From the NCBI GenBank assembly GCA_947584415.1, contig CANPWN010000003.1:1-64000 (forward strand): DNA of 64,000 nt, read 5' to 3'. Positions 1 to 64,000 of this stretch are shown in pieces; the first letter of the stretch is position 1, and each line of letters starts with the position of its first letter. This stretch comes from an uncultured Clostridia bacterium. Its GTDB lineage: Bacteria; Bacillota; Clostridia; Christensenellales; UBA1242. The position numbers and the translations under genes are program-made. The notes below the pieces were generated by a model that saw nothing but the letters and a program-made list of their open reading frames with translations, made no database searches and was not told the origin of the DNA.

Positions 1-64
1 GCAAAAAGCCTTTACAACTTCCTAAGTCCCGTCCACAAGCCTTAAAGCAACAACAAAACAAAAG

Positions 65-89
65 GAGAAGGCATAAACCTTCTCTTTTT
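65..89 (+). terminator. Rho-independent terminator of an upstream gene
   Basis: Perfect 7-bp stem GAGAAGG/CCTTCTC with loop CATAAA followed by five T. One frame open from the window edge stops at 43-45, so the gene it ends probably lies mostly outside the window; too little remains to identify it. Confidence 0.8.
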
Positions 90-90
90 C

Positions 91-119
91 TTGTTTTATC
101 TTATAATTTGTGTTATACT
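91..119 (+). promoter_or_regulatory. Sigma-A-like promoter with extended -10
   Basis: TTGTTT (91-96), 17-bp spacer, TATACT (114-119) preceded by TGT. It would start transcription near 126 and leave a leader of about 130 nt before the phosphoesterase gene. I recognise no riboswitch or structured element in that leader. Confidence 0.55.
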
Positions 120-255
120 GATATAGTGACATGAATGATTATAAATCCTGCGCCAATTAAAACTTTATGGTTCGGATTTGATATCGTTTGTCGCACCATG
201 CAAACAAAAGCAGCACTTCGAAGATTTTCCCGGCGGAATTCCATAAGGAGGAAAA

Positions 256-954
256 GTGAAAATTCTTGTTTTTAGCGACATTCATGGAAATTTGAATTGT
301 TTAAAAACACTTATTGACACTGATGACTGGAAAAATGCCAGCCTTAGGATTTTTCTCGGCGACGCGTGTGTGTGCTTTAATAGGCCCAACGAATGCATTG
401 ACTTGCTGCAAAAACTTGACTGCAAAAAAATCTTAGGCAACAATGACCAATATGCTTGCGACCACATCCCAAAAATCAACTATGACGCCCTGCCCGCCGG
501 CAAGCTTGAACAACTTGACTATATGTGCAAAGCCATCACCGAGGAAAACAAGCAAAAGGCTCGCTCGTGGCAAAAAGATATTTCTATGGAACTTTTTGGA
601 AAAAAGTTTTATTTCACACACTATGTTTGGGAAAAGCGAAATGGTGATGAAAATGTGCTCACCACACCAAAAGAAAAATCCTTCTGCGTGAGAGCAAAGA
701 TGTTTGAAAACATTGATGCGGACTATTATTTCTTTGGGCATGAGCATAAGGAAAATCATTTCACAGATGGCAAAAAGCACTTCTATTGCCTCGGTTCGCT
801 CGGGCTGGTTAACCCTGGATACTATCTCATCATTAATGTTGACGAAAGCGGCGTTAAAGTGACAGAAAAATATCTTGTTCACAATATTAAAGAAGAAATT
901 GACCTCATGAAAAAAGCCGGCTATCAATACAACAAAAAGCGCTTTCCGGATTAA
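256..954 (+). CDS. Metallophosphoesterase, YfcE/calcineurin-like superfamily
   Basis: 232-residue protein starting with the phosphoesterase block FSDIHGN at residues 6-12 (Asp and His metal ligands). It continues with a GD block (FLGDACV), a GNND block (ILGNNDQY), THY near residue 121 and GHEH near residue 161, the usual order of metal ligands in this superfamily. The family hydrolyses phosphodiester or phosphomonoester bonds with two metal ions in the cytoplasm; the substrate cannot be read from sequence. The GTG start at 256 is set by AAGGAGG five bases upstream. It heads a group of small genes reading the same way. No signal peptide is seen. Confidence 0.85.
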   Translation: MKILVFSDIHGNLNCLKTLIDTDDWKNASLRIFLGDACVCFNRPNECIDLLQKLDCKKILGNNDQYACDHIPKINYDALPAGKLEQLDYMCKAITEENKQKARSWQKDISMELFGKKFYFTHYVWEKRNGDENVLTTPKEKSFCVRAKMFENIDADYYFFGHEHKENHFTDGKKHFYCLGSLGLVNPGYYLIINVDESGVKVTEKYLVHNIKEEIDLMKKAGYQYNKKRFPD

Positions 955-967
955 AAGAGGAAAATAT

Positions 968-997
968 TTGTAAGTTTTCGCTAATTTATGTTAAAAT
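968..997 (+). promoter_or_regulatory. Promoter for the Nudix gene cluster
   Basis: TTGTAA (968-973), 18-bp spacer, TAAAAT (992-997) with the extended element TGT directly before it. The SD GGAGGG and the ATG at 1013 follow. Confidence 0.55.
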
Positions 998-1012
998 TTC
1001 TTTGGAGGGAAA

Positions 1013-1483
1013 ATGGATATTAGTTTTAAAACCGAAGAAGGCAGATTTAATTTCAGAGTTTCTGCTTACATAACTTGCGGCGACAAAATGCTTTTACAAG
1101 AAACCAAAGGTCAGGATTTTTACAATCTGGTTGGCGGCAGAGTTCACCTCGGCGAAAGCACAAAAGATGCCATAAAAAGAGAAATCAAAGAGGAACTTGG
1201 CGTCTGCGTCAAAAATCCAAAACTGTTTGAAATCACCGAAAACTTTTTTGACTGGCAGGGACTTAAGGTTCATGAGTTGGGATTTTTCTATCATGTTGAA
1301 CTCGCAAAAAAATATTTGAAAACGCTGGAACATTTGCCTATCCTCGACCACGCGGACAAGCAAACTGCATTTTGGGTGGATAAAAAGGACATAAAAAAAT
1401 ATAACTGCAAACCTGAATTTATTTACAAATTCACATCTTCAGATTTGTCGCAAATACATCACAACGAAAGAAGAGAAAATTGA
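1013..1483 (+). CDS. Nudix hydrolase
   Basis: 156-residue protein with a clear Nudix box at about residues 41-63: GG, GES, then REIKEELGV, fitting GX5EX7REUXEEXGU with all metal-binding glutamates present. The family cleaves nucleoside diphosphates linked to another moiety; the specific substrate is unknown. SD GGAGGG precedes the ATG. Its stop codon overlaps the ATG of the next gene (TGATG), so the two are probably translationally coupled. The length is typical of single-domain Nudix enzymes. Cytoplasmic, with no membrane segment. Confidence 0.9.
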   Translation: MDISFKTEEGRFNFRVSAYITCGDKMLLQETKGQDFYNLVGGRVHLGESTKDAIKREIKEELGVCVKNPKLFEITENFFDWQGLKVHELGFFYHVELAKKYLKTLEHLPILDHADKQTAFWVDKKDIKKYNCKPEFIYKFTSSDLSQIHHNERREN

Positions 1484-2274
1484 TGACCAACAAAAAACTT
1501 GAAAAAACAACTTATGATTGCCAAATTGGGATGTATTTTTCAAAAATAATATCACTCCAAAATGGTTTTATCATTTACTCTGACACAGTTTTGTCGCCTG
1601 AGTGGAATTTTCTGTTTGGTTTTCATGCAAAAAATGTGGAAGAATTTGAAAAAGTTCTGTGCGAAGCAAAAACAGTTTTTAAAAAAATTGGAAGAGCGCC
1701 AGCCTTCACAATATCTCCGCTCTGCAAAATCAGTCAAAAGGTGAAAGCACACATCTTAAAAACCTATTCACAACGAGGAGATGTTGCGACTATGGTCACA
1801 AAGAAGATTTGCTCACATCACACATCACCAAAAGGATATTCTTTCAAAAAAATTGACAATCAAAAGGAAAAAGAAATTTTTGTCCAAACTTTTTCAACTT
1901 CCAAGTCCCAGACCCTGCCAGATGATGTTTACTCCCCTTTGCCAGAATATTTTTCAGACGCGCTAAAAAAATCTTTTGACAACAAAACTGATTGGAATTT
2001 TGAACATTATTTGAGTTTGTATCGTTCCAAACCTGTTGGCATGGTATCATGTTGTGTCAAATCAAATCTTTGCGGACTATATGGCGGCGGCACATATGTC
2101 AAACACAGAAGCAAAGGAGTTTTTTCAAATCTATTAAAATTTGTCTCTGACGACATGAAGCAAAGAGGCGTCAAATTTTATTTTTTAATTGCAGAGAAAG
2201 ACACAAAAAACGAAACTTTTTATAATCATTTGGGCTTTAAAGAAAAATTTTCCAGCAAATTATTTGAATTTTGA
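1483..2274 (+). CDS. GNAT-family acetyltransferase
   Basis: 263 residues from the ATG at 1483, which overlaps the upstream TGA; a TTG one codon earlier is also possible. The C-terminal third holds the GNAT acetyl-CoA region: YGGGTYVKHRSKGVFSNLL, matching the V-x-x-x-x-R/Q-x-x-G-x-G/A pyrophosphate loop, then FYFLIAEKD and FYNHLGFKE, the usual beta-5 and tail. The N-terminal half is poorly conserved and may set the substrate. Probably N- or O-acetylates a small molecule or protein. Part of the 1013-3559 gene run. Confidence 0.75.
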   Translation: MTNKKLEKTTYDCQIGMYFSKIISLQNGFIIYSDTVLSPEWNFLFGFHAKNVEEFEKVLCEAKTVFKKIGRAPAFTISPLCKISQKVKAHILKTYSQRGDVATMVTKKICSHHTSPKGYSFKKIDNQKEKEIFVQTFSTSKSQTLPDDVYSPLPEYFSDALKKSFDNKTDWNFEHYLSLYRSKPVGMVSCCVKSNLCGLYGGGTYVKHRSKGVFSNLLKFVSDDMKQRGVKFYFLIAEKDTKNETFYNHLGFKEKFSSKLFEF

Positions 2275-2303
2275 TTGGTGAAGATTTATGTTTTTTGTAT
2301 AAT
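2275..2303 (+). promoter_or_regulatory. Promoter with -10 box 6 nt before the ATG (leaderless type)
   Basis: TTGGTG (2275-2280), 17-bp spacer, TATAAT (2298-2303), then six bases to the ATG at 2310. No SD lies between. The predicted transcript would begin at or next to the start codon. Confidence 0.55.
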
Positions 2304-2309
2304 AAAAAC

Positions 2310-2789
2310 ATGGAAGCCGAAGTTGTAAAAAGCAAGATGACAAAAGATGTGATTGAAAAGATTATCGAGATTGATAAGCATTTTTATCACAAAAACTATG
2401 AAAAAGAATGGTATTTTACTCGTTATAACGACAAAAATGAGATTTTTCTGTTGAAAGCCAATGGCCAAATTGTCGGCTATGCAAACATCATTTCAATCTC
2501 AAAAAAACTTTTTGATGACATCTTAAACTTCAAATATGAGGACGATTACTCCTTCCCCGAAACCGAAGTCAATGTGAGGTCAAATTATTTTTATCTGCCT
2601 TCAATTTTGGTGCTTAACGAATTTCGTCAGTTTTCTGTGCCACTCATCAAGCGCATTGCGACTGAAATTGAATCGCTAAAAAACTTCGTCGCAATTACAG
2701 TCTCTCGCGAAGGCGAAACTTTGGCAAGGCTGATATTAAAGCCAAAAACGAACTCAAAAATAAAAGTGTTTTTTAAGGAGGAAAAATGA
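2310..2789 (+). CDS. Uncharacterised small protein, possibly GNAT-like
   Basis: 159 residues from the ATG at 2310; the frame is open back to 2271 but has no ribosome binding site there. A strand-like stretch (IFLLKANGQIVGYANII) followed by an SILVLNEFR segment recalls GNAT acyltransferases (beta-4 and the acetyl-CoA entry strand). The R-x-x-G-x-G/A loop is not evident, so this remains tentative. It overlaps the next gene by ATGA. A consensus TATAAT six bases before the ATG and the absence of an SD suggest leaderless expression. Confidence 0.6.
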   Translation: MEAEVVKSKMTKDVIEKIIEIDKHFYHKNYEKEWYFTRYNDKNEIFLLKANGQIVGYANIISISKKLFDDILNFKYEDDYSFPETEVNVRSNYFYLPSILVLNEFRQFSVPLIKRIATEIESLKNFVAITVSREGETLARLILKPKTNSKIKVFFKEEK

Positions 2790-3559
2790 AACTTGTTTAC
2801 ACTAGCAATTTGGGATGTCCGTATGATGACGGAAAGATGGTTAAAGCAGCAACCATAGACAACTCGAATGGATTTGTTGATGTTTTAAAAAAACTGATTA
2901 TTAAAACTGGCACTTTCATGTTCATTTCCAATCGCTGGGAAAAGGAAACCCCGCCTTCTCAACCAAAAGATGAGGTTTTTAATGACTATCATTACACAAA
3001 TGAGGAGTTTGCCAAGGCGACCTATGAAACATTTTGCAATTCAGGTTTTAAATTCAAAAAACTTATCCTCGTTGACTGCGAATATGATGGCGATTTTGAA
3101 AAGGATTTAAAAAACTCAGACTTCATTTTCATCCAAAACGGGCATACACCAAGAGGGCTTAAAATCTTAAAAAAATTGAAGTTTGAAAAATTCATTAAAT
3201 CTTTTGACGGAGTTGTTCTTTTCTGCGGAACTGCAGCAAAACTTCCTGCAACCAAAGTGCTTTCAACTCACCATGGAAATTTGCAAGAGTTTGAAATAGA
3301 AAAGGGACTTGGGCTGAAAAATTACTCCGTTCGTCCGCACACTGACATCAAAACGAAATATGCTTTTAACAAAAAATATCGAAACCGCATCAAACTCATA
3401 AAAGAATTTTCAAAATCCATACCCGTCATTGCTATGGGTGCAAAGCACTTTGTTGTGGATGACGGAAAACTAACGTTCTATGGCAAAAATAAGATGTTTG
3501 TAAATGGCAAGGCGAAAAACATAACTGAAACAAACATTAAAAATCTTTTCAAACTCTAA
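2786..3559 (+). CDS. Peptidase S51 (PepE/cyanophycinase-like) homologue
   Basis: 257 residues. The fold marks of the S51 family are visible: FIFIQNGHTPRGLKIL near residue 113 matches the GGNT segment, and VVLFCGTAAKLPA near residue 150 sits where the family has its G-x-S-A-G nucleophile elbow. The nucleophilic serine is replaced by threonine, and the following Gly by Ala. IPVIAMGAKHFVVDDG near the C-terminus matches the strand before the family's C-terminal turn. Known members cleave dipeptides with N-terminal Asp; whether this one is active is unclear. Start by ATGA overlap with the gene upstream, with AAGGAGG before it. Confidence 0.65.
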   Translation: MKLVYTSNLGCPYDDGKMVKAATIDNSNGFVDVLKKLIIKTGTFMFISNRWEKETPPSQPKDEVFNDYHYTNEEFAKATYETFCNSGFKFKKLILVDCEYDGDFEKDLKNSDFIFIQNGHTPRGLKILKKLKFEKFIKSFDGVVLFCGTAAKLPATKVLSTHHGNLQEFEIEKGLGLKNYSVRPHTDIKTKYAFNKKYRNRIKLIKEFSKSIPVIAMGAKHFVVDDGKLTFYGKNKMFVNGKAKNITETNIKNLFKL

Positions 3560-3605
3560 TTTAATTTACACAAAAAGAGTAAAAAAATGAAATATTTTTA
3601 AAAAA

Positions 3606-3634
3606 ATGGCGGTTTTGGCCGCCTTTTCTTTTTA
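3606..3634 (+). terminator. Rho-independent terminator
   Basis: GGCGG (3608-3612), loop TTTTGG, CCGCC (3619-3623), then TTTTCTTTTT. Ends the 1013-3559 gene run. Confidence 0.85.
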
Positions 3635-3678
3635 TTTTTGTTTTTTTCTGTGTATAATAAACTTAAAGAGGTGAAAAT

Positions 3679-5037
3679 ATGAAAACAAATTTGTGGGAAG
3701 CGTATCTAATAAAAAGAGACGAAGTTGAAACTTTTTGTGATGGTTACAAAAACTTTTTGTCTTCTTGCAAGACTGAACGCGAGTGCATCAAATACGCTGT
3801 TAAACAGGCAAAGGCGCACGGATTCAAAAGCCTAAATGACCTAATGAAGAAAAACGGCAAACTTAAGCCGGGTGACAAAGTCTATGCCATCAATATGGAC
3901 AAAGCCATTGTTTTGTTTGTTGTCGGCAAACAGCCTATTGAAAACGGCATCAATATTGTTGGTGCGCACATTGACAGCCCTAGGCTTGACCTTAAGGCAC
4001 AGCCACTGTTTGAGAGCCAAGGCTTCTGCATGCTTGACACACATTACTATGGCGGAATCAAAAAATATCAGTGGATTGCAATGCCTCTCGCTGTGCATGG
4101 AGTTGTTGTGAGAAAGGACGGCACGAAAGAGGATGTTGTGTTTGGGGAAGATGGGCCTGTGCTTGCCATAACCGACCTTTTGCCTCACCTTGAAAACAAG
4201 GAGAAAGAAGACAAGAAGGACATCAAAGGAGAAGATTTAAATTTGATTGCTGGCAATATCCCTCTTGCTAAAGCAAAAGAGGACAAAGTTAAAGCCTTCA
4301 TCTTGAACATTTTGAAGGAAAAGAACATTTCCGAGGACGACCTATTCTCTGCAGAACTTGAAGTTGTGCCTTCTGGAAAGGCGCGTGACTGCGGACTGGA
4401 CGGAAGCATGATTATTGGCTACGGCCATGATGACCGCGTTTGTGCTTACACTGCCCTTCAATCATTGTTCACTGTTGAAAAGCCAGATGTAAGCACCGTT
4501 TGTCTGCTCGTCGACAAAGAAGAAATTGGCTCTGTTGGTGCAACCGGCATGGAGAGTATGTATTTTGAAAACGCACTCGCCGAAATTATGAACCTCTGCG
4601 GACAATACAACGAACTTTCTCTTCGCCGCACTCTCAACCGCTCAAAAATGCTTTCGAGTGATGTCACCGCAGCGGTCGACCCAATCTATGTTGACCCTTA
4701 CAATGTCCAAACTGATGCTCACCTGTCGCATGGCATAAGTTTCAACAAGTTCACTGGTCACCGCGGAAAATCAGGAGCAAATGACGCAAACCCTGAGTTT
4801 ATTGCACATCTGCGTGCCTGCCTAGACAAAGCGAACATCAGATATCAAGCCACCGAAATGGGCAAAGTTGACCAGGGCGGCGGCGGAACAATTGCCTATA
4901 TCATGGCAAAATATGGCATGGATGTTATAGATGCCGGCGTTCCAGTATTGAGCATGCACGCCCCATGGGAAATTGTAAGCAAGGTTGATGTCTATGAAAC
5001 TTTCCGCGCCTACCAAGCCTTTTACAATATGAAATAA
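3679..5037 (+). CDS. M18 family metalloaminopeptidase (aminopeptidase 1 group)
   Basis: 452 residues, full length for the bacterial aminopeptidase-1 branch of M18. Metal-binding and catalytic blocks are intact: GAHIDSPRLDLK near residue 95, YGHDDRV, DKEEIGSVGATGM near residue 275 (catalytic and bridging acids) and VLSMHAPWEIVSKVD near residue 428. The family removes N-terminal residues from peptides in the cytoplasm using two zinc or cobalt ions, as homododecamers. It is preceded by TATAAT at 3655-3660 and SD AGAGGTG. A second, divergent M18 paralogue lies at 44336-45562. Confidence 0.92.
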   Translation: MKTNLWEAYLIKRDEVETFCDGYKNFLSSCKTERECIKYAVKQAKAHGFKSLNDLMKKNGKLKPGDKVYAINMDKAIVLFVVGKQPIENGINIVGAHIDSPRLDLKAQPLFESQGFCMLDTHYYGGIKKYQWIAMPLAVHGVVVRKDGTKEDVVFGEDGPVLAITDLLPHLENKEKEDKKDIKGEDLNLIAGNIPLAKAKEDKVKAFILNILKEKNISEDDLFSAELEVVPSGKARDCGLDGSMIIGYGHDDRVCAYTALQSLFTVEKPDVSTVCLLVDKEEIGSVGATGMESMYFENALAEIMNLCGQYNELSLRRTLNRSKMLSSDVTAAVDPIYVDPYNVQTDAHLSHGISFNKFTGHRGKSGANDANPEFIAHLRACLDKANIRYQATEMGKVDQGGGGTIAYIMAKYGMDVIDAGVPVLSMHAPWEIVSKVDVYETFRAYQAFYNMK

Positions 5038-5038
5038 A

Positions 5039-5064
5039 AACAAGGCAAAAGCCTTGTTTTTTTT
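5039..5064. terminator. Bidirectional terminator
   Basis: CAAGGC (5041-5046), AAAA loop, GCCTTG (5051-5056) flanked by A and T runs. It sits between convergent genes. Confidence 0.85.
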
Positions 5065-5065
5065 G

Positions 5066-7066
5066 TTAGGTTGCAGCAGTGAAACCTTTGTTTTTGAGAT
5101 ATGTTTCAACGGATGTCGTTGTGGCGTGATTGCCCGCCCACAAATTCCATCGTAATGCTGGGTAGCCTTCATTCAATGTCGCTCCGCATATCCATTGGCT
5201 GTCTGTAAAACCTGTGTAATAATTTTTTATAGTGGCAGTTTCAACCGTGTTTGACATATAGACACCAGCGTATGTATTGGTTGAAGACGTTGATTTATTC
5301 CAACACAAATCTGCAATGGTTGGAGCATAAACCGGGTGACCTTGAAATTGCACGTTCAGATTGTGGGTATATTGACATGTTCCTCTAAATGATGAATCCG
5401 TCACCGTAATTTTTGTGCCAGAGCCCTGACTTACAGCAAATATCGCAGTTGGCGTGTCAATTCCGCCGCTCACAACATTTCCAACAATTTCGACTTGGGA
5501 TATGTTTATATTATTATATCCTGAATCCATAACAAGCACGGCCACAGGCTGAGGGTCGCTTGAACCGCTCGTTGGCGTATTGTTGTTTGTCAGAGAACAA
5601 GTGATATACATATTTTTGAAGTTTGAGCTTATAAAAGTAGTCCCCGCAAATGAAATGGATTGGGTGTTATCACAAGATAAGTTCCAATTTAAAATATTTA
5701 AGTTTTGTATTGTCCCCCATATTTGGTCAATAAAATGTGCTGCATTGAAGTTTTGTATGATATGCCCCTGCCCATCAAATGTGCCACGGAACTCTTTGAT
5801 AGGTGTCCAAGTCTTGCCTGTGAAATCTATGTCCTTGTCAAGGAAAAATTTATCCGACGTGGAAAATGTCCCGCCCGCATTTGTGAAATCTGACATCGCT
5901 TGAAGCCCTGTGAAGTCGGTGATGTGATAACCATCTGTCTTTTTTGTTATGCCGGGATATTTGCTGAGATTGCTGTCAAAAGGCACAGCTGGATGTGGGT
6001 CATAGTTTACAGTGACCACTGGGCGTATTCCTGGAACAAGAGATGATGGGCTATAACTGTCAGAATCCCACACACCCTGAAAATTGATGGTTGCAAAGCC
6101 ACCATGAGTCCAATATGGAGCGGTAAGCTGGCCAAAAAAATTACAATATGCACCATTTCCAATAGCAAAATCAGAAACTATTCCCAGCGGCCCATAAAAA
6201 TCGGAACCACTCGTATACTGAATACTTAAAAAATAATCCGATTTAGACCCCATATCAAAGTATTCACTATCGAAGTCATCTAAACAACTCGCATTGCAAG
6301 ATACATGTGTCTCCAAAGTATCCTGCAAAGAATATATAAACATATCTAAAAACATATTGACATATTCATTATAACCTTCTTCGAAAGGAAGCCCTCCCAT
6401 CAAAATTGTGTTTGAGATAAGTTTGATGGTTGTTAATGAAGTGCAATTGTCTGGATTTGTGCCATCAATCACCCAAAATATGGCTGGCTCAACTTTAAAC
6501 CACTTTATATCTCCATCTGCTCCCTGGAATTCAAGTGCCCCACTCCCAGCATAAGCATGAGCAGCCCCATCGCTTTTGTTCAATTTTTGTGCTCCACGAA
6601 CATAAAAATCTCCATTGTATTCGTATTCCCACCAGAGATAACTATCATCAAAGCCATTCAAAATATAATCGCTTCCGGGATATCCCATACCGGTTTCAAT
6701 CATCTGTCCTGCCTGATATTCTGCCTCAAGTATGTCATTCATAGCATTTCCAACATAGGTCTGCGGATACCTGCCAAGATAAGTATAGTGATATGTGACA
6801 TTGTTAATCGTTTCCTTATACCAAGTCATGTTTGGTGGAAAGGTAGGCCAGCCGGCTGCGGTTATTGTGGATGGAGATGAAGGCGTTGCAAAAAGATTTG
6901 AAATGTTTGGAAAACAAAATAATGACAATATAAAAGCCAAGGCTAATGAAAAAATATTTTTCAAAAGGCTTGGCTTATTTTGAAAATGTGGATAACTTTT
7001 AGTTAGGCAGTAAGGTTGCCCCCCCCCCGGTGGGTAACAAAATGTTGCATTATTCCCTCGCTTCAA
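5066..7066 (-). CDS. Exported surface protein with GLUG-like C-terminal region; G10 tract near its start
   Basis: The frame is open for 666 codons. A signal peptide begins at the TTG at 6964 (KNIFSLALAFILSLF, then ISNLFA before the mature TPSS). The N-terminal half resembles the DUF6273-type domain of gut Clostridia, ending GIRPVVTVNY. The C-terminal half contains FRGTFDGQGHIIQNFN, typical of GLUG/adhesin repeats. No LPXTG motif or membrane anchor is seen. Start choice is open: TTG 7066 lacks an SD. An ATG at 7050 has GAGGG four bases upstream but is one base out of frame because of a run of ten G (7028-7019). With 11 or 8 G it would join this frame, so the gene looks phase-variable. Confidence 0.7.
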   Translation of the reverse strand: MKRGNNATFCYPPGGGQPYCLTKSYPHFQNKPSLLKNIFSLALAFILSLFCFPNISNLFATPSSPSTITAAGWPTFPPNMTWYKETINNVTYHYTYLGRYPQTYVGNAMNDILEAEYQAGQMIETGMGYPGSDYILNGFDDSYLWWEYEYNGDFYVRGAQKLNKSDGAAHAYAGSGALEFQGADGDIKWFKVEPAIFWVIDGTNPDNCTSLTTIKLISNTILMGGLPFEEGYNEYVNMFLDMFIYSLQDTLETHVSCNASCLDDFDSEYFDMGSKSDYFLSIQYTSGSDFYGPLGIVSDFAIGNGAYCNFFGQLTAPYWTHGGFATINFQGVWDSDSYSPSSLVPGIRPVVTVNYDPHPAVPFDSNLSKYPGITKKTDGYHITDFTGLQAMSDFTNAGGTFSTSDKFFLDKDIDFTGKTWTPIKEFRGTFDGQGHIIQNFNAAHFIDQIWGTIQNLNILNWNLSCDNTQSISFAGTTFISSNFKNMYITCSLTNNNTPTSGSSDPQPVAVLVMDSGYNNINISQVEIVGNVVSGGIDTPTAIFAVSQGSGTKITVTDSSFRGTCQYTHNLNVQFQGHPVYAPTIADLCWNKSTSSTNTYAGVYMSNTVETATIKNYYTGFTDSQWICGATLNEGYPALRWNLWAGNHATTTSVETYLKNKGFTAAT
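7019..7028 (-). repeat. Homopolymeric G10 tract (C10 on the + strand) at the 5' end of a surface-protein gene
   Basis: Ten consecutive G on the coding strand. They lie between an SD-preceded ATG (7050) and the signal-peptide region of the 5066-7066 gene. Such tracts change length by slipped-strand mispairing. In this sequence the ATG frame closes after 15 codons; one added G opens it. Confidence 0.75.
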
Positions 7067-7085
7067 ATATCAAAATGTGGATATC

Positions 7086-7114
7086 TTTACATTATTATAA
7101 ACAAATTAAGTCAA
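7086..7114 (-). promoter_or_regulatory. Candidate promoter of the exported protein
   Basis: On the minus strand TTGACT (7114-7109), 17-bp spacer and TGTAAA (7091-7086). This would place the transcript start about 25-30 nt before the ATG at 7050, leaving room for the GAGGG SD. Confidence 0.4.
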
Positions 7115-7168
7115 AAAACAAAATAAATTGGAGGAAAATTCTATTTTTCTTGCAAAATTGCTAAAATA

Positions 7169-7246
7169 TTATTTTTCACGGTAGATGACGGCAACTGTTC
7201 CATCATCTTTGTTAAGCAAAAAGCAACCTGCTTTTATTGTTTTCAT
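7169..7246 (-). pseudogene. Remnant of a Nudix hydrolase gene (first 25 codons)
   Basis: A 25-codon frame with SD GGAGAG four bases before its ATG. It encodes MKTIKAGCFLLNKDDGTVAV then IYREK and a stop. This is the usual N-terminus of Ap4A/MutT-type Nudix enzymes (AGxFLLN...IYREK, normally followed by the D-YSFPKGH block). No Nudix box follows, so the rest was deleted. A functional micropeptide cannot be excluded. Confidence 0.5.
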
Positions 7247-7358
7247 ATTCTCTCCAGAACAATATTAACATAAATGGGCTAAAAATCAAAATAACAGGGT
7301 TGTTTTGCAAGACTTTTTCTGTTTTTTATGCTAAAATAGAGTGAAATATGGAGGAAAT

Positions 7359-8183
7359 ATGAAAAAATCTGCAAAATTATCTATTGTTGCGGGTGCTCTT
7401 GCGCTTTGCACTTGTTTTGGAGTGGTGGCGCTTTCTGGCTGCAACAAAGGCTCTTCCTTTGACCCATGGGCAAACATGACCGCAACAACTTATCATGACT
7501 TTTCAACTCACACAAACAGTTATGAATTAGGTCTTAACGCGAAGTTAGGCGGAATTAAAGCACAAAAGGCCATTGAAACCGACTCTTCACAATTCAATTA
7601 CACTTTGCATTACAAAATCACGGATAATAAGGAATATGCCTATTATGAATTTAATGGAACAGAGGATGTTCCTGACGGCTCAACAAAAACTCTCAATGCA
7701 AAGATTTGGCTGATTGACAACATCATGTATGTTGACAATGGCGAAATGAAATACTCCGCCCCTTATCAAAAGGGACTTGAAGATATCCCAACTGATAACA
7801 CTTCCCCTGAATATGTAATTTTCAACAAAAGCCTTGATTCTGCAATTTCAGACCTTTCCAAAATTGATAGTCTGGCCAAACCTGCTGAACTCAACAACAG
7901 AATTCGCTCACATCTTGAATATTCTGTCATTTACAAAACCACAACTGATGAGGCAAATTATTACAAGATTGATTATAACCATGCCGAAACTTTGGGAGCA
8001 AGTTTGAAAACAACCAATTTTGTCTATCGCTTTGGCTTTTACAAACAAAGCCTTTCGTTCTTTGGAGATTTGACCATAATAACAGAAGATGGAGTGACAA
8101 CAAAAACAGATACAACTTATGAAGCCTTGACTGCAGCAATAACCCTGCCAGGTCAACAAAAAGATTGGCCATCAATAATATAA
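7359..8183 (+). CDS. Lipoprotein of unknown function
   Basis: 274 residues from the ATG at 7359, chosen because GGAGG lies five bases upstream. A short basic N-terminus (MKKSAK), a hydrophobic stretch and the lipobox ALSGC predict lipidation on Cys near residue 27 and display on the outer face of the membrane. The mature part has alternating strands and resembles the LolA/LppX-type scaffolds common in clostridial lipoproteins, but I cannot name a family. The extended -10 TGCTAAAAT (7329-7337) precedes it. A terminator follows directly. Confidence 0.8.
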   Translation: MKKSAKLSIVAGALALCTCFGVVALSGCNKGSSFDPWANMTATTYHDFSTHTNSYELGLNAKLGGIKAQKAIETDSSQFNYTLHYKITDNKEYAYYEFNGTEDVPDGSTKTLNAKIWLIDNIMYVDNGEMKYSAPYQKGLEDIPTDNTSPEYVIFNKSLDSAISDLSKIDSLAKPAELNNRIRSHLEYSVIYKTTTDEANYYKIDYNHAETLGASLKTTNFVYRFGFYKQSLSFFGDLTIITEDGVTTKTDTTYEALTAAITLPGQQKDWPSII

Positions 8184-8190
8184 AACAAAA

Positions 8191-8211
8191 AGCAGCCTTT
8201 AGGCTGTTTTT
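8191..8211. terminator. Terminator between convergent genes
   Basis: CAGCC (8193-8197), TTTA loop, GGCTG (8202-8206), T5 on the right and A5 on the left. The end of the DUF378 gene overlaps the hairpin. Confidence 0.75.
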
Positions 8212-8480
8212 GTGTCGTTCTTTTCTTGCTGCGCTGCGGACTTGTATTGGCAACCGAGGTCCAACATCCCTTTTGAAAGAATTGGTGAAATGATAAGCCA
8301 AATTGCCGCAAGCATGATGATAACATAGATTGCAATTGCCCAACCACTGCGGAAGCCCGCGCATATCCAGCCAACAAGATTGAAATTGAAAATTCCAACA
8401 AGCCCCCAATTTAACGCACCGAGCAGTGTCAAAATGTAAGCAATGTAGTTGGCAATGATTATCCATTTTCTTCCTGACAT
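8199..8480 (-). CDS. DUF378 family small membrane protein
   Basis: 93 residues from the ATG at 8480, which has AAGGAGGG at ideal distance; the frame is open upstream but without an SD. ALNWGLVGIFNFNLVG is the hallmark of DUF378. Two transmembrane helices are predicted (about residues 8-28 and 45-68), followed by a short polar tail. The molecular function of DUF378 proteins is unknown. It lies convergent to the lipoprotein gene and downstream of asnS. Confidence 0.85.
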   Translation of the reverse strand: MSGRKWIIIANYIAYILTLLGALNWGLVGIFNFNLVGWICAGFRSGWAIAIYVIIMLAAIWLIISPILSKGMLDLGCQYKSAAQQEKNDTKTA

Positions 8481-8530
8481 AATTCCCTCCTTGAGAGTAT
8501 TGTGTGCAAAAAAGAAAAAATATAACAAAA

Positions 8531-8553
8531 AAACGGCTTTGAGCCGTCTTTTT
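8531..8553 (-). terminator. Terminator of asnS
   Basis: ACGGCT (8533-8538) and AGCCGT (8542-8547) with T-runs on either side, directly after the asnS stop codon. Confidence 0.85.
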
Positions 8554-8554
8554 T

Positions 8555-9931
8555 TTACAAATTTCCAACTGTTCTTGGGAACAAGAGCGCATCACGGATA
8601 TTTGAAACGCCGGTAACATACATAAGCATCCTTTCAAAACCAAGGCCAAAACCGCTGTGTGGTACTGAGCCAAATTTTCTTGTGTCCAGATATTGTGAAT
8701 AAGCCTCAAGTGGCATGTTGCGTTTTTTCATTGCTTTGACAAGTTTGTCATAGTCCGCCTCTCTTTCGCTGCAGCCAATGATTTCCCCTATGCCTGGAAC
8801 AAGCAAGTCGGTGGCGGCAACAGTTTTGCCATCCTTGTTTTGTTTCATATAAAAGGCTTTGATGTCGGCAGGATAGTTGACAACGAAAATTGGCTTTTTA
8901 AAATATTCGTCAGTCAAATATTTTTCATGCTCGGTTTGAAGATCGCAACCCCACTCGACTTTGTATTTAAATTCCTTCCCAGACTTTTTCAAAATTTCAA
9001 TAGCGTCAGTGTAATCCACTTTTCCAAAGTCACTTGCAAGCATTTTTTCAAGTTTTTCAATGAGTCCTTTCTCCACCCATTGGTCAAAATATTTCATCTC
9101 TTCTGGGCAGGCAGCAAGCACACTTCTTGTGATGGACTTAATGAAGTCCTCTGCAATTTCAATGATGTCATCAATCTCAGCGAAGGCTACTTCCGGTTCA
9201 ATCTGCCAAAACTCTGCTGCATGACGCGTTGTGTTGGAGTGCTCAGCACGGAAAGTTGGCCCAAAAGTGTAAATTTTTCCAAGTCCCATTGCCGCCATTT
9301 CGCCTTCAAGTTGAGCGGAAACCGTCAACCCTGCCTTCTTGCCGAAGAAGTCGTCCTTAAAATATTCTTCCTCCGTTTTGTAACTTGCGTTCCATGGCTG
9401 TGTGGTCAAGCGGAACATTTCACCTGCACCTTCACAGTCGCTGCCGGTGATGATTGGGGCATGAACATATTTGTAGCCATTTTTATGGAAATATTCGTGA
9501 ATTGCATAAGAAAGTTGGTCGCGAACAGCAAAAACCGCCTCAAAATACTTTGTTCGTGGCCTAAGATGTGGAATTGTCCTCAAAAATTCAAGCGTGTGAT
9601 GTTTCTTTTGAAGTGGATAGTCGCTTGGGCAGTCACCCAAAATTTCATATTTCTTAAGTCTAAAGTCAACAACATTGTTGCCCTCAGATTTTACAACATC
9701 ACCCACCATTTTAACTGATGCGCCGACTTTGAAGTAACCAATTTTGTTATCATCAAAAAGGCTTTTGTCAAGCACAACTTGAAGGTTATTTAAACTTGTT
9801 CCGTCATTAAGTTCAACAAAGCCAACAGTCTTTGAATTTCGCGAAGTCCTCACCCAGCCGCAAACTGTGGCCTCTTTGCCCAAAAATTTTTCAGGTTGTC
9901 TTAAAATGACTGCAATATCTGTGTGTTTCAT
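8555..9931 (-). CDS. asnS: Asparaginyl-tRNA synthetase
   Basis: 458 residues, normal length. It has an N-terminal OB-fold anticodon-binding domain (VCGWVRTSRNSKTVGFVELNDG) and a class II catalytic core. Motif 2 is FRAEHSNTTRHAAEFWQIEPE and motif 3 is GFGLGFERMLMYVTGVSNIRD. Within motif 2 and motif 3 the residues match AsnRS rather than AspRS (short insertion, EAYSQYLDTRKFG). It charges tRNA-Asn with asparagine. SD GGAGG lies before the ATG. Only about 90 bp separate it from the upstream XRE gene, too short for a T-box leader. Confidence 0.96.
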   Translation of the reverse strand: MKHTDIAVILRQPEKFLGKEATVCGWVRTSRNSKTVGFVELNDGTSLNNLQVVLDKSLFDDNKIGYFKVGASVKMVGDVVKSEGNNVVDFRLKKYEILGDCPSDYPLQKKHHTLEFLRTIPHLRPRTKYFEAVFAVRDQLSYAIHEYFHKNGYKYVHAPIITGSDCEGAGEMFRLTTQPWNASYKTEEEYFKDDFFGKKAGLTVSAQLEGEMAAMGLGKIYTFGPTFRAEHSNTTRHAAEFWQIEPEVAFAEIDDIIEIAEDFIKSITRSVLAACPEEMKYFDQWVEKGLIEKLEKMLASDFGKVDYTDAIEILKKSGKEFKYKVEWGCDLQTEHEKYLTDEYFKKPIFVVNYPADIKAFYMKQNKDGKTVAATDLLVPGIGEIIGCSEREADYDKLVKAMKKRNMPLEAYSQYLDTRKFGSVPHSGFGLGFERMLMYVTGVSNIRDALLFPRTVGNL

Positions 9932-9997
9932 CTTTCCTCCAAATATATTTTGAATATATCACAATTAAATTTTTTTTCCAAACAAATAAAAAGAAAA

Positions 9998-10020
9998 AAG
10001 CAGCATTTTAAAGCCGCTTT
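9998..10020 (-). terminator. Probable terminator after the XRE gene
   Basis: On the minus strand AAAGCGGC and GCTGCTTT pair with one G-T, followed by T-rich sequence; the first arm overlaps the XRE stop. Confidence 0.6.
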
Positions 10021-10243
10021 AATGTTTTAGCCCATCCATATCAAAAATTTCATTTGGGGTTGTGTCACAAATTTCACAAAAATCAAGAATTTGCCTGTAA
10101 CTAAACTCCTCTTTGCCGCGTTCAAATTTTCTGTATTCACTTTTTGTCATGTGCAAACTTCCTGCCAATTTTTCAACAGTCTTGCCGCTTACTGAACGCA
10201 GGTTTTGTAAGTTTTTGCCAATATGCCTTTTGATGTTTTTCAT
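10019..10243 (-). CDS. XRE-family transcriptional regulator
   Basis: 74 residues from the ATG at 10243, with AGGAG three bases upstream. It is essentially one helix-turn-helix domain: IGKNLQNLRSVSGKTVEKLAGSLHMTKSEYRKFERGKEEFSY, then a helix ending TTPNEIFDMD, the standard Cro/C1 pattern. It binds DNA as a dimer; there is no ligand domain. It follows the ferritin-like gene by about 50 bases and may report on or regulate that cluster, which is inference from position. Confidence 0.85.
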   Translation of the reverse strand: MKNIKRHIGKNLQNLRSVSGKTVEKLAGSLHMTKSEYRKFERGKEEFSYRQILDFCEICDTTPNEIFDMDGLKH

Positions 10244-10296
10244 ATCTCCTCTGTCACAGGAAGTCATTTTAGCATATCCGCATTGTTTTGTCAAAT

Positions 10297-10587
10297 TTAA
10301 GATTTTCGGTCATCCTCCTGAAATTCTTTAAACCCTCTTTCAAACTCCAGGCGGCTCTCTTCGTCAAGTTGGAAGAGTAGCCCAAAAAGTTGGCCAACAT
10401 GCACTTTTTCTTCCTTCACAATGTCCGAAATTGTTGACTTTGCGGACATATCATCAGTTTCCATTAGATGCTTTTCATATTGGATAATGGCCTCAAGTTC
10501 GCCTATGATGTCCTCTCTGCAGTTTTGAATTGTCAAAAACCTGTTGGACTGATTTGTCATGTCATATATGTTGAATAATCTTCGCAT
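10297..10587 (-). CDS. Small ferritin-like (rubrerythrin-type) protein
   Basis: 96 residues. Two helices carry metal-site motifs: ELEAIIQYEKH (E-x-x-x-x-x-Y-E-x-x) and, 25 residues later, IVKEEKVHVGQL (E-E-x-x-H), the half-site arrangement of short rubrerythrin or encapsulated-ferritin-like proteins. Such proteins form a di-iron site across a dimer and handle iron or peroxide. SD AAGGAGGG is adjacent. Ten bases separate it from the collagen-like gene, so they are probably cotranscribed. It is shorter than true ferritins and has no rubredoxin tail. Confidence 0.65.
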   Translation of the reverse strand: MRRLFNIYDMTNQSNRFLTIQNCREDIIGELEAIIQYEKHLMETDDMSAKSTISDIVKEEKVHVGQLFGLLFQLDEESRLEFERGFKEFQEDDRKS

Positions 10588-10597
10588 TTTCCCTCCT

Positions 10598-11521
10598 TTA
10601 TGGCGAAAGTTTTGTGATTACAATGCTGACAAGTTCGCTCGCAAAATAGGAGTTTGTGATTGTTTTTGTGATGTCTATGCCGCTTATGTATATGGAACTT
10701 TGATTTAAGTTGACAAGTTCATATTCTATGTTCGCATCCTCGACCACAAAAACACCTTGGCCGAACATTGTGCGCGGAACAGTGGCATTACTATACGAAT
10801 TCGCCGCAGCGAAAATTTGCTCAGAGCCGACAGGCCGAAAACCTATTGCCACAAAATCAGTCTTTTGGCTGAAAGGCACAGACGGAGTGACATAGGCGTT
10901 TGCAGAAAAGAAGATGTTATAAACCCCCGTGTCCGCAAATTTGATGGTGTTTTGGTCACTGTCAATTGAGATGAACTCACCGTAATTGGTCTCAAGTCTC
11001 ATAAGTGGCAGTCTGCCGCCACTTTGAATTTCTTTGCCATTTTCCGGAAAGCCAAGCGGGTCATTGTTGTAAGACGCAATAAAGGCAGATTTGATTTCAT
11101 AAGGGCCCGTTGCACCTCGTGGCCCGCGTGGACCTTCTGGACCAGCCGGACCAACCGGACCTGGAAGGCCGTCTAGCCCTGCGGGGCCGACATCTCCTCT
11201 GTCGCCTTTCTCTCCGGAATCACCCTTTTCTCCTTTCTCTCCGGGGTCACCCTTGTCACCTTTGTCACCTTTCGGACCTTGCGGGCCTGTAGGACCGGGC
11301 GGACCCGGAATTAAAGTTTCCTCAGTGGGTGTCACAACAGGCGTGGGCGGGGGCAGATTTGGAGTTGGGTCAAGCGGTGCAGGCGGAGTGAAAGGTTTTG
11401 GAAAAATTCCCTGTGCAGAGGATGATGATTTCTGCTCAAATCTAAGCGCTGAAAAATTGACAAAAGGTATGGCGCAGCCGCCACAAATTCTGCAAAATTT
11501 TGGCTTGCAATCACAAAACAT
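10598..11521 (-). CDS. Collagen-like repeat protein with BclA/C1q-like C-terminal domain
   Basis: 307 residues. An N-terminal Cys-rich start ([14 protein letters not shown]) and a Pro-rich linker lead into about 24 uninterrupted Gly-X-Y triplets (residues roughly 73-143, with [19 protein letters not shown]-type blocks). These are followed by a ~160-residue beta-rich domain containing [17 protein letters not shown], typical of C1q/TNF-like trimerising heads of exosporium BclA proteins. There is no classical signal peptide, as in several Bacillota collagen-like proteins. Likely forms surface or spore-coat filaments; the location is inference. The start ATG sits at the base of a perfect hairpin that contains the SD. 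Confidence 0.85.
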
Positions 11522-11546
11522 ATTGTATCTCCTAGATGATACAATA
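11521..11546 (-). promoter_or_regulatory. Hairpin enclosing the SD of the collagen-like gene
   Basis: A perfect 9-bp inverted repeat TATTGTATC/GATACAATA with an 8-base loop. On the coding strand the SD AGGAG lies in the loop and stem, and the ATG (11521-11519) touches the stem base. It could be an RNA switch that hides the SD, or a protein operator. Confidence 0.6.
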
Positions 11547-11579
11547 TATTTATTTAAAATTTACAAAAAATGTTAAAAC

Positions 11580-13982
11580 TTAAATCCCACCGGTAAGTTT
11601 TTGAATTGTTCTTTCAAACATAACTGTTGTGAAATCATAGTCTTTGAAAAGATAAGATTGTGCATATCCCATCTCTGGGCAGAAATAATCAAAAACTATA
11701 TAGTCATTGATGTCCCTTATAATGATTGCCGCATAACATCCTTCATACGACCAATGAAGCCAGTAAGGCCAATCATCGTATGGTATAAGGTTAAAATGGT
11801 TTTGAGGGTCCAACGAAGCATATTCAAGTGCCGCTGGATTGTCAATAAAGCCTTCTGTGTCCAGCCATGGAGTAGAACTTGTTGGACAACCTGCTAGCGC
11901 GAATTCAGTTTGCCAAAACTCACTTTTGTTAACCCTGTCAATGAATTTCAACACCTCATTATTTGCAGCATTTTGATATTTATATAATCCGGACAAGAAG
12001 TTTGGAATTTTTGCTTTATCCATATTTTCTATCAAAAGCCCATTGTCCCCCAAAGAGGAATAAAATTTTTCATCACCATTAAGTTCAAATGTTCTTTCAA
12101 AACTACGGCGTTCTTCTTCACTTGCAAATTCAATCACTTCCTGATAGCAATCTTCAAGTTTGTCATTATCTAGCATTGTCAAAACAATAAATTTGTCATC
12201 TTTTTCAATAATTGCGTTTTCATAGTCAATTTTGGAAAGAATCAACTTTGCATCAATTAGTTTTTGAACAGCGTCAACAGGCTTAAAGTTTTTGTAAAAA
12301 GCGGTGTATTCAAAATCGCTTTCGACTTTTTTAATAAAATATTTATATGACCATTGAATATAAAATTTGATTTTGCCATTTGATGTTGGCTCTATTTTAT
12401 CATTGTTAAAATAATACCATTTGCCATTAACATTAAGTTCATAATGATAATCATAACGAGTGTAATAAAATTTCTCTAATTTATCTTTGTAAGTTTCATA
12501 ATCAAAGTTAAAATAATCTTCGTCATATAAATTGTTTGGGTCTGGGGCATATCTGCTTATTTCATAAAACATATATTTGTCGGTTCCAGCAAGTTTTATG
12601 CCTGGCAAAAGGGTTTCATTGGTGCCTCCACCAACAAAATACACGCCGCCATTTTGAGATTTTAAATCAGCAAAATAGTTTGGCCTTTTGTTATAGTATT
12701 TGAGATAATCTTCATAAGACATTTCATTTGAAAATGTTTGAGTTAAAGTGATATAAGTCCCTTCCGCATAATATGGATAAACATTTTTCATAGATTCTGT
12801 TGAAATATTGTATTTTGCCTCACAATTTTCATTTTCAATTTTAATAAGAGGATTTGTGAAGTGATAATCTTTGCAAGCCTCATTGAAAGCCTTTAAATAT
12901 TCATTATAATCTTCATATTCGCCGTTAGTGTCAAACGACCACTCTTCACCCTCTTCGCGCTCAGTGATTTCTTTCAATACTGGGGAAATTTGAAGATAGG
13001 TGCCGTGACGGTAAATGGCAATATACCAGCAGTTTTGGAACAATTTGAGTTTGTATACTTTTGCGTTGCCTGGGATAAACGGCACAGATTTTTCTGCAAC
13101 TGATTTTAATTCCTCGCACTCATCAAAAGTCGTTTCAAAAAAGCCGGCTTTTTCGAGTTGCTCCTCATAAAACTCCTGCATCTTGTTGGTGTAAGATGGC
13201 ACATAAATCTGTGTCCAGCCGTCAACATCACTTACTTCATAATATTCGCTGTAAATTGATGGAATATATTGGTAAACTGGCGTTTGGGCATAGTTTAAGT
13301 GTGTCCAGCCCGGCCATGTTTCAACAACTTCGCCAAGTTGTTTGTTTATTTCGTCTTTATTAAGACCGCCTTTGAAAAGGAGTGGCAGAGTGAGATACAT
13401 TTCACCCTCCATGACCGTGGAGTTGTTGCCGGCCTGAATATAAAACACTTTGACTTGAAAAGTCTTTTCTTTGTGAGTGAAATACGCCTCAAAAGTGTAA
13501 GAAAGCATGTTTTCACTTGAATTTGTTTGGATAAGCAAAGAAACATCATCACAAACTTCATTGTTGATATTCAAATTCGCGCCATAAGAGTCATAAAGAT
13601 ATGTCACATATTTGAGAAAGCCCGTGTAATCAATATGGCTGAATTTTAAGGTGATATAACCATTTTTTAAATCTAAATCTAAGCCAAAACCTTTTGTTGT
13701 GACGCCTGATTTGGCTTTTTCTGGAAGGCCATAATTCTGCTCGCTGATGAGTGAAAAGTCATAGGCCTCACTTTCAAGACCTTGAGTGGATAAATTTGGA
13801 AGCGCCTCGCTTTCAATTCCTCTTTTCCAACCATTTTCATCTGCAACTGAAAACTTTTCATCGCACGTCACATATTCAACTTCAAGCGGTGGCTGACTCT
13901 TTTTGCAGCCAAAACTCAAACACATGACGCCGCCAAACAATGCCAGCATGAAAGATGTCGCAATCAAAACATGTTTTTTCAT
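11580..13982 (-). CDS. Large lipoprotein of unknown function
   Basis: 800 residues from the ATG at 13982, chosen because of the MKKHVL signal start and the AGGG SD. A hydrophobic segment and LSFGC predict a lipidated Cys near residue 26; the lipobox is atypical (Ser-Phe-Gly before Cys). The mature part is acidic and very rich in Tyr, Trp and Glu. It contains loosely repeated 60-90-residue units with a YxxYxxxG..L pattern (for example YEDYLKYYNKRP, YETYKDKLEKFYY). No enzymatic motif or known domain is recognised. Probably extracytoplasmic. Confidence 0.75.
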   Translation of the reverse strand: MKKHVLIATSFMLALFGGVMCLSFGCKKSQPPLEVEYVTCDEKFSVADENGWKRGIESEALPNLSTQGLESEAYDFSLISEQNYGLPEKAKSGVTTKGFGLDLDLKNGYITLKFSHIDYTGFLKYVTYLYDSYGANLNINNEVCDDVSLLIQTNSSENMLSYTFEAYFTHKEKTFQVKVFYIQAGNNSTVMEGEMYLTLPLLFKGGLNKDEINKQLGEVVETWPGWTHLNYAQTPVYQYIPSIYSEYYEVSDVDGWTQIYVPSYTNKMQEFYEEQLEKAGFFETTFDECEELKSVAEKSVPFIPGNAKVYKLKLFQNCWYIAIYRHGTYLQISPVLKEITEREEGEEWSFDTNGEYEDYNEYLKAFNEACKDYHFTNPLIKIENENCEAKYNISTESMKNVYPYYAEGTYITLTQTFSNEMSYEDYLKYYNKRPNYFADLKSQNGGVYFVGGGTNETLLPGIKLAGTDKYMFYEISRYAPDPNNLYDEDYFNFDYETYKDKLEKFYYTRYDYHYELNVNGKWYYFNNDKIEPTSNGKIKFYIQWSYKYFIKKVESDFEYTAFYKNFKPVDAVQKLIDAKLILSKIDYENAIIEKDDKFIVLTMLDNDKLEDCYQEVIEFASEEERRSFERTFELNGDEKFYSSLGDNGLLIENMDKAKIPNFLSGLYKYQNAANNEVLKFIDRVNKSEFWQTEFALAGCPTSSTPWLDTEGFIDNPAALEYASLDPQNHFNLIPYDDWPYWLHWSYEGCYAAIIIRDINDYIVFDYFCPEMGYAQSYLFKDYDFTTVMFERTIQKLTGGI

Positions 13983-14039
13983 ATTACCCTCTTTTGTAAA
14001 AAGCATATATTTATTAACTTAATTTGTCAACCATAAATT

Positions 14040-14759
14040 TCATTTCCTGCGTTTGAAGGTTTTGAGAAGATAATTTTCAATGTTTTTTTGATATTTTGTG
14101 ACAAGCCACATGAGGATGACAACCGCCACAAAAATTATTCCCCACACGGCAAGACCCCAGCCTGAATATGGAATAATCTCGCCGCTGCCAAGATAACTTG
14201 TCAGAAATATGCCAATTGGCCGCGTTATCAAATTGGTCAGCACAAAAAACGCCCAACTCATATCCGTTACCCCTGCGACAAGACAAAGTGCATCATCTGG
14301 AAAAATTGGAAGAAGCATCATAATGAAAAAAGTGTATTTGGCGCGGCTTAAAAATCTCACCCATTTTTCGCAACTCTCCTTTCCAACAATAAAAGTAACA
14401 AGTCGCCTGCCAAATTGTCTGCCAAGCAAAAATGCGAAAAGGCTGCCAAGAAGTATGCCCGAAAAACTCAAAAGTCCGCCTTGAAGTGGGCCATAAACAA
14501 TTGAGCCAGCAATAGTTAAAATTGTTGATGGGATGGGGACGAAAGTGACCTGCAAAAATTGAAGTGTGACAAAGGTTAGCCTGCCATAAAAACCCAAATC
14601 TAAAATGAAATTTTTGAGTTTTTCAACCGAGTTAAGTTTTTCCCACAATCCTGTCCACAAAAGAACAAAATAAATGAGAAGTAAAAAAAGGGAAATCACC
14701 GCCAAAGTGATGAAGAGCCTGAAAAACTTTTTCCAAAATCCAAACGCATTTGTTTGCAT
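14040..14759 (-). CDS. TVP38/TMEM64 (DedA/VTT-domain) membrane protein
   Basis: 239 residues with about six hydrophobic segments. The VTT core is clear: FVPIPSTILTIAGSIVYGPLQGGLLSFSGILLGSLFAFLLGRQFGRR, with the F-x-P-x-P-S and G-x-x-x-G/A-R motifs, and LLPIFPDDALCLVAG later. VTT/DedA proteins are linked to lipid scrambling and undecaprenyl-phosphate or phospholipid movement; the exact substrate is unknown. No SD is present; TATAAT (14770-14765) ends five bases before the ATG. It lies just downstream of ysxC. Confidence 0.88.
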   Translation of the reverse strand: MQTNAFGFWKKFFRLFITLAVISLFLLLIYFVLLWTGLWEKLNSVEKLKNFILDLGFYGRLTFVTLQFLQVTFVPIPSTILTIAGSIVYGPLQGGLLSFSGILLGSLFAFLLGRQFGRRLVTFIVGKESCEKWVRFLSRAKYTFFIMMLLPIFPDDALCLVAGVTDMSWAFFVLTNLITRPIGIFLTSYLGSGEIIPYSGWGLAVWGIIFVAVVILMWLVTKYQKNIENYLLKTFKRRK

Positions 14760-14764
14760 GCGTT

Positions 14765-14770
14765 ATTATA
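14765..14770 (-). promoter_or_regulatory. -10 box 5 nt before the TVP38 start codon
   Basis: TATAAT on the minus strand, then AACGC and the ATG. There is no SD and no good -35. It is either a leaderless promoter or chance; the same arrangement recurs in the window. Confidence 0.4.
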
Positions 14771-14790
14771 AGTTTTTTTGAAAGATATTA

Positions 14791-15372
14791 TTATAAACAA
14801 TTCTCAATATAGGTCAAAATTTGCTCTTTGCCCTGGGAAGTTTGGCTGCTGTGCATGACAATTGCCTCCTGCCTAACTTTGAGCCTGTCTGCAATTTGTT
14901 TTTTTGACAAACGCTGTTTTTGTTGTGACAATTTGTCACATTTTGTTGCAATAATCATAAAGTTTCTGCCCGTTTGCACCAGAAAATCTCGCATGATAAG
15001 GTCATCTTCTGTTGGCACAATGCGGCAGTCGACCAGCATGAAAACAGTTTTGAGTTGTTCGCTATGCAAAAGATATTGCTCAATCAATTCTGCCCACATC
15101 TTTTCACTTTTTTTGCCCGCTTTGTGATAGCCATAGCCCGGCAAGTCAACAAACCTCAATTGCCCGCCGTTGACTTCAAAATAATTTATCATCTTTGTCA
15201 GCCCCGGCGTTGATGACGCTTTTGCAAGACCCTTTATTCCAACAAGATTGTTGATTATGCTGGACTTTCCAACATTACTTCTGCCGACAAAGGCAAATTC
15301 ACTCACCTCGTCCGTGAGCAGTTTTTCTTTTTGAGTGACTGATGTCAAATATTTTGCTGATATGATTTTCAT
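14791..15372 (-). CDS. ysxC: Ribosome biogenesis GTPase YsxC/EngB
   Basis: 193 residues, normal length. G-motifs: GRSNVGKSSI (P-loop, about residues 31-40), TPGLTKMI (G2), DLPGYGYHKAG (G3), ATKCDKL (G4) and SSQ (G5). The family assists late assembly of the 50S subunit and is usually essential. It is transcribed from a promoter whose -10 box ends six bases before the ATG, and no SD is present. It is divergent from the Spo0A-like gene. Confidence 0.95.
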   Translation of the reverse strand: MKIISAKYLTSVTQKEKLLTDEVSEFAFVGRSNVGKSSIINNLVGIKGLAKASSTPGLTKMINYFEVNGGQLRFVDLPGYGYHKAGKKSEKMWAELIEQYLLHSEQLKTVFMLVDCRIVPTEDDLIMRDFLVQTGRNFMIIATKCDKLSQQKQRLSKKQIADRLKVRQEAIVMHSSQTSQGKEQILTYIENCL

Positions 15373-15378
15373 ATTTTT

Positions 15379-15407
15379 ATTTTAGCAGTTTTTTAATTTG
15401 TTTGCAA
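15379..15407 (-). promoter_or_regulatory. ysxC promoter, leaderless architecture
   Basis: Minus strand: TTGCAA (15407-15402), exactly 17 bp, TAAAAT (15384-15379) with TGC before it, then six bases to the ATG at 15372. This is the clearest predicted leaderless promoter here. Confidence 0.7.
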
Positions 15408-15416
15408 GCAAAAAAA

Positions 15417-15423
15417 TTCGACA
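15417..15423. promoter_or_regulatory. Perfect 0A box (Spo0A-binding heptamer)
   Basis: TTCGACA, the complement of TGTCGAA. It lies in the divergent region between ysxC and the gene for a Spo0A-type DNA-binding domain, four bases before a TTGACA -35. A heptamer can occur by chance; its position gives it weight. Confidence 0.5.
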
Positions 15424-15426
15424 ATT

Positions 15427-15454
15427 TTGACATGTCAATTTGGTTTGTTAATTT
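15427..15454 (+). promoter_or_regulatory. Promoter of the Spo0A-like gene with a palindromic -35
   Basis: TTGACA (15427-15432), 16-bp spacer, TAATTT (15449-15454) with TGT before it. The -35 is part of the perfect palindrome TTGACATGTCAA (15427-15438), a possible operator. Confidence 0.5.
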
Positions 15455-15502
15455 TTTTAAAAAGTTTAAACTGATAAAGTCGTATTAAAAAAAGGAGTTT
15501 AT

Positions 15503-15886
15503 ATGCACCCCTCAATCATTTTTAAACAATTGTTTGATAAAATTTCTGCCATGCTTTTAAAATTGGGCTTTTTAAAAAATTCAAAAGGTTTTTCCTATCT
15601 TTGCCACACGATTTACTTTGGCGTGGTGGAAGAAGGCCAAAGATATGACATCAATAGCAAACTATTCCCAAAAGTTGCAAATTTGTTCGACACAAAACTT
15701 TTGAACATTGAACGCAACTCACGCCATGCTTTGAACGAAGCCTATCTTAATGGCGGTTTTAAGCAAATAAACGAAGTTCTAAACATGGAATATCTGCTTC
15801 CCTACGAAAAGCCAACTCTGACAAATTTTATTTCAACATTGATTGAGAAACATGTTATGACAATGGGTGATATGGCCTGTGTTTAA
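15503..15886 (+). CDS. Stand-alone Spo0A C-terminal (effector) domain protein
   Basis: 127 residues. The sequence follows the Spo0A DNA-binding domain throughout: GFLKNSKGFSYLCHTIY, then LFPKVANLFDTKLLNIERNSRHALNEAY (recognition helix with the conserved E-R...R-H-A) and the tail KPTLTNFISTLIEK, equivalent to KPTNSEFIAMVADK. The phosphoreceiver domain is absent, so binding would not be controlled by a phosphorelay. Known role of the domain: binding 0A boxes in sporulation and stationary-phase promoters. SD AAGGAG precedes the ATG, and a perfect 0A box lies about 85 bp upstream, suggesting autoregulation. Confidence 0.82.
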   Translation: MHPSIIFKQLFDKISAMLLKLGFLKNSKGFSYLCHTIYFGVVEEGQRYDINSKLFPKVANLFDTKLLNIERNSRHALNEAYLNGGFKQINEVLNMEYLLPYEKPTLTNFISTLIEKHVMTMGDMACV

Positions 15887-15894
15887 CTATTCCT

Positions 15895-15933
15895 ATTCTT
15901 TTGTTTGACAAAAGAATTTTATTTTGCTATGTT
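15895..15933 (+). promoter_or_regulatory. Terminator hairpin interleaved with a promoter
   Basis: ATTCTTTTG (15895-15903) and CAAAAGAAT (15909-15917) form a 9-bp stem followed by T-rich sequence. The -35 TTGACA (15905-15910) lies in the loop and right arm, with a 17-bp spacer to TATGTT (15928-15933), preceded by TGC. It ends the Spo0A-like gene and starts the next. Confidence 0.55.
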
Positions 15934-15951
15934 TAAAAAAGGAGGGAAAAT

Positions 15952-16437
15952 ATGTCTGAAAAAAACGAAGAAACTAAAACCAATCAACCTCAAAATGAAA
16001 ACATTGTTATTCCTGAAGTTGTGAAAGATGAGCCAAAACCTCAGCCAAGCGCTACGCCTGTAAAAAACCCAAAAGGCGCAATGATTGCGGCAATAATTTG
16101 CGGCTCACTTGCAATTGTGTTTGCAATTCTTTCATTTGTTGTGATTTCGCCTTTTATAAAAATCTTCGCAAGCACATCAAATGAAGGTGAACTTTTCCTT
16201 GGAATTTTGATGTTCTTCTTGTATATGGTGACTTTGGGACTTGTTTCATGGCTGCCTGCACTTGCGCTTTCAATTGCTGCGCTATGCTGCTCTGTAAAAT
16301 GCTGGTCGGCAACAAAAAAAGGAACAAAGGCTGTGGGAATAATCTTCTTCATCTTATCACTTCTTGTTCTTCTGGTTTGCGTTGGCGTGCTTGTGATATT
16401 CATGATACCTGGAACTGTAACACTTTTCACGCTTTAA
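15952..16437 (+). CDS. Membrane protein, possibly DUF4190-like
   Basis: 161 residues. A polar Pro/Gln/Glu-rich N-terminus of about 40 residues precedes three or four hydrophobic helices (AAIICGSLAIVFAILSFVV, FLGILMFFLYMVTLGLV, LPALALSIAALCCS and GIIFFILSLLVLLVCVGVLV). The pattern of an alanine/glycine-rich pair around a basic loop recalls DUF4190 proteins, but the match is by eye. No catalytic residues are seen. GGAGGG precedes the ATG. Function unknown. Confidence 0.75.
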   Translation: MSEKNEETKTNQPQNENIVIPEVVKDEPKPQPSATPVKNPKGAMIAAIICGSLAIVFAILSFVVISPFIKIFASTSNEGELFLGILMFFLYMVTLGLVSWLPALALSIAALCCSVKCWSATKKGTKAVGIIFFILSLLVLLVCVGVLVIFMIPGTVTLFTL

Positions 16438-16448
16438 AAAAATATTTA

Positions 16449-16477
16449 AAAAACTCGGTTTTAAACCGAGTTTTTTT
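16449..16477. terminator. Bidirectional terminator
   Basis: AAACTCGG (16451-16458) and CCGAGTTT (16466-16473) with T-runs, between convergent genes. Confidence 0.85.
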
Positions 16478-17261
16478 ATTTCTTTTTGACCACTGAAAAT
16501 GCCTTTAAAAAGACTTTGAAGAAATAATACAAAAGTTTCATAAATGCAAGTATGGTGTCCGCAATATATGATGCAATGTAAGTTTTGAAAAGTGAGCGAA
16601 CGGACTCCATATCCTGCTCATTAAAGAAATTGCCATTTTCAAGCATATATAACGCTTGGCTATTTGCTCGTTTTTCAACTTTGACATTTAAAAATGCAAA
16701 TATTGTGGCAAGCAAATAGAACACAAAACCAATTATGCAGCCAACAAGTGATGCAACACCAGACATGTTGAAAATGAAAGCATCAATTATGACGCCAATC
16801 ACCGCAATAGGAACAAAAAGTAATGGTCCAAAAACGGCAAGTTGCCCAAGCGTTGCTTTGGCTTTGAACTGAGCACCGCCTTCCTTGTGTTGAAGTGCAA
16901 GCCCCACTTTTTGCAAAGCAATGCCAACTGCAGTGATGCTGTTTGAGTCAACAAGATTTTTTCGAAGATAAATTGTCTTTTTGCGGAAGGAATAATGATT
17001 CCCGTAAAAGAAGGCTCTGAAAAAGCCGGCTTTTTCAATTTTCACATCTTCAAGTCCGTTGCTATCCAAAAACGCTCTTGCCAGTTGTGACGCAGTCATG
17101 CCAGAACTTGATTGCGTGTTTTTATACTTTTGATATTTAAAAAATAAAATCCACTTTGTTATTGTTGCCGCCAAAGTTGCCGCAAGCATAATTGCACCAA
17201 TGACAATTCCAACCACAACGAGCGCAAACAACAATGAAGGCAAGCCCAGTAAATCTTTCAT
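16476..17261 (-). CDS. YugP-family membrane protein lacking the zinc-protease active site
   Basis: 261 residues. The overall match to membrane zinc peptidases of the YugP family is clear: SSSGMTASQLARAFLDSNGL, NHYSFRKKTIYLR and GIALQKVGLALQHKEG. In active members the last block reads A-A-H-E-x-G-H-A-L-Q-H, so the HEXXH zinc site has become LQKVGL: His to Gln, Glu to Lys, His to Leu. Four or five transmembrane helices remain. The protein is therefore probably a non-catalytic scaffold or regulator. SD AAAGGAG precedes the ATG. Confidence 0.8.
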   Translation of the reverse strand: MKDLLGLPSLLFALVVVGIVIGAIMLAATLAATITKWILFFKYQKYKNTQSSSGMTASQLARAFLDSNGLEDVKIEKAGFFRAFFYGNHYSFRKKTIYLRKNLVDSNSITAVGIALQKVGLALQHKEGGAQFKAKATLGQLAVFGPLLFVPIAVIGVIIDAFIFNMSGVASLVGCIIGFVFYLLATIFAFLNVKVEKRANSQALYMLENGNFFNEQDMESVRSLFKTYIASYIADTILAFMKLLYYFFKVFLKAFSVVKKK

Positions 17262-17367
17262 ACCTTTCTCCTTTATAAAAATATGATAACATATACGAAA
17301 AATTATGTCAAAAAAAATGACAAATTTCGTTTAATGTGCTATTATACCTGTATGGAGGTCAGATTTA

Positions 17368-17994
17368 ATGAAAAAGTTTTTTAAAGATTTTAAAGCATTT
17401 ATCAGCCGCGGAAACATCTTAGACATGGCAGTCGGCGTAATTATTGGCGGTGCTTTCAGTGCCATTGTGACCGCTTTCACAAACAAAATAATCATGCCTA
17501 TTGTCAACCTTGTGCTTTCGCTTATTGGCGGCGGAAATGGATTGGAGTCCGCTTACACCTTTTTGAAATATGTGCCAAAAGTTGACGAAAGCGGTGCAAT
17601 TATTGAAGGTGTTGCCGACCTTGAAAAGAGTATATTTATTGACTGGGGCGCTTTCATTGTTGCAATTCTCAACTTCCTCATCATTGCAATGACACTGTTC
17701 ATCATTTTGAAAGTTGCCATGAACGCTCGTGGTATGCTGCAAAAAACAATGGGTGCGCAGCCAACTCGTGCAGAGAGAAAGGAACTCAAAGCCCAGGGTG
17801 TTGACATGAAAAATCATAAAGAAGTGCTTGAGGCAACAAAAGCACTCCGTGCAAGCAAAGTTCCACCTCCTCCACCACCAAAGCCAACCACCGAGGAACT
17901 TTTGACGCAGATTTTGGCAGAACTTAAAACCTCAAATGAGGCAAAGCAGCCGGCAGAAGAAAAGCCAAAGACAAAAACAAAAAAGAACGCGTAA
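17368..17994 (+). CDS. mscL: Large-conductance mechanosensitive channel with long C-terminal tail
   Basis: 208 residues, against about 130-150 for most MscL. The core is typical: FKAFISRGNILDMAVGVIIGGAFSAIVTAF for the N-terminal helix and TM1, and IDWGAFIVAILNFLIIAMTLFIILK for TM2. It opens under membrane tension to release solutes. The extra ~80 residues form a basic stretch, a PPPPPPKP linker and a short amphipathic helix (TTEELLTQILAELK), which matches the bundle helix of MscL moved outward by the linker, then a Lys/Glu tail. GGAGG precedes the ATG; the -10 TATTAT lies nearby. Confidence 0.93.
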   Translation: MKKFFKDFKAFISRGNILDMAVGVIIGGAFSAIVTAFTNKIIMPIVNLVLSLIGGGNGLESAYTFLKYVPKVDESGAIIEGVADLEKSIFIDWGAFIVAILNFLIIAMTLFIILKVAMNARGMLQKTMGAQPTRAERKELKAQGVDMKNHKEVLEATKALRASKVPPPPPPKPTTEELLTQILAELKTSNEAKQPAEEKPKTKTKKNA

Positions 17995-18008
17995 AGCGCT
18001 CTTTTTTT
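17982..18008. terminator. Terminator overlapping the end of mscL
   Basis: AAAGAACGC, loop GTAAA, GCGCTCTTT with one A-C mismatch, then T8. Lies between convergent genes. Confidence 0.55.
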
Positions 18009-18196
18009 TAAAAGAAAATTCTGTTTGAACAACCCGTGCAAGTGTTGGAGCAACCTCCAAATATTCCTCCGCCATTTCCACTTGAAAGGGCAAGCAGCAA
18101 AAGCAAAAGAAAGTTGGTGTTTGTGTTAAGGTTTGTGTCCGTTGCATTTGCCAAGGTTGAAAGAATAAGCACAAGCAAAATGTCCTGAGAATTCAT
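18008..18196 (-). CDS. Small hydrophobic protein with Cys/Gly-rich tail
   Basis: 62 residues: a hydrophobic N-terminal segment (DILLVLILSTLANA), an Asn/Thr-rich turn, a second hydrophobic segment (FLLLLLLALSSG), then GGGIFGGCSNTCTGCSNRIFF with three cysteines. The strong SD AGGAGG before its ATG argues that it is real. Similar small Gly/Asn proteins are common in Clostridia and of unknown role; a spore or envelope location is a guess. Confidence 0.6.
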   Translation of the reverse strand: MNSQDILLVLILSTLANATDTNLNTNTNFLLLLLLALSSGNGGGIFGGCSNTCTGCSNRIFF

Positions 18197-18345
18197 ATAA
18201 ACCTCCTTTTCAACAAAAAGTCATATTTTTCCGCAAAATAGGGCAATTTCCTCTTTTGCTTTTTCTTTTGTTTTTGCTTTAATAAGTTTGATACGATAGT
18301 GTATATATGTTTTTTAACTGACATTTGTCACAAAAAGAGGTGGAT

Positions 18346-18678
18346 ATGGCAGAATATTTGTTGCTTTCTGAAAGGCGAAAAAATGAAATTATTGGCTTTA
18401 TGCCACAAGACAGAGATATTGAAAGGTTGGCAGGTTACTTTCAAAATTTTTCTGACTTTACGCGGCTTAAAATCATCTCCTGCCTGTCAATTTGTGATAT
18501 GTGTGTCGGCGACCTATCAAATTTTTTGAATATAAATCAAACCACTGTTTCGCATCAACTTAAAATCCTCAAAGACCAGGGGCTTGTGTCCTACCGGCGT
18601 GACGGAAAAATTTTGCTTTACACTTTGGCTGAAAAATCAGTGTCAGATGTTATGATGTATGCGGTTGAATATCTTTGA
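18346..18678 (+). CDS. ArsR-family transcriptional regulator
   Basis: 110 residues from the ATG at 18346 (AGAGGTGG upstream); a TTG at 18325 is in frame but lacks an SD. The winged-helix core is typical of ArsR/SmtB: FSDFTRLKIISCLSICDMCVGDLSNFLNINQTTVSHQLKILKDQGLVSYRRDGKILLYTL. The alpha-3 region carries Cys residues (CLSICDMC) that could bind a soft metal, but the exact CVC motif is not present. No transporter gene is adjacent; its targets are unknown. Confidence 0.88.
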   Translation: MAEYLLLSERRKNEIIGFMPQDRDIERLAGYFQNFSDFTRLKIISCLSICDMCVGDLSNFLNINQTTVSHQLKILKDQGLVSYRRDGKILLYTLAEKSVSDVMMYAVEYL

Positions 18679-18684
18679 TAAAGG

Positions 18685-18713
18685 TTGACTTTTTTTGCCA
18701 GTGATGATAAACT
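18685..18713 (+). promoter_or_regulatory. Promoter with -10 box 7 nt before the ATG
   Basis: TTGACT (18685-18690), 17-bp spacer, TAAACT (18708-18713) with TGA before it, then seven bases to the ATG at 18721. No SD. Leaderless type. Confidence 0.6.
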
Positions 18714-18720
18714 TTTTTTC

Positions 18721-19158
18721 ATGAATAAAACCGCTATCTCTCCCCTCGTTTTGCCTTTTGGCTGGAGAGAACTTAATGAAAAGTATGAATTAAAAAATGA
18801 CCAAGGTCTTGACTTTGTTGCCAATGTTTTATCAAGCAGCGGCAATGTGATTTCGGTGTTTAAAGCAAAGAAAGGGCTGAAAATTAAAACCTTTGAGATG
18901 ATGATAGAGGACTATGGTCAAGTCACCACTTCGCTCAAACTTAAAAAGAAGTTTAATATCAAAATTGGAGAAGACCTTTATCCTATATATATAATAGCAG
19001 GGCAAAACGACATTTTAATGGCACAGATGTTTATTGAAAAGGACGGGCTTTTCAGCCTTGTCTGCACGCTCAATGAAGGCGGAAAAAATTTTGAGGAATA
19101 TTCCAAAAAAAGCCCTGTTTTAAACGACCTTGTCAGCCTGATAAGGAGGAATAGATGA
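18721..19158 (+). CDS. Conserved protein of unknown function upstream of queH
   Basis: 145 residues from the ATG at 18721; the frame also opens at a TTG at 18685, but that is the -35 of its own promoter. Mixed alpha/beta composition, no signal peptide and no recognisable motif. The segment QMFIEKDGLFSLVCTLNEGGKNFEEYSKKS near the C-terminus resembles the tail of small stress or LSm-like proteins only vaguely. Its end overlaps queH by four bases (ATGA), so it is cotranscribed with queH and the signal peptidase gene. Confidence 0.65.
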   Translation: MNKTAISPLVLPFGWRELNEKYELKNDQGLDFVANVLSSSGNVISVFKAKKGLKIKTFEMMIEDYGQVTTSLKLKKKFNIKIGEDLYPIYIIAGQNDILMAQMFIEKDGLFSLVCTLNEGGKNFEEYSKKSPVLNDLVSLIRRNR

Positions 19159-19697
19159 AAAAACTTCTGCTCCATAGTTGCTGCGGGCCGTGTTCAACAC
19201 ATGTGATAAATTGTTTGAAAGATGATTATGACCTGACAATTTTTTACTTTAATCCTGCAATTTTTCCGCAAGAAGAATATCAAAAACGTTTGCTTGAACA
19301 AAAGCGTTATGCTAAAATAGTCAATGTCAAAGTGATTGACGGAACTTGGGACGAAGAAGAATATTTGCGCCTAGTCAAAGGACACGAACTTGACAAAGAA
19401 GGCGGCGAAAGGTGTGCAATTTGCTTTGAGCAGCGACTTAAGAAAACCGCACAAGTTGCAAAACAAATGGGCTTTGACTTGTTTGCCACCACCTTGACGG
19501 TCAGTCCTCACAAAAATTCTTTGGTCATAAACTCCATTGGCGAAAGAATTGCAAAAGAGGAAGGCATCCCCTTTTTAAACGAAAACTTTAAAAAGAAGGA
19601 CGGCTATCTCGACAGCATACGCCTGTCAAAACAATATGGCCTTTACAGGCAAAACTACTGCGGCTGCAGATTTTCAATAAGGAAGGATAATGTTTAA
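19155..19697 (+). CDS. queH: Epoxyqueuosine reductase QueH
   Basis: 180 residues. The family signature is complete: HSCCGPCSTH at residues 8-17, CAICFEQRL near residue 94, TTLTVSPHKNS, and the C-terminal YCGCRFS. These cysteines hold the [4Fe-4S] and adjacent iron centre used to reduce epoxyqueuosine to queuosine in tRNA with GUN anticodons. It replaces the cobalamin-dependent QueG in many anaerobes. AAGGAGG precedes the ATG. It overlaps both neighbours by a few bases, giving a three-gene operon. Confidence 0.93.
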   Translation: MKKLLLHSCCGPCSTHVINCLKDDYDLTIFYFNPAIFPQEEYQKRLLEQKRYAKIVNVKVIDGTWDEEEYLRLVKGHELDKEGGERCAICFEQRLKKTAQVAKQMGFDLFATTLTVSPHKNSLVINSIGERIAKEEGIPFLNENFKKKDGYLDSIRLSKQYGLYRQNYCGCRFSIRKDNV

Positions 19698-20526
19698 GTT
19701 CAAAAAAAACAAAACAACAAAAGCACAAAGCGAATATGTGGACAGACAAGTAAAAAAACTGCCCAGAGTTGTTTTTATCATCTTTCTCGTTTACTTCCTT
19801 CTTTTTGCAATTTACATTGGCTGGTATGCTTACTTTAAGTCCACTTACTCCATTTCAAAAGTGGAAGGCATAAGCATGAAAAACACCTTAAACCAAAATT
19901 GCACTTACGCAAGTCAATCAGATGATTTGGTTTATGTAAACCCCACAAAGCCGGTTGAAAGATTTGATATCATCATTGTCAATTATAAATCTCTTGTTGA
20001 TGGCAAAGTGCAAGAAAATCACCTCATCAAGCGTGCAATTGCCTTTGGCGGAGAATACATCACCATAAGAAAAAGCGAAGAGGATGGATATTATCACATT
20101 TTCTTTTATGACGAAGAAAAAGAGCAAGCACAAATGTTAAATGAAGATTATGTGCGCAGTTATGCCGACTGGACAAGCCGAATTTCCTATGCTGGAAGTT
20201 TGTCAGAGCAATATGAAGGCAAATTTTATGAATATTATCTAAGCGGAGCAAACAGCACCAACAACCAAAGAAACTTTACTGTTGAAACTTTTGACGGAAT
20301 TTCCTATTTGAAAGTCCCTGATGATGAAATCTTCTTCCTCGGCGACAACCGTGATGACTCAATGGACGCAAGATTTATTGGCCCGTCAACTTTGCAAAGA
20401 ATTGAAGGTGTGGCAGAGATAATTCTCACCGGAGCAAACAAACCGGGTGCAAATGTGCTTGGAATTAAAATCAAATCAATTTTCTCATATTATTGGAACA
20501 AATTGGCAAAATTCTTTGCAAGATAA
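19690..20526 (+). CDS. lepB: Signal peptidase I (S26A)
   Basis: 278 residues. One N-terminal transmembrane helix (about residues 27-48) anchors the enzyme. The catalytic Ser is in VEGISMKNTL (Ser62) and the general-base Lys in HLIKRAIAFGGE (Lys114). The C-terminal box FFLGDNRDDSMDARFIG is canonical. A ~70-residue acidic and aromatic insertion lies between the Lys region and the last box, longer than in B. subtilis SipS. It removes signal peptides on the outer face of the membrane. Start by overlap with queH, with AAGGA upstream. Confidence 0.93.
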   Translation: MFKFKKNKTTKAQSEYVDRQVKKLPRVVFIIFLVYFLLFAIYIGWYAYFKSTYSISKVEGISMKNTLNQNCTYASQSDDLVYVNPTKPVERFDIIIVNYKSLVDGKVQENHLIKRAIAFGGEYITIRKSEEDGYYHIFFYDEEKEQAQMLNEDYVRSYADWTSRISYAGSLSEQYEGKFYEYYLSGANSTNNQRNFTVETFDGISYLKVPDDEIFFLGDNRDDSMDARFIGPSTLQRIEGVAEIILTGANKPGANVLGIKIKSIFSYYWNKLAKFFAR

Positions 20527-20528
20527 CC

Positions 20529-20555
20529 CAAAAAAAGCCTTTAAATAAGGCTTTT
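20529..20555 (+). terminator. Terminator of the queH-lepB operon
   Basis: AAAAAAGCCTT, loop TAAAT, AAGGCTTTTTTT. Confidence 0.85.
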
Positions 20556-20607
20556 TTTGTTTAAAATTTCATAAAAATGGTTAAAATCGTTTTGTTAAAA
20601 TGTTTTT

Positions 20608-20632
20608 TTATGCTATGCTACTTATAGCATAA
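20608..20632 (+). promoter_or_regulatory. Inverted repeat in the HU promoter
   Basis: TTATGCTAT (20608-20616) and ATAGCATAA (20624-20632), 9-bp arms with a 7-bp spacer. They overlap the likely -10 (TGCTATGCT), with a TTGTTA 16 bp upstream of it. A probable operator, or a short hairpin at the 5' end of the mRNA. Confidence 0.5.
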
Positions 20633-20664
20633 GAAATGCAAAAAAAATAAAGGGAGATAATTTT

Positions 20665-20937
20665 ATGAACAAATCTGAATTTATCAAAGCGTTCGCTGAA
20701 AAGGCAAATTTCACACAAAAAGATGCTGGAATTGCTTTTGAGGCAATGGTGGCAACAGTTGTTGAGGCTCTCAAGAAAGGTGAAAAAATCGCTATCGCTG
20801 GTTTTGGAACTTATGAAATCAAGAAAAAGCCTGCAAGGACTGGTATTAACCCAATGACAAAACAAAAGGTTAAAATCAAGGCATCAAATGTTCCTGCTTT
20901 CAAATTCGGTAACAGTTTTAAAGAAATCTTTAATTAA
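20665..20937 (+). CDS. hup: HU family DNA-binding protein
   Basis: 90 residues, exact family length. It begins MNKSEFIKAFAEKANFTQKD and contains GFGTYEIKKKPARTGINPMTKQKVKIKASNVPAFKFG: the beta-arm with the GFGxF and R-x-G-x-N-P motifs that wrap DNA. It acts as a dimeric nucleoid-compacting protein. SD AGGGAG precedes the ATG. A terminator follows and an inverted repeat lies in the promoter. Confidence 0.96.
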   Translation: MNKSEFIKAFAEKANFTQKDAGIAFEAMVATVVEALKKGEKIAIAGFGTYEIKKKPARTGINPMTKQKVKIKASNVPAFKFGNSFKEIFN

Positions 20938-20960
20938 AAAAAGGCGAAAGCCTTTTTTTT
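20934..20960. terminator. Bidirectional terminator after hup
   Basis: AAAAGGC, GAAA loop, GCCTTTTTTTT between convergent genes. Confidence 0.85.
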
Positions 20961-21543
20961 ATTGCCCCAAATCAATTTGCACATATCCTTGCGGGTAGTC
21001 ACAAAGCGGACATGTTTGCCATGCCGCTTTTTTTGTTTCTGTGTGGCCACAATTTGAGCAGACAAATTGTTTTGCCTCTGAGGACTTATACAAACTCTTT
21101 TTCGCATACATCTGAGCAAGCGCAGAGAGTTTTTGGGCGTGCGTTTTTTCAACTTCTGCCACGAGCAAAAATGTTTTGGCTATGTCCGAAAAGCCCTCGT
21201 CCTTTGCCACTTTTGCAAACGCAGGATAAATGTTTGTCGACTCATACTCCTCCACTTCCGCCGCCGCTTTGAGCGAAGTGGCAAGTTCAGACTGCTTGAA
21301 CGGATAGCCTGCCTCAATGTTGATGTTGCCATTTTTTGACTTGTCATTATCAATTATATACTGATAAAAAGTTTTGGCATGTGCCATTTCATTTTTGGCA
21401 AGTTGTTTCAAAATTGTTGAAATATAGTTAAGTTGATTTTGTTTTGCATCCTTTGCCATAAATTGATATCTCGCACCCGCCTGACACTCTGCCGCAAATG
21501 CACGAGCAAGATTTTCCTTTGTTTTGCTGTTTGAAAATTCCAT
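20959..21543 (-). CDS. Rubrerythrin
   Basis: 194 residues with the classical layout. The N-terminal four-helix di-iron domain carries two E-x-x-H-type sites (ECQAGARYQFMAKDAK, KNEMAHAKTFYQYI, EVEEYESTNIYPAF, VAEVEKTHAQKL). The C-terminal rubredoxin-like domain is CSNCGHT...CPLCDYPQG, with four Cys for one iron. It reduces hydrogen peroxide in anaerobes with electrons from rubredoxin or NAD(P)H. The ATG at 21543 follows GGGGA. It fits the anaerobic life style suggested by the hydrogenase. Confidence 0.94.
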   Translation of the reverse strand: MEFSNSKTKENLARAFAAECQAGARYQFMAKDAKQNQLNYISTILKQLAKNEMAHAKTFYQYIIDNDKSKNGNINIEAGYPFKQSELATSLKAAAEVEEYESTNIYPAFAKVAKDEGFSDIAKTFLLVAEVEKTHAQKLSALAQMYAKKSLYKSSEAKQFVCSNCGHTETKKAAWQTCPLCDYPQGYVQIDLGQ

Positions 21544-21642
21544 ATTTCCCCTCCACTTTATTTATGTCCACTCTTTCACCCTTTCAAACATTTGCATTTT
21601 TAAAGAAGTTTGTGTTACTATATTACTTAAGAAGGAGAAGTT

Positions 21643-22410
21643 ATGGAAAAGACATCGTATCCTCAAAAAAAAATCCATTATGCAATGATTAGAAACAACG
21701 AAAATGAAATCATTTCAAAACTCGACAACGCACTTGGGTTTTACAGAATTTATTTTGAGAAGAAAATTAAGGGTCAAGAAACAATATATGACACCCCAAA
21801 TCATCTTCTTTCAAGCGCAGGAATTGTGCTAAGCAAACAATATGAAGACGGCGTTTTTTCTTTTAAAGTCAGAAAACTTTCCTACTTGCCAACCGAATTC
21901 AGAAAACCAAGCGAAAAGTTTTATCTTTCCAAATGCAAAAGGAACGAAGCACCAAAAGACTATCCCCTTCAAATTGCAGATGCAATAAACAATGCTTTTT
22001 CAAATATTTTCACAATTGACCTTGTGGATGTTGTCAAACAAACAATTCCTATTTATGAAATTAAAATTGTCGGCAACCTTTACACTCTTGCAAGTGGCGG
22101 TGGCATGAAAGGACAACTTGTGTTTGAAAAGGCCACTTACAAAGATTTGGTGGTGGGCAAAAAAGTCAAATGCCGCGGGGCAACTGTGACTTTCCCTGGT
22201 GACCCTAGGTTTGAAAAAGATTACGCCGAAGTGGTTGATGCCATTGAGCACAGGTGCAAAGAACTTTTGATGTTCAAAGAAAGCCGCTTTGAGATTGCTC
22301 AAAGGTTGCTCAGACCAAAACCAGCACAGCCAAAAGCAGAAAGGCCATCAAAAAAGGTTAAAAAATCAAAAAAACAAAATTTAGAACAAAGTGAAAATGC
22401 TGAAACCTGA
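21643..22410 (+). CDS. CYTH-like domain protein with basic tail
   Basis: 255 residues. The stretch ETIYDTPNHLLSSAGIVLSKQYEDGVFSFKVRKL matches the YFDTPxxxLxxxGIxLRxR segment of CYTH (adenylate cyclase/triphosphatase tunnel) proteins. The N-terminal ExExK signature is not evident, so activity is doubtful. The C-terminus is Lys/Pro/Gln rich and probably disordered. SD AGAAGGAGA precedes the ATG. The assignment rests on one region and is tentative. Confidence 0.55.
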   Translation: MEKTSYPQKKIHYAMIRNNENEIISKLDNALGFYRIYFEKKIKGQETIYDTPNHLLSSAGIVLSKQYEDGVFSFKVRKLSYLPTEFRKPSEKFYLSKCKRNEAPKDYPLQIADAINNAFSNIFTIDLVDVVKQTIPIYEIKIVGNLYTLASGGGMKGQLVFEKATYKDLVVGKKVKCRGATVTFPGDPRFEKDYAEVVDAIEHRCKELLMFKESRFEIAQRLLRPKPAQPKAERPSKKVKKSKKQNLEQSENAET

Positions 22411-22503
22411 TGATTTAATGCCTTTTGAAATAAAGAAGAAAAAATTGAAAATTGTTTTAAAAAAAATTTTTTTGTAATTTTTTGAAAAAATATGCAAAAA
22501 CAT

Positions 22504-22606
22504 TTGGTATAAAAAATTTTTTATGCTAAGATATGTTTGTAAATAAATATTCGGATAAAAAATATTTTTTTACAGATATTAAAAAGGGCAAGCAAAATGC
22601 CTTGCC
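22504..22606 (+). promoter_or_regulatory. Promoter and leader hairpin of the pilin-like gene
   Basis: TTGGTA (22504-22509), 17 bp, TAAGAT (22527-22532) with TGC before it. In the ~85-nt leader, GGCAAG (22587-22592) and CTTGCC (22601-22606) form a hairpin that ends about ten bases before the GGAGG SD. Confidence 0.5.
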
Positions 22607-22625
22607 GTGAAAAATGGAGGTTCTT

Positions 22626-23018
22626 ATGAATTTTTCAATGTTAGGATTAGCCGGTTGGGATAGTTTTTCAGACACACCTTATAGTTGGCTTACAGATGTT
22701 TTTAATTATTTGTATCCTACTCTGTATGCAATCATGGCAGTTGCTGCAGCGGCTGGTGCAATTTATGCAGTATGGCTTGGCATTCAACTTGCAAAAGCGG
22801 AAGACCAATCAAAACGTGATGAAGCAAAGAAGCGTTTGATTTACACACTCGTTGCTGTTGCCGTTGTCATTTTGCTCATTGTGTTCTTTAACGAACTATT
22901 GCCTGGAATTTTGGATGCTGTTGGTATTGGTAAAGAAAAGAATCCAAATGATAACAGGCCTGGAGAAAGCGGGTTCATCTCCCCTGTTCTTACATTCGTA
23001 AAAACATTTATTAGATAA
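22626..23018 (+). CDS. VirB2/TrbC-like pilin (Mbov_0395-type conjugal-transfer pilin)
   Basis: 130 residues from the ATG at 22626; the in-frame ATG at 22614 overlaps the GGAGG SD and is rejected. Two transmembrane helices (about residues 26-50 and 66-88) are separated by a short polar loop, AKAEDQSKRDEAKKR. This is the layout of pilin-like conjugal-transfer proteins, where the loop faces the cytoplasm. No other type IV secretion genes are adjacent; the only other candidate in the window is the VirD4-type ATPase at 36774-38768. Strong promoter and terminator suggest an independently expressed, abundant product. Confidence 0.72.
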   Translation: MNFSMLGLAGWDSFSDTPYSWLTDVFNYLYPTLYAIMAVAAAAGAIYAVWLGIQLAKAEDQSKRDEAKKRLIYTLVAVAVVILLIVFFNELLPGILDAVGIGKEKNPNDNRPGESGFISPVLTFVKTFIR

Positions 23019-23026
23019 TTAAAAAA

Positions 23027-23057
23027 TAAAAGGAGCAAAAAATTGCTCCTTTTTTTA
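23027..23057 (+). terminator. Terminator of the pilin-like gene
   Basis: AGGAGCAA (23031-23038), AAAA loop, TTGCTCCT (23043-23050), T7. A second hairpin, GGAGAGAAA...TTTCTCTCC followed by TTTATTTTTT, lies at about 23078-23110. Confidence 0.85.
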
Positions 23058-23168
23058 TTTTTCTGCATTTAATCTTCGGAGAGAAAAAGGGCTAAATTTC
23101 TCTCCTTTATTTTTTAAGTTTGTTTTTCAAAAAATCAAGCAAAATTTTTGCTCTTTTTTGACTTGTGC

Positions 23169-23218
23169 TTTAATAATGATTTTTTGTCATTTTGTCGCTG
23201 CGTTTTAATAATGATTTT
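23169..23218. repeat. 15-bp direct repeat pair
   Basis: TTTAATAATGATTTT occurs at 23169-23183 and 23204-23218, both preceded by a TGC-containing segment, spacing 35 bp. It sits upstream of tRNA-Ser; function unknown. Confidence 0.5.
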
Positions 23219-23258
23219 CTTTCATCCCCTTATGCAACTTTGTCACATCAAATTTTTG

Positions 23259-23287
23259 TTGCATTTTTTCCTTCAAAGTGATAAACT
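23259..23287 (+). promoter_or_regulatory. Promoter of tRNA-Ser
   Basis: TTGCAT (23259-23264), 17 bp, TAAACT (23282-23287) with TGA before it. It ends 14 bases before the tRNA. Confidence 0.6.
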
Positions 23288-23301
23288 AGGAGAGCATTTT
23301 T

Positions 23302-23394
23302 GGAGACGTATCGAAGTGGTCGCACCGAGCTTGACTCGAAATCAAGTTGTCCGCTAATCCGGGCACGTGGGTTCGAATCCCACCGTCTCCGCCA
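23302..23394 (+). tRNA. tRNA-Ser (anticodon CGA)
   Basis: A 93-nt class II tRNA including encoded CCA. The acceptor GGAGACG (23302-23308) pairs with CGTCTCC (23384-23390), followed by the G discriminator and CCA. The anticodon stem CTTGA/TCAAG encloses CTCGAAA, giving anticodon CGA for UCG codons. A long variable arm (GTCCGCTAATCCGGGC) and the T arm GTGGGTTCGAATCCCAC fit serine tRNAs. Confidence 0.95.
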
Positions 23395-23440
23395 AAACAT
23401 GTAAGTTGAGAGAATTTCTCAAATGTGAGATATGCTTTGA

Positions 23441-23690
23441 GGGGATTCGAACGGGCGGATAAGCAAAGGCAACTGTGTTTGCGTTTGCCCGCCCCGGCGT
23501 GATAGCAAGCCCACGGCAGTGGGCGGTCGCGTCAGCGATGCGGAGCGAATCCCACCGCCCTGTTCGGGACCCCAAAAACTTATTCAAGTTTTTGGGGAAA
23601 GGAGCAGCCAAATGAGGCCGCAAGTGATTGCGAAAGCAATCCGTCAACCGAATGCAGGCTGCGACGCAATCCCACCATCTGCCAAGTTCG
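23441..23690. other. GC-rich hairpin island beside tRNA-Ser (repeat or structured RNA candidate)
   Basis: About 250 bases much richer in G+C than the surroundings. It contains GGGCGG (23453-23458)/CCGCCC (23489-23494) around GCAAA/TTTGC, CCCAC-GGCA-GTGGG (23510-23523), GGGCGGT/ACCGCCC (23521-23527, 23554-23560) and a perfect 12-bp hairpin with a 4-nt loop (23570-23597). A GAAA tetraloop hairpin ATTGC/GCAAT lies at 23627-23640. T-arm-like fragments recur: GGGGATTCGAAC (inverted, 23441), CGAATCCCACC (23546) and CGCAATCCCACC (23664). No convincing gene is seen on either strand. Together with the flanks it fills the 370-bp gap between tRNA-Ser and the HD gene. Confidence 0.55.
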
Positions 23691-23767
23691 TAGACGTTGA
23701 AATCAGAACAATAAAGTGTGAAATTATTTTCCACACCAAAAATACAAAAGTTTATGCAGGAGATGTT

Positions 23768-24412
23768 ATGTTAAAAGATGCGTTTGACTTTTATTATAAA
23801 GCAACCGAATTAAAAGACCTGTTAAGACAGGGTGCTATTCAATGGAACATTGATAAAAAAAGGCGTGAAAGTGTTGCAGAGCATACTTATGGCTGCATGC
23901 TTTTGGCCATCAGTTTGCAAGCAGAATTAAAAATTGATGTTGATATGGAAAAAACTTTAGAAATGCTGGCTATTCACGAACTTGAAGAACTTTTCATTGG
24001 AGATATAACTCCACTTAATAACACTGAAAAAGCGGATTTAACATCAAAAGCAAGAAAGCACATTTATGAACTCGTCAAAAATTTAAATTCTTGCGACAGG
24101 TTGATGAATTTAACGGATGAATTCAATGCACAACTTTCCTCAGATGCAAAATTTGCAAAGGCTGTGGACAAACTTGAGTGCGTTTTAGAATTTAAAAAGT
24201 ATCAAGATTTGGGGCAAGTGTCATTGTCACATTTAAAACCTGAAATGTTGGAGAATAAAAAGTTAAAAACTTTTGTTGAAAGCGGAAAATATGATTTGGC
24301 GGACATCTTCTTTTTGTATCACCTGCCCGCTTATAAAGATTATGGCATTGATGAGGAATTTTGGTTTAAAAATTTAAAGCCTTTAAAAATAAACAAGAAA
24401 AATTTGGTGTAA
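23768..24412 (+). CDS. HD-domain hydrolase (YfbR/HDDC2-like)
   Basis: 214 residues from the ATG at 23768 (AGGAG seven bases upstream); the frame runs further back through the GC-rich island, but that part is not protein-like. The fold matches 5'-deoxynucleotidase/HDDC2-type HD proteins: ELKDLLRQGAIQWNI, ESVAEHTYGCMLLA (first His), AIHELEELFIGDITP and AKAVDKLECVLEFKKY (last Asp). The HD dyad reads His-Glu instead of His-Asp, so metal binding and activity may be changed. Known relatives dephosphorylate deoxynucleoside monophosphates. Confidence 0.78.
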   Translation: MLKDAFDFYYKATELKDLLRQGAIQWNIDKKRRESVAEHTYGCMLLAISLQAELKIDVDMEKTLEMLAIHELEELFIGDITPLNNTEKADLTSKARKHIYELVKNLNSCDRLMNLTDEFNAQLSSDAKFAKAVDKLECVLEFKKYQDLGQVSLSHLKPEMLENKKLKTFVESGKYDLADIFFLYHLPAYKDYGIDEEFWFKNLKPLKINKKNLV

Positions 24413-24447
24413 AACTGACAAAATAGCAATAAAAATACGCTTTTAAA

Positions 24448-24497
24448 GACGAAAAATTAAAAAATTTAATCAATTTTTAATATTTTCGTTTTTTTGT
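24448..24497 (+). terminator. AT-rich terminator
   Basis: ACGAAAA (24449-24455) pairs with TTTTCGT (24483-24489), extended by an A/T stem and followed by T7. It ends the HD gene. Confidence 0.6.
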
Positions 24498-24517
24498 AAG
24501 CAAGTTTTGACAAAATA

Positions 24518-24526
24518 TGATATAAT
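24518..24526 (+). promoter_or_regulatory. Extended -10 box 6 nt before the amidohydrolase-like ATG
   Basis: TGATATAAT, then TTTCTC and the ATG at 24533. No SD. Leaderless type. Confidence 0.6.
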
Positions 24527-24532
24527 TTTCTC

Positions 24533-25606
24533 ATGGAAAACATCCTGTTAAAAAACGCTGAACTTTTTTGCCCTCATCCTTGCGGAGTTAAGGATGTGCT
24601 TGTTTCAAAGGGACAAATTCAAAAAATTGGAACTGAATTGGATTATAACCCGCAGACCACCTATGTGCTTGACTGCTCGGGAGATATGGTTTGTCCAATG
24701 TTTGTTGATGGAAATGCCCTTATTGTTGGCAAACTTATTTATTCTGAAAAAGATTTTTTGGCGGGTGGAATTGGCACTGTTGTTGGCACTATGCGTTTCG
24801 GTTGTGCTGTGAAAAATCTTGAGGCTTATCTTGAAGCGGCGAACAAACTTAAACTCAATGGTCTTGATTGTTTCATATTGACAGACGGCATTGATTTTTA
24901 CACCAACTCTTTGACTGGTGATATTAGCACAGATATTGCCACAATCAATGGAATTATAGGCGCAAAAACAGCGCTCAGCAGCAAAGGCGTTGTCAGACTG
25001 GGCAATCCAACTTTTTCTATGTTTCAAGAACTTGCGGTCAGATGCTACAGCGTTTCAAGATTGATTAGGCGGCCTGTTCAACTTATGGTTCATTTGGAAA
25101 GAGAACTTAAACCACACACCCACAATCTTGCTTGGATTGACAAGATTGTTGAGGACACCGGCGTGCCATATTCAACCTTTAAACTTTTGCACGCCGAAGA
25201 ATATGCCGAAGATGTTTTGAAATACGCACAAAAAGGATGTTATGTTGACTTTACTGCTTTTGAGGACAAATATGACCCCCGCTATGACAATCTTGTGTCC
25301 GCCATGCAAACAAATGACATTGACCTTGACAGAATTTCAATTTCCTCAAACGCTTTTGACCTTGTTGAAAAACATGGAAATTTTGCAAAATATTGTGAGC
25401 CTAAAAACCTTCTTAACACTATCAAAATTCTTTGTCTTGAAAAAGGCTTAAAGTTTGCAGATGTTATTAAACTTGTCACATCAACTCCTTCACTTTTGAT
25501 TGGCAAAGATATTGCGTCACTTGAAGAGGGCAAAAAGTGCAAGGCTTTGATTTTGGACAAGCAATTTAACATCAAAGGCATAATTGATTACAAAAATAAC
25601 ATATAG
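24533..25606 (+). CDS. Isoaspartyl-dipeptidase-like amidohydrolase, metal ligands missing
   Basis: 357 residues. The order of segments follows beta-aspartyl peptidase IadA: LLKNAELFCPHPCGVKDVLV, GGIGTVVGTMRFG, LTGDISTDIATINGIIGAKTALS (the lysine that is carboxylated in IadA is kept), TGVPYSTFKLLHAEEYAED and GCYVDFTA. The first metal site, normally D-x-H-x-H after the GxVD turn, reads FVDGNALIVG with no histidine. The catalytic SSDG segment reads SSNAF. Probably not an active hydrolase. It is expressed from a leaderless-type promoter and followed nine bases later by a lipase-like gene. Confidence 0.7.
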   Translation: MENILLKNAELFCPHPCGVKDVLVSKGQIQKIGTELDYNPQTTYVLDCSGDMVCPMFVDGNALIVGKLIYSEKDFLAGGIGTVVGTMRFGCAVKNLEAYLEAANKLKLNGLDCFILTDGIDFYTNSLTGDISTDIATINGIIGAKTALSSKGVVRLGNPTFSMFQELAVRCYSVSRLIRRPVQLMVHLERELKPHTHNLAWIDKIVEDTGVPYSTFKLLHAEEYAEDVLKYAQKGCYVDFTAFEDKYDPRYDNLVSAMQTNDIDLDRISISSNAFDLVEKHGNFAKYCEPKNLLNTIKILCLEKGLKFADVIKLVTSTPSLLIGKDIASLEEGKKCKALILDKQFNIKGIIDYKNNI

Positions 25607-25614
25607 GAGTTGGT

Positions 25615-26484
25615 ATGCAAGAAATTTTTATTGAAGCACGCGACAAATTTTTGCTTTCAACATTGATGTTCTCCCCTAAAAAGCCAAAAGCAGTTGTTCA
25701 AATTGTGCATGGCTCTTTGGAACATAAGGAAAGATATTGCGACTTTGCAAATTTTTTGTGCGAGCATGATTTCGCCGTTGTTATTGCAGATAACCGCGGA
25801 CACGGCGCATCAATAAGTCCCTCCTATCCGCGTGGTTTCAGCGGCACGCTTGAGCAAAATATTATGGATATGGAAGTTGTGACAGAATTCATTAAAACCA
25901 ACTTTCCTTCCCTGCCAATTTACATGTTTGGCCACTCTTTAGGCTCGGTTTTTGCAAGAGTTTTCCTGCAAAAGCATGACACGGAAATACAAAAGCTCGC
26001 TTTGAGCGGAACGGTCAATTACAACCCTTTTGCATGGGTGGGAATTTGTCTGGCAAAAATTATTTCACTTTTTAAAGGCAAGCACGGAACAAGCAAGTTG
26101 CTTAATAGTCTTGCCGCAATAAAAGAAGATAACAGTTGGCTAAGTTACAACCCTAAAAACCTTGAAAATTACAAAAACGACCCGCTAAACACACCTCTTT
26201 GGCAAAATGGCGGTGCGCTTACTGTTTTTGAAGCCGACAGACAACTTGGAAAATGCAAAAACTTTCAATGCAAAAATCCAGAACTTCCAATATTATCAGT
26301 AACAGGTCAAGATGACCCCGTTACAGGCGGAAAAAAGGGGTTAAGCAAAAGTTTAAGTCTATTAAACAAAATTGGATACAAAAACACTTCTTCCCTTGTG
26401 TATGAAAAAATGAAACACGAAATTTTAAATGAAGTTGATAATGCACGCGTTTATAATGACCTTAGGCTATTTTTTGAAAAATAA
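25615..26484 (+). CDS. Alpha/beta hydrolase, monoacylglycerol-lipase-like
   Basis: 289 residues. Oxyanion-hole block VQIVHGSLEHKERY, then VIADNRGHGAS, the nucleophile elbow MFGHSLGSVFA (Ser near residue 107), the acid in ILSVTGQDDPVTGG and the His in YEKMKHEILNE complete a serine-hydrolase triad. This matches the lysophospholipase/monoglyceride-lipase group (COG2267). It acts on a lipid or ester; the substrate is unknown. No signal peptide. SD TAGGAG precedes the ATG. Confidence 0.88.
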   Translation: MQEIFIEARDKFLLSTLMFSPKKPKAVVQIVHGSLEHKERYCDFANFLCEHDFAVVIADNRGHGASISPSYPRGFSGTLEQNIMDMEVVTEFIKTNFPSLPIYMFGHSLGSVFARVFLQKHDTEIQKLALSGTVNYNPFAWVGICLAKIISLFKGKHGTSKLLNSLAAIKEDNSWLSYNPKNLENYKNDPLNTPLWQNGGALTVFEADRQLGKCKNFQCKNPELPILSVTGQDDPVTGGKKGLSKSLSLLNKIGYKNTSSLVYEKMKHEILNEVDNARVYNDLRLFFEK

Positions 26485-26517
26485 GTGCTGCAATTATTTT
26501 TTATTTTCCTTATTATT

Positions 26518-26526
26518 TGATATAAT
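26518..26526 (+). promoter_or_regulatory. Extended -10 box 9 nt before the ABC exporter ATG
   Basis: TGATATAAT (26518-26526), nine bases, ATG at 26536. No SD. Transcript start predicted within about 3 nt of the ATG. Confidence 0.5.
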
Positions 26527-26535
26527 TATAGATAT

Positions 26536-28254
26536 ATGAAAAGACTTTTTCGTTTTTTTAAGGGCTATAAAAAAGAAATGGTTTTTGCTCCGTTTTTTAA
26601 GTTTTTTGAAACTTTGACGGACATTGTCATCCCTTTGATTGTTGCAAATATGATTGATATTGGCGTCAAAAGCAATGATGTCAAGTATATTGTCACCTAC
26701 GGCATTGTTGTTGTCGTTTTGAATATTGTTGGAATTGCAAGTGCAATTTTGTGCCAGCGTTTTACCGCTGTTGCTGCAAACGGCGTGCAATATGAAATTA
26801 GAAATGGGCTTTACAGACACATCAACACCCTTTCACACGCCGAACTTGACAAATATGGCACAGCCACTTTAAACAACCGCATCACCCGTGATGTCGGCGT
26901 CATCAAAAGTGCACTTTCAACCTTTTTGCGCAGCGTGATGAGAACTCCTTTCCTTTTGATAGGCTCGCTTATCATGGCAATGATAATTGACTTAAAACTT
27001 TCTTTGGCGTTTGTTGTTGTGATGCCGCTTGTGACAGCAATTGTATTTATAATTTTTAAACTAACCGAGCCGCTATATCAAAAAACCCAGTCAAATCTTG
27101 ACAAAGTTTCAGAGATAACTCGAGAAAATTTGCAAGGCTCAAGAGTTGTGAGGGCTTTCAATAAGCAAGACTACGAAGAAAAACGCTTTGAAGTTGCTTC
27201 TCTTAGGCTGCGAAAATCTTACACAAAAGTGACCAATCTTTCCTCCGCCCTGCACCCACTCACAAGCACCGTAATCAATTTTGCAATTATTGCTGTCATC
27301 TGGTTTGGTGGAGTGCAAGTTAATGTTGGTGGGCTTTCACAAGGCCAATTGATTGCTTTTGTCAATTATCTCACTCAAATTGGCTCTGCACTTGTGTCAC
27401 TTGCCAACCTCATTATTCAATTCATTAAGGCGCACAACTGTGCTTGCAGAATAAATGAAATTTTTGACACAAAGCCTTCCATAATAGAAACCAATCATGA
27501 GCATATTGAACTTAAGCCTTCCAAACAGACACCAAAAATTGAATTTAAAAATGTGTCTTTTGCTTACAGCGAAAGTGCAAAGTATGCAATAAAAAACTTT
27601 TCCGTTAAAATTATGCCAGGCGAAACAATTGGAATTATTGGCGGAACAGGAAGTGGAAAAAGCAGCATTATCAATCTTATCCCAAGATTTTATGACACCA
27701 GCGAAGGAACTGTTTTTATTGATGGGGTGGATGTTAAAAATTTCAGTTTTCATGATTTAAGGTCAAAAATTGGCATTGTGCCACAAAAGGCGGTGCTTTT
27801 TAAAGGCACGCTCAAAGAAAACCTTCGTTGGAGAAAAAAGGATGCCACCATTGACGAACTTGTCAAAGCAGTCAAAATTTCGCAAAGCGAGGAATTTGTT
27901 AATGAACTTGATGGCAAATATGATTTCAAAGTTCAGGCCGGCGGCAAAAATTTCTCTGGCGGGCAGAGGCAAAGGCTTACCATTGCAAGAGCGCTTGTTG
28001 GCAACCCTGAAATTCTAATTTTAGATGACAGCGCAAGTGCCTTGGATTTTGCAACTGACGCGGCACTTCGAAAAGCAATAAAACAAGAGGTCAAAGCAAC
28101 AATTATTCTTGTTTCACAGAGGGCAAACACCGTTAAAAACGCAGACAAAATCATTGTGCTTGAAAATGGCGACATTGTTGGCATAGGAAAGCATAATGAA
28201 CTTTTGCAAACTTGCCCAGTTTATCAAGAGATTTACAACTCTCAGACAAAATAA
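26536..28254 (+). CDS. ABC exporter half-transporter with degenerate ATPase site
   Basis: 572 residues: six-helix exporter membrane domain (1-310), then a nucleotide-binding domain. Walker A is GGTGSGKSS near residue 370 and the signature FSGGQRQR near 472. Walker B is ILILDDSAS, with Asp where the catalytic Glu should be, and the H-loop is VSQRA, with Gln instead of His. These are the changes found in the non-hydrolysing site of heterodimeric exporters such as BmrCD/LmrCD. The partner follows ten bases downstream. Substrate unknown, possibly drugs, lipids or peptides. Confidence 0.92.
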   Translation: MKRLFRFFKGYKKEMVFAPFFKFFETLTDIVIPLIVANMIDIGVKSNDVKYIVTYGIVVVVLNIVGIASAILCQRFTAVAANGVQYEIRNGLYRHINTLSHAELDKYGTATLNNRITRDVGVIKSALSTFLRSVMRTPFLLIGSLIMAMIIDLKLSLAFVVVMPLVTAIVFIIFKLTEPLYQKTQSNLDKVSEITRENLQGSRVVRAFNKQDYEEKRFEVASLRLRKSYTKVTNLSSALHPLTSTVINFAIIAVIWFGGVQVNVGGLSQGQLIAFVNYLTQIGSALVSLANLIIQFIKAHNCACRINEIFDTKPSIIETNHEHIELKPSKQTPKIEFKNVSFAYSESAKYAIKNFSVKIMPGETIGIIGGTGSGKSSIINLIPRFYDTSEGTVFIDGVDVKNFSFHDLRSKIGIVPQKAVLFKGTLKENLRWRKKDATIDELVKAVKISQSEEFVNELDGKYDFKVQAGGKNFSGGQRQRLTIARALVGNPEILILDDSASALDFATDAALRKAIKQEVKATIILVSQRANTVKNADKIIVLENGDIVGIGKHNELLQTCPVYQEIYNSQTK

Positions 28255-28263
28255 GGAGAAAAA

Positions 28264-30276
28264 GTGGCTGAAAACAGAAAAAAAGGACTGACCAAAGAGG
28301 AGAAAGAGTTTAGGAAACTTCAAAAAGCAATTGCTTCACTTCCTAAGCCTTCTTTTAACAACCCTGAAAAAGTCCAACCAACCAAAGAGGTTAACCCTCC
28401 ACAACCCCTCACTGCTTCGCTCTTGTCACAAACCGACAAGCAAGACATCAATGAAGAAAGAGCCGTCAAACCTGCCGACACTGGAGTCATCCTTGACAGC
28501 GGCGGCAAAAAGATTGAAAGAATTGTCGGTGGAAAACGCCCACAAAAAAGAAAAATTATTGCAAGAGTTTTGCATTACACAGGAAAAAATTGGTGGCTTC
28601 TTGCACTTTCAATTTTCTTTGGATTTGCCAACACAATCTTTGAAATTGCAAACCCTCTTATCATTGGTGGCGCCATCGACCAAATCATTGGTCAAGGCAA
28701 TGTGCAATTTGAAGTTGTTGGGACTTATCTCATTGCGCTTAGCGTTTCGGTGACCGCTTTTGCAGTGTTGAAATGGCTGACAAACAAAACTGCAAATGAC
28801 CTTTCATTTAAAATTGAACAAGCCATGCATGATGACATTTTCAATAAACTTAGCGTTGTTCCTCTCAAATTTATTGATGGGGCAAGCCATGGTGATTTGC
28901 AAAGCAGGATGATAAATGATGTTGACACAATCACTGACGGGTTCATTTTGGGGCTGACAACTTTCTTTGACGGAATTTCAACCATCGCACTGACAATCGT
29001 TTTCATGTTCCGCATCAATGTGCCAATAGCCGCCGCCATTGTCGGCATGACGCCACTGACAGTTTTGGCAGCAGCATACATTGCAAAAAAGACCAACAAA
29101 CTTTTCAAACTTCAAGCCAAAGAACTTGGAGATTTGTCAGGCACTATTGTGGAAATGCTTGGCAATCAAAAGGTTGTTAAAGCCTTTGAGTATGAAGATG
29201 ATTCCATTGAAAAATTTGACCAAAACAATTTGAGATTGAGGGCTGTCAACACAAAAACTTCCTTTTACTCCTCTATCAGCGGCCCACTTACAAGATTTAT
29301 TAACGGAATATTGTATGCCACAGTGGCAATCATGGGTTGCTTGTTTGCACTTAAGGGTCACCTATCTGTCGGAAATATCTCCACCATGCTTTCTTACGCA
29401 AACAGATATTCAAGACCGTTCAATGACATCACTGATGTGTTTGCTGACTTGCAAGCAGCCTTCGCTTCGGCTGGAAGAGTGTTTGCAATTTTGGATATTC
29501 CAAATGAGGTCAGTGATGTGGGGCTGCCTCAGATTAAACGCTGCACAGGAAATGTTGTTTTAAAAAATGTTGAATTCTCTTACACTTCCACCAAAAAACT
29601 TATCACAAACTTAAACCTCACCGTGACAAAGGGTCAACGAGTTGCCATTGTCGGCCCAACAGGGTGTGGAAAAAGCACTTTAATCAACCTGCTAATGCGC
29701 TTTTATGATGTGGATAAAGGTCGCATTGATGTCTGCGGGCATAACATAAAGGAAGTGACGCGTGAAAGTTTGAGAAATCAATTTGGCATGGTGCTGCAAG
29801 AAACTTGGCTGTTTAGCGCAAGCATAAGGGATAATATTGCCTACGGAAAACCTGACGCCACAGACGAGGAAATCAAACTTGCCGCAAAACACGCCGGTGC
29901 AGACTTCTTTATTGAAACAATGCCAAATGGCTATGACACCATCATAAATGAAAATGGCGACAATCTTTCACAAGGGCAAAAACAACTTTTGTGTATTGCC
30001 CGCCTCATGCTTGTGAAACCTCCAATGCTGATTTTAGACGAAGCCACAAGCAATATTGACACAAGAACTGAACTTGCAATTCAGTCAGCCTTCAACAAGA
30101 TGATGAAAGGCAAAACAAGTTTTGTTGTTGCTCACAGACTTTCAACCATCATATCTTCGGACATTATTCTTGTCATGAATAAGGGCGACATCATTGAACA
30201 AGGCACACACAAAGAACTTATGGCAAAGAAAGGTTTTTATTACAATCTTTACAATTCACAATTTAGCAGTTATTAG
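28264..30276 (+). CDS. ABC exporter half-transporter, canonical ATPase site
   Basis: 670 residues with GTG start and GGAG SD. A ~90-residue polar N-terminal extension (Lys/Pro/Gln rich) precedes six transmembrane helices. The NBD has Walker A GPTGCGKST (~residue 465), signature LSQGQKQ (~568; Gln for the second Gly), Walker B MLILDEATS with the catalytic Glu, and H-loop AHRLS. The degenerate LSQGQ signature pairs with the partner's weak site, as expected for an asymmetric heterodimer with the 26536 gene. A terminator follows. Confidence 0.92.
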   Translation: MAENRKKGLTKEEKEFRKLQKAIASLPKPSFNNPEKVQPTKEVNPPQPLTASLLSQTDKQDINEERAVKPADTGVILDSGGKKIERIVGGKRPQKRKIIARVLHYTGKNWWLLALSIFFGFANTIFEIANPLIIGGAIDQIIGQGNVQFEVVGTYLIALSVSVTAFAVLKWLTNKTANDLSFKIEQAMHDDIFNKLSVVPLKFIDGASHGDLQSRMINDVDTITDGFILGLTTFFDGISTIALTIVFMFRINVPIAAAIVGMTPLTVLAAAYIAKKTNKLFKLQAKELGDLSGTIVEMLGNQKVVKAFEYEDDSIEKFDQNNLRLRAVNTKTSFYSSISGPLTRFINGILYATVAIMGCLFALKGHLSVGNISTMLSYANRYSRPFNDITDVFADLQAAFASAGRVFAILDIPNEVSDVGLPQIKRCTGNVVLKNVEFSYTSTKKLITNLNLTVTKGQRVAIVGPTGCGKSTLINLLMRFYDVDKGRIDVCGHNIKEVTRESLRNQFGMVLQETWLFSASIRDNIAYGKPDATDEEIKLAAKHAGADFFIETMPNGYDTIINENGDNLSQGQKQLLCIARLMLVKPPMLILDEATSNIDTRTELAIQSAFNKMMKGKTSFVVAHRLSTIISSDIILVMNKGDIIEQGTHKELMAKKGFYYNLYNSQFSSY

Positions 30277-30281
30277 TGGCT

Positions 30282-30326
30282 AAAAGGTTCGTCTGGGAAT
30301 AAATAACTAAGATGAACCTTTTTTTG
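30282..30326 (+). terminator. Terminator of the ABC exporter operon, overlapping the next start codon
   Basis: AAAGGTTCGTCT (30283-30294) pairs with AGATGAACCTTT (30310-30321) with one G-T, followed by a T-run. The right arm contains the ATG (30312) of the next gene. Confidence 0.7.
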
Positions 30327-31100
30327 TCCGCATTAAAATATGTTAAATCAACCATTTGGAAAGACGAACACTCCTTAGGTCAAATTTTTGATTTGGCAAA
30401 AAAGGCTTTTGATTGTGCAAAACAAGACTGCACTTATGGAAAAAGATTTTTTCGGCTGGCTGGTCAAAGCGGAAGTGGAAAAACCTCGCAACTTTACTAT
30501 GCAACAAGCAAATATTGCTCACAAAAAAATATTAAGCCTCTGCACCTTGCAGTGCGAAATTTTTGCGAATACTATCCAGATTATCAGTCCATCCCCGTTA
30601 AACAACGCAGAGAAAAAACAAATGGATTCTGTTTGAAAATGCTTTTATTTGTTTTAAAGTTTGCACTTGAAAGCGGAATTGATATAATCTTGGAAATAGC
30701 ACTTTTGGGCAAAAATTTTGAAAAATACATAATTTTTATGTTAAAAAAACAAAATTATCACTCCATTTTTCAAATTATGAGTGTAAACAAACTTATTTCT
30801 GATATTTTATTGTTTAAAAGAAAACTTAAATCTGGAAGGCAAACACTATCCTCCTCCGCCAATTATTTTTTTTGCGTTCAAAACAAAAGTTTCAAATATG
30901 TTTCAAAAAATTTTGACTGCCCCGCAATTGTTTGGTCGGCTTTCAATTTTGAGCCTGTTTATTTCGGTTCACTCAAAACTTGCCGCAAAGATTTTTTCAA
31001 AAATCAAAAACGAATTGAAAGCATGACAAAAAATGAAGATGAACTCAAAAATGAAAAATTCAATTTTCTTATATCTCAATTTCCGGATGGTGCGTTTTGA
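30312..31100 (+). CDS. P-loop kinase-like protein (zeta-toxin-like)
   Basis: 262 residues. RLAGQSGSGKTSQLYYATSKY near residue 48 is a Walker A motif, followed by a basic helix and a second strand (ESGIDIILEIALLG) that recalls zeta toxin/UDP-GlcNAc kinase or polynucleotide-kinase-like ATPases. The usual zeta-toxin substrate motifs are not certain. The start codon lies in the stem of the preceding terminator and has no SD, so the gene may depend on read-through or use a later start. The 3' end overlaps the convergent phosphotransferase gene by 32 bases. Confidence 0.6.
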   Translation: MNLFLSALKYVKSTIWKDEHSLGQIFDLAKKAFDCAKQDCTYGKRFFRLAGQSGSGKTSQLYYATSKYCSQKNIKPLHLAVRNFCEYYPDYQSIPVKQRREKTNGFCLKMLLFVLKFALESGIDIILEIALLGKNFEKYIIFMLKKQNYHSIFQIMSVNKLISDILLFKRKLKSGRQTLSSSANYFFCVQNKSFKYVSKNFDCPAIVWSAFNFEPVYFGSLKTCRKDFFKNQKRIESMTKNEDELKNEKFNFLISQFPDGAF

Positions 31101-31860
31101 TGTAAGAGATATATTTTTCGTCAACATATCTCCACATTTGGACAAGTTCAAAAACGCTGTCTTCAATCTCTCCAAAGAAAGATTTATACGCCCTTATCAT
31201 TGTGCTTGCAAAGGCCTTTTCACTTCTTCCAATGAGCCTAGCAAAATCATTTAAAGGATGAGAAAGGCTGACAAAAGAAAAGTCTATGACGCCCGAAACA
31301 TGCCCGTTTGAAATTAAAATATTGCCGGTGTTGAAGTCACCATGACTTAAGACCAGTTTTTCTTTTTCAAGGCGTTTGAGAGGAAGGTGTTTTTTAAGGT
31401 CATATTGCCCTGGAACTAAAGAAAGGTCATCCAAAAATTGTGAGCAAGTTGGGAGCGGGATTGTGGGTTTTAAGTTTTGAAGTTGCCCAAGAAATTTGCA
31501 AATGTCCTCCGCCACATCTTCAGTTTGAGAAGAAGAGAGTTTGCATAAGTTTAAGGGCTGGCCTTCCAACTTTTCGTGGCATGAAAAAGGCCTTAAATTA
31601 TCAAAATGCAGTTTTAAATTTGGCAACGAAAAGTCAAACGCATTATGGGCAGCACTACTCACAAATTCGCACTCTTTGACAATTGTCTTTGAAAAAAAGT
31701 CGTTTCGCGGAAAGCGAAAAATTTTTGTTTGATGTGGCAACTTGACTTCAAACACAAAATTTGTCCAGCCTGTTGAAATCAAATCTATTTTCTTAACATT
31801 TTGCTCAAGTGAATTTATGATATAAAAAAAGTCATCAGAACTATCAAAATAATTTCTCAT
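31069..31860 (-). CDS. APH-family phosphotransferase
   Basis: 263 residues. The catalytic loop LSHGDFNTGNILIS (H-G-D-x-x-x-x-N, near residue 175) and the metal-binding VIDFSFVS identify the aminoglycoside/choline phosphotransferase fold. An ATP-binding N-lobe with VFEVKLPHQTKIFRFPRN carries the beta-3 Lys region. It phosphorylates a small molecule, perhaps a sugar, choline or aminoglycoside; resistance cannot be claimed from this. No SD; TATAAA ends five bases before the ATG. Convergent overlap with the P-loop gene. Confidence 0.85.
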   Translation of the reverse strand: MRNYFDSSDDFFYIINSLEQNVKKIDLISTGWTNFVFEVKLPHQTKIFRFPRNDFFSKTIVKECEFVSSAAHNAFDFSLPNLKLHFDNLRPFSCHEKLEGQPLNLCKLSSSQTEDVAEDICKFLGQLQNLKPTIPLPTCSQFLDDLSLVPGQYDLKKHLPLKRLEKEKLVLSHGDFNTGNILISNGHVSGVIDFSFVSLSHPLNDFARLIGRSEKAFASTMIRAYKSFFGEIEDSVFELVQMWRYVDEKYISYIKTHHPEIEI

Positions 31861-31865
31861 GACTT

Positions 31866-31871
31866 TTTATA
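31866..31871 (-). promoter_or_regulatory. -10 box 5 nt before the APH start
   Basis: TATAAA on the minus strand, then AAGTC and the ATG. No SD and no clear -35. Confidence 0.35.
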
Positions 31872-31895
31872 TGTTTTTAATCAAAAAGATGTTTA

Positions 31896-32276
31896 TTATT
31901 TTGTGTAAGCATCTTTATAATCAGATGATGGGCCAAGAACTTCACAATCAAGAACAAAGTCAAATTCTCCATCTGCTTCTGGGATGTCAACCGCTTCAAC
32001 ATCAAAAACTGGAGCGCTCTTTCTGTCAAGGCTTGCCTGTCTGCGTGTTCTTCTTGCGTTAAGCCTGATTTCCTTAAGTTTTGCGGCTTCCATCTTTTCA
32101 ATTTCTTCATCAGTTAAGTTTGTTGTGCTAAGTCTGTTCGCTGTGGTTTTGTCAACATATCCTGTTCTTCCATTATTTTTCTTTCCATACGCTGCTGATT
32201 TTGGTGGGATACCCCTTCTGATTTGGCGTGGTGTAAGTCTTCCTGTTGCTACTTCTTCTTCATAATTATTGTTCAT
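31896..32276 (-). CDS. Small protein of unknown function with basic N-half and acidic C-half
   Basis: 126 residues with SD AAAGGAGA before the ATG. The first half is Arg/Lys rich (RLTPRQIRRGIPPKSAAYGKK), followed by a short helix of the pattern LTDEEIEKMEAAKLKEIRLNARRTRR. The second half is acidic (VEAVDIPEADGEFDF). The charge split suggests a disordered nucleic-acid or ribosome-binding protein, but no family is recognised. It lies between glmS and the APH gene. Confidence 0.65.
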   Translation of the reverse strand: MNNNYEEEVATGRLTPRQIRRGIPPKSAAYGKKNNGRTGYVDKTTANRLSTTNLTDEEIEKMEAAKLKEIRLNARRTRRQASLDRKSAPVFDVEAVDIPEADGEFDFVLDCEVLGPSSDYKDAYTK

Positions 32277-32361
32277 GTTTATCTCCTTTCAATGTGATGG
32301 TTTATTGTAGCACATATTGTTCGACAAATCAAGACTAAAATGCAAATTTTTCAAAAAATTT

Positions 32362-34122
32362 TTATTCAACTGTCACTGATTTAGCGAGGTTTCGCGGCAT
32401 GTCAGGATTTAGGCCTTTTATCATGCAAACTTTGTAACTTAAAAGTTGCAAAGGGATGGCGGCCATCACTCCTCTCAATAGTTTTGGGACTTTTGGAAGG
32501 GTCATGCACATTTCAAAATCTTTGAGTTCATACGCCTGCGGCAAAAGTGAAGAAATGACAAAAAGTTTCCCACCCCTGCTCTTTGCCTCCAAGGCACTGT
32601 TCATTGTTTTTTCATAAAGTTTTTCATCCGTTGCAACCACAATGATTGGCGTGCCTTCATCTACCAGCGCAAGCACGCCGTGTTTTAATTCCCCCGCTGG
32701 AAAAGAGTTGCAATTTATGTAAGATATCTCCTTCAGTTTAAGTGCTCCTTCAAGTGCTGTGATGTAATCAATCCCTTTGCCTATAAAGAAAACTTTGTCA
32801 TGCTTTGCAATCTCTTCAGCAAACGGAGAAATGTTAATAAAAAATTTTTGAATTTGCTCTGACAACTTTCTCACATCTCGAAGTGCCTGATAAAAATGCT
32901 TTTCGCTTTTTAAGGCCATTGTTAAAAGATAAAGCACCACAACTTGTGAACAATACGCCTTTGTTGACGCAACACAAATTTCAGGCCCAGCACATGTTGA
33001 AAAATGCATGTCGCCCATCTGTGAAAGAGTGCTGTGTGGAACATTGGTGATGACAAGTGTTTTAGCCTTTTTTTTGGATATCTTTTCTAGCGCTGCAATA
33101 GTGTCCGCCGTTTCGCCACTTTGACTGACAAACACACAAAGTGAGTGTGAACCTATGATTTGCTTGCCATATCTAAACTCGCTTGCCTGCACGGCCTCTG
33201 CGTCAATATTTAAGATGCGTTTGAAAAATTCTGCGCCCATTAAACATGCATGATATGCTGTTCCGCAGCCAACAAGTTTAACGGATGAAAATTTAAGTTT
33301 CTTTAATGCCGTCAAATCAAGTTTTTCATAAACGTCACACACTCTGTCCAAAACATCTGGCGTTTCATAAATCTCTTTGAGCATGAAGTGTTCAAAATTG
33401 TTTAAATCTGCGCTCGAGTTAATATTTTGATATTTTTGAAGTGTTTTTTTGATTTTTTCGCCCTTAAAATTGAAAAATTCCAGTTTTCCTTTACTCATTT
33501 TGCAAATTTCGTCATCTTCAAATTTGTAATAGTCACCCTTTGGAAAACAAATTGGGTCGCTTGCAAACATGGACATTTTGCCATCACAAAAAGCATAAAG
33601 TGGGCTTTTGTGTTTTGCCGCATAAACGTGATTGTCCGATTTGTTAATTGCACAAAAAGCATAACTGCCCTTAAGTTGTTTGCATGTCCAAAGCACACTT
33701 CTTAAGTTATCTTCAAAATCATTGGCTGAAAGCAAAGATGAAATTACTTCGGTGTCAGTGTCCGTGAAAAAGCACTCTCCCTCACTTGTGCGTTCGTCAA
33801 CAATTTCTTTGTAATTTTCAATTATGCCATTATGCACGACCGCCCAATTTTTGTCGCTGCTCAAAATTGGATGGGCATTTTTTTCACAAACCTGGCCATG
33901 CGTTGCCCAACGCGTGTGCCCAATTGCAATCTCCCCGTCATAGCCGTTTAGTTCTGTCTCCAACTTGGCAACACTTCCTTTGACCTTTATTGTCACAAGT
34001 TTTAAATCACTTTTAAAACACACACCCGCCGAATCATAGCCCCTGTATTGAATTTTTTTAAGACCACCAATTATGGTCTTTTTAACAGGCTGACTGTCAA
34101 TGACGGCAACAATTCCACACAT
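32362..34122 (-). CDS. glmS: Glutamine-fructose-6-phosphate aminotransferase (isomerising)
   Basis: 586 residues from the ATG at 34122, which makes Cys2 the N-terminal nucleophile of the glutaminase domain (MCGIVAVID) and follows GGAGG; an in-frame upstream start would block that Cys. Class II glutamine amidotransferase motifs GYDSAGV, GHTRWATHG and HNGIIENY are present. Two SIS sugar-isomerase domains follow (SQSGETADT, STKAYCSQ), ending LAKSVTVE. It makes glucosamine-6-phosphate for cell-wall precursors. The gap to the divergent gene is under 90 bp, so no glmS ribozyme is present. Confidence 0.96.
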   Translation of the reverse strand: MCGIVAVIDSQPVKKTIIGGLKKIQYRGYDSAGVCFKSDLKLVTIKVKGSVAKLETELNGYDGEIAIGHTRWATHGQVCEKNAHPILSSDKNWAVVHNGIIENYKEIVDERTSEGECFFTDTDTEVISSLLSANDFEDNLRSVLWTCKQLKGSYAFCAINKSDNHVYAAKHKSPLYAFCDGKMSMFASDPICFPKGDYYKFEDDEICKMSKGKLEFFNFKGEKIKKTLQKYQNINSSADLNNFEHFMLKEIYETPDVLDRVCDVYEKLDLTALKKLKFSSVKLVGCGTAYHACLMGAEFFKRILNIDAEAVQASEFRYGKQIIGSHSLCVFVSQSGETADTIAALEKISKKKAKTLVITNVPHSTLSQMGDMHFSTCAGPEICVASTKAYCSQVVVLYLLTMALKSEKHFYQALRDVRKLSEQIQKFFINISPFAEEIAKHDKVFFIGKGIDYITALEGALKLKEISYINCNSFPAGELKHGVLALVDEGTPIIVVATDEKLYEKTMNSALEAKSRGGKLFVISSLLPQAYELKDFEMCMTLPKVPKLLRGVMAAIPLQLLSYKVCMIKGLNPDMPRNLAKSVTVE

Positions 34123-34177
34123 GCTTTCCTCCACTAAAGCATATTATGTAAATTTGGCTTCAATAGTGAATTTTGTT

Positions 34178-34205
34178 TTGTAAAAATAAATTGTTTTGTT
34201 ATAAT
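34178..34205 (+). promoter_or_regulatory. Promoter with -10 box 6 nt before the GNAT start
   Basis: TTGTAA (34178-34183), 16 bp, TATAAT (34200-34205), six bases, ATG at 34212. No SD. Confidence 0.6.
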
Positions 34206-34211
34206 AATTTT

Positions 34212-34820
34212 ATGAAACACTTAAAAATTAAATTTATTAAGTCCATAGGTGAAGTCAGAGAGTGCTTCTCTTTTTTCAAAAGAATTATGTTTGACATAAG
34301 CCAAGACAGCCTTGGAGTTTTCACATCTTTTCATGAAACCTATCAAATCATGCTTGACAATTTGAATAGAAAAGAAAAACTCCAGTTTGTCGCAGAACTT
34401 GATGACGAAATTGTCGGCTGCATAATTGGTGCAAAAGAGGACACTTCAACTTTGTTTTTGCCTGTTATTGCGGTTGACGGCAGACACAGAAAACTTGGCA
34501 TTGCTAGGCAACTTTTGGACACACTGATAAAACCACTTAAAAAATCAAAATATAAAACAATCAAAGTCATCTCTTCGGAAGAGTTTGCAGGGTTCTTTTC
34601 CAAACTTAACTTCTCGCCATATTTGTATGTTGAACCACTTGAAGCAGTGACAACGGAGCAGATTAAAAGTCTTGGCGCAACTTTGCAGCAAGTTGAAGAA
34701 GGCTCAAATTATGTCAAGTTCGCTTTGCCAGAATTTAAGGAAGATTATGCCAAACCTTTCAAAAAAAGGCTTAGGCTTGTGAACACTTACTTGACTTTTG
34801 AAAAAAATATAGTTGAATAA
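34212..34820 (+). CDS. GNAT-family acetyltransferase
   Basis: 202 residues from the ATG at 34212; the frame also opens at 34173 but that part overlaps the promoter. The acetyl-CoA segment is clear: LFLPVIAVDGRHRKLGIARQLLDTLIKPLKKSKYKTIKVISS, with the R/Q-x-x-G-x-A loop as RKLGIA, then FAGFFSKLNFSPYLYV. Beta-4 carries FVAELDDEIVGCIIGA. Substrate unknown. Divergent from glmS and expressed from a leaderless-type promoter. Confidence 0.82.
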   Translation: MKHLKIKFIKSIGEVRECFSFFKRIMFDISQDSLGVFTSFHETYQIMLDNLNRKEKLQFVAELDDEIVGCIIGAKEDTSTLFLPVIAVDGRHRKLGIARQLLDTLIKPLKKSKYKTIKVISSEEFAGFFSKLNFSPYLYVEPLEAVTTEQIKSLGATLQQVEEGSNYVKFALPEFKEDYAKPFKKRLRLVNTYLTFEKNIVE

Positions 34821-34824
34821 AAGT

Positions 34825-34855
34825 TTGCCTTAAGCACACTCTATGTGTGAGGCAA
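34825..34855 (+). promoter_or_regulatory. Imperfect hairpin overlapping the SD of the DUF975-like gene
   Basis: TTGCCT (34825-34830) and CACAC (34835-34839) pair with GTGTG (34845-34849) and AGGCAA (34850-34855), with a TAAG bulge. The right arm includes the GAGG SD. It may act on translation or as a weak terminator of the GNAT gene. Confidence 0.4.
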
Positions 34856-34858
34856 ATT

Positions 34859-35599
34859 ATGGATATCAAAAAAACAATCAATTCAATGGATGAATATTCC
34901 ATCCAAAAACAGACCAAAGGAAGATGGTTTGAACTTGTGCTTGCAAACACGCTTGCAATTGTTTTTGTTATGCTCGGCTTCAATTTTCCATTTTTGAGCT
35001 TGACTTTGGCGTTTATTGTCATGGCATATTTGCAAATTGGAGTGTATGGATTTGCTCTTAAAACATATCAGGCAAAAAACCCAAAATTTGAGGAGATATT
35101 TTTTCCGTTCAAACACTTTTTGAAAGTCATCACTTTGAAAATTGTTGTCATGGCAGGCATGGCAATTTGGGCGCTTGCACTCATTGTGCCGGGAATTATC
35201 TTTGGGCTAAACTACGCCTTTGCAGGCTTTGTGCTGTTTGAAAATCCTGAAATGGAGATAAAGCAAGTTTTAAGCATCTCAAAAAAACTGACTTATGGCA
35301 AAAGAATTGAAATTTTGCTTATGACCCTCTCGCTCATAACCCTCATCTGTGCTGCGGCATCACTTGGCGTGGGAATTCACTTTTTACTCATGCTTGCGTT
35401 CAAAGTTCCAGTTTGGCTGACAATCATGCTCATCTTAATCCCTGCCGCCCTTGTTGGCCTTCTCATCTGTCTTCCGCTTTTCGAGTTTTTCCTTGCTGGC
35501 TCTTATGAAAATTCAAAAGAATTGAACGAAAAATCACCTATTCCTTCAAAAAAATCAACTTCTTCTGCACGCAAGCCCAAAAAAGTTTTAAAATCATAG
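34859..35599 (+). CDS. DUF975-like polytopic membrane protein
   Basis: 246 residues from the ATG at 34859 (GTGAGG upstream). Five or six transmembrane helices. The central block IWALALIVPGIIFGLNYAFAGFVLFENPEMEIKQVLSISKKLTYGKRIEILL matches the DUF975 core (L-x-x-I-P-G-I-x-x-x-x-x-Y...DNP...S...M-x-G). Function of the family is unknown. A short Ser/Lys-rich cytoplasmic tail ends the protein. Confidence 0.72.
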   Translation: MDIKKTINSMDEYSIQKQTKGRWFELVLANTLAIVFVMLGFNFPFLSLTLAFIVMAYLQIGVYGFALKTYQAKNPKFEEIFFPFKHFLKVITLKIVVMAGMAIWALALIVPGIIFGLNYAFAGFVLFENPEMEIKQVLSISKKLTYGKRIEILLMTLSLITLICAAASLGVGIHFLLMLAFKVPVWLTIMLILIPAALVGLLICLPLFEFFLAGSYENSKELNEKSPIPSKKSTSSARKPKKVLKS

Positions 35600-35642
35600 C
35601 GTTTTGTGATATAATCTCCTTAAAGAACGGGAGTAAAAAAAT

Positions 35643-36203
35643 ATGGAAAGAGAAAATTTTGTCACAAAAAGTGATGCTTTCAAAGGTTTCACGGAACTTA
35701 GAACTGTGATTAATGACTGCATAAATAATCCTGAGCAATATACAAAGTCATTTTTGGATATGTTCACCGAAGTTGGCACTCTGGCAATGTCTGGAAATTG
35801 CATAGCACAAGATGTGATGAGTTATTATTATAAAAATGGCGTTGAGGGACAACTGCCAGAAAACTATGACCATTACATGTGTTGGGCAATTCTTGCGGGG
35901 GCAAACGGAAATGAATTTGCCATTGAAAAACTGCAATTTTTCTTAAACTTTGCATTTGAAGAGATTGTTGAAAATGAGCAGTTGCCAGACATTTTGGACA
36001 GAAACGACATTGATGAAGAAAACTATGTTTTTATCCTTGGAAATTTGCTTTGCGAAGGCATTGTGGATGAACTTGGCATAAACGCAAAAGACCTTGTTGA
36101 AGCACAATTCAAAGAATCAAAATACACACCTGAAAAATTGAGAAAATATCGCAAAGCGCTGGACACTGCCCTTCCAAAAGTTGTAAATTACTTGCTGGCA
36201 TAA
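35643..36203 (+). CDS. Sel1-like repeat protein
   Basis: 186 residues, soluble and acidic. The region AMSGNCIAQDVMSYYYKNGVEGQLPENYDHYMCWAILAGANGNEFAIEKLQFFL has the A-x-x-G-x-x-x-A-x-x-x-L/M-x-x-Y-Y...A-x-x-W-x-x-x-A-x-x-G pattern of about two Sel1-like repeats, which bind protein partners. No enzymatic motif. TGATATAAT upstream (extended -10) and SD GGGAG precede the ATG; a terminator follows. Confidence 0.6.
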   Translation: MERENFVTKSDAFKGFTELRTVINDCINNPEQYTKSFLDMFTEVGTLAMSGNCIAQDVMSYYYKNGVEGQLPENYDHYMCWAILAGANGNEFAIEKLQFFLNFAFEEIVENEQLPDILDRNDIDEENYVFILGNLLCEGIVDELGINAKDLVEAQFKESKYTPEKLRKYRKALDTALPKVVNYLLA

Positions 36204-36230
36204 CAAAAACGGCTTTAAAGCCGTTTTTTT
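36204..36230. terminator. Bidirectional terminator
   Basis: AAAACGGCTTT directly followed by AAAGCCGTTTT (36206-36227) with T-run. Confidence 0.85.
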
Positions 36231-36699
36231 ATTTTAGTGTCACGCTTATCACCTCGCCGACATCATAAAGGTCGCTGCTCATCCTCATCCTTTGAAAGCA
36301 AAGACTGACAAGTCTTTCATATTCTTCAGATTTTTGAGCGAGGAGAAACAATTTCATGACCAACCTATTTTCAAGGCTTATTGCATTGATGAAGGCTTTG
36401 GTCTTATTTGGACTCAGCCTAAAACCGCGATTTTGCTTGTAGGAGAACATTTTGCGCATGGTTTCAATCTGCTCTTCATTGAGGGCATAAAACTTGTCTG
36501 AGCCCATAAATGTGCCAAGGCTGCGGTAAGTTGAACGCAACTTGAACATCAAATCAAAAGTCTCATCAACAAGATTGCTTACTCCTTCTTCGTCCAAACG
36601 CACAAAAATAAAACCCTTTTCCTTTAACGCGTTTGAATATGCTTTGGCAAGTTGCTCATATTCATTTGGCGAAAGAAAAGCAAAATCTTCATATTCCAT
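36229..36699 (-). CDS. Conserved hypothetical protein, alpha-helical
   Basis: 156 residues from the ATG at 36699, preceded by AGAGGTG; in-frame codons further up lack an SD. Mostly helical and charged, with a segment LEEKGF-like (NALKEKGFIFVRLDEEGV) at the N-terminus and LRSTYRSLGTFMGSDKFYALNEEQIETMRKMF in the middle. No membrane segments and no known motif. It lies between two terminators, immediately downstream of the VirD4-type gene's terminator region but as a separate transcript. Confidence 0.6.
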   Translation of the reverse strand: MEYEDFAFLSPNEYEQLAKAYSNALKEKGFIFVRLDEEGVSNLVDETFDLMFKLRSTYRSLGTFMGSDKFYALNEEQIETMRKMFSYKQNRGFRLSPNKTKAFINAISLENRLVMKLFLLAQKSEEYERLVSLCFQRMRMSSDLYDVGEVISVTLK

Positions 36700-36744
36700 T
36701 TCACACCTCTGCCTTTGATATGATTCGGCACAAAAAAGTGTTAA

Positions 36745-36772
36745 AAAAAGCACCTTCAAAAAGGTGCTTAAT
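36745..36772 (-). terminator. Terminator of the VirD4-type gene
   Basis: AAGCACCTT (36748-36756) and AAGGTGCTT (36761-36769), loop CAAA; T7 on the minus strand after the stem. Confidence 0.8.
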
Positions 36773-36773
36773 T

Positions 36774-38768
36774 TTAATATTGCCTGTTTGCTATAATTTG
36801 ATTTCGCTTTTCAATATCATAGAACACCTGCTCTTCATTGAGCGACCTGATGGTTTTTGACGCAGTCAGTGGTGGATATAAAACAATTTGTGGAGTCTTG
36901 TAATATGGTGTAAGTTCGCATTTTATAGGCCTATAGCGGAAGATTTTTACAATTGCAGTTCCTGTTGGCAGAGTTGAAAGTTCAAACGGGTCGACAAGCG
37001 GACGAACAGAACGCTGAACATTTGTTGACCTGCTTGTTGAAGATGAATCCTTGCCTTCGTTTTTTGTGACCTGTTCTTCTTCAGTTGTAAGTTGAATATC
37101 TCCGCAACTCTTTGAAAAAGCCTCTCTTGTTGCGGCATCCTCGGAGCCGAGGAAGATTTGGATGTTAAAGTTACCTTTTAATGTTTCCGCAACCTCTTTG
37201 CCATATTTTGTGTCAAGTTGTGTGAAGGACTGCACAACAATGTTGAACAAAATGTTTCTTGAACGCGCAACCGTAATCATTGTGCCAAAGTCTTGGATAA
37301 CCGGTAAGTTACCGAATTCATCCATGATGAAGTAAACATGCCTAGGAAGTTGCATGCGAGGATACTTGTTTGCAATATCAACCAAAGTTCTGTAAAGTTG
37401 AGCAACGCAAATTGTGGCAAGTGGATGACGCTCTTTCTTGTGGTCAGGCACTTTGATGAAGAAGGCTGTCGGTTTGTCAATAAAATTATTAAAATCTATT
37501 TCAGTTCCGCTGGTCGCATAGCAGATACCCATGTCTTCCATGAGTTGTGAAACTTTACTTGCAAGCACACTCAAATATGACTTTGTGGTTGTAGGTGCCG
37601 AGTTGATGATTGGAGAAGTCATAAGTGGCACATTTGAGGTCTTGGCTCTGCCTGAGCAATATCTTCTTATGGAATTAAACGGGTTGTCTGGGTCAGGGTC
37701 ACGCTTGTTGGAAATCTTGTAAAGGTTATAAAAGTTGAATTGGTCCTTGCGAAGTTTGTTGTCGCCAAGCCTTGGGTCAATGGAGTCCTCAAGCATGGCA
37801 AGCATGATGCCATATAAAAAGTCTTGTGCACCCTGCTCCCACATTGTGTCATTTGTGCCGGCTGAAACTGGACAAATTGACGCTGCAACGCCACGCAAAT
37901 CAAAGGACGCCTCGTTGATAAGTTGCTGCCTCTTTGATGCGAGTTGTTTGTTCAAACTCTCTTCATCTGGAAATGCTATGTCCTCAAATTCATACCAAAC
38001 ATCACCATAAACAACGCCTTCCAAAGGCTCTTTGCCTGCCTGTTGTGGAGTGCAGCCAGAATATTTTTTTGCCTCTTTGTAAATGTTTATTGCCCTGTGA
38101 TAGATGTTGAACGCCCTTTCCATAGGATTCCATCTTGAAGATGCATAAGGGTTGTTAAGGTCATAAACTTTAACATCATATCCCTCTTCCAAAAGCGCCC
38201 TTGCGTGCTTTTCATAAAGTTCGCCCTTAGGGTCAGTGATGACAAGCGACGGTTTTTCCTGTGTGTGCGCATAAACACGGATTGCTGGGTCAATAAGCAT
38301 AGTTGTTTTACCTGTGCCAGTTGTTCCTATGATAAGCGAGTGCATTTCATCCTTCATTGTTGTTTCATAGCGCGGGCCGTTTTTAATTCCCATGATAAAC
38401 GAGCCTGTCTTTTTAAGTGACGGCAGTGATGACCAAGTTTGATTTATCAAAAATTTGTCGTTCAAAACTTCATCTCTCGCCATAAAGCCTGAGTCATAGT
38501 GAAGTTCGAACTCCTTTCCTGCGGCTGTTTTGCCTTTGACAGTTTTTGGACCTTTGCCTTTTTTGAAAAATTTGATGTAAAGTGTTATTGCAAAACCAAG
38601 CGCAACTCCCGCAACAAGCATGCCAAGAGAAAGAGAAGATTTCATCATGTCAATGTTAAAATCCCCTTCGGTTTGCAAATATGTGATTCCCACGCCTATT
38701 CCAAAACATATTGCAGAACACACCACCACCCAAAAAACGAGCAGCAAGAAAAAATTCATTTTTTTCAT
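36774..38768 (-). CDS. VirD4/TraG-type coupling ATPase
   Basis: 664 residues. Two N-terminal transmembrane helices (about residues 5-30 and 45-67) anchor a large cytoplasmic ATPase. Walker A is IIGTTGTGKTTMLID near residue 148, followed by VITDPKGELYEKHARALLEEGY, which is highly typical of VirD4/TraG. Walker B is VYFIMDEFGNLPVI. In conjugation such proteins bring the relaxosome or effectors to the type IV secretion channel as hexamers. No relaxase or other channel gene is next to it. GGAGG precedes the ATG. Possibly works with the pilin-like protein at 22626, or as an orphan effector-coupling protein. Confidence 0.9.
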   Translation of the reverse strand: MKKMNFFLLLVFWVVVCSAICFGIGVGITYLQTEGDFNIDMMKSSLSLGMLVAGVALGFAITLYIKFFKKGKGPKTVKGKTAAGKEFELHYDSGFMARDEVLNDKFLINQTWSSLPSLKKTGSFIMGIKNGPRYETTMKDEMHSLIIGTTGTGKTTMLIDPAIRVYAHTQEKPSLVITDPKGELYEKHARALLEEGYDVKVYDLNNPYASSRWNPMERAFNIYHRAINIYKEAKKYSGCTPQQAGKEPLEGVVYGDVWYEFEDIAFPDEESLNKQLASKRQQLINEASFDLRGVAASICPVSAGTNDTMWEQGAQDFLYGIMLAMLEDSIDPRLGDNKLRKDQFNFYNLYKISNKRDPDPDNPFNSIRRYCSGRAKTSNVPLMTSPIINSAPTTTKSYLSVLASKVSQLMEDMGICYATSGTEIDFNNFIDKPTAFFIKVPDHKKERHPLATICVAQLYRTLVDIANKYPRMQLPRHVYFIMDEFGNLPVIQDFGTMITVARSRNILFNIVVQSFTQLDTKYGKEVAETLKGNFNIQIFLGSEDAATREAFSKSCGDIQLTTEEEQVTKNEGKDSSSTSRSTNVQRSVRPLVDPFELSTLPTGTAIVKIFRYRPIKCELTPYYKTPQIVLYPPLTASKTIRSLNEEQVFYDIEKRNQIIANRQY

Positions 38769-38849
38769 GTTTCCTCCAGTAAGTTCAATTTAGCATACCA
38801 CATTTTTGGTGAAAATAAAAGCAACTTGCCTTTGTTTTCACATTTTTCT

Positions 38850-38877
38850 TTGACAAATTTTTGATTTGATATATAAT
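38850..38877 (+). promoter_or_regulatory. Consensus promoter upstream of tRNA-Arg
   Basis: TTGACA (38850-38855), 16 bp, TATAAT (38872-38877), about 46 bases before the tRNA. Confidence 0.65.
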
Positions 38878-38923
38878 GAGATAGTTTGATGCACATTTAA
38901 ACTTCTTCGTTCAGTTTTTATTT

Positions 38924-38998
38924 GCTCCCGTGGTGTAATGGAGAGCACAGCAGTCTTCGGAACTGCTTGTTCGGGTTCGAGTCCTGACGGGAGCACCA
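38924..38998 (+). tRNA. tRNA-Arg (anticodon TCG)
   Basis: 75 nt including CCA. Acceptor GCTCCCG (38924-38930) pairs with CGGGAGC (38988-38994), discriminator A, CCA at 38996-38998. The anticodon stem GCAGT/ACTGC encloses CTTCGGA, anticodon TCG, reading CGA/CGN. The T arm TCGGGTTCGAGTCCTGA is normal. An XRE gene ends three bases downstream on the other strand; no terminator lies between. Confidence 0.93.
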
Positions 38999-39001
38999 GA
39001 T

Positions 39002-39241
39002 TTATGTCTCTAAATTATCTAAACTAAACAATTCATCATTAAAGAAATCGTTTAATGAAATATCCAAAGCAATGCAAACTTTGACTATTGTCGAAAAATA
39101 AACATCTGTGTTAACTTCATTGAAAATATATCTCAGCGCTGAATGTGTCAATCCAGTTTCTTTTTCAAGTCTATATTTTGACATTCCTTTTTCATTCAAC
39201 AATTTGCTAAGCCTCAATGCAAATGCTTTATTTAAATTCAT
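39002..39241 (-). CDS. XRE-family regulator, divergent from a SLOG gene
   Basis: 79 residues from the ATG at 39241 (GAGAGG five bases upstream). A single Cro/C1-type helix-turn-helix: LRLSKLLNEKGMSKYRLEKETGLTHSALRYIFNEVNTDVYFSTIVKVCIALDISLNDFFNDE. It would repress its own region; two 7-bp inverted repeats with 10-bp spacers lie between it and the divergent SLOG gene. It sits directly against tRNA-Arg, a common integration site, which hints that the module was acquired. Confidence 0.85.
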   Translation of the reverse strand: MNLNKAFALRLSKLLNEKGMSKYRLEKETGLTHSALRYIFNEVNTDVYFSTIVKVCIALDISLNDFFNDELFSLDNLET

Positions 39242-39270
39242 TTTCACCTCTCAATATTATGTGCAATCAA

Positions 39271-39346
39271 AATAAGAGAAATACATTGCTCTTATATTTG
39301 ACATTATAAAATTGAGATCTTATAATATAGGTGCAGTCGTCTGCAC
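39271..39346. promoter_or_regulatory. Divergent control region with two 7-10-7 operators and a consensus promoter
   Basis: Inverted repeats ATAAGAG/CTCTTAT (spacer 10) at about 39271-39294 and ATTATAA/TTATAAT (spacer 10) at about 39303-39326. The second overlaps the spacer and -10 of TTGACA (39298-39303) - 17 bp - TATAAT (39321-39326), reading toward the SLOG gene. A hairpin GTGCAG-TCGT-CTGCAC (39331-39346) follows at the transcript start. Confidence 0.6.
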
Positions 39347-39361
39347 TTATATGAGGTCGTT

Positions 39362-39925
39362 TTGAAAACTTGTTGCTTTATCGGGCATAGAAAAATTGAA
39401 ATAACTGATGGGCTTGTGTTAGCAATCAGGCACATTTTATTGTCACTCATTGAAGATGAAGGTGTGCGGATTTTTGCTTTTGGTAGCAGGAGTGAATTTA
39501 ACTCGCTATGCCACAAAATTGTCACGGATTTGCAAAAAGAGTATAAGGGGATTGAAAGAGTTGCTCTTACCTGCCGAAGTGAAGTTTGTTGTTTGGAGAG
39601 CGAAAAAGAAAGGTGGGAAGAGATTTTTGCCAAAAATTCAAATCAAACAGTCCGCTTGCAGGGCTTTGAGAGAGAAATTGAATTCAAAAATAAATACACC
39701 TCTGGAAGAGCGGCGTATGTCGAGCGAAATCAAGCACTGATTGATATGAGCGACTTCTGCATATTCTATTTTGACAAAGATTATCTTCCGCCATAGAGGA
39801 AGGAATCAAAAAGATCCACATTTTTTTATCAGCCAAAGAGCGGAACGGCACTTACTTACAAATATGCTGAGCAAAAGAAAAAACACATCATCAATGTGTT
39901 TGGGATTGATAAAATTGCGTTTTAA
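39362..39925 (+). pseudogene. SLOG-domain protein gene interrupted by an in-frame TAG
   Basis: Reads from a TTG start (GAGG upstream) for 144 codons to a TAG at 39794-39796. The same frame then continues for 42 more codons, ending ...VFGIDKIAF. The first part has CCFIGHRKIEITDGL and VRIFAFGSRSEFNSLCH, typical of SLOG-superfamily (YspA/DprA-like Rossmann) proteins. The degenerate second copy at 43.6 kb has GAG where this copy has TAG (PPERK versus PP-stop-RK), so the stop is a nonsense mutation. The truncated 144-residue form may still fold. A terminator follows at 39927-39957. Confidence 0.7.
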
Positions 39926-39926
39926 A

Positions 39927-39957
39927 AAAACACGACTTTTAAGCCGTGTCTTTTATA
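39927..39957 (+). terminator. Terminator of the SLOG gene
   Basis: ACACGACTT/AAGCCGTGT with one A-C mismatch and T-run. The equivalent hairpin after the second copy is perfect (ACACGGCTT/AAGCCGTG), so the duplicated unit includes the terminator. Confidence 0.65.
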
Positions 39958-39989
39958 AACATTGTTTGAAATAATATCACTTTCTAAAT

Positions 39990-40883
39990 TCAATTATCAA
40001 GGTCAACAAGTTCGTATTCGTGGGTGCCAAGGCCGAGTTGTTCCGCCGCCTCTACTATATGGATGCCGTGACGGGAGTTCATTCTTTCAACAAGCGACTT
40101 TTTACCCTTGTCTTTGGAATTTATCACGGCGTCATAGCACGCTTGGTCAAGTGCCACTGGATTGAGTGAGGCAAATATGCCAATATCCGCCATTTCAGGC
40201 TCTGGTGGATGTGCATCACAGTCGCAATTGACTGAAAGGCGATTTGCCACATTGATGTATGCCATATTTTTTGGCTTCAAATAATCAATCACCGCTTTGC
40301 ATGCGTCAGCCATGCTTTCAATGAAGGCGTCTTGGTCACGGTCAAAGAGATTTTGCATCATTACATCAGGGTCAGATGTTGCACCGACAGAGTGGATAAA
40401 GGCTTTGCCATTTCGTGATGCAAGTCCAATTGAAATATTTTTCAGCGCTCCGCCGAAGCCACCCATCATGTGTCCTTTAAAGTGCGACAACACAAGCATG
40501 GAGTCATAGTTCTTTAAATGCTCGCCGACAGTGTCATAAGGCAAATGAAAACCGCCTTTGACTGGCAAATTAAACTCCCCTTCCTCATCCAAAATGTCGC
40601 ATGGGGCAATGTCCAAAAAACCGTGCTGCTTGATTGCCTTCCAGTGGTCTTTGGAATCAAATCTCCTGCCGCGATATGCTGTGTTGCACTCAACAATTGT
40701 GCCACCGACACGCGAAACAAGTGGAGCAATCAGTTTTGGATTTAAAAAGTTGTGTCCGCCCGGCTCGCCTGTTGAAATCTTGACTGCGACTTTGCCCTTT
40801 AACTGAGCTTTCAGTGCGTCATAAATTTTATTTAAGCCTTCGCTTGTCAATTCTTTTGTGAAAAAAACTTTTGATTTTGCCAT
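39990..40883 (-). CDS. DUF362 domain protein
   Basis: 297 residues. GKVAVKISTGEPGGHNFLNPKLIAPLV, ECNTAYRGRR, LVLSHFKGHMMGGFGGALKNISIGLASR and VNCDCDAHPPEPEMADIGIFASLNPVALDQACYDAV follow the DUF362 family of iron-sulfur-linked proteins found in anaerobes. Two cysteines (NCDCD) remain, but no full [4Fe-4S] CxxCxxC motif is present. Function unknown, suggested redox. SD AAAGGAG precedes the ATG. Confidence 0.85.
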   Translation of the reverse strand: MAKSKVFFTKELTSEGLNKIYDALKAQLKGKVAVKISTGEPGGHNFLNPKLIAPLVSRVGGTIVECNTAYRGRRFDSKDHWKAIKQHGFLDIAPCDILDEEGEFNLPVKGGFHLPYDTVGEHLKNYDSMLVLSHFKGHMMGGFGGALKNISIGLASRNGKAFIHSVGATSDPDVMMQNLFDRDQDAFIESMADACKAVIDYLKPKNMAYINVANRLSVNCDCDAHPPEPEMADIGIFASLNPVALDQACYDAVINSKDKGKKSLVERMNSRHGIHIVEAAEQLGLGTHEYELVDLDN

Positions 40884-40961
40884 TTCTTTCTCCTTTATTA
40901 AGATAACTATACCACAAAATGAAAAATTTTAAAAATATTTCAACATTTTATCAACTTTTGC

Positions 40962-41014
40962 TTGACAGTTGAATACATATTCAATTATAATGAAACAGTT
41001 GAATGAATATTCAA
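40962..41014 (+). promoter_or_regulatory. Promoter and twin ArsR/CadC-type operators
   Basis: TTGACA (40962-40967), 18 bp, TATAAT (40986-40991). Two near-identical palindromes, TTGAATACATATTCAA (40969-40984, inside the spacer) and TTGAATGAATATTCAA (40999-41014), match the operator style of ArsR/SmtB metal sensors. Confidence 0.8.
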
Positions 41015-41030
41015 CCATAAAGGAGATAGT

Positions 41031-41411
41031 ATGGGAAAATGCAAATGTGTTAATTGCGACTGCAATGTCATCAATGCGGAAAAAGTTTCCGCTGTAAAAA
41101 AACAGATGCAAGAAGAGGAAGTTTTACTTGCTATGGCGGATTTTTACAAAGCACTTTGCGACAGCACAAGAATTAAAATTATCAATGCGCTGGACTGCCA
41201 AGAACTGTGCGTCAGCGACATTTGTTCGCTTCTCAACATGTCAAAGTCAGCAGTTTCTCATCAACTGCAAAATTTAAAAGAGCAAGGGCTTGTCAAATGC
41301 CGCAAAAGTGGAAAAGAGGGCTATTATTCCCTCGCTGACGACCATGTTTGCCGCGTTTTTGAGATAAGTTTGGAGCATGTTTTGGAGGAAAACAATGAAA
41401 AAAAGCGTTAA
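41031..41411 (+). CDS. ArsR/CadC-type metal-sensing repressor
   Basis: 126 residues. N-terminal Cys cluster MGKCKCVNCDCN, winged-helix core MADFYKALCDSTRIKIINALDCQELCVSDICSLLNMSKSAVSHQLQNLKEQGLVKCRKSGKEGYYSL. The ELCVSD segment is the alpha-3N/alpha-3 metal site of CadC-type sensors for Cd, Pb or Zn. It represses the operon through the two TTGAAT palindromes. SD AAGGAG precedes the ATG. It overlaps the P-type ATPase gene by 17 bases. Confidence 0.93.
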   Translation: MGKCKCVNCDCNVINAEKVSAVKKQMQEEEVLLAMADFYKALCDSTRIKIINALDCQELCVSDICSLLNMSKSAVSHQLQNLKEQGLVKCRKSGKEGYYSLADDHVCRVFEISLEHVLEENNEKKR

Positions 41412-43452
41412 ACTTGTCGGCTTAGACTGTCCAAATTGCGCAAGGTCGCTTGAAAATGAAATCAGCAAACTTAACTCTGTCAAAAATGTGCATATAGACT
41501 TTGTCAAAAACAGGCTTTATTTTGAGAGCGACGACACTATGGCGGCACTTGATGAAATTATCAAATTGACAAAACGCCTTGAGCCGCAAGCACAAATTTC
41601 GGAGATAAACTCGGCAGAGCGCAAAAACAAGTTGAATTTGATTTTGGACATCACTTTCCTCGCCGTGGGAATTGCAATTGGCTTTGTCATTTTCTTTGTT
41701 AGCATGCCAAAATGGTGTTACTGGACACTCTATGTTCTTAGTGCGTTGCTGCTTGGCTATAAGACTTATTTGAAAGCAATAAGACTACTCTTTAAAGGCA
41801 TAATAAATGAAAATCTTCTTATCACAATTTCTGTTGTCGGAGCGTCAATCATAAGCCAGCATATGGAGGGACTTATGGTGATAGCGCTTTACTCCATAGG
41901 CAAAATATTTGAGGGGTTGGCGGTCAACAGGTCAAGAAAAAGCATTGAGAAACTTGCTTCGTTGCAACCCGAATATGCAAACCTAATCTTAAACAACGGC
42001 GAAGTTGAAAAAGTCCAGCCATCAAGTGTTAAAATTGGCGACATGATTTTGGTCAAAGCCGGAGAAAAAGTGCCACTTGACGGCAAAGTTGTTGAGGGCG
42101 AAACCTTTCTTGACCTAAAAAGCCTTACGGGAGAAAGCCTGCCTGTCAAAGCCAAAGAGGGCGATGAGATTTTGTCTGGCTCAGTTGTTGTTGATGGTGT
42201 GATAACAATTGAGGTGACAAGCGTTTATGAAAACAGTGCCGTAAGCAAAATTATGAATCTTGTGGAAAACGCGGCGGAAAACAAATCTAAAACTGAAACC
42301 TTCGTTTCAAAAATCACAAAGTGGTATACCCTTGCAATTATTGTGCTGGCGCTTTCGGTTTGGGGAATTGTTTGGGCTGTGACGAAAGATTTGAATTCCG
42401 CATTTTACAGAGGACTGATATTTTTGGTTGTGTCCTGCCCTTGCGCCTTTGCCATTTCTGTGCCACTTTCATACTTCTCTGGACTTGGCAACGCATCAAA
42501 AAACGGAGTTTTAATCAAAGGTTCAAATTTCTTAGACGCCTGTGCTGGCTTAAAAACAATTGCGTTTGATAAAACTGGCACGCTGACAACTGGTCAGTTT
42601 GAAATTGACAAAATCACATCTTTTGGTGATAAGAAAGAAGATGAACTTTTGTTTGTCGCCGCTTTGGGTGAACAATATTCCCTTCACCCGCTGGCACAAG
42701 CAATAACAAAATCTTGCATAGTTAAATTGCCAAAACTCAAATCAGTCAAAGAAATTGCTGGAGAGGGTGTTGAATTTGTTTATAAAAAGAAAAATTACTT
42801 TGTCGGAAGAAAAAATGATAATTTAACCGCAACATGCGTTGAAATATATGAAAATGATGAAAAAATTGGTGAAATTTCACTTTCTGACAAAATAAAACCT
42901 TCCGCAAAGGACACCTGCAAAGGCTTAAATGACCTTGGTGTGAAAACCGTTTTGCTCTCTGGCGACAACACCGAAATTGCCCAAGATGTTGCAAAACAAG
43001 TTGGCATAAATGAGGCACTTGGAAAACTTCTGCCGCAGGACAAATATGAATATTTGAAAAAATGCAAAGATGAAAAAATCAAAATTGGCTATGTTGGAGA
43101 TGGCATAAATGACGCCCCTGCCCTCACTCTTGCAGATGTTGGAATAAGCATGGGAATAAACGGCGCACCGGCAAGCATTGAAGCAAGTGATGTTGTGCTG
43201 GTTGATGATGACCCGCAAAAGATAATTTCGCTTATCAAAATATCAAAATTCACAAAACTAAATGTCATTGAAAACATCTCGCTTGCCGCAATCATCAAAC
43301 TAACATTTTTATCCCTCGGAGCAGCCGGCGTGACAGGTATGCTTGCCGCTGTGTTTGCAGATGTCGGGGTAACACTTCTTGCAATCTTAAATAGCATGCG
43401 GGTTTTAAAATACAAACCTAACAAAAAGCAAAATATAAAAAACAAAAAGTAA
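41395..43452 (+). CDS. cadA: Heavy-metal P1B-type ATPase (CadA/ZntA-like)
   Basis: 685 residues from the ATG at 41395, chosen because GGAGG lies five bases upstream. An N-terminal HMA domain with CPNCA (residues 12-16), then transmembrane helices. Further motifs are TGES in SLTGESLPV, the metal-selective CPC in VVSCPCAFAIS, the phosphorylation site DKTGTLTTG, and GDGINDAPAL. CPC with this HMA type points to export of Cd(II)/Zn(II)/Pb(II). It is in an operon with the ArsR-type sensor. Confidence 0.95.
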   Translation: MKKSVKLVGLDCPNCARSLENEISKLNSVKNVHIDFVKNRLYFESDDTMAALDEIIKLTKRLEPQAQISEINSAERKNKLNLILDITFLAVGIAIGFVIFFVSMPKWCYWTLYVLSALLLGYKTYLKAIRLLFKGIINENLLITISVVGASIISQHMEGLMVIALYSIGKIFEGLAVNRSRKSIEKLASLQPEYANLILNNGEVEKVQPSSVKIGDMILVKAGEKVPLDGKVVEGETFLDLKSLTGESLPVKAKEGDEILSGSVVVDGVITIEVTSVYENSAVSKIMNLVENAAENKSKTETFVSKITKWYTLAIIVLALSVWGIVWAVTKDLNSAFYRGLIFLVVSCPCAFAISVPLSYFSGLGNASKNGVLIKGSNFLDACAGLKTIAFDKTGTLTTGQFEIDKITSFGDKKEDELLFVAALGEQYSLHPLAQAITKSCIVKLPKLKSVKEIAGEGVEFVYKKKNYFVGRKNDNLTATCVEIYENDEKIGEISLSDKIKPSAKDTCKGLNDLGVKTVLLSGDNTEIAQDVAKQVGINEALGKLLPQDKYEYLKKCKDEKIKIGYVGDGINDAPALTLADVGISMGINGAPASIEASDVVLVDDDPQKIISLIKISKFTKLNVIENISLAAIIKLTFLSLGAAGVTGMLAAVFADVGVTLLAILNSMRVLKYKPNKKQNIKNKK

Positions 43453-43471
43453 AATTTGTTTCGGTCTATTA

Positions 43472-43494
43472 GAGTTTATAATATATGTAAACTC
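43472..43494. repeat. Inverted repeat after cadA
   Basis: GAGTTTA (43472-43478) and TAAACTC (43488-43494), 9-base AT spacer, not followed by a T-run. Possible module boundary or weak hairpin. Confidence 0.4.
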
Positions 43495-43523
43495 GCACCT
43501 TCAACTTTTTGAGCATAAATTGA

Positions 43524-43554
43524 AAAGCACGGCTTTAAGCCGTGTTTTTTTGGA
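43524..43554 (-). terminator. Terminator of the second SLOG copy
   Basis: GCACGGCTT/AAGCCGTG hairpin with T-runs on both sides. Homologous to the terminator after the copy at 39.4 kb. Confidence 0.75.
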
Positions 43555-43555
43555 A

Positions 43556-43795
43556 TTAAAACACAATTCTATCAATCCCAAACACATTGACAATATGTTT
43601 TTTCTTTTGCTCGGCATATTTGTAGGCAAGCGCCGTTCCGCTTTTTGGCTGATATGGAAATGATTTTTTAGTGGCTTTTCTCTCTGGCGGAAGATAATCT
43701 TTGTCAAATAGAAAATGCAGAAGTCACTCATGTCAAAGCCCATCAGTTATCTCAATTTTTCTACGCCCAATAAAACAACAAGTTTTTGTTTTCAT
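43556..43795 (-). pseudogene. Second, internally deleted SLOG gene copy
   Basis: Starts ATG at 43795 (GAGGA upstream) with KTKTCCFIGRRKIEITDGL, then jumps directly to DMSDFCIFY and continues to KDYLPPERKATKKSFPYQPK and AEQKKKHIVNVFGIDRIVF. Compared with the copy at 39362 about 300 bases between ITDGL and MSDFC are missing, and one T is lost in the FYFDKD region, giving frameshifts. It is the better-preserved copy at the C-terminus and shows the ancestral reading there. It is divergent from an XRE gene, like the first copy. Confidence 0.75.
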
Positions 43796-43826
43796 ATATA
43801 TTCCTCATAGTCTACGGATTGTATAA

Positions 43827-43888
43827 TAATAGACAACCTATTATAACATACTAAATCAAAAAAATAGTCAACTATTATAGACTATAAT
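43827..43888. promoter_or_regulatory. Divergent control region of the second XRE/SLOG module
   Basis: Inverted repeats ATAATAG/CTATTAT (spacer 5, about 43827-43845) and ATAGTC/GACTAT (spacer 10, 43864-43885). A TATAAT at 43883-43888 reads toward the XRE gene, and another TATAAT on the minus strand reads toward the SLOG remnant. Confidence 0.45.
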
Positions 43889-43918
43889 TATACTTGTGAT
43901 TAACTATGTGAGGATAAT

Positions 43919-44170
43919 ATGGATATTTTAAAAAGAATAACCGATATAAGAGAAACTCGCGGTATGACAATATATGAGCTCGCAAAAAGAAGTGGAATAA
44001 ACAAAAATACAATTTATAGGTGGTATGACAATAATTACACTCCGACACTGGATTCTTTGCAGATAATTTGTGAGAAGGGTTTTGGAATATCATTAGTAGA
44101 ATTTTTTGCAGTTGATTGCGACCTTATACCTGCAACGCCCGAAATAAAAGAGATTGTAGAAATTTGGTAA
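43919..44170 (+). CDS. XRE-family regulator, probably truncated by a nonsense codon
   Basis: 83 residues; SD GAGG before the ATG. Helix-turn-helix: LKRITDIRETRGMTIYELAKRSGINKNTIYRWYDNNYTPTLDSLQIICEKGFGISLVEFFA. After the TAA at 44168-44170 the same frame continues SLNDVQKDAINKS to a second stop at 44212, which is the usual C-terminal helix of such regulators (ELxExWxSLSxEQKxAI). The stop is probably a recent mutation. The DNA-binding domain is complete, so the product may still bind. Confidence 0.75.
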   Translation: MDILKRITDIRETRGMTIYELAKRSGINKNTIYRWYDNNYTPTLDSLQIICEKGFGISLVEFFAVDCDLIPATPEIKEIVEIW

Positions 44171-44263
44171 AGTTTAAATGATGTTCAAAAGGATGCTATA
44201 AACAAATCATAAAATCTTATAAAATTAAAAATGCATAACTTAGATAATTTGGAAATATAGGAT

Positions 44264-44338
44264 AAAACACGGCTAGCTGCTGTGTTATTCAAATCTAAAT
44301 AATTAACAAAAAAATGCGCTTTTTGGCGCATTTTTTTA
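44264..44338 (-). terminator. Hairpins between the XRE gene and the M18 gene
   Basis: AACACGGC/GCTGTGTT (about 44264-44285) without a T-run resembles a decayed copy of the SLOG terminator. TGCGC/GCGCA with flanking A and T runs (about 44311-44338) is the terminator of the M18 gene on the minus strand. Confidence 0.65.
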
Positions 44339-45562
44339 ATTGTTTATATCAAATTTTGTTTCAAAAAATGTTTTGCAGCATTTCTTCATGTCTTCAATAT
44401 CCTCGCACGCTGCCATCTCAATGGCTGAGTGCATTGCAAGTTGCGGCACTCCTATGTCACAAGCGTTTATATGCAAAAGTGAACTTGAAATAAGTCCAAC
44501 TGTGCTGCCACAACTAAGGTCAGAATTGCAATAAAAGTCCTGATATTTTAATTTTGCGTTTTTGAGCATTGTTTTGACAACCGATGCAGAATAGCCATCT
44601 GTTGAATAGCGGCTGTGATGTTTGATGACAATCCCGCCGCCAAGCACGACATCATTTGCAGGGTCAGATTTTTCTGTATGGGCAGGATGAATTGCATGTC
44701 CGTTGTCAATGGAAAGCATAAAGCCTTTTTCACAGGCGGAAATAAAATCTTGTTCATCATGTCCCAAAGAATATCCAATTTTTTTGAGCAAGTCGCTCAA
44801 AAGCGAACTGTCCGCCCCCTGTTTTGTGAGTGAGCCAATTTCCTCATTATCAAAAATGCACCCCACGGCAATATGTTTTGGCTTGCAATTTGAAAGCCCT
44901 TCTATCACTGAAAGCACGCTTGTTTTGTTATCTATGCCATAAGCGGACACAAATTGCTCGTCACTTCCGTTCAAAAATGGCTCGACCGCTGGGACAACAA
45001 ACAAATCACCGTCCAGCACTTCGGCTTTTGGATATATAAGGCTGTAAACATCTTCGCCGCCGCCAACTAAAGGAAGCAAGTCCTTTTGAACATCAATTTC
45101 AAGTTTTTCATTGACCCCTCGGTTTTGATGAATTGCCAAACTTGGAATCACAACATTAAATTTGCTTTCAACAAGTTCGGCTTTGATTTTACCTTTTTCT
45201 TGAACAAAAACTCTTCCTGCAATTTTGAGAGGGATGTCCAGCATTGAATAATTGATAAGTCCCCCATACACTTCAACATTTATCCTTTTCCCTTCCTCGC
45301 TGTCCAAAAGTTTGTTGCCTTTGACTTTTAATGCGGGGCTATCCGAGTGCGCAACAGCAATATTGAAGGCAAAATTTTCGCCAAGCACAAAGCCGATAAG
45401 TGCGCTTTGGTTTTTTGTTACATAATACTTTCCGCCTTTTTTCAAACTCCATTTTTCTGAAAGGTCAAGTTTTTTAAAGCCGTTTTCCTTTAAAACTTCT
45501 TCGCACGCTTTTGTTGTGTGAAATGAAGTTGGTGTTTTTTTCAAAAATTCCAAAACTTTCAT
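44336..45562 (-). CDS. apeB: M18 family aminopeptidase (aspartyl-aminopeptidase branch)
   Basis: 408 residues. Metal blocks: VAHSDSPALKVK near residue 70, YGIDNKTSVLSVIEG near residue 210, IFDNEEIGSLTKQGADS near residue 238, DPANDVVLGGGIV, and VPQLAMHSAIEMAACED at the C-terminus, all conserved. The LAIHQNRGVNE segment is typical of aspartyl aminopeptidases of this family. It removes N-terminal acidic residues from peptides. Its ATG overlaps the stop of the phosphoketolase gene upstream (ATGA), so the two are coupled. It is a distant paralogue of the gene at 3679. Confidence 0.92.
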   Translation of the reverse strand: MKVLEFLKKTPTSFHTTKACEEVLKENGFKKLDLSEKWSLKKGGKYYVTKNQSALIGFVLGENFAFNIAVAHSDSPALKVKGNKLLDSEEGKRINVEVYGGLINYSMLDIPLKIAGRVFVQEKGKIKAELVESKFNVVIPSLAIHQNRGVNEKLEIDVQKDLLPLVGGGEDVYSLIYPKAEVLDGDLFVVPAVEPFLNGSDEQFVSAYGIDNKTSVLSVIEGLSNCKPKHIAVGCIFDNEEIGSLTKQGADSSLLSDLLKKIGYSLGHDEQDFISACEKGFMLSIDNGHAIHPAHTEKSDPANDVVLGGGIVIKHHSRYSTDGYSASVVKTMLKNAKLKYQDFYCNSDLSCGSTVGLISSSLLHINACDIGVPQLAMHSAIEMAACEDIEDMKKCCKTFFETKFDINN

Positions 45563-47916
45563 TTTTTCTCCTTTTGTTTATTCCAATTCCAATCAAGAAT
45601 TTCCGGCATATCTATGCCAAATTCTCGGATATATTTTTCATGTTTGTTGAGAAGTTTTTGCATATCCTTTTGGATAAGTTTTCTTTTATCCTCTGGGATG
45701 GAAAGATATTTGATTGCACTTAAAACCAAGTGATATCTGTCAACACAATTTCTCACTCGCATGTCAAACGCGGTTGTGATTGTTCCCTCTTCGCGGTAGC
45801 CAGAAACATGAAGATTTTGATGGTTTGGCCTGTTGTAAGAAAGGGTGTGAATAAGTTGCGGATAACCATGGAAATTGAATATGACTGGAACATTTTGCGG
45901 GAACAATTTTTCATATTGCGCCGCTGTAAGCCCATGAGGGTGAGATGAATCGAGTTTCATAAGGTCAACAACATTGACAAACTTTATGTTAAGAGATGGG
46001 AGATATTCATTTAAAAGTTTGACTGTGGCAAGCGCCTCTAAAGTGACAGTGTCGCCGCAACTTGTAATAATAATGTCTGGGTTTGATGTGTCATTTTTCC
46101 CAGCCCATTTCCACTCGCTTGCCCCCTGCTTGCAATGGCGTTTTGCCTCATTAATGTTCAGCCACTGGAAAGACGGATGTTTTGATGCCACAATGATATT
46201 GACATAATTTTTGCTTCTCGCGCAGTGGTCATAACATGACAAAAGTGTGTTTGTGTCTGGAGGAAGATAAATTCTAACAACATCAGCTTTTTTATTGACC
46301 AAATGGTCAAGCATGCCGGGGTCTTGATGTGTAAAGCCATTGTGGTCTTGCTGCCAAACATTGCTCGTCAAAACCAAATTAAGAGAGCTTATGTCCTCTC
46401 TCCAAGGAATTTCGTTGCAAGCCTTAAGCCATTTTGCATGCTGACTTACCATGCTGTCAACCACCCTGATGAACGCTTCATAACTGTCAAACATACCATG
46501 CCTGCCGGTCAGCAAATAGCCCTCCAACATGCCTTCGCAAAGATGCTCTGAAAGGTAACTGTCCATCACTCTGCCGTCTGACGCCAAACTTTCATCAGAG
46601 TCAAGAATTTTGGCATTAAAGGTTCTGTTTTCGCTTTCAAAAACTCTGTTCAAGCGGTTGCTCATGGCTTCGTCAGGGCTGAAAATGCGGTAATTTTTGT
46701 TCTTTTTGTTAAGTTTGAATATATCACGGACAAAACTGCCAAGTTCCATCATATCTTGAGATTTTACTCTGCCATGTCCCCTAAATTTGATTGCATAATT
46801 TTCAAAAGGCGGCACAATCAATTCCTTTAAAAGTTTGCCACCATTGGCATAAGGGCTTGCGCACATCCTTTTATTTCCCTTTGGAATGACCGCTTTTATT
46901 TCATCAACTGGTTGATATTTTTCGTCAAAAAGTTCATTAGGCTTGTAACTTAAAAGCCAATTTTTGAGCATATCCAAATGCTCTGGCTTTGTCATATTTA
47001 GCGGAATTTGATGGGCACGGAAACTTCCCTCCACTTTTTTGCCGTCAACTTCTTTTGGCCCAGTCCATCCTTTTGGAGTTCTTAAAATAATCATTGGAGG
47101 GCGGATATTTGCCTCACTTGAAGTTTTGCGAAGATGGATGTCCTCAATGCATTTGTCCATTGCTTCTGCCATTGCCTTATGCATTTTCATAGGGTCGTCA
47201 CCCTCAACAAAATAAGGGTTATAACCATAGCCTTGCATGAGAGATTTCAGTTCGTTTTTGCTGATGCGCGACAATATGGTTGGATTGTTAATTTTGTAAC
47301 CGTTCAAATGTAAAATTGGCAAAACTGCCCCATCATTTTTATTTAAAAATTTATTTGCGTGCCATGATGTTGCAAGTGGCCCCGTTTCTGCCTCGCCATC
47401 ACCGACAATGGCAACTGCAATGAGATTTGAATTGTCCAAAACACTGCCATAGGCGTGTGCAAGCACATAGCCAAGTTCACCGCCTTCATGGATAGAACCC
47501 GGGGTTTCTGGAACACAATGTGACCCTATTCCACCCGGAAAGGAAAACTGCTTGCAAAATTTTGACATGCCATCATGGCTGAAGGAAATTTCTGGATAAT
47601 ACTGTGAATAAGTGCCTTCAAGATAGCAGTTCGCCGTCAAAAAGTTGCCGCCATGCCCTGGGCCTGAAAGCAAAATCATGTCCTGACCATATTTTTGTAT
47701 CACTCGGTTGCAATGGGCGTAAATAAAATTCTGCCCCGGCACAGTTCCCCAGTGTCCAACGAGTTTTTTCTTGACATCATCCATTTTAAGTTCGTGGTCT
47801 CGAAGTAGTGGATTTTGCTTGAGATAAAGTTGTGCAACAGAGAGATAGTTTGCTGCCATAAAATATTTGTTAAGTTTTTCAAAATACTCTTTTGAATTAT
47901 AATAATCTTTGTCCAT
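45559..47916 (-). CDS. xfp: Xylulose-5-phosphate/fructose-6-phosphate phosphoketolase
   Basis: 785 residues from the ATG at 47916. Typical motifs are SGPGHGGNFLTANCYLEGTYSQYYPEIS, GSHCVPETPGSIHEGGELGYVLAHAYG and the thiamine-diphosphate motif VGDGEAETGPLATSWHANKF. FSPDEAMSNRLNRVFE and the conserved LTSNVWQQDHNGFTHQDPG follow. It cleaves xylulose-5-P or fructose-6-P with phosphate to acetyl-P and a smaller sugar phosphate, the key step of the bifid shunt or phosphoketolase pathway. No SD; TATAAT ends six bases before the ATG. Confidence 0.95.
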   Translation of the reverse strand: MDKDYYNSKEYFEKLNKYFMAANYLSVAQLYLKQNPLLRDHELKMDDVKKKLVGHWGTVPGQNFIYAHCNRVIQKYGQDMILLSGPGHGGNFLTANCYLEGTYSQYYPEISFSHDGMSKFCKQFSFPGGIGSHCVPETPGSIHEGGELGYVLAHAYGSVLDNSNLIAVAIVGDGEAETGPLATSWHANKFLNKNDGAVLPILHLNGYKINNPTILSRISKNELKSLMQGYGYNPYFVEGDDPMKMHKAMAEAMDKCIEDIHLRKTSSEANIRPPMIILRTPKGWTGPKEVDGKKVEGSFRAHQIPLNMTKPEHLDMLKNWLLSYKPNELFDEKYQPVDEIKAVIPKGNKRMCASPYANGGKLLKELIVPPFENYAIKFRGHGRVKSQDMMELGSFVRDIFKLNKKNKNYRIFSPDEAMSNRLNRVFESENRTFNAKILDSDESLASDGRVMDSYLSEHLCEGMLEGYLLTGRHGMFDSYEAFIRVVDSMVSQHAKWLKACNEIPWREDISSLNLVLTSNVWQQDHNGFTHQDPGMLDHLVNKKADVVRIYLPPDTNTLLSCYDHCARSKNYVNIIVASKHPSFQWLNINEAKRHCKQGASEWKWAGKNDTSNPDIIITSCGDTVTLEALATVKLLNEYLPSLNIKFVNVVDLMKLDSSHPHGLTAAQYEKLFPQNVPVIFNFHGYPQLIHTLSYNRPNHQNLHVSGYREEGTITTAFDMRVRNCVDRYHLVLSAIKYLSIPEDKRKLIQKDMQKLLNKHEKYIREFGIDMPEILDWNWNKQKEKK

Positions 47917-47922
47917 AGTTTT

Positions 47923-47928
47923 ATTATA
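47923..47928 (-). promoter_or_regulatory. -10 box 6 nt before the xfp start
   Basis: TATAAT on the minus strand, AAAACT, then the ATG at 47916. No SD. Leaderless type. Confidence 0.5.
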
Positions 47929-47945
47929 CATATTTAATTAAAAAA

Positions 47946-48452
47946 TTAAAAATGATTTATTAACAAATCTGGTCTTGGCGGTTTTAACTGAACATCTGCG
48001 TCAATAATTTGCCTTTCTTCTGGCAAAGAGCCGTTCAAATTGTCAATCTCCTGTTGAATCAGTGCCGCAGTTTCGCCAGAATAATGTGCCATCATGTTTT
48101 TTCCACTTTCGGCGACAAATTGAACACAAATTTCGTAACTTCTTAAGACTTTAAACATCTTCTCGGGCCTGAAAAGATTGTCCTCCCAAAATTCCTGCTC
48201 GCCCTTAGACAAAATTATATTCGGGTTGAACATTACACTTATTTTTCCGCCAATTCTCTCCGCTAAGGCAATTGCACGGACATTTAACCCAATTTGATTT
48301 GAAGAAAGTGATTTGCAAATCCTTCCGTTTGACCAATGATATCTTAAAGTGTCCTTCATATCACTTGCAGCACAAACACTTTGAACATCAAAAGGCGTTT
48401 CAATAACCGGCTGTTTAAATTTTTCGTTGTCAAAAACAATATCTTTTACCAT
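47946..48452 (-). CDS. Peptide-deformylase-like protein without metal ligands
   Basis: 168 residues. It aligns with peptide deformylase along its length: SNGRICKSLSSNQIGLNVRAIAL for motif I (GxGLAAxQ; only the Gln is kept), VMFNPNIIL, EDNLFRPEK for motif II (EGCLS; Cys replaced by Asn), and IQQEIDNLNGSL for motif III (QHExDHLxG; both His replaced, Glu kept). All three metal ligands are absent, so it cannot deformylate in the normal way. Upstream, CATATCTT/AAGATATG overlaps the start codon. Its role is unknown. Confidence 0.78.
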   Translation of the reverse strand: MVKDIVFDNEKFKQPVIETPFDVQSVCAASDMKDTLRYHWSNGRICKSLSSNQIGLNVRAIALAERIGGKISVMFNPNIILSKGEQEFWEDNLFRPEKMFKVLRSYEICVQFVAESGKNMMAHYSGETAALIQQEIDNLNGSLPEERQIIDADVQLKPPRPDLLINHF

Positions 48453-48517
48453 ATCTTTTAAGATATGATTTAACTTGAAAAAGATGATAACAAAATTGAG
48501 GAAAATTTCCTCGACTT

Positions 48518-49939
48518 TTAGCCTAAAATGTCACTTCTGTCGGCATAGGTCGTGTGGAGTAATTCACTTCCTGTTTTGTTAAGATAGGTTTCATAAAGTT
48601 GGACAATTTCAGGGTTTTCGTGGGCAAATTTGATTTTTGCACTCTCATCAAGCGAGTAGATTGCCTGCTTTCTCATTTTTCTGACATCTTCAAAGGTGTT
48701 GAACAGATTTTTTGGCTGTCCTCCGCCTGCCATACATCCGCCAAGACACGCCATAACCTCCACAAAATCATACTTTTTGCCTTTTTTCATTTGTTCAAAC
48801 AACTTGTGAGCATTAACAAGTCCGCTGACAACTGCAACTGACAAAGTTTTGTTGCCAACACGCACTTTTGCTTCGGTAAAGCCATCATTTTTTCTTAAGT
48901 TTTCAAATTTGCAATTTTTTAAATTTTTCCCAGTAAGCATGAAATTCGCTGTGCGAAGAGCCGACTCCATAACACCACCCGAAACACCGAAAATTATTCC
49001 TCCTCCGCTGCCAGTTTGCATCATGCTGTCATACTCGCTCTCTTCCAAAAGGTCAAACCTAATTTCCCTCTCTTTCATCCAGCGGGCAAGTTCACGAATT
49101 GGGATGACAAAATCAACATTTTTTGTCCTTTTTATTTCCGCTTTTTTTGCCGTGCATGGAGTGATTGCCACGCTGACAATGTTTTCTTTTTTTATGCCCA
49201 TCTTCTTTGCCCAAAATGTTTTTATCATTGCCCCCTGCATTGATATTGGACTTTTGCAACTTGACAAAAGGTTTATTTTTTCAGGATAAAAGATTTCTGC
49301 AAACTTAACCCACGCAGGACAACAACTTGTGATTAAAGGAAGATTTTGTTTGTTTTTAAGCCTTTCAACAAGTTCCTTTGCCTCCTCCATAATTGTTAAG
49401 TCTGCTCCAAAAGTTGTGTCAAAAACATAGTTCGCACCAAGTTTTCTTAAAGCTGAAACAAGTTTTCCTGTGCAAATTGTGCCTTCTTTCTGTCCAAACT
49501 CTTCTGCCAAGGCAACCCTGGAAGATGGCGAAGTTTGAAAAACAAAAACTTTTGTCTTGTCCTGCATAAGTTTTTCAAGTTCCATATAGTCCATTTTTAT
49601 GTCAAGCGCCCCTGTCGGACACGCCAAGCAGCATTGCCCACAATCAACACACACGGACTTACACTTGCATTTTTGTATGTCATAATGCCCATAAACACTT
49701 TGTTTAAATCTGCAAACAGACTTGCAATTCCCACATTTGACGCAAAGATTTTCATTTCGGCAAATTGACGGGTTGTCCTTGTCAACTTCAATGAAAACCG
49801 TCTCTTCTCGTGCCACCTCTTTGACCGGCTCAAACAAATCTTTGCTCACATGGCACATGGGGCAAGTCCAAGAATCTGGCAGAGCTAAAAAATCACCATC
49901 ATAAATATAACCGCAAACTTTGCAAATATATTTGGACAT
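48518..49939 (-). CDS. [FeFe] hydrogenase with N-terminal rubredoxin domain
   Basis: 473 residues. Residues 1-32 form a rubredoxin: [11 protein letters not shown] and CPMC (Cys 6, 9, 26, 29). A two-cluster ferredoxin region follows ([27 protein letters not shown]), then the H-cluster domain with L1 [12 protein letters not shown]2 [10 protein letters not shown] and L3 [14 protein letters not shown]. All H-cluster cysteines are present. It interconverts protons and H2; the rubredoxin suggests that electrons pass to or from rubredoxin-type partners. Maturases HydEFG are not in the window. AAGGAG precedes the ATG. Confidence 0.93.
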
Positions 49940-49968
49940 AATAACTCCTTATTCAACAAAATCTTACA

Positions 49969-51048
49969 CTAAATTTTGTTTTTTTCAAAGTATTTGTCAA
50001 AAAATTTTTGATTCTGTTGAACACGCTCGTCATTTGGTTTGCAAGAGAGGCTAAGTTTATGAAATTCATAAGATTTTTTAATATCACCTTTGACAAAATG
50101 AGCATAACAAAGTTGCAGCGAAGGAAGAAAGCAATAATTGTCCTCGTTCACAAACGCACCGCTATTTAGGTCAATTTTGCTTTGAAGGGCCAGTTCAAGC
50201 CAAAAAATAGCCTCATCAATACGGCTAAGCCGCAACAAAAGGTCACCAAGTTTGCAAAAGACCTCTGCCTTTGGCAAAGAGGTTGTAAGAGCAGAGGAAA
50301 GACTTTGAAGTGCCATATCTTGTCTTCCCAAAATGTCATAACAATCAGCCATATCAAGATAAGCCTGAGCGCGGTTGACAACCCAGCCACCAGGCATATT
50401 TAAATACTTCTTTAACTCTTTTATCGCCTTATTATATCGGCCAGAAAAATAATATTCACGCGCATAAAAAAATTGTTCGCGAGGTGAAAATGCCACTTTC
50501 TTGCGTTTTTGGGCCAAAAAAATGCGTAAATTCCTATTTTTTTCGTTAATTTTCATTTTTTTATGATAAATTTTGATGTCCGCAATTCTAACATCTCCGT
50601 TCACTTCAACATACTCATGAACAAATCCATGCCACAAAAAGTTTTTGTCCCTTTTGAAAAGCCTCTCCCTTTTAAAAATGGAAATGGGCGTGAAATTTTC
50701 GTCATAGGCAAGCACATAATAAAACATGTAAGCGTCTGCTGGCGCTTTTGATTGTTTTAATTCGTTTATCTTTTTGATGTCTTCATCCAAAACAATATCA
50801 TCTGCGTCCAGCCACATCACATAATCAAGAGTTGCTTTGGAAAATGAAAAATTCCGTGCTTTTGAAAAATCATCATCCCACTCAAAATCAAACACCTTGT
50901 CTGTGAACTTTTTTGCCAGTTCTTTTGTCCTGTCTTTTGACCCAGTGTCAACAACAATAATCTCATCTGCAAATTTTTGAACGCAACAAAGACATCTTTC
51001 AATAACAAGTTCTTCGTCCTTCACAATCAAGCAAACTGATATTTTCAT
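49969..51048 (-). CDS. GT2 glycosyltransferase with TPR C-terminal half
   Basis: 359 residues. The N-terminal GT-A domain has SVCLIVKDEELVIERCL, IIVVDTGSKDRTKELA and the DxD-type VMWLDADDIVLDEDI near residue 96. The C-terminal half carries tetratricopeptide-like helices (YYFSGRYNKAIKELKKYL, MADCYDILGRQDMALQSL, LGDLLLRLSRIDEAIFWLELAL). This architecture occurs in SunS-like peptide glycosyltransferases and in protein O-GT families. The acceptor is unknown; the giant surface protein next door is a possible target, by position only. AAGGA precedes the ATG. Confidence 0.85.
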   Translation of the reverse strand: MKISVCLIVKDEELVIERCLCCVQKFADEIIVVDTGSKDRTKELAKKFTDKVFDFEWDDDFSKARNFSFSKATLDYVMWLDADDIVLDEDIKKINELKQSKAPADAYMFYYVLAYDENFTPISIFKRERLFKRDKNFLWHGFVHEYVEVNGDVRIADIKIYHKKMKINEKNRNLRIFLAQKRKKVAFSPREQFFYAREYYFSGRYNKAIKELKKYLNMPGGWVVNRAQAYLDMADCYDILGRQDMALQSLSSALTTSLPKAEVFCKLGDLLLRLSRIDEAIFWLELALQSKIDLNSGAFVNEDNYCFLPSLQLCYAHFVKGDIKKSYEFHKLSLSCKPNDERVQQNQKFFDKYFEKNKI

Positions 51049-51242
51049 ATCCTTAATTATTCAAAAATAATGAAAAAATTGCAGAAAAATAATATATTTT
51101 TATAAAAAAATCATTAAAATTATTAAATTATGCTTTTTATCCCTTATTTTTAAAGGCAAAAAAATTGTTTGAGGCGAAGACCTTCTTTTAATGTTATATT
51201 AAAATAAATATAATTATATATAATATTTACACATAATTTATT

Positions 51243-51270
51243 TTGATTTTGCAAAGAATTATGCTAGAAT
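51243..51270 (+). promoter_or_regulatory. Promoter of the giant surface protein
   Basis: TTGATT (51243-51248), 16 bp, TAGAAT (51265-51270) preceded by TGC (extended -10). The upstream 190 bases are nearly all A/T and hold nothing else recognisable. Confidence 0.55.
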
Positions 51271-51305
51271 TATTTTGTCAAAAAATGACAGAAGAGGTAA
51301 GGTTT

Positions 51306-54300
51306 ATGAACAAGTTGAAATCAGTTTTGAGTTTTACTTTTCTAGCAGCGGCAGTCATAGGTGTTGGCTGCGGAGGTATGTTGTGTTCTGCCCCACCAAG
51401 AGCAAACATGACCGTTTTTGCAGACTATGTTGATGACACGGTCAATGAAACCGTGCTTGATGACTATTTTGTTGTTGACGGGCTAACCCAAGGCACATTT
51501 TTTCATAAAACTGCAAGTGACACTGGCTTCAGCGTCAGATTAAACACAGAGAAAGCCGAAGTCGCAAATGATGATAACGAAACGAGTCCTAATTTCAAAT
51601 ATTATTACTCAGTCCCTGGTGCAAGTCCAACGACATATTATTACTTCCTCGTCAACGCCGTAACCTTTTCAATTGATGGAGTGACCATCCCAGACAAAAA
51701 GGCAAGCGGAAATGACATTGGCTTTGACACTTCCAACCTTATCCTTAACTCCACCGGCAGTACTGACTTTCTTGATGCCGGCGACAATGTTACATCTCAA
51801 ACAATCAATTTTAAAGTTGTTTATGAAAAAGGTGGAAAAACAAGAATATCTCAACCAGTTGCAGGTGAGAACGACTATTTGACGACCGAAAATAAATTAT
51901 CACCAACACCTCAGCGAACAGTTTATCTTGGCGACACCTTCACAGACAGTGAAGGGCGCGAGCGCTCAACTGAAGGAAAACTTGAAATCAGAATAAGTTA
52001 CTCTTTCGTAATTTCGGAACAAATTGCAGTGGGGAGAAACTCCGAAAAATTTGTTGGCACAGAAACTCCACTCACCCCTGCCATTATCCGAACACTTTAC
52101 TTAAACGAAGACAACTATGTCACACAATTAAATGAGCCAAAACTTGAGTATGACACAAACACTTTGACAAGAACAAATGTGACAACAAGCGAGGCGGCAA
52201 CACATAAATTTAATTATTTTTACAACTATCAATCAAATCAAATCCCTTGGATAAGTTATAACCCAAATTACATAAGGCTCAGCGTAACAAAAACACAAAA
52301 CAACGCAACCATTTCCGACACCATTGTCTATGACCCAGATGACAAAAAGATTAACAAAGATGCAAACGGCAACGAGCATATCCCTTCTTTCTTGTATGAC
52401 ATTAAGGAAGAGGAAAATGGCAATTTGAAAGTTTACTTTAATGATGTTGGACAATATGGTCTTGCCATTGACTTTGTGCATATTAACACAAACGACAAAA
52501 CAACCTATGTTGTTGACAGGGCAATCAAAGGGCAGTTATATCAAAATGTTTATATCTTTGGTGCTCAAGCCTTTTTCACTAACCGTGCAGAAAACAAGCA
52601 AAGTGAGTTTAAAGATGTTGAAAATTTCGCTGCAACCATATCGGCTGATATAACTTCCTATTTGAAGGACAATAAATACGCCTCACTTCTGCCAAGCGGC
52701 GCAGAAACAAACGAACATGATGCTGAAGGCTCATGCACTTGTGCAGACTGCACAATGAAAAAACTTGTTGCACAAATAAACACAGACAAAATTAACATTG
52801 TATCAACAAATCAAACTCCGGTCAAATTCGCCTTCAACCTTAACTCTCAAAACATTTCCGTTTACTCAAAACTGGAAAATGATGATAAAGGTTGGCAGCG
52901 TTCCGCTGAAAGCGTGACAAAAACATTTAGCAACCCTGGAGAATACTTTGTTAGATTAAGTTACAGTTTTGCCCCTCACACAACTTTAGACGGAGCGGCA
53001 AGTGATGCAACTTTTACACAATATTTTTACTTCAAAATCAACAAGCCTGTTCCAGTTATCAAAATTTATGCTGTTGACAAAAACAACACTGAAAAAGAGT
53101 TGATGTCAAAAGATTACACCAACGCCGAAAGAGTTAAAATCATCTATGAAAACTATGGCGGCAAGTTTGACAGCGAAGCAACTTTTGAAATTTCAAAAAA
53201 GGATTTCAAAAACCCAAGTCAAAGTTTTGAAAACAGACCTTTTACTTTTAGAGTTACAACTCGCCAAGATGCAAGCGGAAACGAATATCAATGTGGCGAA
53301 TATGTGGAAGAAGGAGAAGGAACTTACACAGTTTCCACCTACTACTCTTTTGAAGGCGTTAAACAAAAAGTTCCTGTTACAAAAAGTTTTACAATTGACA
53401 GAGAAGCAATTGACGCAATTGAACCTATAAACGCTTACACTGTGCAAACTTATGGCTTGAATAAGGAATATCAAAGCGACCCAACACCAATTTCAGATGC
53501 CACAAACCAACCTTTCATTTTAACTTGGCAACAAACAAAACGCAGCGGCGCAACAACAAATGCCTATGTTAAATATTATCCACTTCAAAAGAACAATATC
53601 TATTCCTCTAACGGCAATCTTAGCGGGATGATACAAAGTTTCTTGGGAACATTTCAATCTCTTGCAACAGACAAATCTTTAAACTTTAGGCAAAATGCAA
53701 GTTGGGACAAATATGACAACGCCACTGCAGTGAGAAATGGGGTTATCCCAAATTACTATGTCAAATCTGACGCCGGACTTTACATCTTCCAAATTGTTGA
53801 CCAAGCAGGAAACACCGCTGTCAAGATTGTTTTATTTGATGACAGCACTCCTTACTTTGCAATGTATAAAGCGGGCAGCAGCAGTGGTGAAGCCGGCGGC
53901 TACTCCATTGTAAGCACTTATTACACAACCTCAACAGACGCAACAGTTTACTGGGGTGAAAAGAAAGCAATTTTCATTGATTATGACCCAAATAGCAATG
54001 ATGTTGCGGCCGACAGAAATGGTGACGAAAGCGAAAACTCCCCTGTATACCAAGCACTTATGAACTTCTTTAATGGCAAAACTCACAACTATTCCCTGCC
54101 ACAAATTGCAGATGCATACAAGGGTGATTACTACGAAGTTGAACTTGAAGATTATGCTTCATACAAAGGGCTAAGCGGAAAATATGAACCTATCAACGCA
54201 TCTTCAATGGAAATTCAATCTTCCTTCAAGGTTTATTACACGGGAGATGAAAGCGTAATAAATTATTACTATTCAACCAGCGACAATGTGAACAACTATG

Positions 54301-57300
54301 TTTTGAAAGTTAAAGAGGACGGCTCAACGGAAAGAGTTGTTTCAATCAATGGCACAACCATTGAAAATGAAGGAACACTTAAGGAAGCAAAGGTTTACAA
54401 ACGCTCAGTCAATGGTGAAAACACCGCTTATTACTATAGCGCTCCAATTTCCTCTGACACAAATCTTCACAAAGTTTACAGCACTGAAGTTGTGACAAAG
54501 CCTGCAAATTTTGAAAACTCCGAATTTAAGGAAGTTAACTTTGTGGATATGGAAGGCACTTATGTCTTCCTGCTCAGAGATAAGTCCAACACACTTGGAA
54601 GAGATTACCCTAAGGACTCAAACGGTTACAGCGAAGAGGCCTTCTTGAATCATGCGTCTGCATATCAATATGTCAAAGTGACGGGAGATGTTTCAGGGAC
54701 AAAAATTTACTTCACAGACGGAGATGACACCATTGAATTGACATACGCGGCATTTTCAAATTCCGGTGTGACTGAAAATGACGAAGCAAAAAATCTGTCC
54801 TTTAGGGAAAGTTACTATGAGCCAACCTGCATACAAAAAGTGTTGTCAGTTTCATTTACGCCAACCACAACAACCTCTGCAGGAAAAACACAAATTGACA
54901 AGGTTACACTGCAATACTTCCCTTATGAAACACAAAAGTATGCACATTTGAATGCTTGGGGAAATCCTGTTGTCGAATTCTATCAAACGCTTTCCACAGT
55001 TGAAACAGAACCTATTGTGCTTTATGATTATAAAAATGGAAGTGGTGATGCAGAATCCTCAGAAGAACTTACTTTCAGCATCAATGTTTCTTCACAAATG
55101 ACCAAGGCTGGAAAATACATCCTCAAGAGAACTTATGTCACAGGCGAAGGCTATATCACCGGCAGTTTTGACTATGACCAAAGAACACTGACCGCCCTTG
55201 TTGACAGATACAATGTTCTTTCTGAACAAGCGTCTGTTGAATATGTGGAAAACATCCGAACATATCAAAATGTTAATGGATTAACACTTCAAACCCGCGT
55301 TATTGAAAACATTTTGGAAGTTACTGTTGTGGGCGAAACGAATTTCCCAGACAACCCAACCTTTAAATTTTATGCAAAAAACGGCGAAGAAGAAACCGAA
55401 CTTAAATTAAGCCAAATCAATGCAAACATTGGATACTACAATCTTGTCAGCGAAGAAGACAGCAAAAAGCCTGACATTATCCTTGACACAAGCGCAATTG
55501 TTGACTATGTTTTGAAAGTTGGCGAAGATAAAATCCAAGATTACAGCGTAACACCAAGCAAATCTTACAGGTCTTTGGAAAGCGTTGTTGGCAGTGACAT
55601 CTTCGTCAATATGTATGATGGCATGTCTGAGAACGGCGGGAGCCAAGTTTCCATTACCTTCCCTAATTACAGCGGAATTTTGCCTTCTGGAGACTCTTTC
55701 TACACAGACAACAAATCAGATTGGGACCCAATTCATGATGAAACAGCAAGCAAGTTCACAACAAACAAACTTCCTGTTTCACTTTACATTCCAAGCGTTA
55801 AATACACTCTTTACAACTTAGGACAATGGGATGACGCAATTGAATATTCTTCAGTTTTAAATGAAACCCTAAATTACTATGACAAAACCTACACAAATTC
55901 AGTAATCAATTCCTATGAACTGCGTGCTGAAATCACCGTGTTTGACAACGAAGGAAACATAATCAAATATTATTCAAATGGCTCAACTTACAGTGGTTTC
56001 TTAAAATTCGTCGACGATAAAGGTCAAGATGTTTCTAACTTTACAACCGCCGGAGTTTACATTGTCAACATCTCGCAGGGCAACTATTCTGAGGGTGTCT
56101 CTGCAAATAGTTTCAAGAAAAACTATCAGTTCTCTTTCACCGTGCTTTCCTCCTCGCCTGAATTTAGCATCTCTGCAAATGGTGCTCAACTCAACTCACT
56201 TCAAGACCGTTCCCAAAATGAAGTTAAGGAAATTTATTACACAAACGCAAGTGACATAAGAGTTTCTTGGAACGACACGGACAGCCCTTACATTGCGAAC
56301 ATTGACAAAACTCAAATAAGACTTATCATTATGCAAGCAACATACAAAATCAGCATTGTTGATAATAAAGTTTCCGTTTTCAATGATACAAATGATGAAC
56401 TTCCGGATTTTGAAGTCGGGATGTCCTATTCAAAAACGGGCAACCAAAACAGGCTGATTATCAACCTGTCCGCGCTAGACGCTTACTACAACGGCAGCGA
56501 AGTTGACATCACCATGCAATTTGAAAATCACAACTCTGACTATTACTCGACAAAAACAAAGGCCATTTACATTGACCTTGCCGCTGACGCAACTTCCCTC
56601 AACCCACTCATTGACAAACTTCCTTCATCTTCAGCCTTAACACTTGACCGCAGCACTTTGAGAAGATACAAGGATGCAAGCGGCGGCGACATCACAACGG
56701 GCAACCCGAATAACGACAACTTTGTTGCTTCTTACAACATCTCTCAAGATGCAACCAGCCCACTTTATAGATACAGTTACATGGTTGATTCAAATTTCTT
56801 CATTACTTTGCGCGACAAGGTTATGGCAAATGCAAACATCACTTCGCCACAGGACTATGTTCAAGCAGGCTGCGGCGCTTGGGAAGCATATTACAGAATT
56901 GTTGACAACCCTTACAACACCACCTCTGAAACAAGTGACGAAGAAACATCCTATGAAAACTTTATTCCATCAACCTTTAACAACATCACAGATTCAATTC
57001 CTTCAACTGCGGGCGACTATGTTGAAGTGGTTGAACGTGACCGTGCTGGAAACATGACAATTTACTTGGTTTACCTTTATGACCAAGACCAAACTGACGA
57101 AGGGCAAGAAGGCTCTTATCAGGGCATTGAAATCAAAGATGAAAGCACCTTTAAACTTGCAAGTGATGCCCAAATTGCCACAGACAAACTCAGCCTTTAC
57201 GCATCAACCAGCACAACCATTTCTCGTTTCAACTTCTTGGGTGATGAGTGGATAAGATTTGCTGTTAATGATGAAGAATACTTGCTCTCACCAATTATTC

Positions 57301-60272
57301 CTCAAGGCAATGTTTTCCATCTGCCAAACACAACAACTTCAATAAGTTTGAATTCTGTTCTTTCTTCCTTTAGTTCATCAACAGTGCCAATTTCCATCAG
57401 AGTTCTTAACAGAGCCACCGGCGTTTGGCACAATTTCACCATCACGCTTTTAAATGAAGTTGCGCTTGTGACAACGCTTTCAAACTCTGACTCCGAATAC
57501 ATTTCAATCTCATATTCCAATGCGGTGTATCCAGTCAATGTTTCAATCTTCCAGCAAACAATACAAAATGAACAAGCCGTTCTCACTGCAAACCTATCAA
57601 ACAACCCTAACAAACTTGAAAACCTGACAAATGCAGATTACACATATCTGTCAGGCTGGGCAAATAAAGACGGCATAACCGTTTCTGTGGACGCAGCGAC
57701 AAACCGCATAGTGTTCAGATTTAACCGCAACCCTTCAGTTGGTGTTAAAGTTAGATATGAAATTGAAGATAACTTTGGCAATATCTTAAAGCCAGCGCAC
57801 ATCTTTGGTATTGTGCAGCCAAACGAAATCACGAGCAGCGGAAATATTTATCAAACTGTTGTCAATGACTTCACAACTGGCAACCAAAACGAAATTTATT
57901 ATATTGCAACCAAAAATTTGGTTTACAGTTTCAACAACCTCATACACAATGTTACTGTTGAAAAATGGGATAACATCCGCGGAAGATGGTCATCAGACGC
58001 TTCAGTTTTACTTCCTAATGATTACATTTCACGAACAACCGACAATATCACAACTTACACCTTTGCCCCTCAAAATGACACTTTTAATCAAAAGTTTAGG
58101 TTGATTGTCAATGAATTGGACGGAACAGAACAAACAAATGTTAAAACCGTTTACTTGCAACTATATCAAGTTCTGCCACATCTTTTGGATAAACTTGAAA
58201 ACGCAAATGACTATCTTTCAACTTTCACCATGACGGACTCCTCAGGCATCAACATAACCAAAGAAGTTTTGGTGGACAGAAACTCCGAAAATGTTTTCAT
58301 CAATGGCAAAACTTACTCCGTTTCTTTGGCCGGAATAACCTTTGCAAAGAGCATTAGATTGACTTTCACTGACCCAGCGCAATTTGCCTTCCCTTACAGC
58401 ATTTACATATATAAAGAAGATGGCTCGCTTGGTGAAGACTTTGTGCCAATCAACTCTGGAAGTAGATTTGCAGAAAGCGGCGTTTACTACATCTTGTTCA
58501 AATATGACGAACTGTTGTTGTATGAGGACAGAGTTTACAAAGTTGAAATTCTTGACTCCAATAATGAATACTACCGCGTTACAAACAATGGACATGTTGT
58601 AAACCGCGCCGGAGCATATTACAATGATGGCTCAGTTGATAACCCTGAATATTACATTGTCAATGTTAAATATCCAGACGAAAGCCGTGCAATTGAAATT
58701 GTTCCAAACACCTATCAAAAAATTGTTTCTTACTTCATCTCAGAAAAACCAGAAGAACAAAGTCGTGAAGTGGTAACTTTGCAGTATGTTGTTTCAAATG
58801 TGGGAAGAAATGGTGACCAGCCTCTTGAACAGGGACTTCATAAATTCTTCAAAAAAGTCTTTATCACCTTTGTTCCTCCAACACAATCTCCTGTTGGCAC
58901 AATGTATTTGACCTACAACTTCTCTGACATGCCTATCCCTGATTCAATAAATGATAAAAGTTCTTACACAGCAGTGCCACCAGACCCAGGAATTGAATCA
59001 ATCAAACTTGTTTACTCCAAAAACAGAGGAATTGACAGCAATTTGATTAATCTTTCCGTGCTTAAAGATGGCGTGCCTTACACCCCAACAATCAAGCAAA
59101 TGGCAACCGGTGACGGCGAAGAAGAACTTATGTATGCTGAATTTTCAATCTCCGGCACTTACACAATTTCATTTACAGATGTTGCGGGCAACAGGCAAAT
59201 GTTTGCAACTGGCTTAACTCAACAATCTTACGAATTTAATCTTGTGCTGTTAAAAGATGTTTCGTTCTTCATGACCTACACAGATGTTGACGGAAATGAA
59301 CAAAACACTGACCCAATTCAAAAAGGCGTGTTCAATAGCGAAGTGACACTTTCAGTTATCAAAAAGTTTAATTCGGTTTATTACACTCAAGCATCTGTCG
59401 GAGAAAAAGACTCCCTCATCCATGTTACCAGAAACGGCGTGCCTTACACTAATTATGAATACTCCTCAAACGAAACACTTTCTTCCTTCAAGTTCTCAAA
59501 ACCGGGATATTACTCCGTTTACTTCTCCGCAACCAGCCTGGCAACCGGACTTGAACTGAGAGAAACCGTTTACACCTTCGCAATTGTCGAGCCTGAAGAG
59601 TCAAGATATGCGTTTGAATTCTCACCTTATCAGAGTTATTATGTTCTCTCAATCATAAAAGGCAACAGCGGTGACATCACAAGAGATAATGACGGCAATT
59701 TGGTTGCAGACCTTCAAAATACCTTCCAAACCGCAGTTGGCAGTGATAACAAGCGCTATTTGAAAAACTTTGTGACTTCAGTTTCAGATGAAGGTTTGCT
59801 TGGCAGCGGAAGATATATTGTGACAATTTCAACAAACAAAAACTTAAACCGTGACGATTACTCCAAAGTCACAACCTTCTCCTTTGCATATTGGATAAAT
59901 TCAGAGTCAGTGCCAATCAGCGTTTCAATCAACGAAGGCACTTCAACCAACAAAAACATCTCTGTTTCCTTTAATGCAGAAAGAGTGTTCACTTCGGTCG
60001 GCGAGTGCGACATCTATGTTGGAACAAAAATATATCACATAAACAGTGAAACCATTGCCGAACTTGGCACTATCACCGAAACACTTTCAACAACAGGTGT
60101 TCACTACATCACCGTTATGTCAATGAGCGGCAGCGTTCTTTACAGATACAAAGTTGAAAAAACTGAACCTCTCAATGGCTGGGCAATTGCAGCAATTGTC
60201 ATAGGCGGCATAGTGCTGATTGCAGTGATAATCATCATTGTTAAACTGAGAAAACGAATCAAGGTTAAATAA
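51306..60272 (+). CDS. Giant (~2990 aa) secreted, membrane-anchored multi-domain surface protein
   Basis: 2988 residues from the ATG at 51306 (AGAGG upstream). A signal peptide (about residues 1-38, cleaved near TVFA) is followed by a long beta-rich, Asn/Thr/Ser/Tyr-rich ectodomain. The last 35 residues form a membrane anchor, AIAAIVIGGIVLIAVIIIIV, plus a basic tail (KLRKRIKVK), with no LPXTG. At least ten copies of an Ig-like strand motif G-x-Y-x-V/I are spread along it (GEYFVRL, AGLYIFQI, EGTYVFLL, AGKYILK, AGVYIVNI, AGDYVEVV, SGVYYIL, SGTYTIS, PGYYSVY), several followed by D-x-A-G-N. A CTCADC motif occurs near residue 475. Probably an Ig-fold stalk or adhesin. Confidence 0.85.
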   Translation: MNKLKSVLSFTFLAAAVIGVGCGGMLCSAPPRANMTVFADYVDDTVNETVLDDYFVVDGLTQGTFFHKTASDTGFSVRLNTEKAEVANDDNETSPNFKYYYSVPGASPTTYYYFLVNAVTFSIDGVTIPDKKASGNDIGFDTSNLILNSTGSTDFLDAGDNVTSQTINFKVVYEKGGKTRISQPVAGENDYLTTENKLSPTPQRTVYLGDTFTDSEGRERSTEGKLEIRISYSFVISEQIAVGRNSEKFVGTETPLTPAIIRTLYLNEDNYVTQLNEPKLEYDTNTLTRTNVTTSEAATHKFNYFYNYQSNQIPWISYNPNYIRLSVTKTQNNATISDTIVYDPDDKKINKDANGNEHIPSFLYDIKEEENGNLKVYFNDVGQYGLAIDFVHINTNDKTTYVVDRAIKGQLYQNVYIFGAQAFFTNRAENKQSEFKDVENFAATISADITSYLKDNKYASLLPSGAETNEHDAEGSCTCADCTMKKLVAQINTDKINIVSTNQTPVKFAFNLNSQNISVYSKLENDDKGWQRSAESVTKTFSNPGEYFVRLSYSFAPHTTLDGAASDATFTQYFYFKINKPVPVIKIYAVDKNNTEKELMSKDYTNAERVKIIYENYGGKFDSEATFEISKKDFKNPSQSFENRPFTFRVTTRQDASGNEYQCGEYVEEGEGTYTVSTYYSFEGVKQKVPVTKSFTIDREAIDAIEPINAYTVQTYGLNKEYQSDPTPISDATNQPFILTWQQTKRSGATTNAYVKYYPLQKNNIYSSNGNLSGMIQSFLGTFQSLATDKSLNFRQNASWDKYDNATAVRNGVIPNYYVKSDAGLYIFQIVDQAGNTAVKIVLFDDSTPYFAMYKAGSSSGEAGGYSIVSTYYTTSTDATVYWGEKKAIFIDYDPNSNDVAADRNGDESENSPVYQALMNFFNGKTHNYSLPQIADAYKGDYYEVELEDYASYKGLSGKYEPINASSMEIQSSFKVYYTGDESVINYYYSTSDNVNNYVLKVKEDGSTERVVSINGTTIENEGTLKEAKVYKRSVNGENTAYYYSAPISSDTNLHKVYSTEVVTKPANFENSEFKEVNFVDMEGTYVFLLRDKSNTLGRDYPKDSNGYSEEAFLNHASAYQYVKVTGDVSGTKIYFTDGDDTIELTYAAFSNSGVTENDEAKNLSFRESYYEPTCIQKVLSVSFTPTTTTSAGKTQIDKVTLQYFPYETQKYAHLNAWGNPVVEFYQTLSTVETEPIVLYDYKNGSGDAESSEELTFSINVSSQMTKAGKYILKRTYVTGEGYITGSFDYDQRTLTALVDRYNVLSEQASVEYVENIRTYQNVNGLTLQTRVIENILEVTVVGETNFPDNPTFKFYAKNGEEETELKLSQINANIGYYNLVSEEDSKKPDIILDTSAIVDYVLKVGEDKIQDYSVTPSKSYRSLESVVGSDIFVNMYDGMSENGGSQVSITFPNYSGILPSGDSFYTDNKSDWDPIHDETASKFTTNKLPVSLYIPSVKYTLYNLGQWDDAIEYSSVLNETLNYYDKTYTNSVINSYELRAEITVFDNEGNIIKYYSNGSTYSGFLKFVDDKGQDVSNFTTAGVYIVNISQGNYSEGVSANSFKKNYQFSFTVLSSSPEFSISANGAQLNSLQDRSQNEVKEIYYTNASDIRVSWNDTDSPYIANIDKTQIRLIIMQATYKISIVDNKVSVFNDTNDELPDFEVGMSYSKTGNQNRLIINLSALDAYYNGSEVDITMQFENHNSDYYSTKTKAIYIDLAADATSLNPLIDKLPSSSALTLDRSTLRRYKDASGGDITTGNPNNDNFVASYNISQDATSPLYRYSYMVDSNFFITLRDKVMANANITSPQDYVQAGCGAWEAYYRIVDNPYNTTSETSDEETSYENFIPSTFNNITDSIPSTAGDYVEVVERDRAGNMTIYLVYLYDQDQTDEGQEGSYQGIEIKDESTFKLASDAQIATDKLSLYASTSTTISRFNFLGDEWIRFAVNDEEYLLSPIIPQGNVFHLPNTTTSISLNSVLSSFSSSTVPISIRVLNRATGVWHNFTITLLNEVALVTTLSNSDSEYISISYSNAVYPVNVSIFQQTIQNEQAVLTANLSNNPNKLENLTNADYTYLSGWANKDGITVSVDAATNRIVFRFNRNPSVGVKVRYEIEDNFGNILKPAHIFGIVQPNEITSSGNIYQTVVNDFTTGNQNEIYYIATKNLVYSFNNLIHNVTVEKWDNIRGRWSSDASVLLPNDYISRTTDNITTYTFAPQNDTFNQKFRLIVNELDGTEQTNVKTVYLQLYQVLPHLLDKLENANDYLSTFTMTDSSGINITKEVLVDRNSENVFINGKTYSVSLAGITFAKSIRLTFTDPAQFAFPYSIYIYKEDGSLGEDFVPINSGSRFAESGVYYILFKYDELLLYEDRVYKVEILDSNNEYYRVTNNGHVVNRAGAYYNDGSVDNPEYYIVNVKYPDESRAIEIVPNTYQKIVSYFISEKPEEQSREVVTLQYVVSNVGRNGDQPLEQGLHKFFKKVFITFVPPTQSPVGTMYLTYNFSDMPIPDSINDKSSYTAVPPDPGIESIKLVYSKNRGIDSNLINLSVLKDGVPYTPTIKQMATGDGEEELMYAEFSISGTYTISFTDVAGNRQMFATGLTQQSYEFNLVLLKDVSFFMTYTDVDGNEQNTDPIQKGVFNSEVTLSVIKKFNSVYYTQASVGEKDSLIHVTRNGVPYTNYEYSSNETLSSFKFSKPGYYSVYFSATSLATGLELRETVYTFAIVEPEESRYAFEFSPYQSYYVLSIIKGNSGDITRDNDGNLVADLQNTFQTAVGSDNKRYLKNFVTSVSDEGLLGSGRYIVTISTNKNLNRDDYSKVTTFSFAYWINSESVPISVSINEGTSTNKNISVSFNAERVFTSVGECDIYVGTKIYHINSETIAELGTITETLSTTGVHYITVMSMSGSVLYRYKVEKTEPLNGWAIAAIVIGGIVLIAVIIIIVKLRKRIKVK

Positions 60273-60273
60273 A

Positions 60274-60304
60274 AAATGCGAACTTTCGTTCGCATTTTTT
60301 TAAA
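60274..60304 (+). terminator. Terminator of the giant gene
   Basis: AATGCGAAC (60275-60283), TTTC loop, GTTCGCATT (60288-60296), T-run. Confidence 0.85.
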
Positions 60305-60350
60305 GGTTAAATACGGACTTGCATTTTCATTTTCAAAGATTAAATGTTGC

Positions 60351-60386
60351 CATGGGTTGTTTTTGTCCCATGCTGTATGTTATAAT
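60351..60386 (+). promoter_or_regulatory. Operator and promoter of the FtsZ-like operon
   Basis: Inverted repeat CATGGG (60351-60356), 10-base spacer, CCCATG (60367-60372), overlapping a TTGTTT -35 (60357-60362). The -10 TATAAT (60381-60386) lies 18 bp further with TGT before it. The repeat is well placed for autoregulation by the first gene. Confidence 0.55.
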
Positions 60387-60404
60387 ATAAGTAGAGAGAT
60401 GAAA

Positions 60405-60695
60405 ATGAACAAACACAAAAAACTTATCATTTTGTACGTGTATGATGTTTTAAAGCATGGCAGTGCGGAAGATTGCCTTTTTCACCAAACAAGCATTGCC
60501 AAGCAAATAAGTGAGTATTTTGGCATACCTTGTGACAGAAAGACAGTCGCGCGCAATATTGGTTATTTGCGGGAATATGGCTGCGACATTGTCACAATCA
60601 AAGGTAAAGGTTGTTACATGAGGTCCTATCCCTATCTTGGAAAGACCATTTACACAAAGAAAAAGTTTGAGGAGGAAAATAATGCGACCAATTGA
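60405..60695 (+). CDS. Winged-helix (HTH_11/WYL-N-like) regulator, first gene of the FtsZ-like operon
   Basis: 96 residues from the ATG at 60405; AGAGAG is correctly spaced for this one rather than the ATG at 60399. The sequence LYVYDVLKHGSAEDCLFHQTSIAKQISEYFGIPCDRKTVARNIGYLREYGCDIVTIKGKGCYMR is the winged helix-turn-helix found at the N-terminus of WYL-type regulators, ending in the wing; no WYL domain follows. A palindrome overlaps the promoter. It probably controls its own operon. Its end overlaps the next gene by 14 bases. Confidence 0.75.
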   Translation: MNKHKKLIILYVYDVLKHGSAEDCLFHQTSIAKQISEYFGIPCDRKTVARNIGYLREYGCDIVTIKGKGCYMRSYPYLGKTIYTKKKFEEENNATN

Positions 60696-60975
60696 ACCAT
60701 TTGTTATGCCAAAATACAAATGCAAGAACTGCGGAAAAATTATTTCCGAGCCGCAACTGAAATCTTTTAAAGTTTCGTTTGGCGACTTTCAATGTTTTGG
60801 GCAATGGTGTTTGTGCGATGAGTGCTTGGAAGGTGGAATAACAAAGCCCAAATGCGTCCGCACACATAAATGGGTTTTGGGAAAAGATGACGCAACATTT
60901 TTAAGGGAACTTGCGGACCTGATAACAAAATATAAAGTCCGCGCAATAGATGTATTTTTTGAGGAGGAAGACTGA
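60682..60975 (+). CDS. Small zinc-ribbon-like protein
   Basis: 97 residues from the ATG at 60682 (GGAGG seven bases upstream). MPKYKCKNCGKII and, 30 residues later, WCLCDECLEGG give two C-x-x-C pairs that fit one zinc site. The rest is a charged helix (DDATFLRELADLITKYKVRAIDVFFEEED). No named family is recognised. It overlaps the genes on both sides, so it is an integral part of the operon; an adaptor or nucleic-acid-binding role is a guess. Confidence 0.65.
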   Translation: MRPIEPFVMPKYKCKNCGKIISEPQLKSFKVSFGDFQCFGQWCLCDECLEGGITKPKCVRTHKWVLGKDDATFLRELADLITKYKVRAIDVFFEEED

Positions 60976-61433
60976 TGGAAAAAGAGTTTTTAAACAGAGT
61001 TTTTGAGTTTGGTGGCACATTAGGAAATTTGCAAGCGGAAAAAGGAAATTACAACGGCGTTTACATCTTTGTCCGCCCTGATGATTTCGGAAAGGTTATT
61101 TTTGGCGAAAGTAAGTTGAAGTTTTGGCGTGGCTACGAAGTTTCGTTGACCACTGAAGAACTTCAAAATAAATGGGTCGAAAACGCAAATGTTTTGTATA
61201 TAGGAAAATGCTCATCAAAAACAAAGTCACTTCAAAAACTTGTGCGAAAACACATAGAATTTTGGAATGGCAAAGAGGTTTCCGCGTATGGTGGAAAAGC
61301 CATTGGCCAAATCCAAAACTGGAAGGATTTGCAAGTATGGTATTTGGAGTGTGCCGACCCGCAACAAGCAAAAACTGATTTATTGAAAGATTTTTTTGAA
61401 AAATATGGAAAATTGCCGTTTGCAAATTTGTAG
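60975..61433 (+). CDS. GIY-YIG-like nuclease-fold protein
   Basis: 152 residues; ATG shares one base with the upstream stop (TGATG), SD GAGGAGG. GVY (28-30) and YIG (75-77) with SSKTKSLQKLVRKH after it follow the GIY...YIG order, with an unusually long insertion between the two. The end DLLKDFFEKYGKLPFANL matches the C-terminal block (LL-x-x-F-x-x-x-Y-G-x-x-P-F-A-N) of GIY-YIG proteins. The usual catalytic Glu before that block is not clearly present, so nuclease activity is uncertain. Third gene of the operon. Confidence 0.68.
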   Translation: MEKEFLNRVFEFGGTLGNLQAEKGNYNGVYIFVRPDDFGKVIFGESKLKFWRGYEVSLTTEELQNKWVENANVLYIGKCSSKTKSLQKLVRKHIEFWNGKEVSAYGGKAIGQIQNWKDLQVWYLECADPQQAKTDLLKDFFEKYGKLPFANL

Positions 61434-61447
61434 TTAAAAGGGTGAGC

Positions 61448-62116
61448 ATGAAAAATCATAATTTTAGCATCAAAATTCTCGGCAGCGGCATGGGAGGGAT
61501 AAACATCATAAAGCCCTTTGCCAAAGTGCCTTTGAAAAATGTTGAGTGTTTGGATATGCACGCGGACTGGGCCTCTAAAATCACCAACAAATTTATTAAA
61601 ATAGGAACAAAAACAACGAGGGGTTTAGGCACGGGCGCACTCCCACTTTTCGGCGAAAAGGCGGCAAGAGAAGATAAAGACGCGATCGTTAATGCAATAT
61701 CTGGCTGCGACCTTTTAATTCTTGTTTCGGGGCTTGGAGGAGGAACAGGCTCTGGCGCATCGCCTGTGGTGGCTGAAATTGCAAAAGAGCTCGACATTCC
61801 GACAGCCGCGTTTGTGACAACTCCACTTGGCTTTGAATCAAAAATGCGGCATCAAAATACGCAAGTAAGCCTTGAAAAATTAAAAAGTTTTGCCGGCGTT
61901 TTAATTGTCTTTTCGTGTGAAGAATACATGTCGCACGTTCCGAAAAAAACTCCTATTGGCGAAATTTTTAAGCGAATTGATGAGATTTTGCAAAAAAACA
62001 TCATAAAAATGATAGATTTTTGCAATTTGCAAGCTTCAAATGGCAAATCAGCTAAAGAGATTTTGAAACTTATCAAATTTGATGATCCTTGCATAAATGT
62101 GTTTAAAACGATATAA
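61448..62116 (+). CDS. FtsZ-like protein consisting of the GTPase domain only
   Basis: 222 residues from the ATG at 61448 (AAGGG upstream). It follows FtsZ: ILGSGMGGINIIKPF (T1), LDMHADW (T2), IGTKTTRGLGTGALPLFGEKAA (T3), GLGGGTGSGASPVV (T4, the tubulin signature, residues 97-103), TTPLGFESKMRHQ (T5) and KKTPIGEIFKRIDEILQKNI (H7 region). It ends shortly after H7, lacking the T7 loop (N-x-D-x-x-D) that completes the GTPase site of the neighbouring subunit, and the whole C-terminal domain. It should bind GTP but not form a normal filament. Last gene of the operon. Confidence 0.85.
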   Translation: MKNHNFSIKILGSGMGGINIIKPFAKVPLKNVECLDMHADWASKITNKFIKIGTKTTRGLGTGALPLFGEKAAREDKDAIVNAISGCDLLILVSGLGGGTGSGASPVVAEIAKELDIPTAAFVTTPLGFESKMRHQNTQVSLEKLKSFAGVLIVFSCEEYMSHVPKKTPIGEIFKRIDEILQKNIIKMIDFCNLQASNGKSAKEILKLIKFDDPCINVFKTI

Positions 62117-62146
62117 AAAATGCGGCGATAATTGCCGCATTTTTAA
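62117..62146. terminator. Bidirectional terminator
   Basis: AAATGCGGC (62118-62126) and GCCGCATTT (62134-62142), T-run; between the FtsZ-like and the convergent membrane-protein gene. Confidence 0.85.
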
Positions 62147-62805
62147 ATTGCAATTTCGTCATCTTTAGATTCAAGCGATTTGTCAACAGAATTATCCACA
62201 TATTCCTCGCCATAGATGTCGCTGATGTCTTGCGTCATCTCAATGTCCTTAATTTTTTCCTGTATAACTTTAACGTCCCCTAAATCATGTGCAAAATCAA
62301 CTTGGCTGTGCATGAGCATAAGTTCAAATTGTGAAAATTCGCCAATGTTGCCTATTTTGAAAGCATGCCCTTGCGTCAAGATTTCTGAAAATGTCAAATT
62401 TTTAAAGTCAGTGATTGCATCCTTATATTCCTGCTGTGACACTGCATCTAACCCTTGGCTCAAAGCCATTTTTTGATATATCTTGTATCCTTTTTTAAAC
62501 AAGTTTTTGTTGTTGATCTTGCGAATGCGTTTTGTAATCAAATTGCCAACAAACATCACGCCTGCTCCACCCAAAAAAAGTGAACTTGCCGCTGCAAATT
62601 CGCCATCATGCAAACCTTTGATAAACATGCCAATTCCACCGCCTATCAAGCCAAGACTCAAAATGGAAAAAAAGAGATTGCCAGTAAAGTTTGCCAGCTT
62701 CATAGAGTGGTCAAAACTTTTTAATATTGGATAAAGCCTGTCAATTTTGTCTTCCTCAATCGAAATGTCACCCATCATCTTTTGAACGATTTCATCATTG
62801 TCCAT
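62143..62805 (-). CDS. Membrane protein of unknown function under a palindrome-controlled promoter
   Basis: 220 residues from the ATG at 62805 (AAGGAGAG upstream). A charged N-terminal helix, two transmembrane helices (FTGNLFFSILSLGLIGGGIGMFI and FAAASSLFLGGAGVMFVGNLI), then a ~130-residue charged, helical cytoplasmic part rich in Asp/Lys. No family recognised. The promoter has a perfect consensus with a palindrome in the spacer, so expression is probably kept off until a repressor is released. Confidence 0.7.
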   Translation of the reverse strand: MDNDEIVQKMMGDISIEEDKIDRLYPILKSFDHSMKLANFTGNLFFSILSLGLIGGGIGMFIKGLHDGEFAAASSLFLGGAGVMFVGNLITKRIRKINNKNLFKKGYKIYQKMALSQGLDAVSQQEYKDAITDFKNLTFSEILTQGHAFKIGNIGEFSQFELMLMHSQVDFAHDLGDVKVIQEKIKDIEMTQDISDIYGEEYVDNSVDKSLESKDDEIAI

Positions 62806-62824
62806 ATTTTCTCTCCTTGGCTTT

Positions 62825-62853
62825 ATTATACGCTCTGAGCGTCTGAGTGTCAA
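62825..62853 (-). promoter_or_regulatory. Consensus promoter with embedded palindrome
   Basis: Minus strand: TTGACA (62853-62848), 17 bp, TATAAT (62830-62825). The spacer and first -10 base form the palindrome ACGCTC-T-GAGCGT (62830-62842). Confidence 0.7.
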
Positions 62854-62865
62854 TATGGAAATTAA

Positions 62866-62893
62866 AAAAACAGGCCTTTCGGTCTGCTTTTTT
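62866..62893 (-). terminator. Terminator of the rplK-rplA operon
   Basis: CAGACC, GAAA loop, GGCCTG with one mismatch, followed on the minus strand by T7. Confidence 0.65.
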
Positions 62894-62894
62894 G

Positions 62895-63578
62895 TTACAT
62901 TGTTGTCACAATCTTAATTCCAGGGCCCATTGTTGAGCAAACGGAAATGTTTTTGAAATATTGTCCTTTTGCTGCCGCAGGTTTTGCCTTTTGAAGGGCT
63001 TCAATGACTGTGCGATAGTTTTCTATAAGTTTTTCTTTGCCAAAGCTAACTTTGCCCAAAATTACGTGAACATTGTTTGTTTTGTCCAAACGATATTCAA
63101 CTTTTCCGGCTTTAACTTCGCTGATAGCCTTTTTAACGTCCATTGTAACTGTTCCGCTCTTTGGGTTTGGCATGAGGCCCTTAGGTCCAAGCACTCTTGC
63201 CACACGTCCAACAACGCCCATCATGTCAGGAGTTGTGATGCAGACGTCAAAGTCAAGCCATCCTCCTTGAATTTTGGCAACAATTTCTTCTGCGCCAACA
63301 AAGTCCGCTCCGGCCTTTGTTGCTTCGTCCGCTTTGTCACCCTTTGCAATAACCAAAACTTTCACGCTTTTGCCTGTTCCGTGAGGAAGCACAACAACGC
63401 CTCTAACCTGTTGGTCAGCGTTTCTTCCATCAACGCCAAGTTTAACATGAAGTTCAACTGTTTCATCAAATTTTGCTTTTGCTGTTTCAACCACATGAGC
63501 AAACGCCTCTTCTGGAGAATAACTGGTTGCTTTGTCATAGGTGGAAAGAGCAAGTTTCATTCTTTTGCCTTTATTCAT
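62895..63578 (-). CDS. rplA: 50S ribosomal protein L1
   Basis: 227 residues from the ATG at 63578, preceded by AGGAGGAAGG; codons further up in frame belong to the intergenic gap and lie over the end of rplK. Typical L1 blocks: [59 protein letters not shown] and [19 protein letters not shown]. It binds 23S rRNA at the stalk near the E site and usually represses its own operon by binding the mRNA. It follows rplK by 10 bases. Confidence 0.97.
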
Positions 63579-63588
63579 ATCCTTCCTC

Positions 63589-64000
63589 CTACTCTGTGAT
63601 TGTAACGCCCATGCTGCGTGCTGCACCTTCAATCATGCTCATAGCGGCCTCAATGCTTGCTGCGTTAAGGTCAGGCATTTTTGTGGTTGCAATTTCACGA
63701 ACTTGCGCTTTTGTGAGTGAACCGACTTTTTGCTTGTTTGGTTTTGGCGAACCCTTTTCAAGTCCAAGCGCCTTTTTGATAAGAACGGCTGCTGGTGGGG
63801 TTTTCAGCACAAAACTGAATGACCTGTCTTGATAAATTGTTATCACAACAGGGATGATGAGACCTGCTTGAGATGCAGTTTTCTCATTAAATTCTTTGGT
63901 AAATGCCGCAATGTTTATCCCATGAGGTCCAAGTGAAGAACCCACAGGAGGTCCAGGTGTGGCTTTACCGGCTGGGAGTTGCAATTTTACAACTGCGCCA
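63589..64000 (-). CDS. rplK: 50S ribosomal protein L11, 5' end outside the window
   Basis: Coding continues to the window edge: the last codons read [29 protein letters not shown], so the first few residues (usually MAKK or similar) are missing. An internal ATG at 63984 is not the start. [26 protein letters not shown] closes the C-terminal rRNA-binding domain. L11 forms the GTPase-associated centre with 23S rRNA. About 137 of ~141 residues are present. Confidence 0.96.

Follow-up and report, generated by a model that had tools for sequence, protein, structure and literature searches.

Phase variation driven by repeats is known above all from Neisseria, Haemophilus, Campylobacter and Helicobacter, and in Neisseria and Haemophilus it includes switches in promoter spacers and switches made of tetranucleotide repeats. 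Promoter-spacer and tetranucleotide switches of these two genera are treated in two papers (PMC5320596, PMC2651432). In Campylobacter jejuni, poly-G tracts of eight or more bases are reported to mediate switching, and the phasome of this species consists mostly of tracts of 9–12 G that occur at many loci per genome, the majority of them in ORFs (PMC6321876). The system described here is reminiscent of the C. jejuni phasome in its tracts of mostly 9–12 G, its many loci per genome, the placement of most of them in ORFs and an ON/OFF state that is set by the reading frame. It is unlike C. jejuni in that it belongs to an uncultured, small-genome member of the Clostridia, concerns one exported paralogue family with a single 5' cassette that includes out-of-frame stops, and has relatives in which promoter-spacer tracts are about as frequent as ORF tracts. 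The principle is already known from C. jejuni and other bacteria. A literature search returned no report of repeat-driven phase variation for the present uncultured Clostridia lineage, and as far as the literature was searched the novelty lies in the lineage, in a single switch cassette that a large family of exported proteins has in common, in what appears to be a change of switch type from one species to another, and in the pairing with DnaA boxes.

The window, which is the whole 64,000-nucleotide (64 kb) stretch of DNA that was analysed, contains a single G or C run of seven or more, a G10 on the minus strand at 7028–7019 that reads as C10 on the plus strand (7019–7028). The minus strand carries, in 5' to 3' order, TATAAT, ATATCCACA, GCGAGGGAA, the ATG at 7050, 19 bases, the G10, CAACCTTACTGCCTAACTAAAAGTTATCCACATTTTC and a signal peptide. 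The features of the locus, all on the minus strand, are listed from the promoter onwards:

7116–7121, minus strand: inferred -35-like element TTGTTT, placed by inspection
7094–7099, minus strand: -10-like element TATAAT (TATACT in most paralogues), placed by inspection
7076–7084, minus strand: ATATCCACA, resembling a DnaA box, within what is presumably the 5' untranslated region; most paralogues have TTATCCACA here
7055–7059, minus strand: Shine-Dalgarno-like GAGGG (7059 to 7055) inside the conserved GCGAGGGAA, from the sequence and paralogue comparison
7048–7050, minus strand: ATG start of the predicted ON product (661 aa with G11), placed alike with respect to the tract in most paralogues
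7019–7028, minus strand: G10 tract, the proposed switch, OFF with 10 G; 11 G would bring the ATG into frame (sequence and frame translation)
6996–7018, minus strand: conserved CAACCTTACTGCCTAACTAAAAG, with TAA in both wrong frames directly 3' of the tract
6987–6995, minus strand: TTATCCACA, a perfect DnaA box, located 3' of the tract within the coding leader, from the sequence and the paralogues
6886–6967 (limits approximate), minus strand: signal peptide LLKNIFSLALAFILSLFCFPNISNLFA, identified by inspection, with residues conserved in paralogues
5066–7018, minus strand: downstream frame of the exported protein, 650 codons including the stop

The frame that opens at the ATG comprises 15 codons with the ten G of the assembly, 16 codons with nine and 661 codons with eleven, and at all three off lengths considered (G9, G10 and G12) it ends within 15–17 codons. 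A change of one unit at this locus thus shifts the frame, by which expression would be altered. A first-pass annotation had described the G10 behind GAGGG and the ATG, the 15-codon frame and the entry into the exported-protein frame with 11 G, and re-reading of the sequence confirmed each of these. It had also stated that the starts already in frame are TTG codons that lack a Shine-Dalgarno sequence; this too was borne out, as TTG codons at 7066 and 6967 are the only kind present with G10, and inspection found no Shine-Dalgarno sequence before 6967. The upstream codon is not conserved, the paralogues having TTC or CCC at the position of TTG 7066, which weakens the annotation's own counter-case of conserved TTG initiation. 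Translation could in principle begin at TTG 6967, in frame just 5' of the hydrophobic segment and present in most copies, in which case the tract would be irrelevant. Such downstream initiation is very unlikely, however, as besides lacking a Shine-Dalgarno sequence it leaves behind a conserved 5' region that has a Shine-Dalgarno sequence, an ATG, approximately 90% mean pairwise identity among paralogues over the 48 bases 3' of the tract, and a leader peptide, FVTxxxGGGxPY, that is recognisable in another species.

Slipped-strand phase variation at the G tract is the best explanation of this arrangement, with a probability of roughly 0.9, and the G run very probably serves as a slippage-driven on/off switch of exported-protein genes. 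It is proposed that the tract is a translational contingency switch in which slippage of the DNA polymerase gains or loses one G. One length in three (11 at the window) would connect the Shine-Dalgarno sequence and ATG to the exported-protein frame, and at the remaining lengths translation would halt within about 15–17 codons at conserved stops. Both slippage in living cells and the loss of the protein in the OFF state are what we infer from the sequence. Loss of MutS was considered as a cause and rejected, as MutS is present in 40 of 41 genomes including this one; slippage therefore need not be extreme, and a normal repair background is assumed.

The window forms part of a 0.90 Mb (903 kb) genome assembled in 21 contigs. 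A search of this genome with the window protein, together with reading of the loci, identified 15 gene bodies paralogous to the window gene. All 12 paralogues with an assembled 5' end carry a tract of G10–G12 at the identical site, and when judged against the conserved ATG five are ON and seven OFF. The tract lengths and states of these copies, named by contig and, where needed, position, are:

ON with G11: C6, C7:3210, C9, C10 and C14:23434
OFF with G10: C3 (the window), C1:98596, C1:27248 and C12
OFF with G12: C1:47270 and C14:25488
OFF with G11: C13:9110, which has an extra base before the tract and would need 10

C20 is a fragment that carries the promoter and a G10. The downstream ORFs are uninterrupted in every copy, the seven OFF copies included, and span 391–977 codons. 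The remaining three gene bodies lie at contig ends: that on C13 starts immediately 3' of the tract and those on C16 and C7 about 50 bases further, whereas contig C11 terminates within a family tract. Contigs that end in or at the tract, as C11 and C13 do, are what a mixture of lengths or the identity of the repeats would cause. A related-loci scan that used the exported protein gave no matches, and with AsnRS as the query it grouped the genome with uncultured gut Clostridia.

These lengths are the consensus of a draft assembly, in which runs of ten or more G are error-prone and errors of ±1 are possible at G10. As 11 is the ON length of most copies, the true length might be fixed at 11 and the gene always on, an assembly error that the first-pass annotation had itself named as a case against phase variation. 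This is very improbable, since the paralogues of a single assembly differ in length (G10, G11 and G12) and the 11 G of C13:9110 leave that copy out of frame. A fixed length would also leave unexplained the uninterrupted GGG codons of every copy, the out-of-frame stops and the promoter-spacer runs of relatives described below. The annotation's proposal that slipped-strand phase variation acts on an exported protein is supported by the spread of lengths and states, as well as by the intact OFF ORFs, the GGG-only glycines, the out-of-frame stops and a tract at the corresponding place in another species.

In some copies the OFF state may be incomplete. C7:3210 has an additional upstream start in another frame, and a TATACT box lies downstream of the tract, a few bases 5' of a second start codon, in C1:27248 (L057) and in the homologue of another species, G047 (L148). 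Second starts and a possible downstream promoter could therefore make OFF leaky in these copies.

Long runs are far more frequent than chance would allow. The 903 kb contain 14 G or C runs of nine or more, as against about 0.6 expected from a first-order Markov model trained on the window, and 13 of the 14 lie at one place in one gene family. The remaining one is a G9 in an isochorismatase-like ORF (L023, C1:35558) that is in frame as assembled. All 14 tracts lie on contig minus strands and none on plus, although contig orientation should be arbitrary. The glycines encoded by the tract in the ON frame are all GGG, a codon with a 15% share of glycine codons across the family, so that three in a row would be expected from codon usage at about 0.0035 per locus. 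In nearly all copies TAA follows in both wrong frames straight after the tract. The excess of runs, the GGG-only glycines and the wrong-frame TAA codons together argue that the run itself is maintained at the level of the DNA and not by selection on the protein.

Intact ORFs in OFF copies, and the ability of homopolymers to make a polymerase or ribosome slip, are also compatible with programmed transcriptional or ribosomal slippage, which would yield a steady fraction of in-frame product at any DNA length. Known cases of programmed slippage, however, mostly involve A/T runs, no stable RNA structure was detected at the switch (z-score 0.49), the lengths are spread over 10–12 and not fixed, and relatives have such runs in promoter spacers where the frame is irrelevant; programmed slippage is hardly probable at all. 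A further alternative takes the G run and its flanks mainly as a site of recombination, at which gene bodies are exchanged downstream of one shared 5' cassette, and draws on the contrast between the flanks, with their nucleotide identity of about 90%, and the gene bodies, whose protein identity is only 25–44%. Recombination alone leaves the frame logic, the out-of-frame stops and the spread of lengths unexplained and as the main role of the tract is improbable, but recombination and frame switching could coexist. Given phase variation by frame, the sharing of one 5' cassette by 15 or more members of the family in a 0.9-Mb genome implies that cells in one population would display differing subsets of the family. 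If so, one consensus genome per species conceals a variety of surface proteins within the population, and OFF genes would be mis-started by standard annotation.

The comparison of tract lengths among related genomes that the first-pass annotation had proposed as a check revealed a G9 at the same place in G047, in a homologue of approximately 30% identity. By inspection of the frame this copy is OFF with nine G and would be ON with ten, and its leader, LVTQGGGEPYSICDNCPQNN, is recognisable beside the FVTKCHRGGGQPYCLTKSCPQNK of C1:27248. The two homologues in a further species, G052 (L068 and L143), are without the G tract, which is therefore not universal in the family. Instead, a GAGC repeat sits in their promoter spacer, which extends from TTGACT to TATACT and measures 18 bp in one homologue and 22 bp in the other, and it looks as though the same family is switched here at the promoter. 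Control of this one protein family appears to rest on a G tract that acts in translation in some species and on a promoter tetranucleotide in another, and in this respect it differs from the switches of Neisseria and Haemophilus. The likeness to those genera lies in the G runs and GAGC or GGCT repeats found between -35 and -10 in relatives, which by analogy would act through spacer length. The shared 3' flank pattern was absent from the other genomes of the genus save for one match with three mismatches in G012 that may be due to chance, and it had no match in viral contigs.

Genomes with G runs of nine or more number 85 out of 101 for the genus, 89 out of 118 for the family, where they represent 35 of the 42 genera sampled, and 71 out of 101 for the order, where they represent 58 of 74 genera. 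In a genus sample of 73 runs, 36 were situated in promoter spacers, compared to 2.4% for random positions; 26 of these separate a -35 from a -10 element of the same strand, and the other 10 do so as C runs. Another 25 of the 73 were at or inside ORFs, several of which look like lipoprotein genes with the run directly 3' of the lipobox. Some runs of G or C in relatives within the genus lie exactly between TTGACA and TATAAT (e.g. L101, L105, L112, L118, L188 and L200), and G9–G12 tracts occur directly 3' of the lipobox in lipoprotein-like genes (L192–L194, L203, L205, L210 and L211). This distribution suggests that poly-G switches, placed in promoters as well as in reading frames and frequently serving exported proteins, are in use across an entire lineage of gut bacteria with small genomes.

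Every switch is flanked on both sides by DnaA boxes, perfect or nearly so, which in the window lie at 6987–6995 and 7076–7084, and the family loci carry a box at the promoter or start region. TTATCCACA is present in 36 copies in the genome, 21 of which are at family 5' ends. Three others belong to the intergenic cluster at C10:4299–4402, two lie ahead of a gene whose promoter spacer contains a GGCT repeat, one is upstream of ribosomal-protein genes and nine are elsewhere, mostly within coding regions. In G052 the boxes occupy the same two places, with four copies around each start region in L068 and L143, but the second box is read in a different frame (KLST versus SYPH), so that conservation concerns the DNA motif rather than the peptide. 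Since this second species retains both boxes with a switch of the promoter tetranucleotide type, the DnaA box may be more conserved than the type of switch. It is tentatively surmised, as a doubtful extension of the switch, that each gene has two layers of control: stochastic frame switching at the G tract, and putative DnaA boxes near the transcription start and first codons that either tie expression of the whole family to the replication initiator or titrate DnaA. If functional, the pairing would link surface-protein expression to chromosome replication.

Two of the TTATCCACA sites outside the family have features of their own. At approximately 137.4 kb on C1 (L141, about 3915–3990), (GGCT)4 is placed between TTGACA and TATACT together with a head-to-head TTATCCACA pair, and this gene possibly represents a second type of switch in the genome. 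The cluster at C10:4299–4402 lies next to hisS in AT-rich intergenic DNA, where three TTATCCACA are accompanied by one variant copy, and is a possible replication origin although dnaA is elsewhere (C4).

The window protein matched no Pfam model on its own, DUF6273 (PF19789) included, and gave only weak matches in NCBIfam. DUF6273 was matched by 8 of the 15 paralogues (best E 2.7e-24), and the N-terminal part of the window protein aligns with the paralogues that bear it. DUF6273 has been compared with the C-type lectins of phage binding proteins that are varied by diversity-generating retroelements (tentaclins, PMC10743442). The family resembles tentaclins in these eight matches and is unlike them in that expression would be switched here, in place of retroelement hypermutation, and in that the window protein itself is without a Pfam match. 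The C-terminal part is beta-helix-like, and its last 250 residues align with Bacteroides ovatus 3n6z by profile (E 2.3e-6) and by fold (E 3.6e-6), with low TM-scores of 0.23 and 0.38. 3n6z was named a 'putative IgA1 protease' by its depositors, but no protease domain was found in the window protein. The structure model has a mean pLDDT of 67, with residues 216–312 below 50, and being only partly confident it carries no fold claim for the middle part. Overall, the product would be an exported protein with a binding, surface or adhesin role. The window also encodes a collagen-like protein with GPxGPx repeats at 10598–11521, and a similar GPTGP protein is found at about 8 kb on contig C10 of the same genome.
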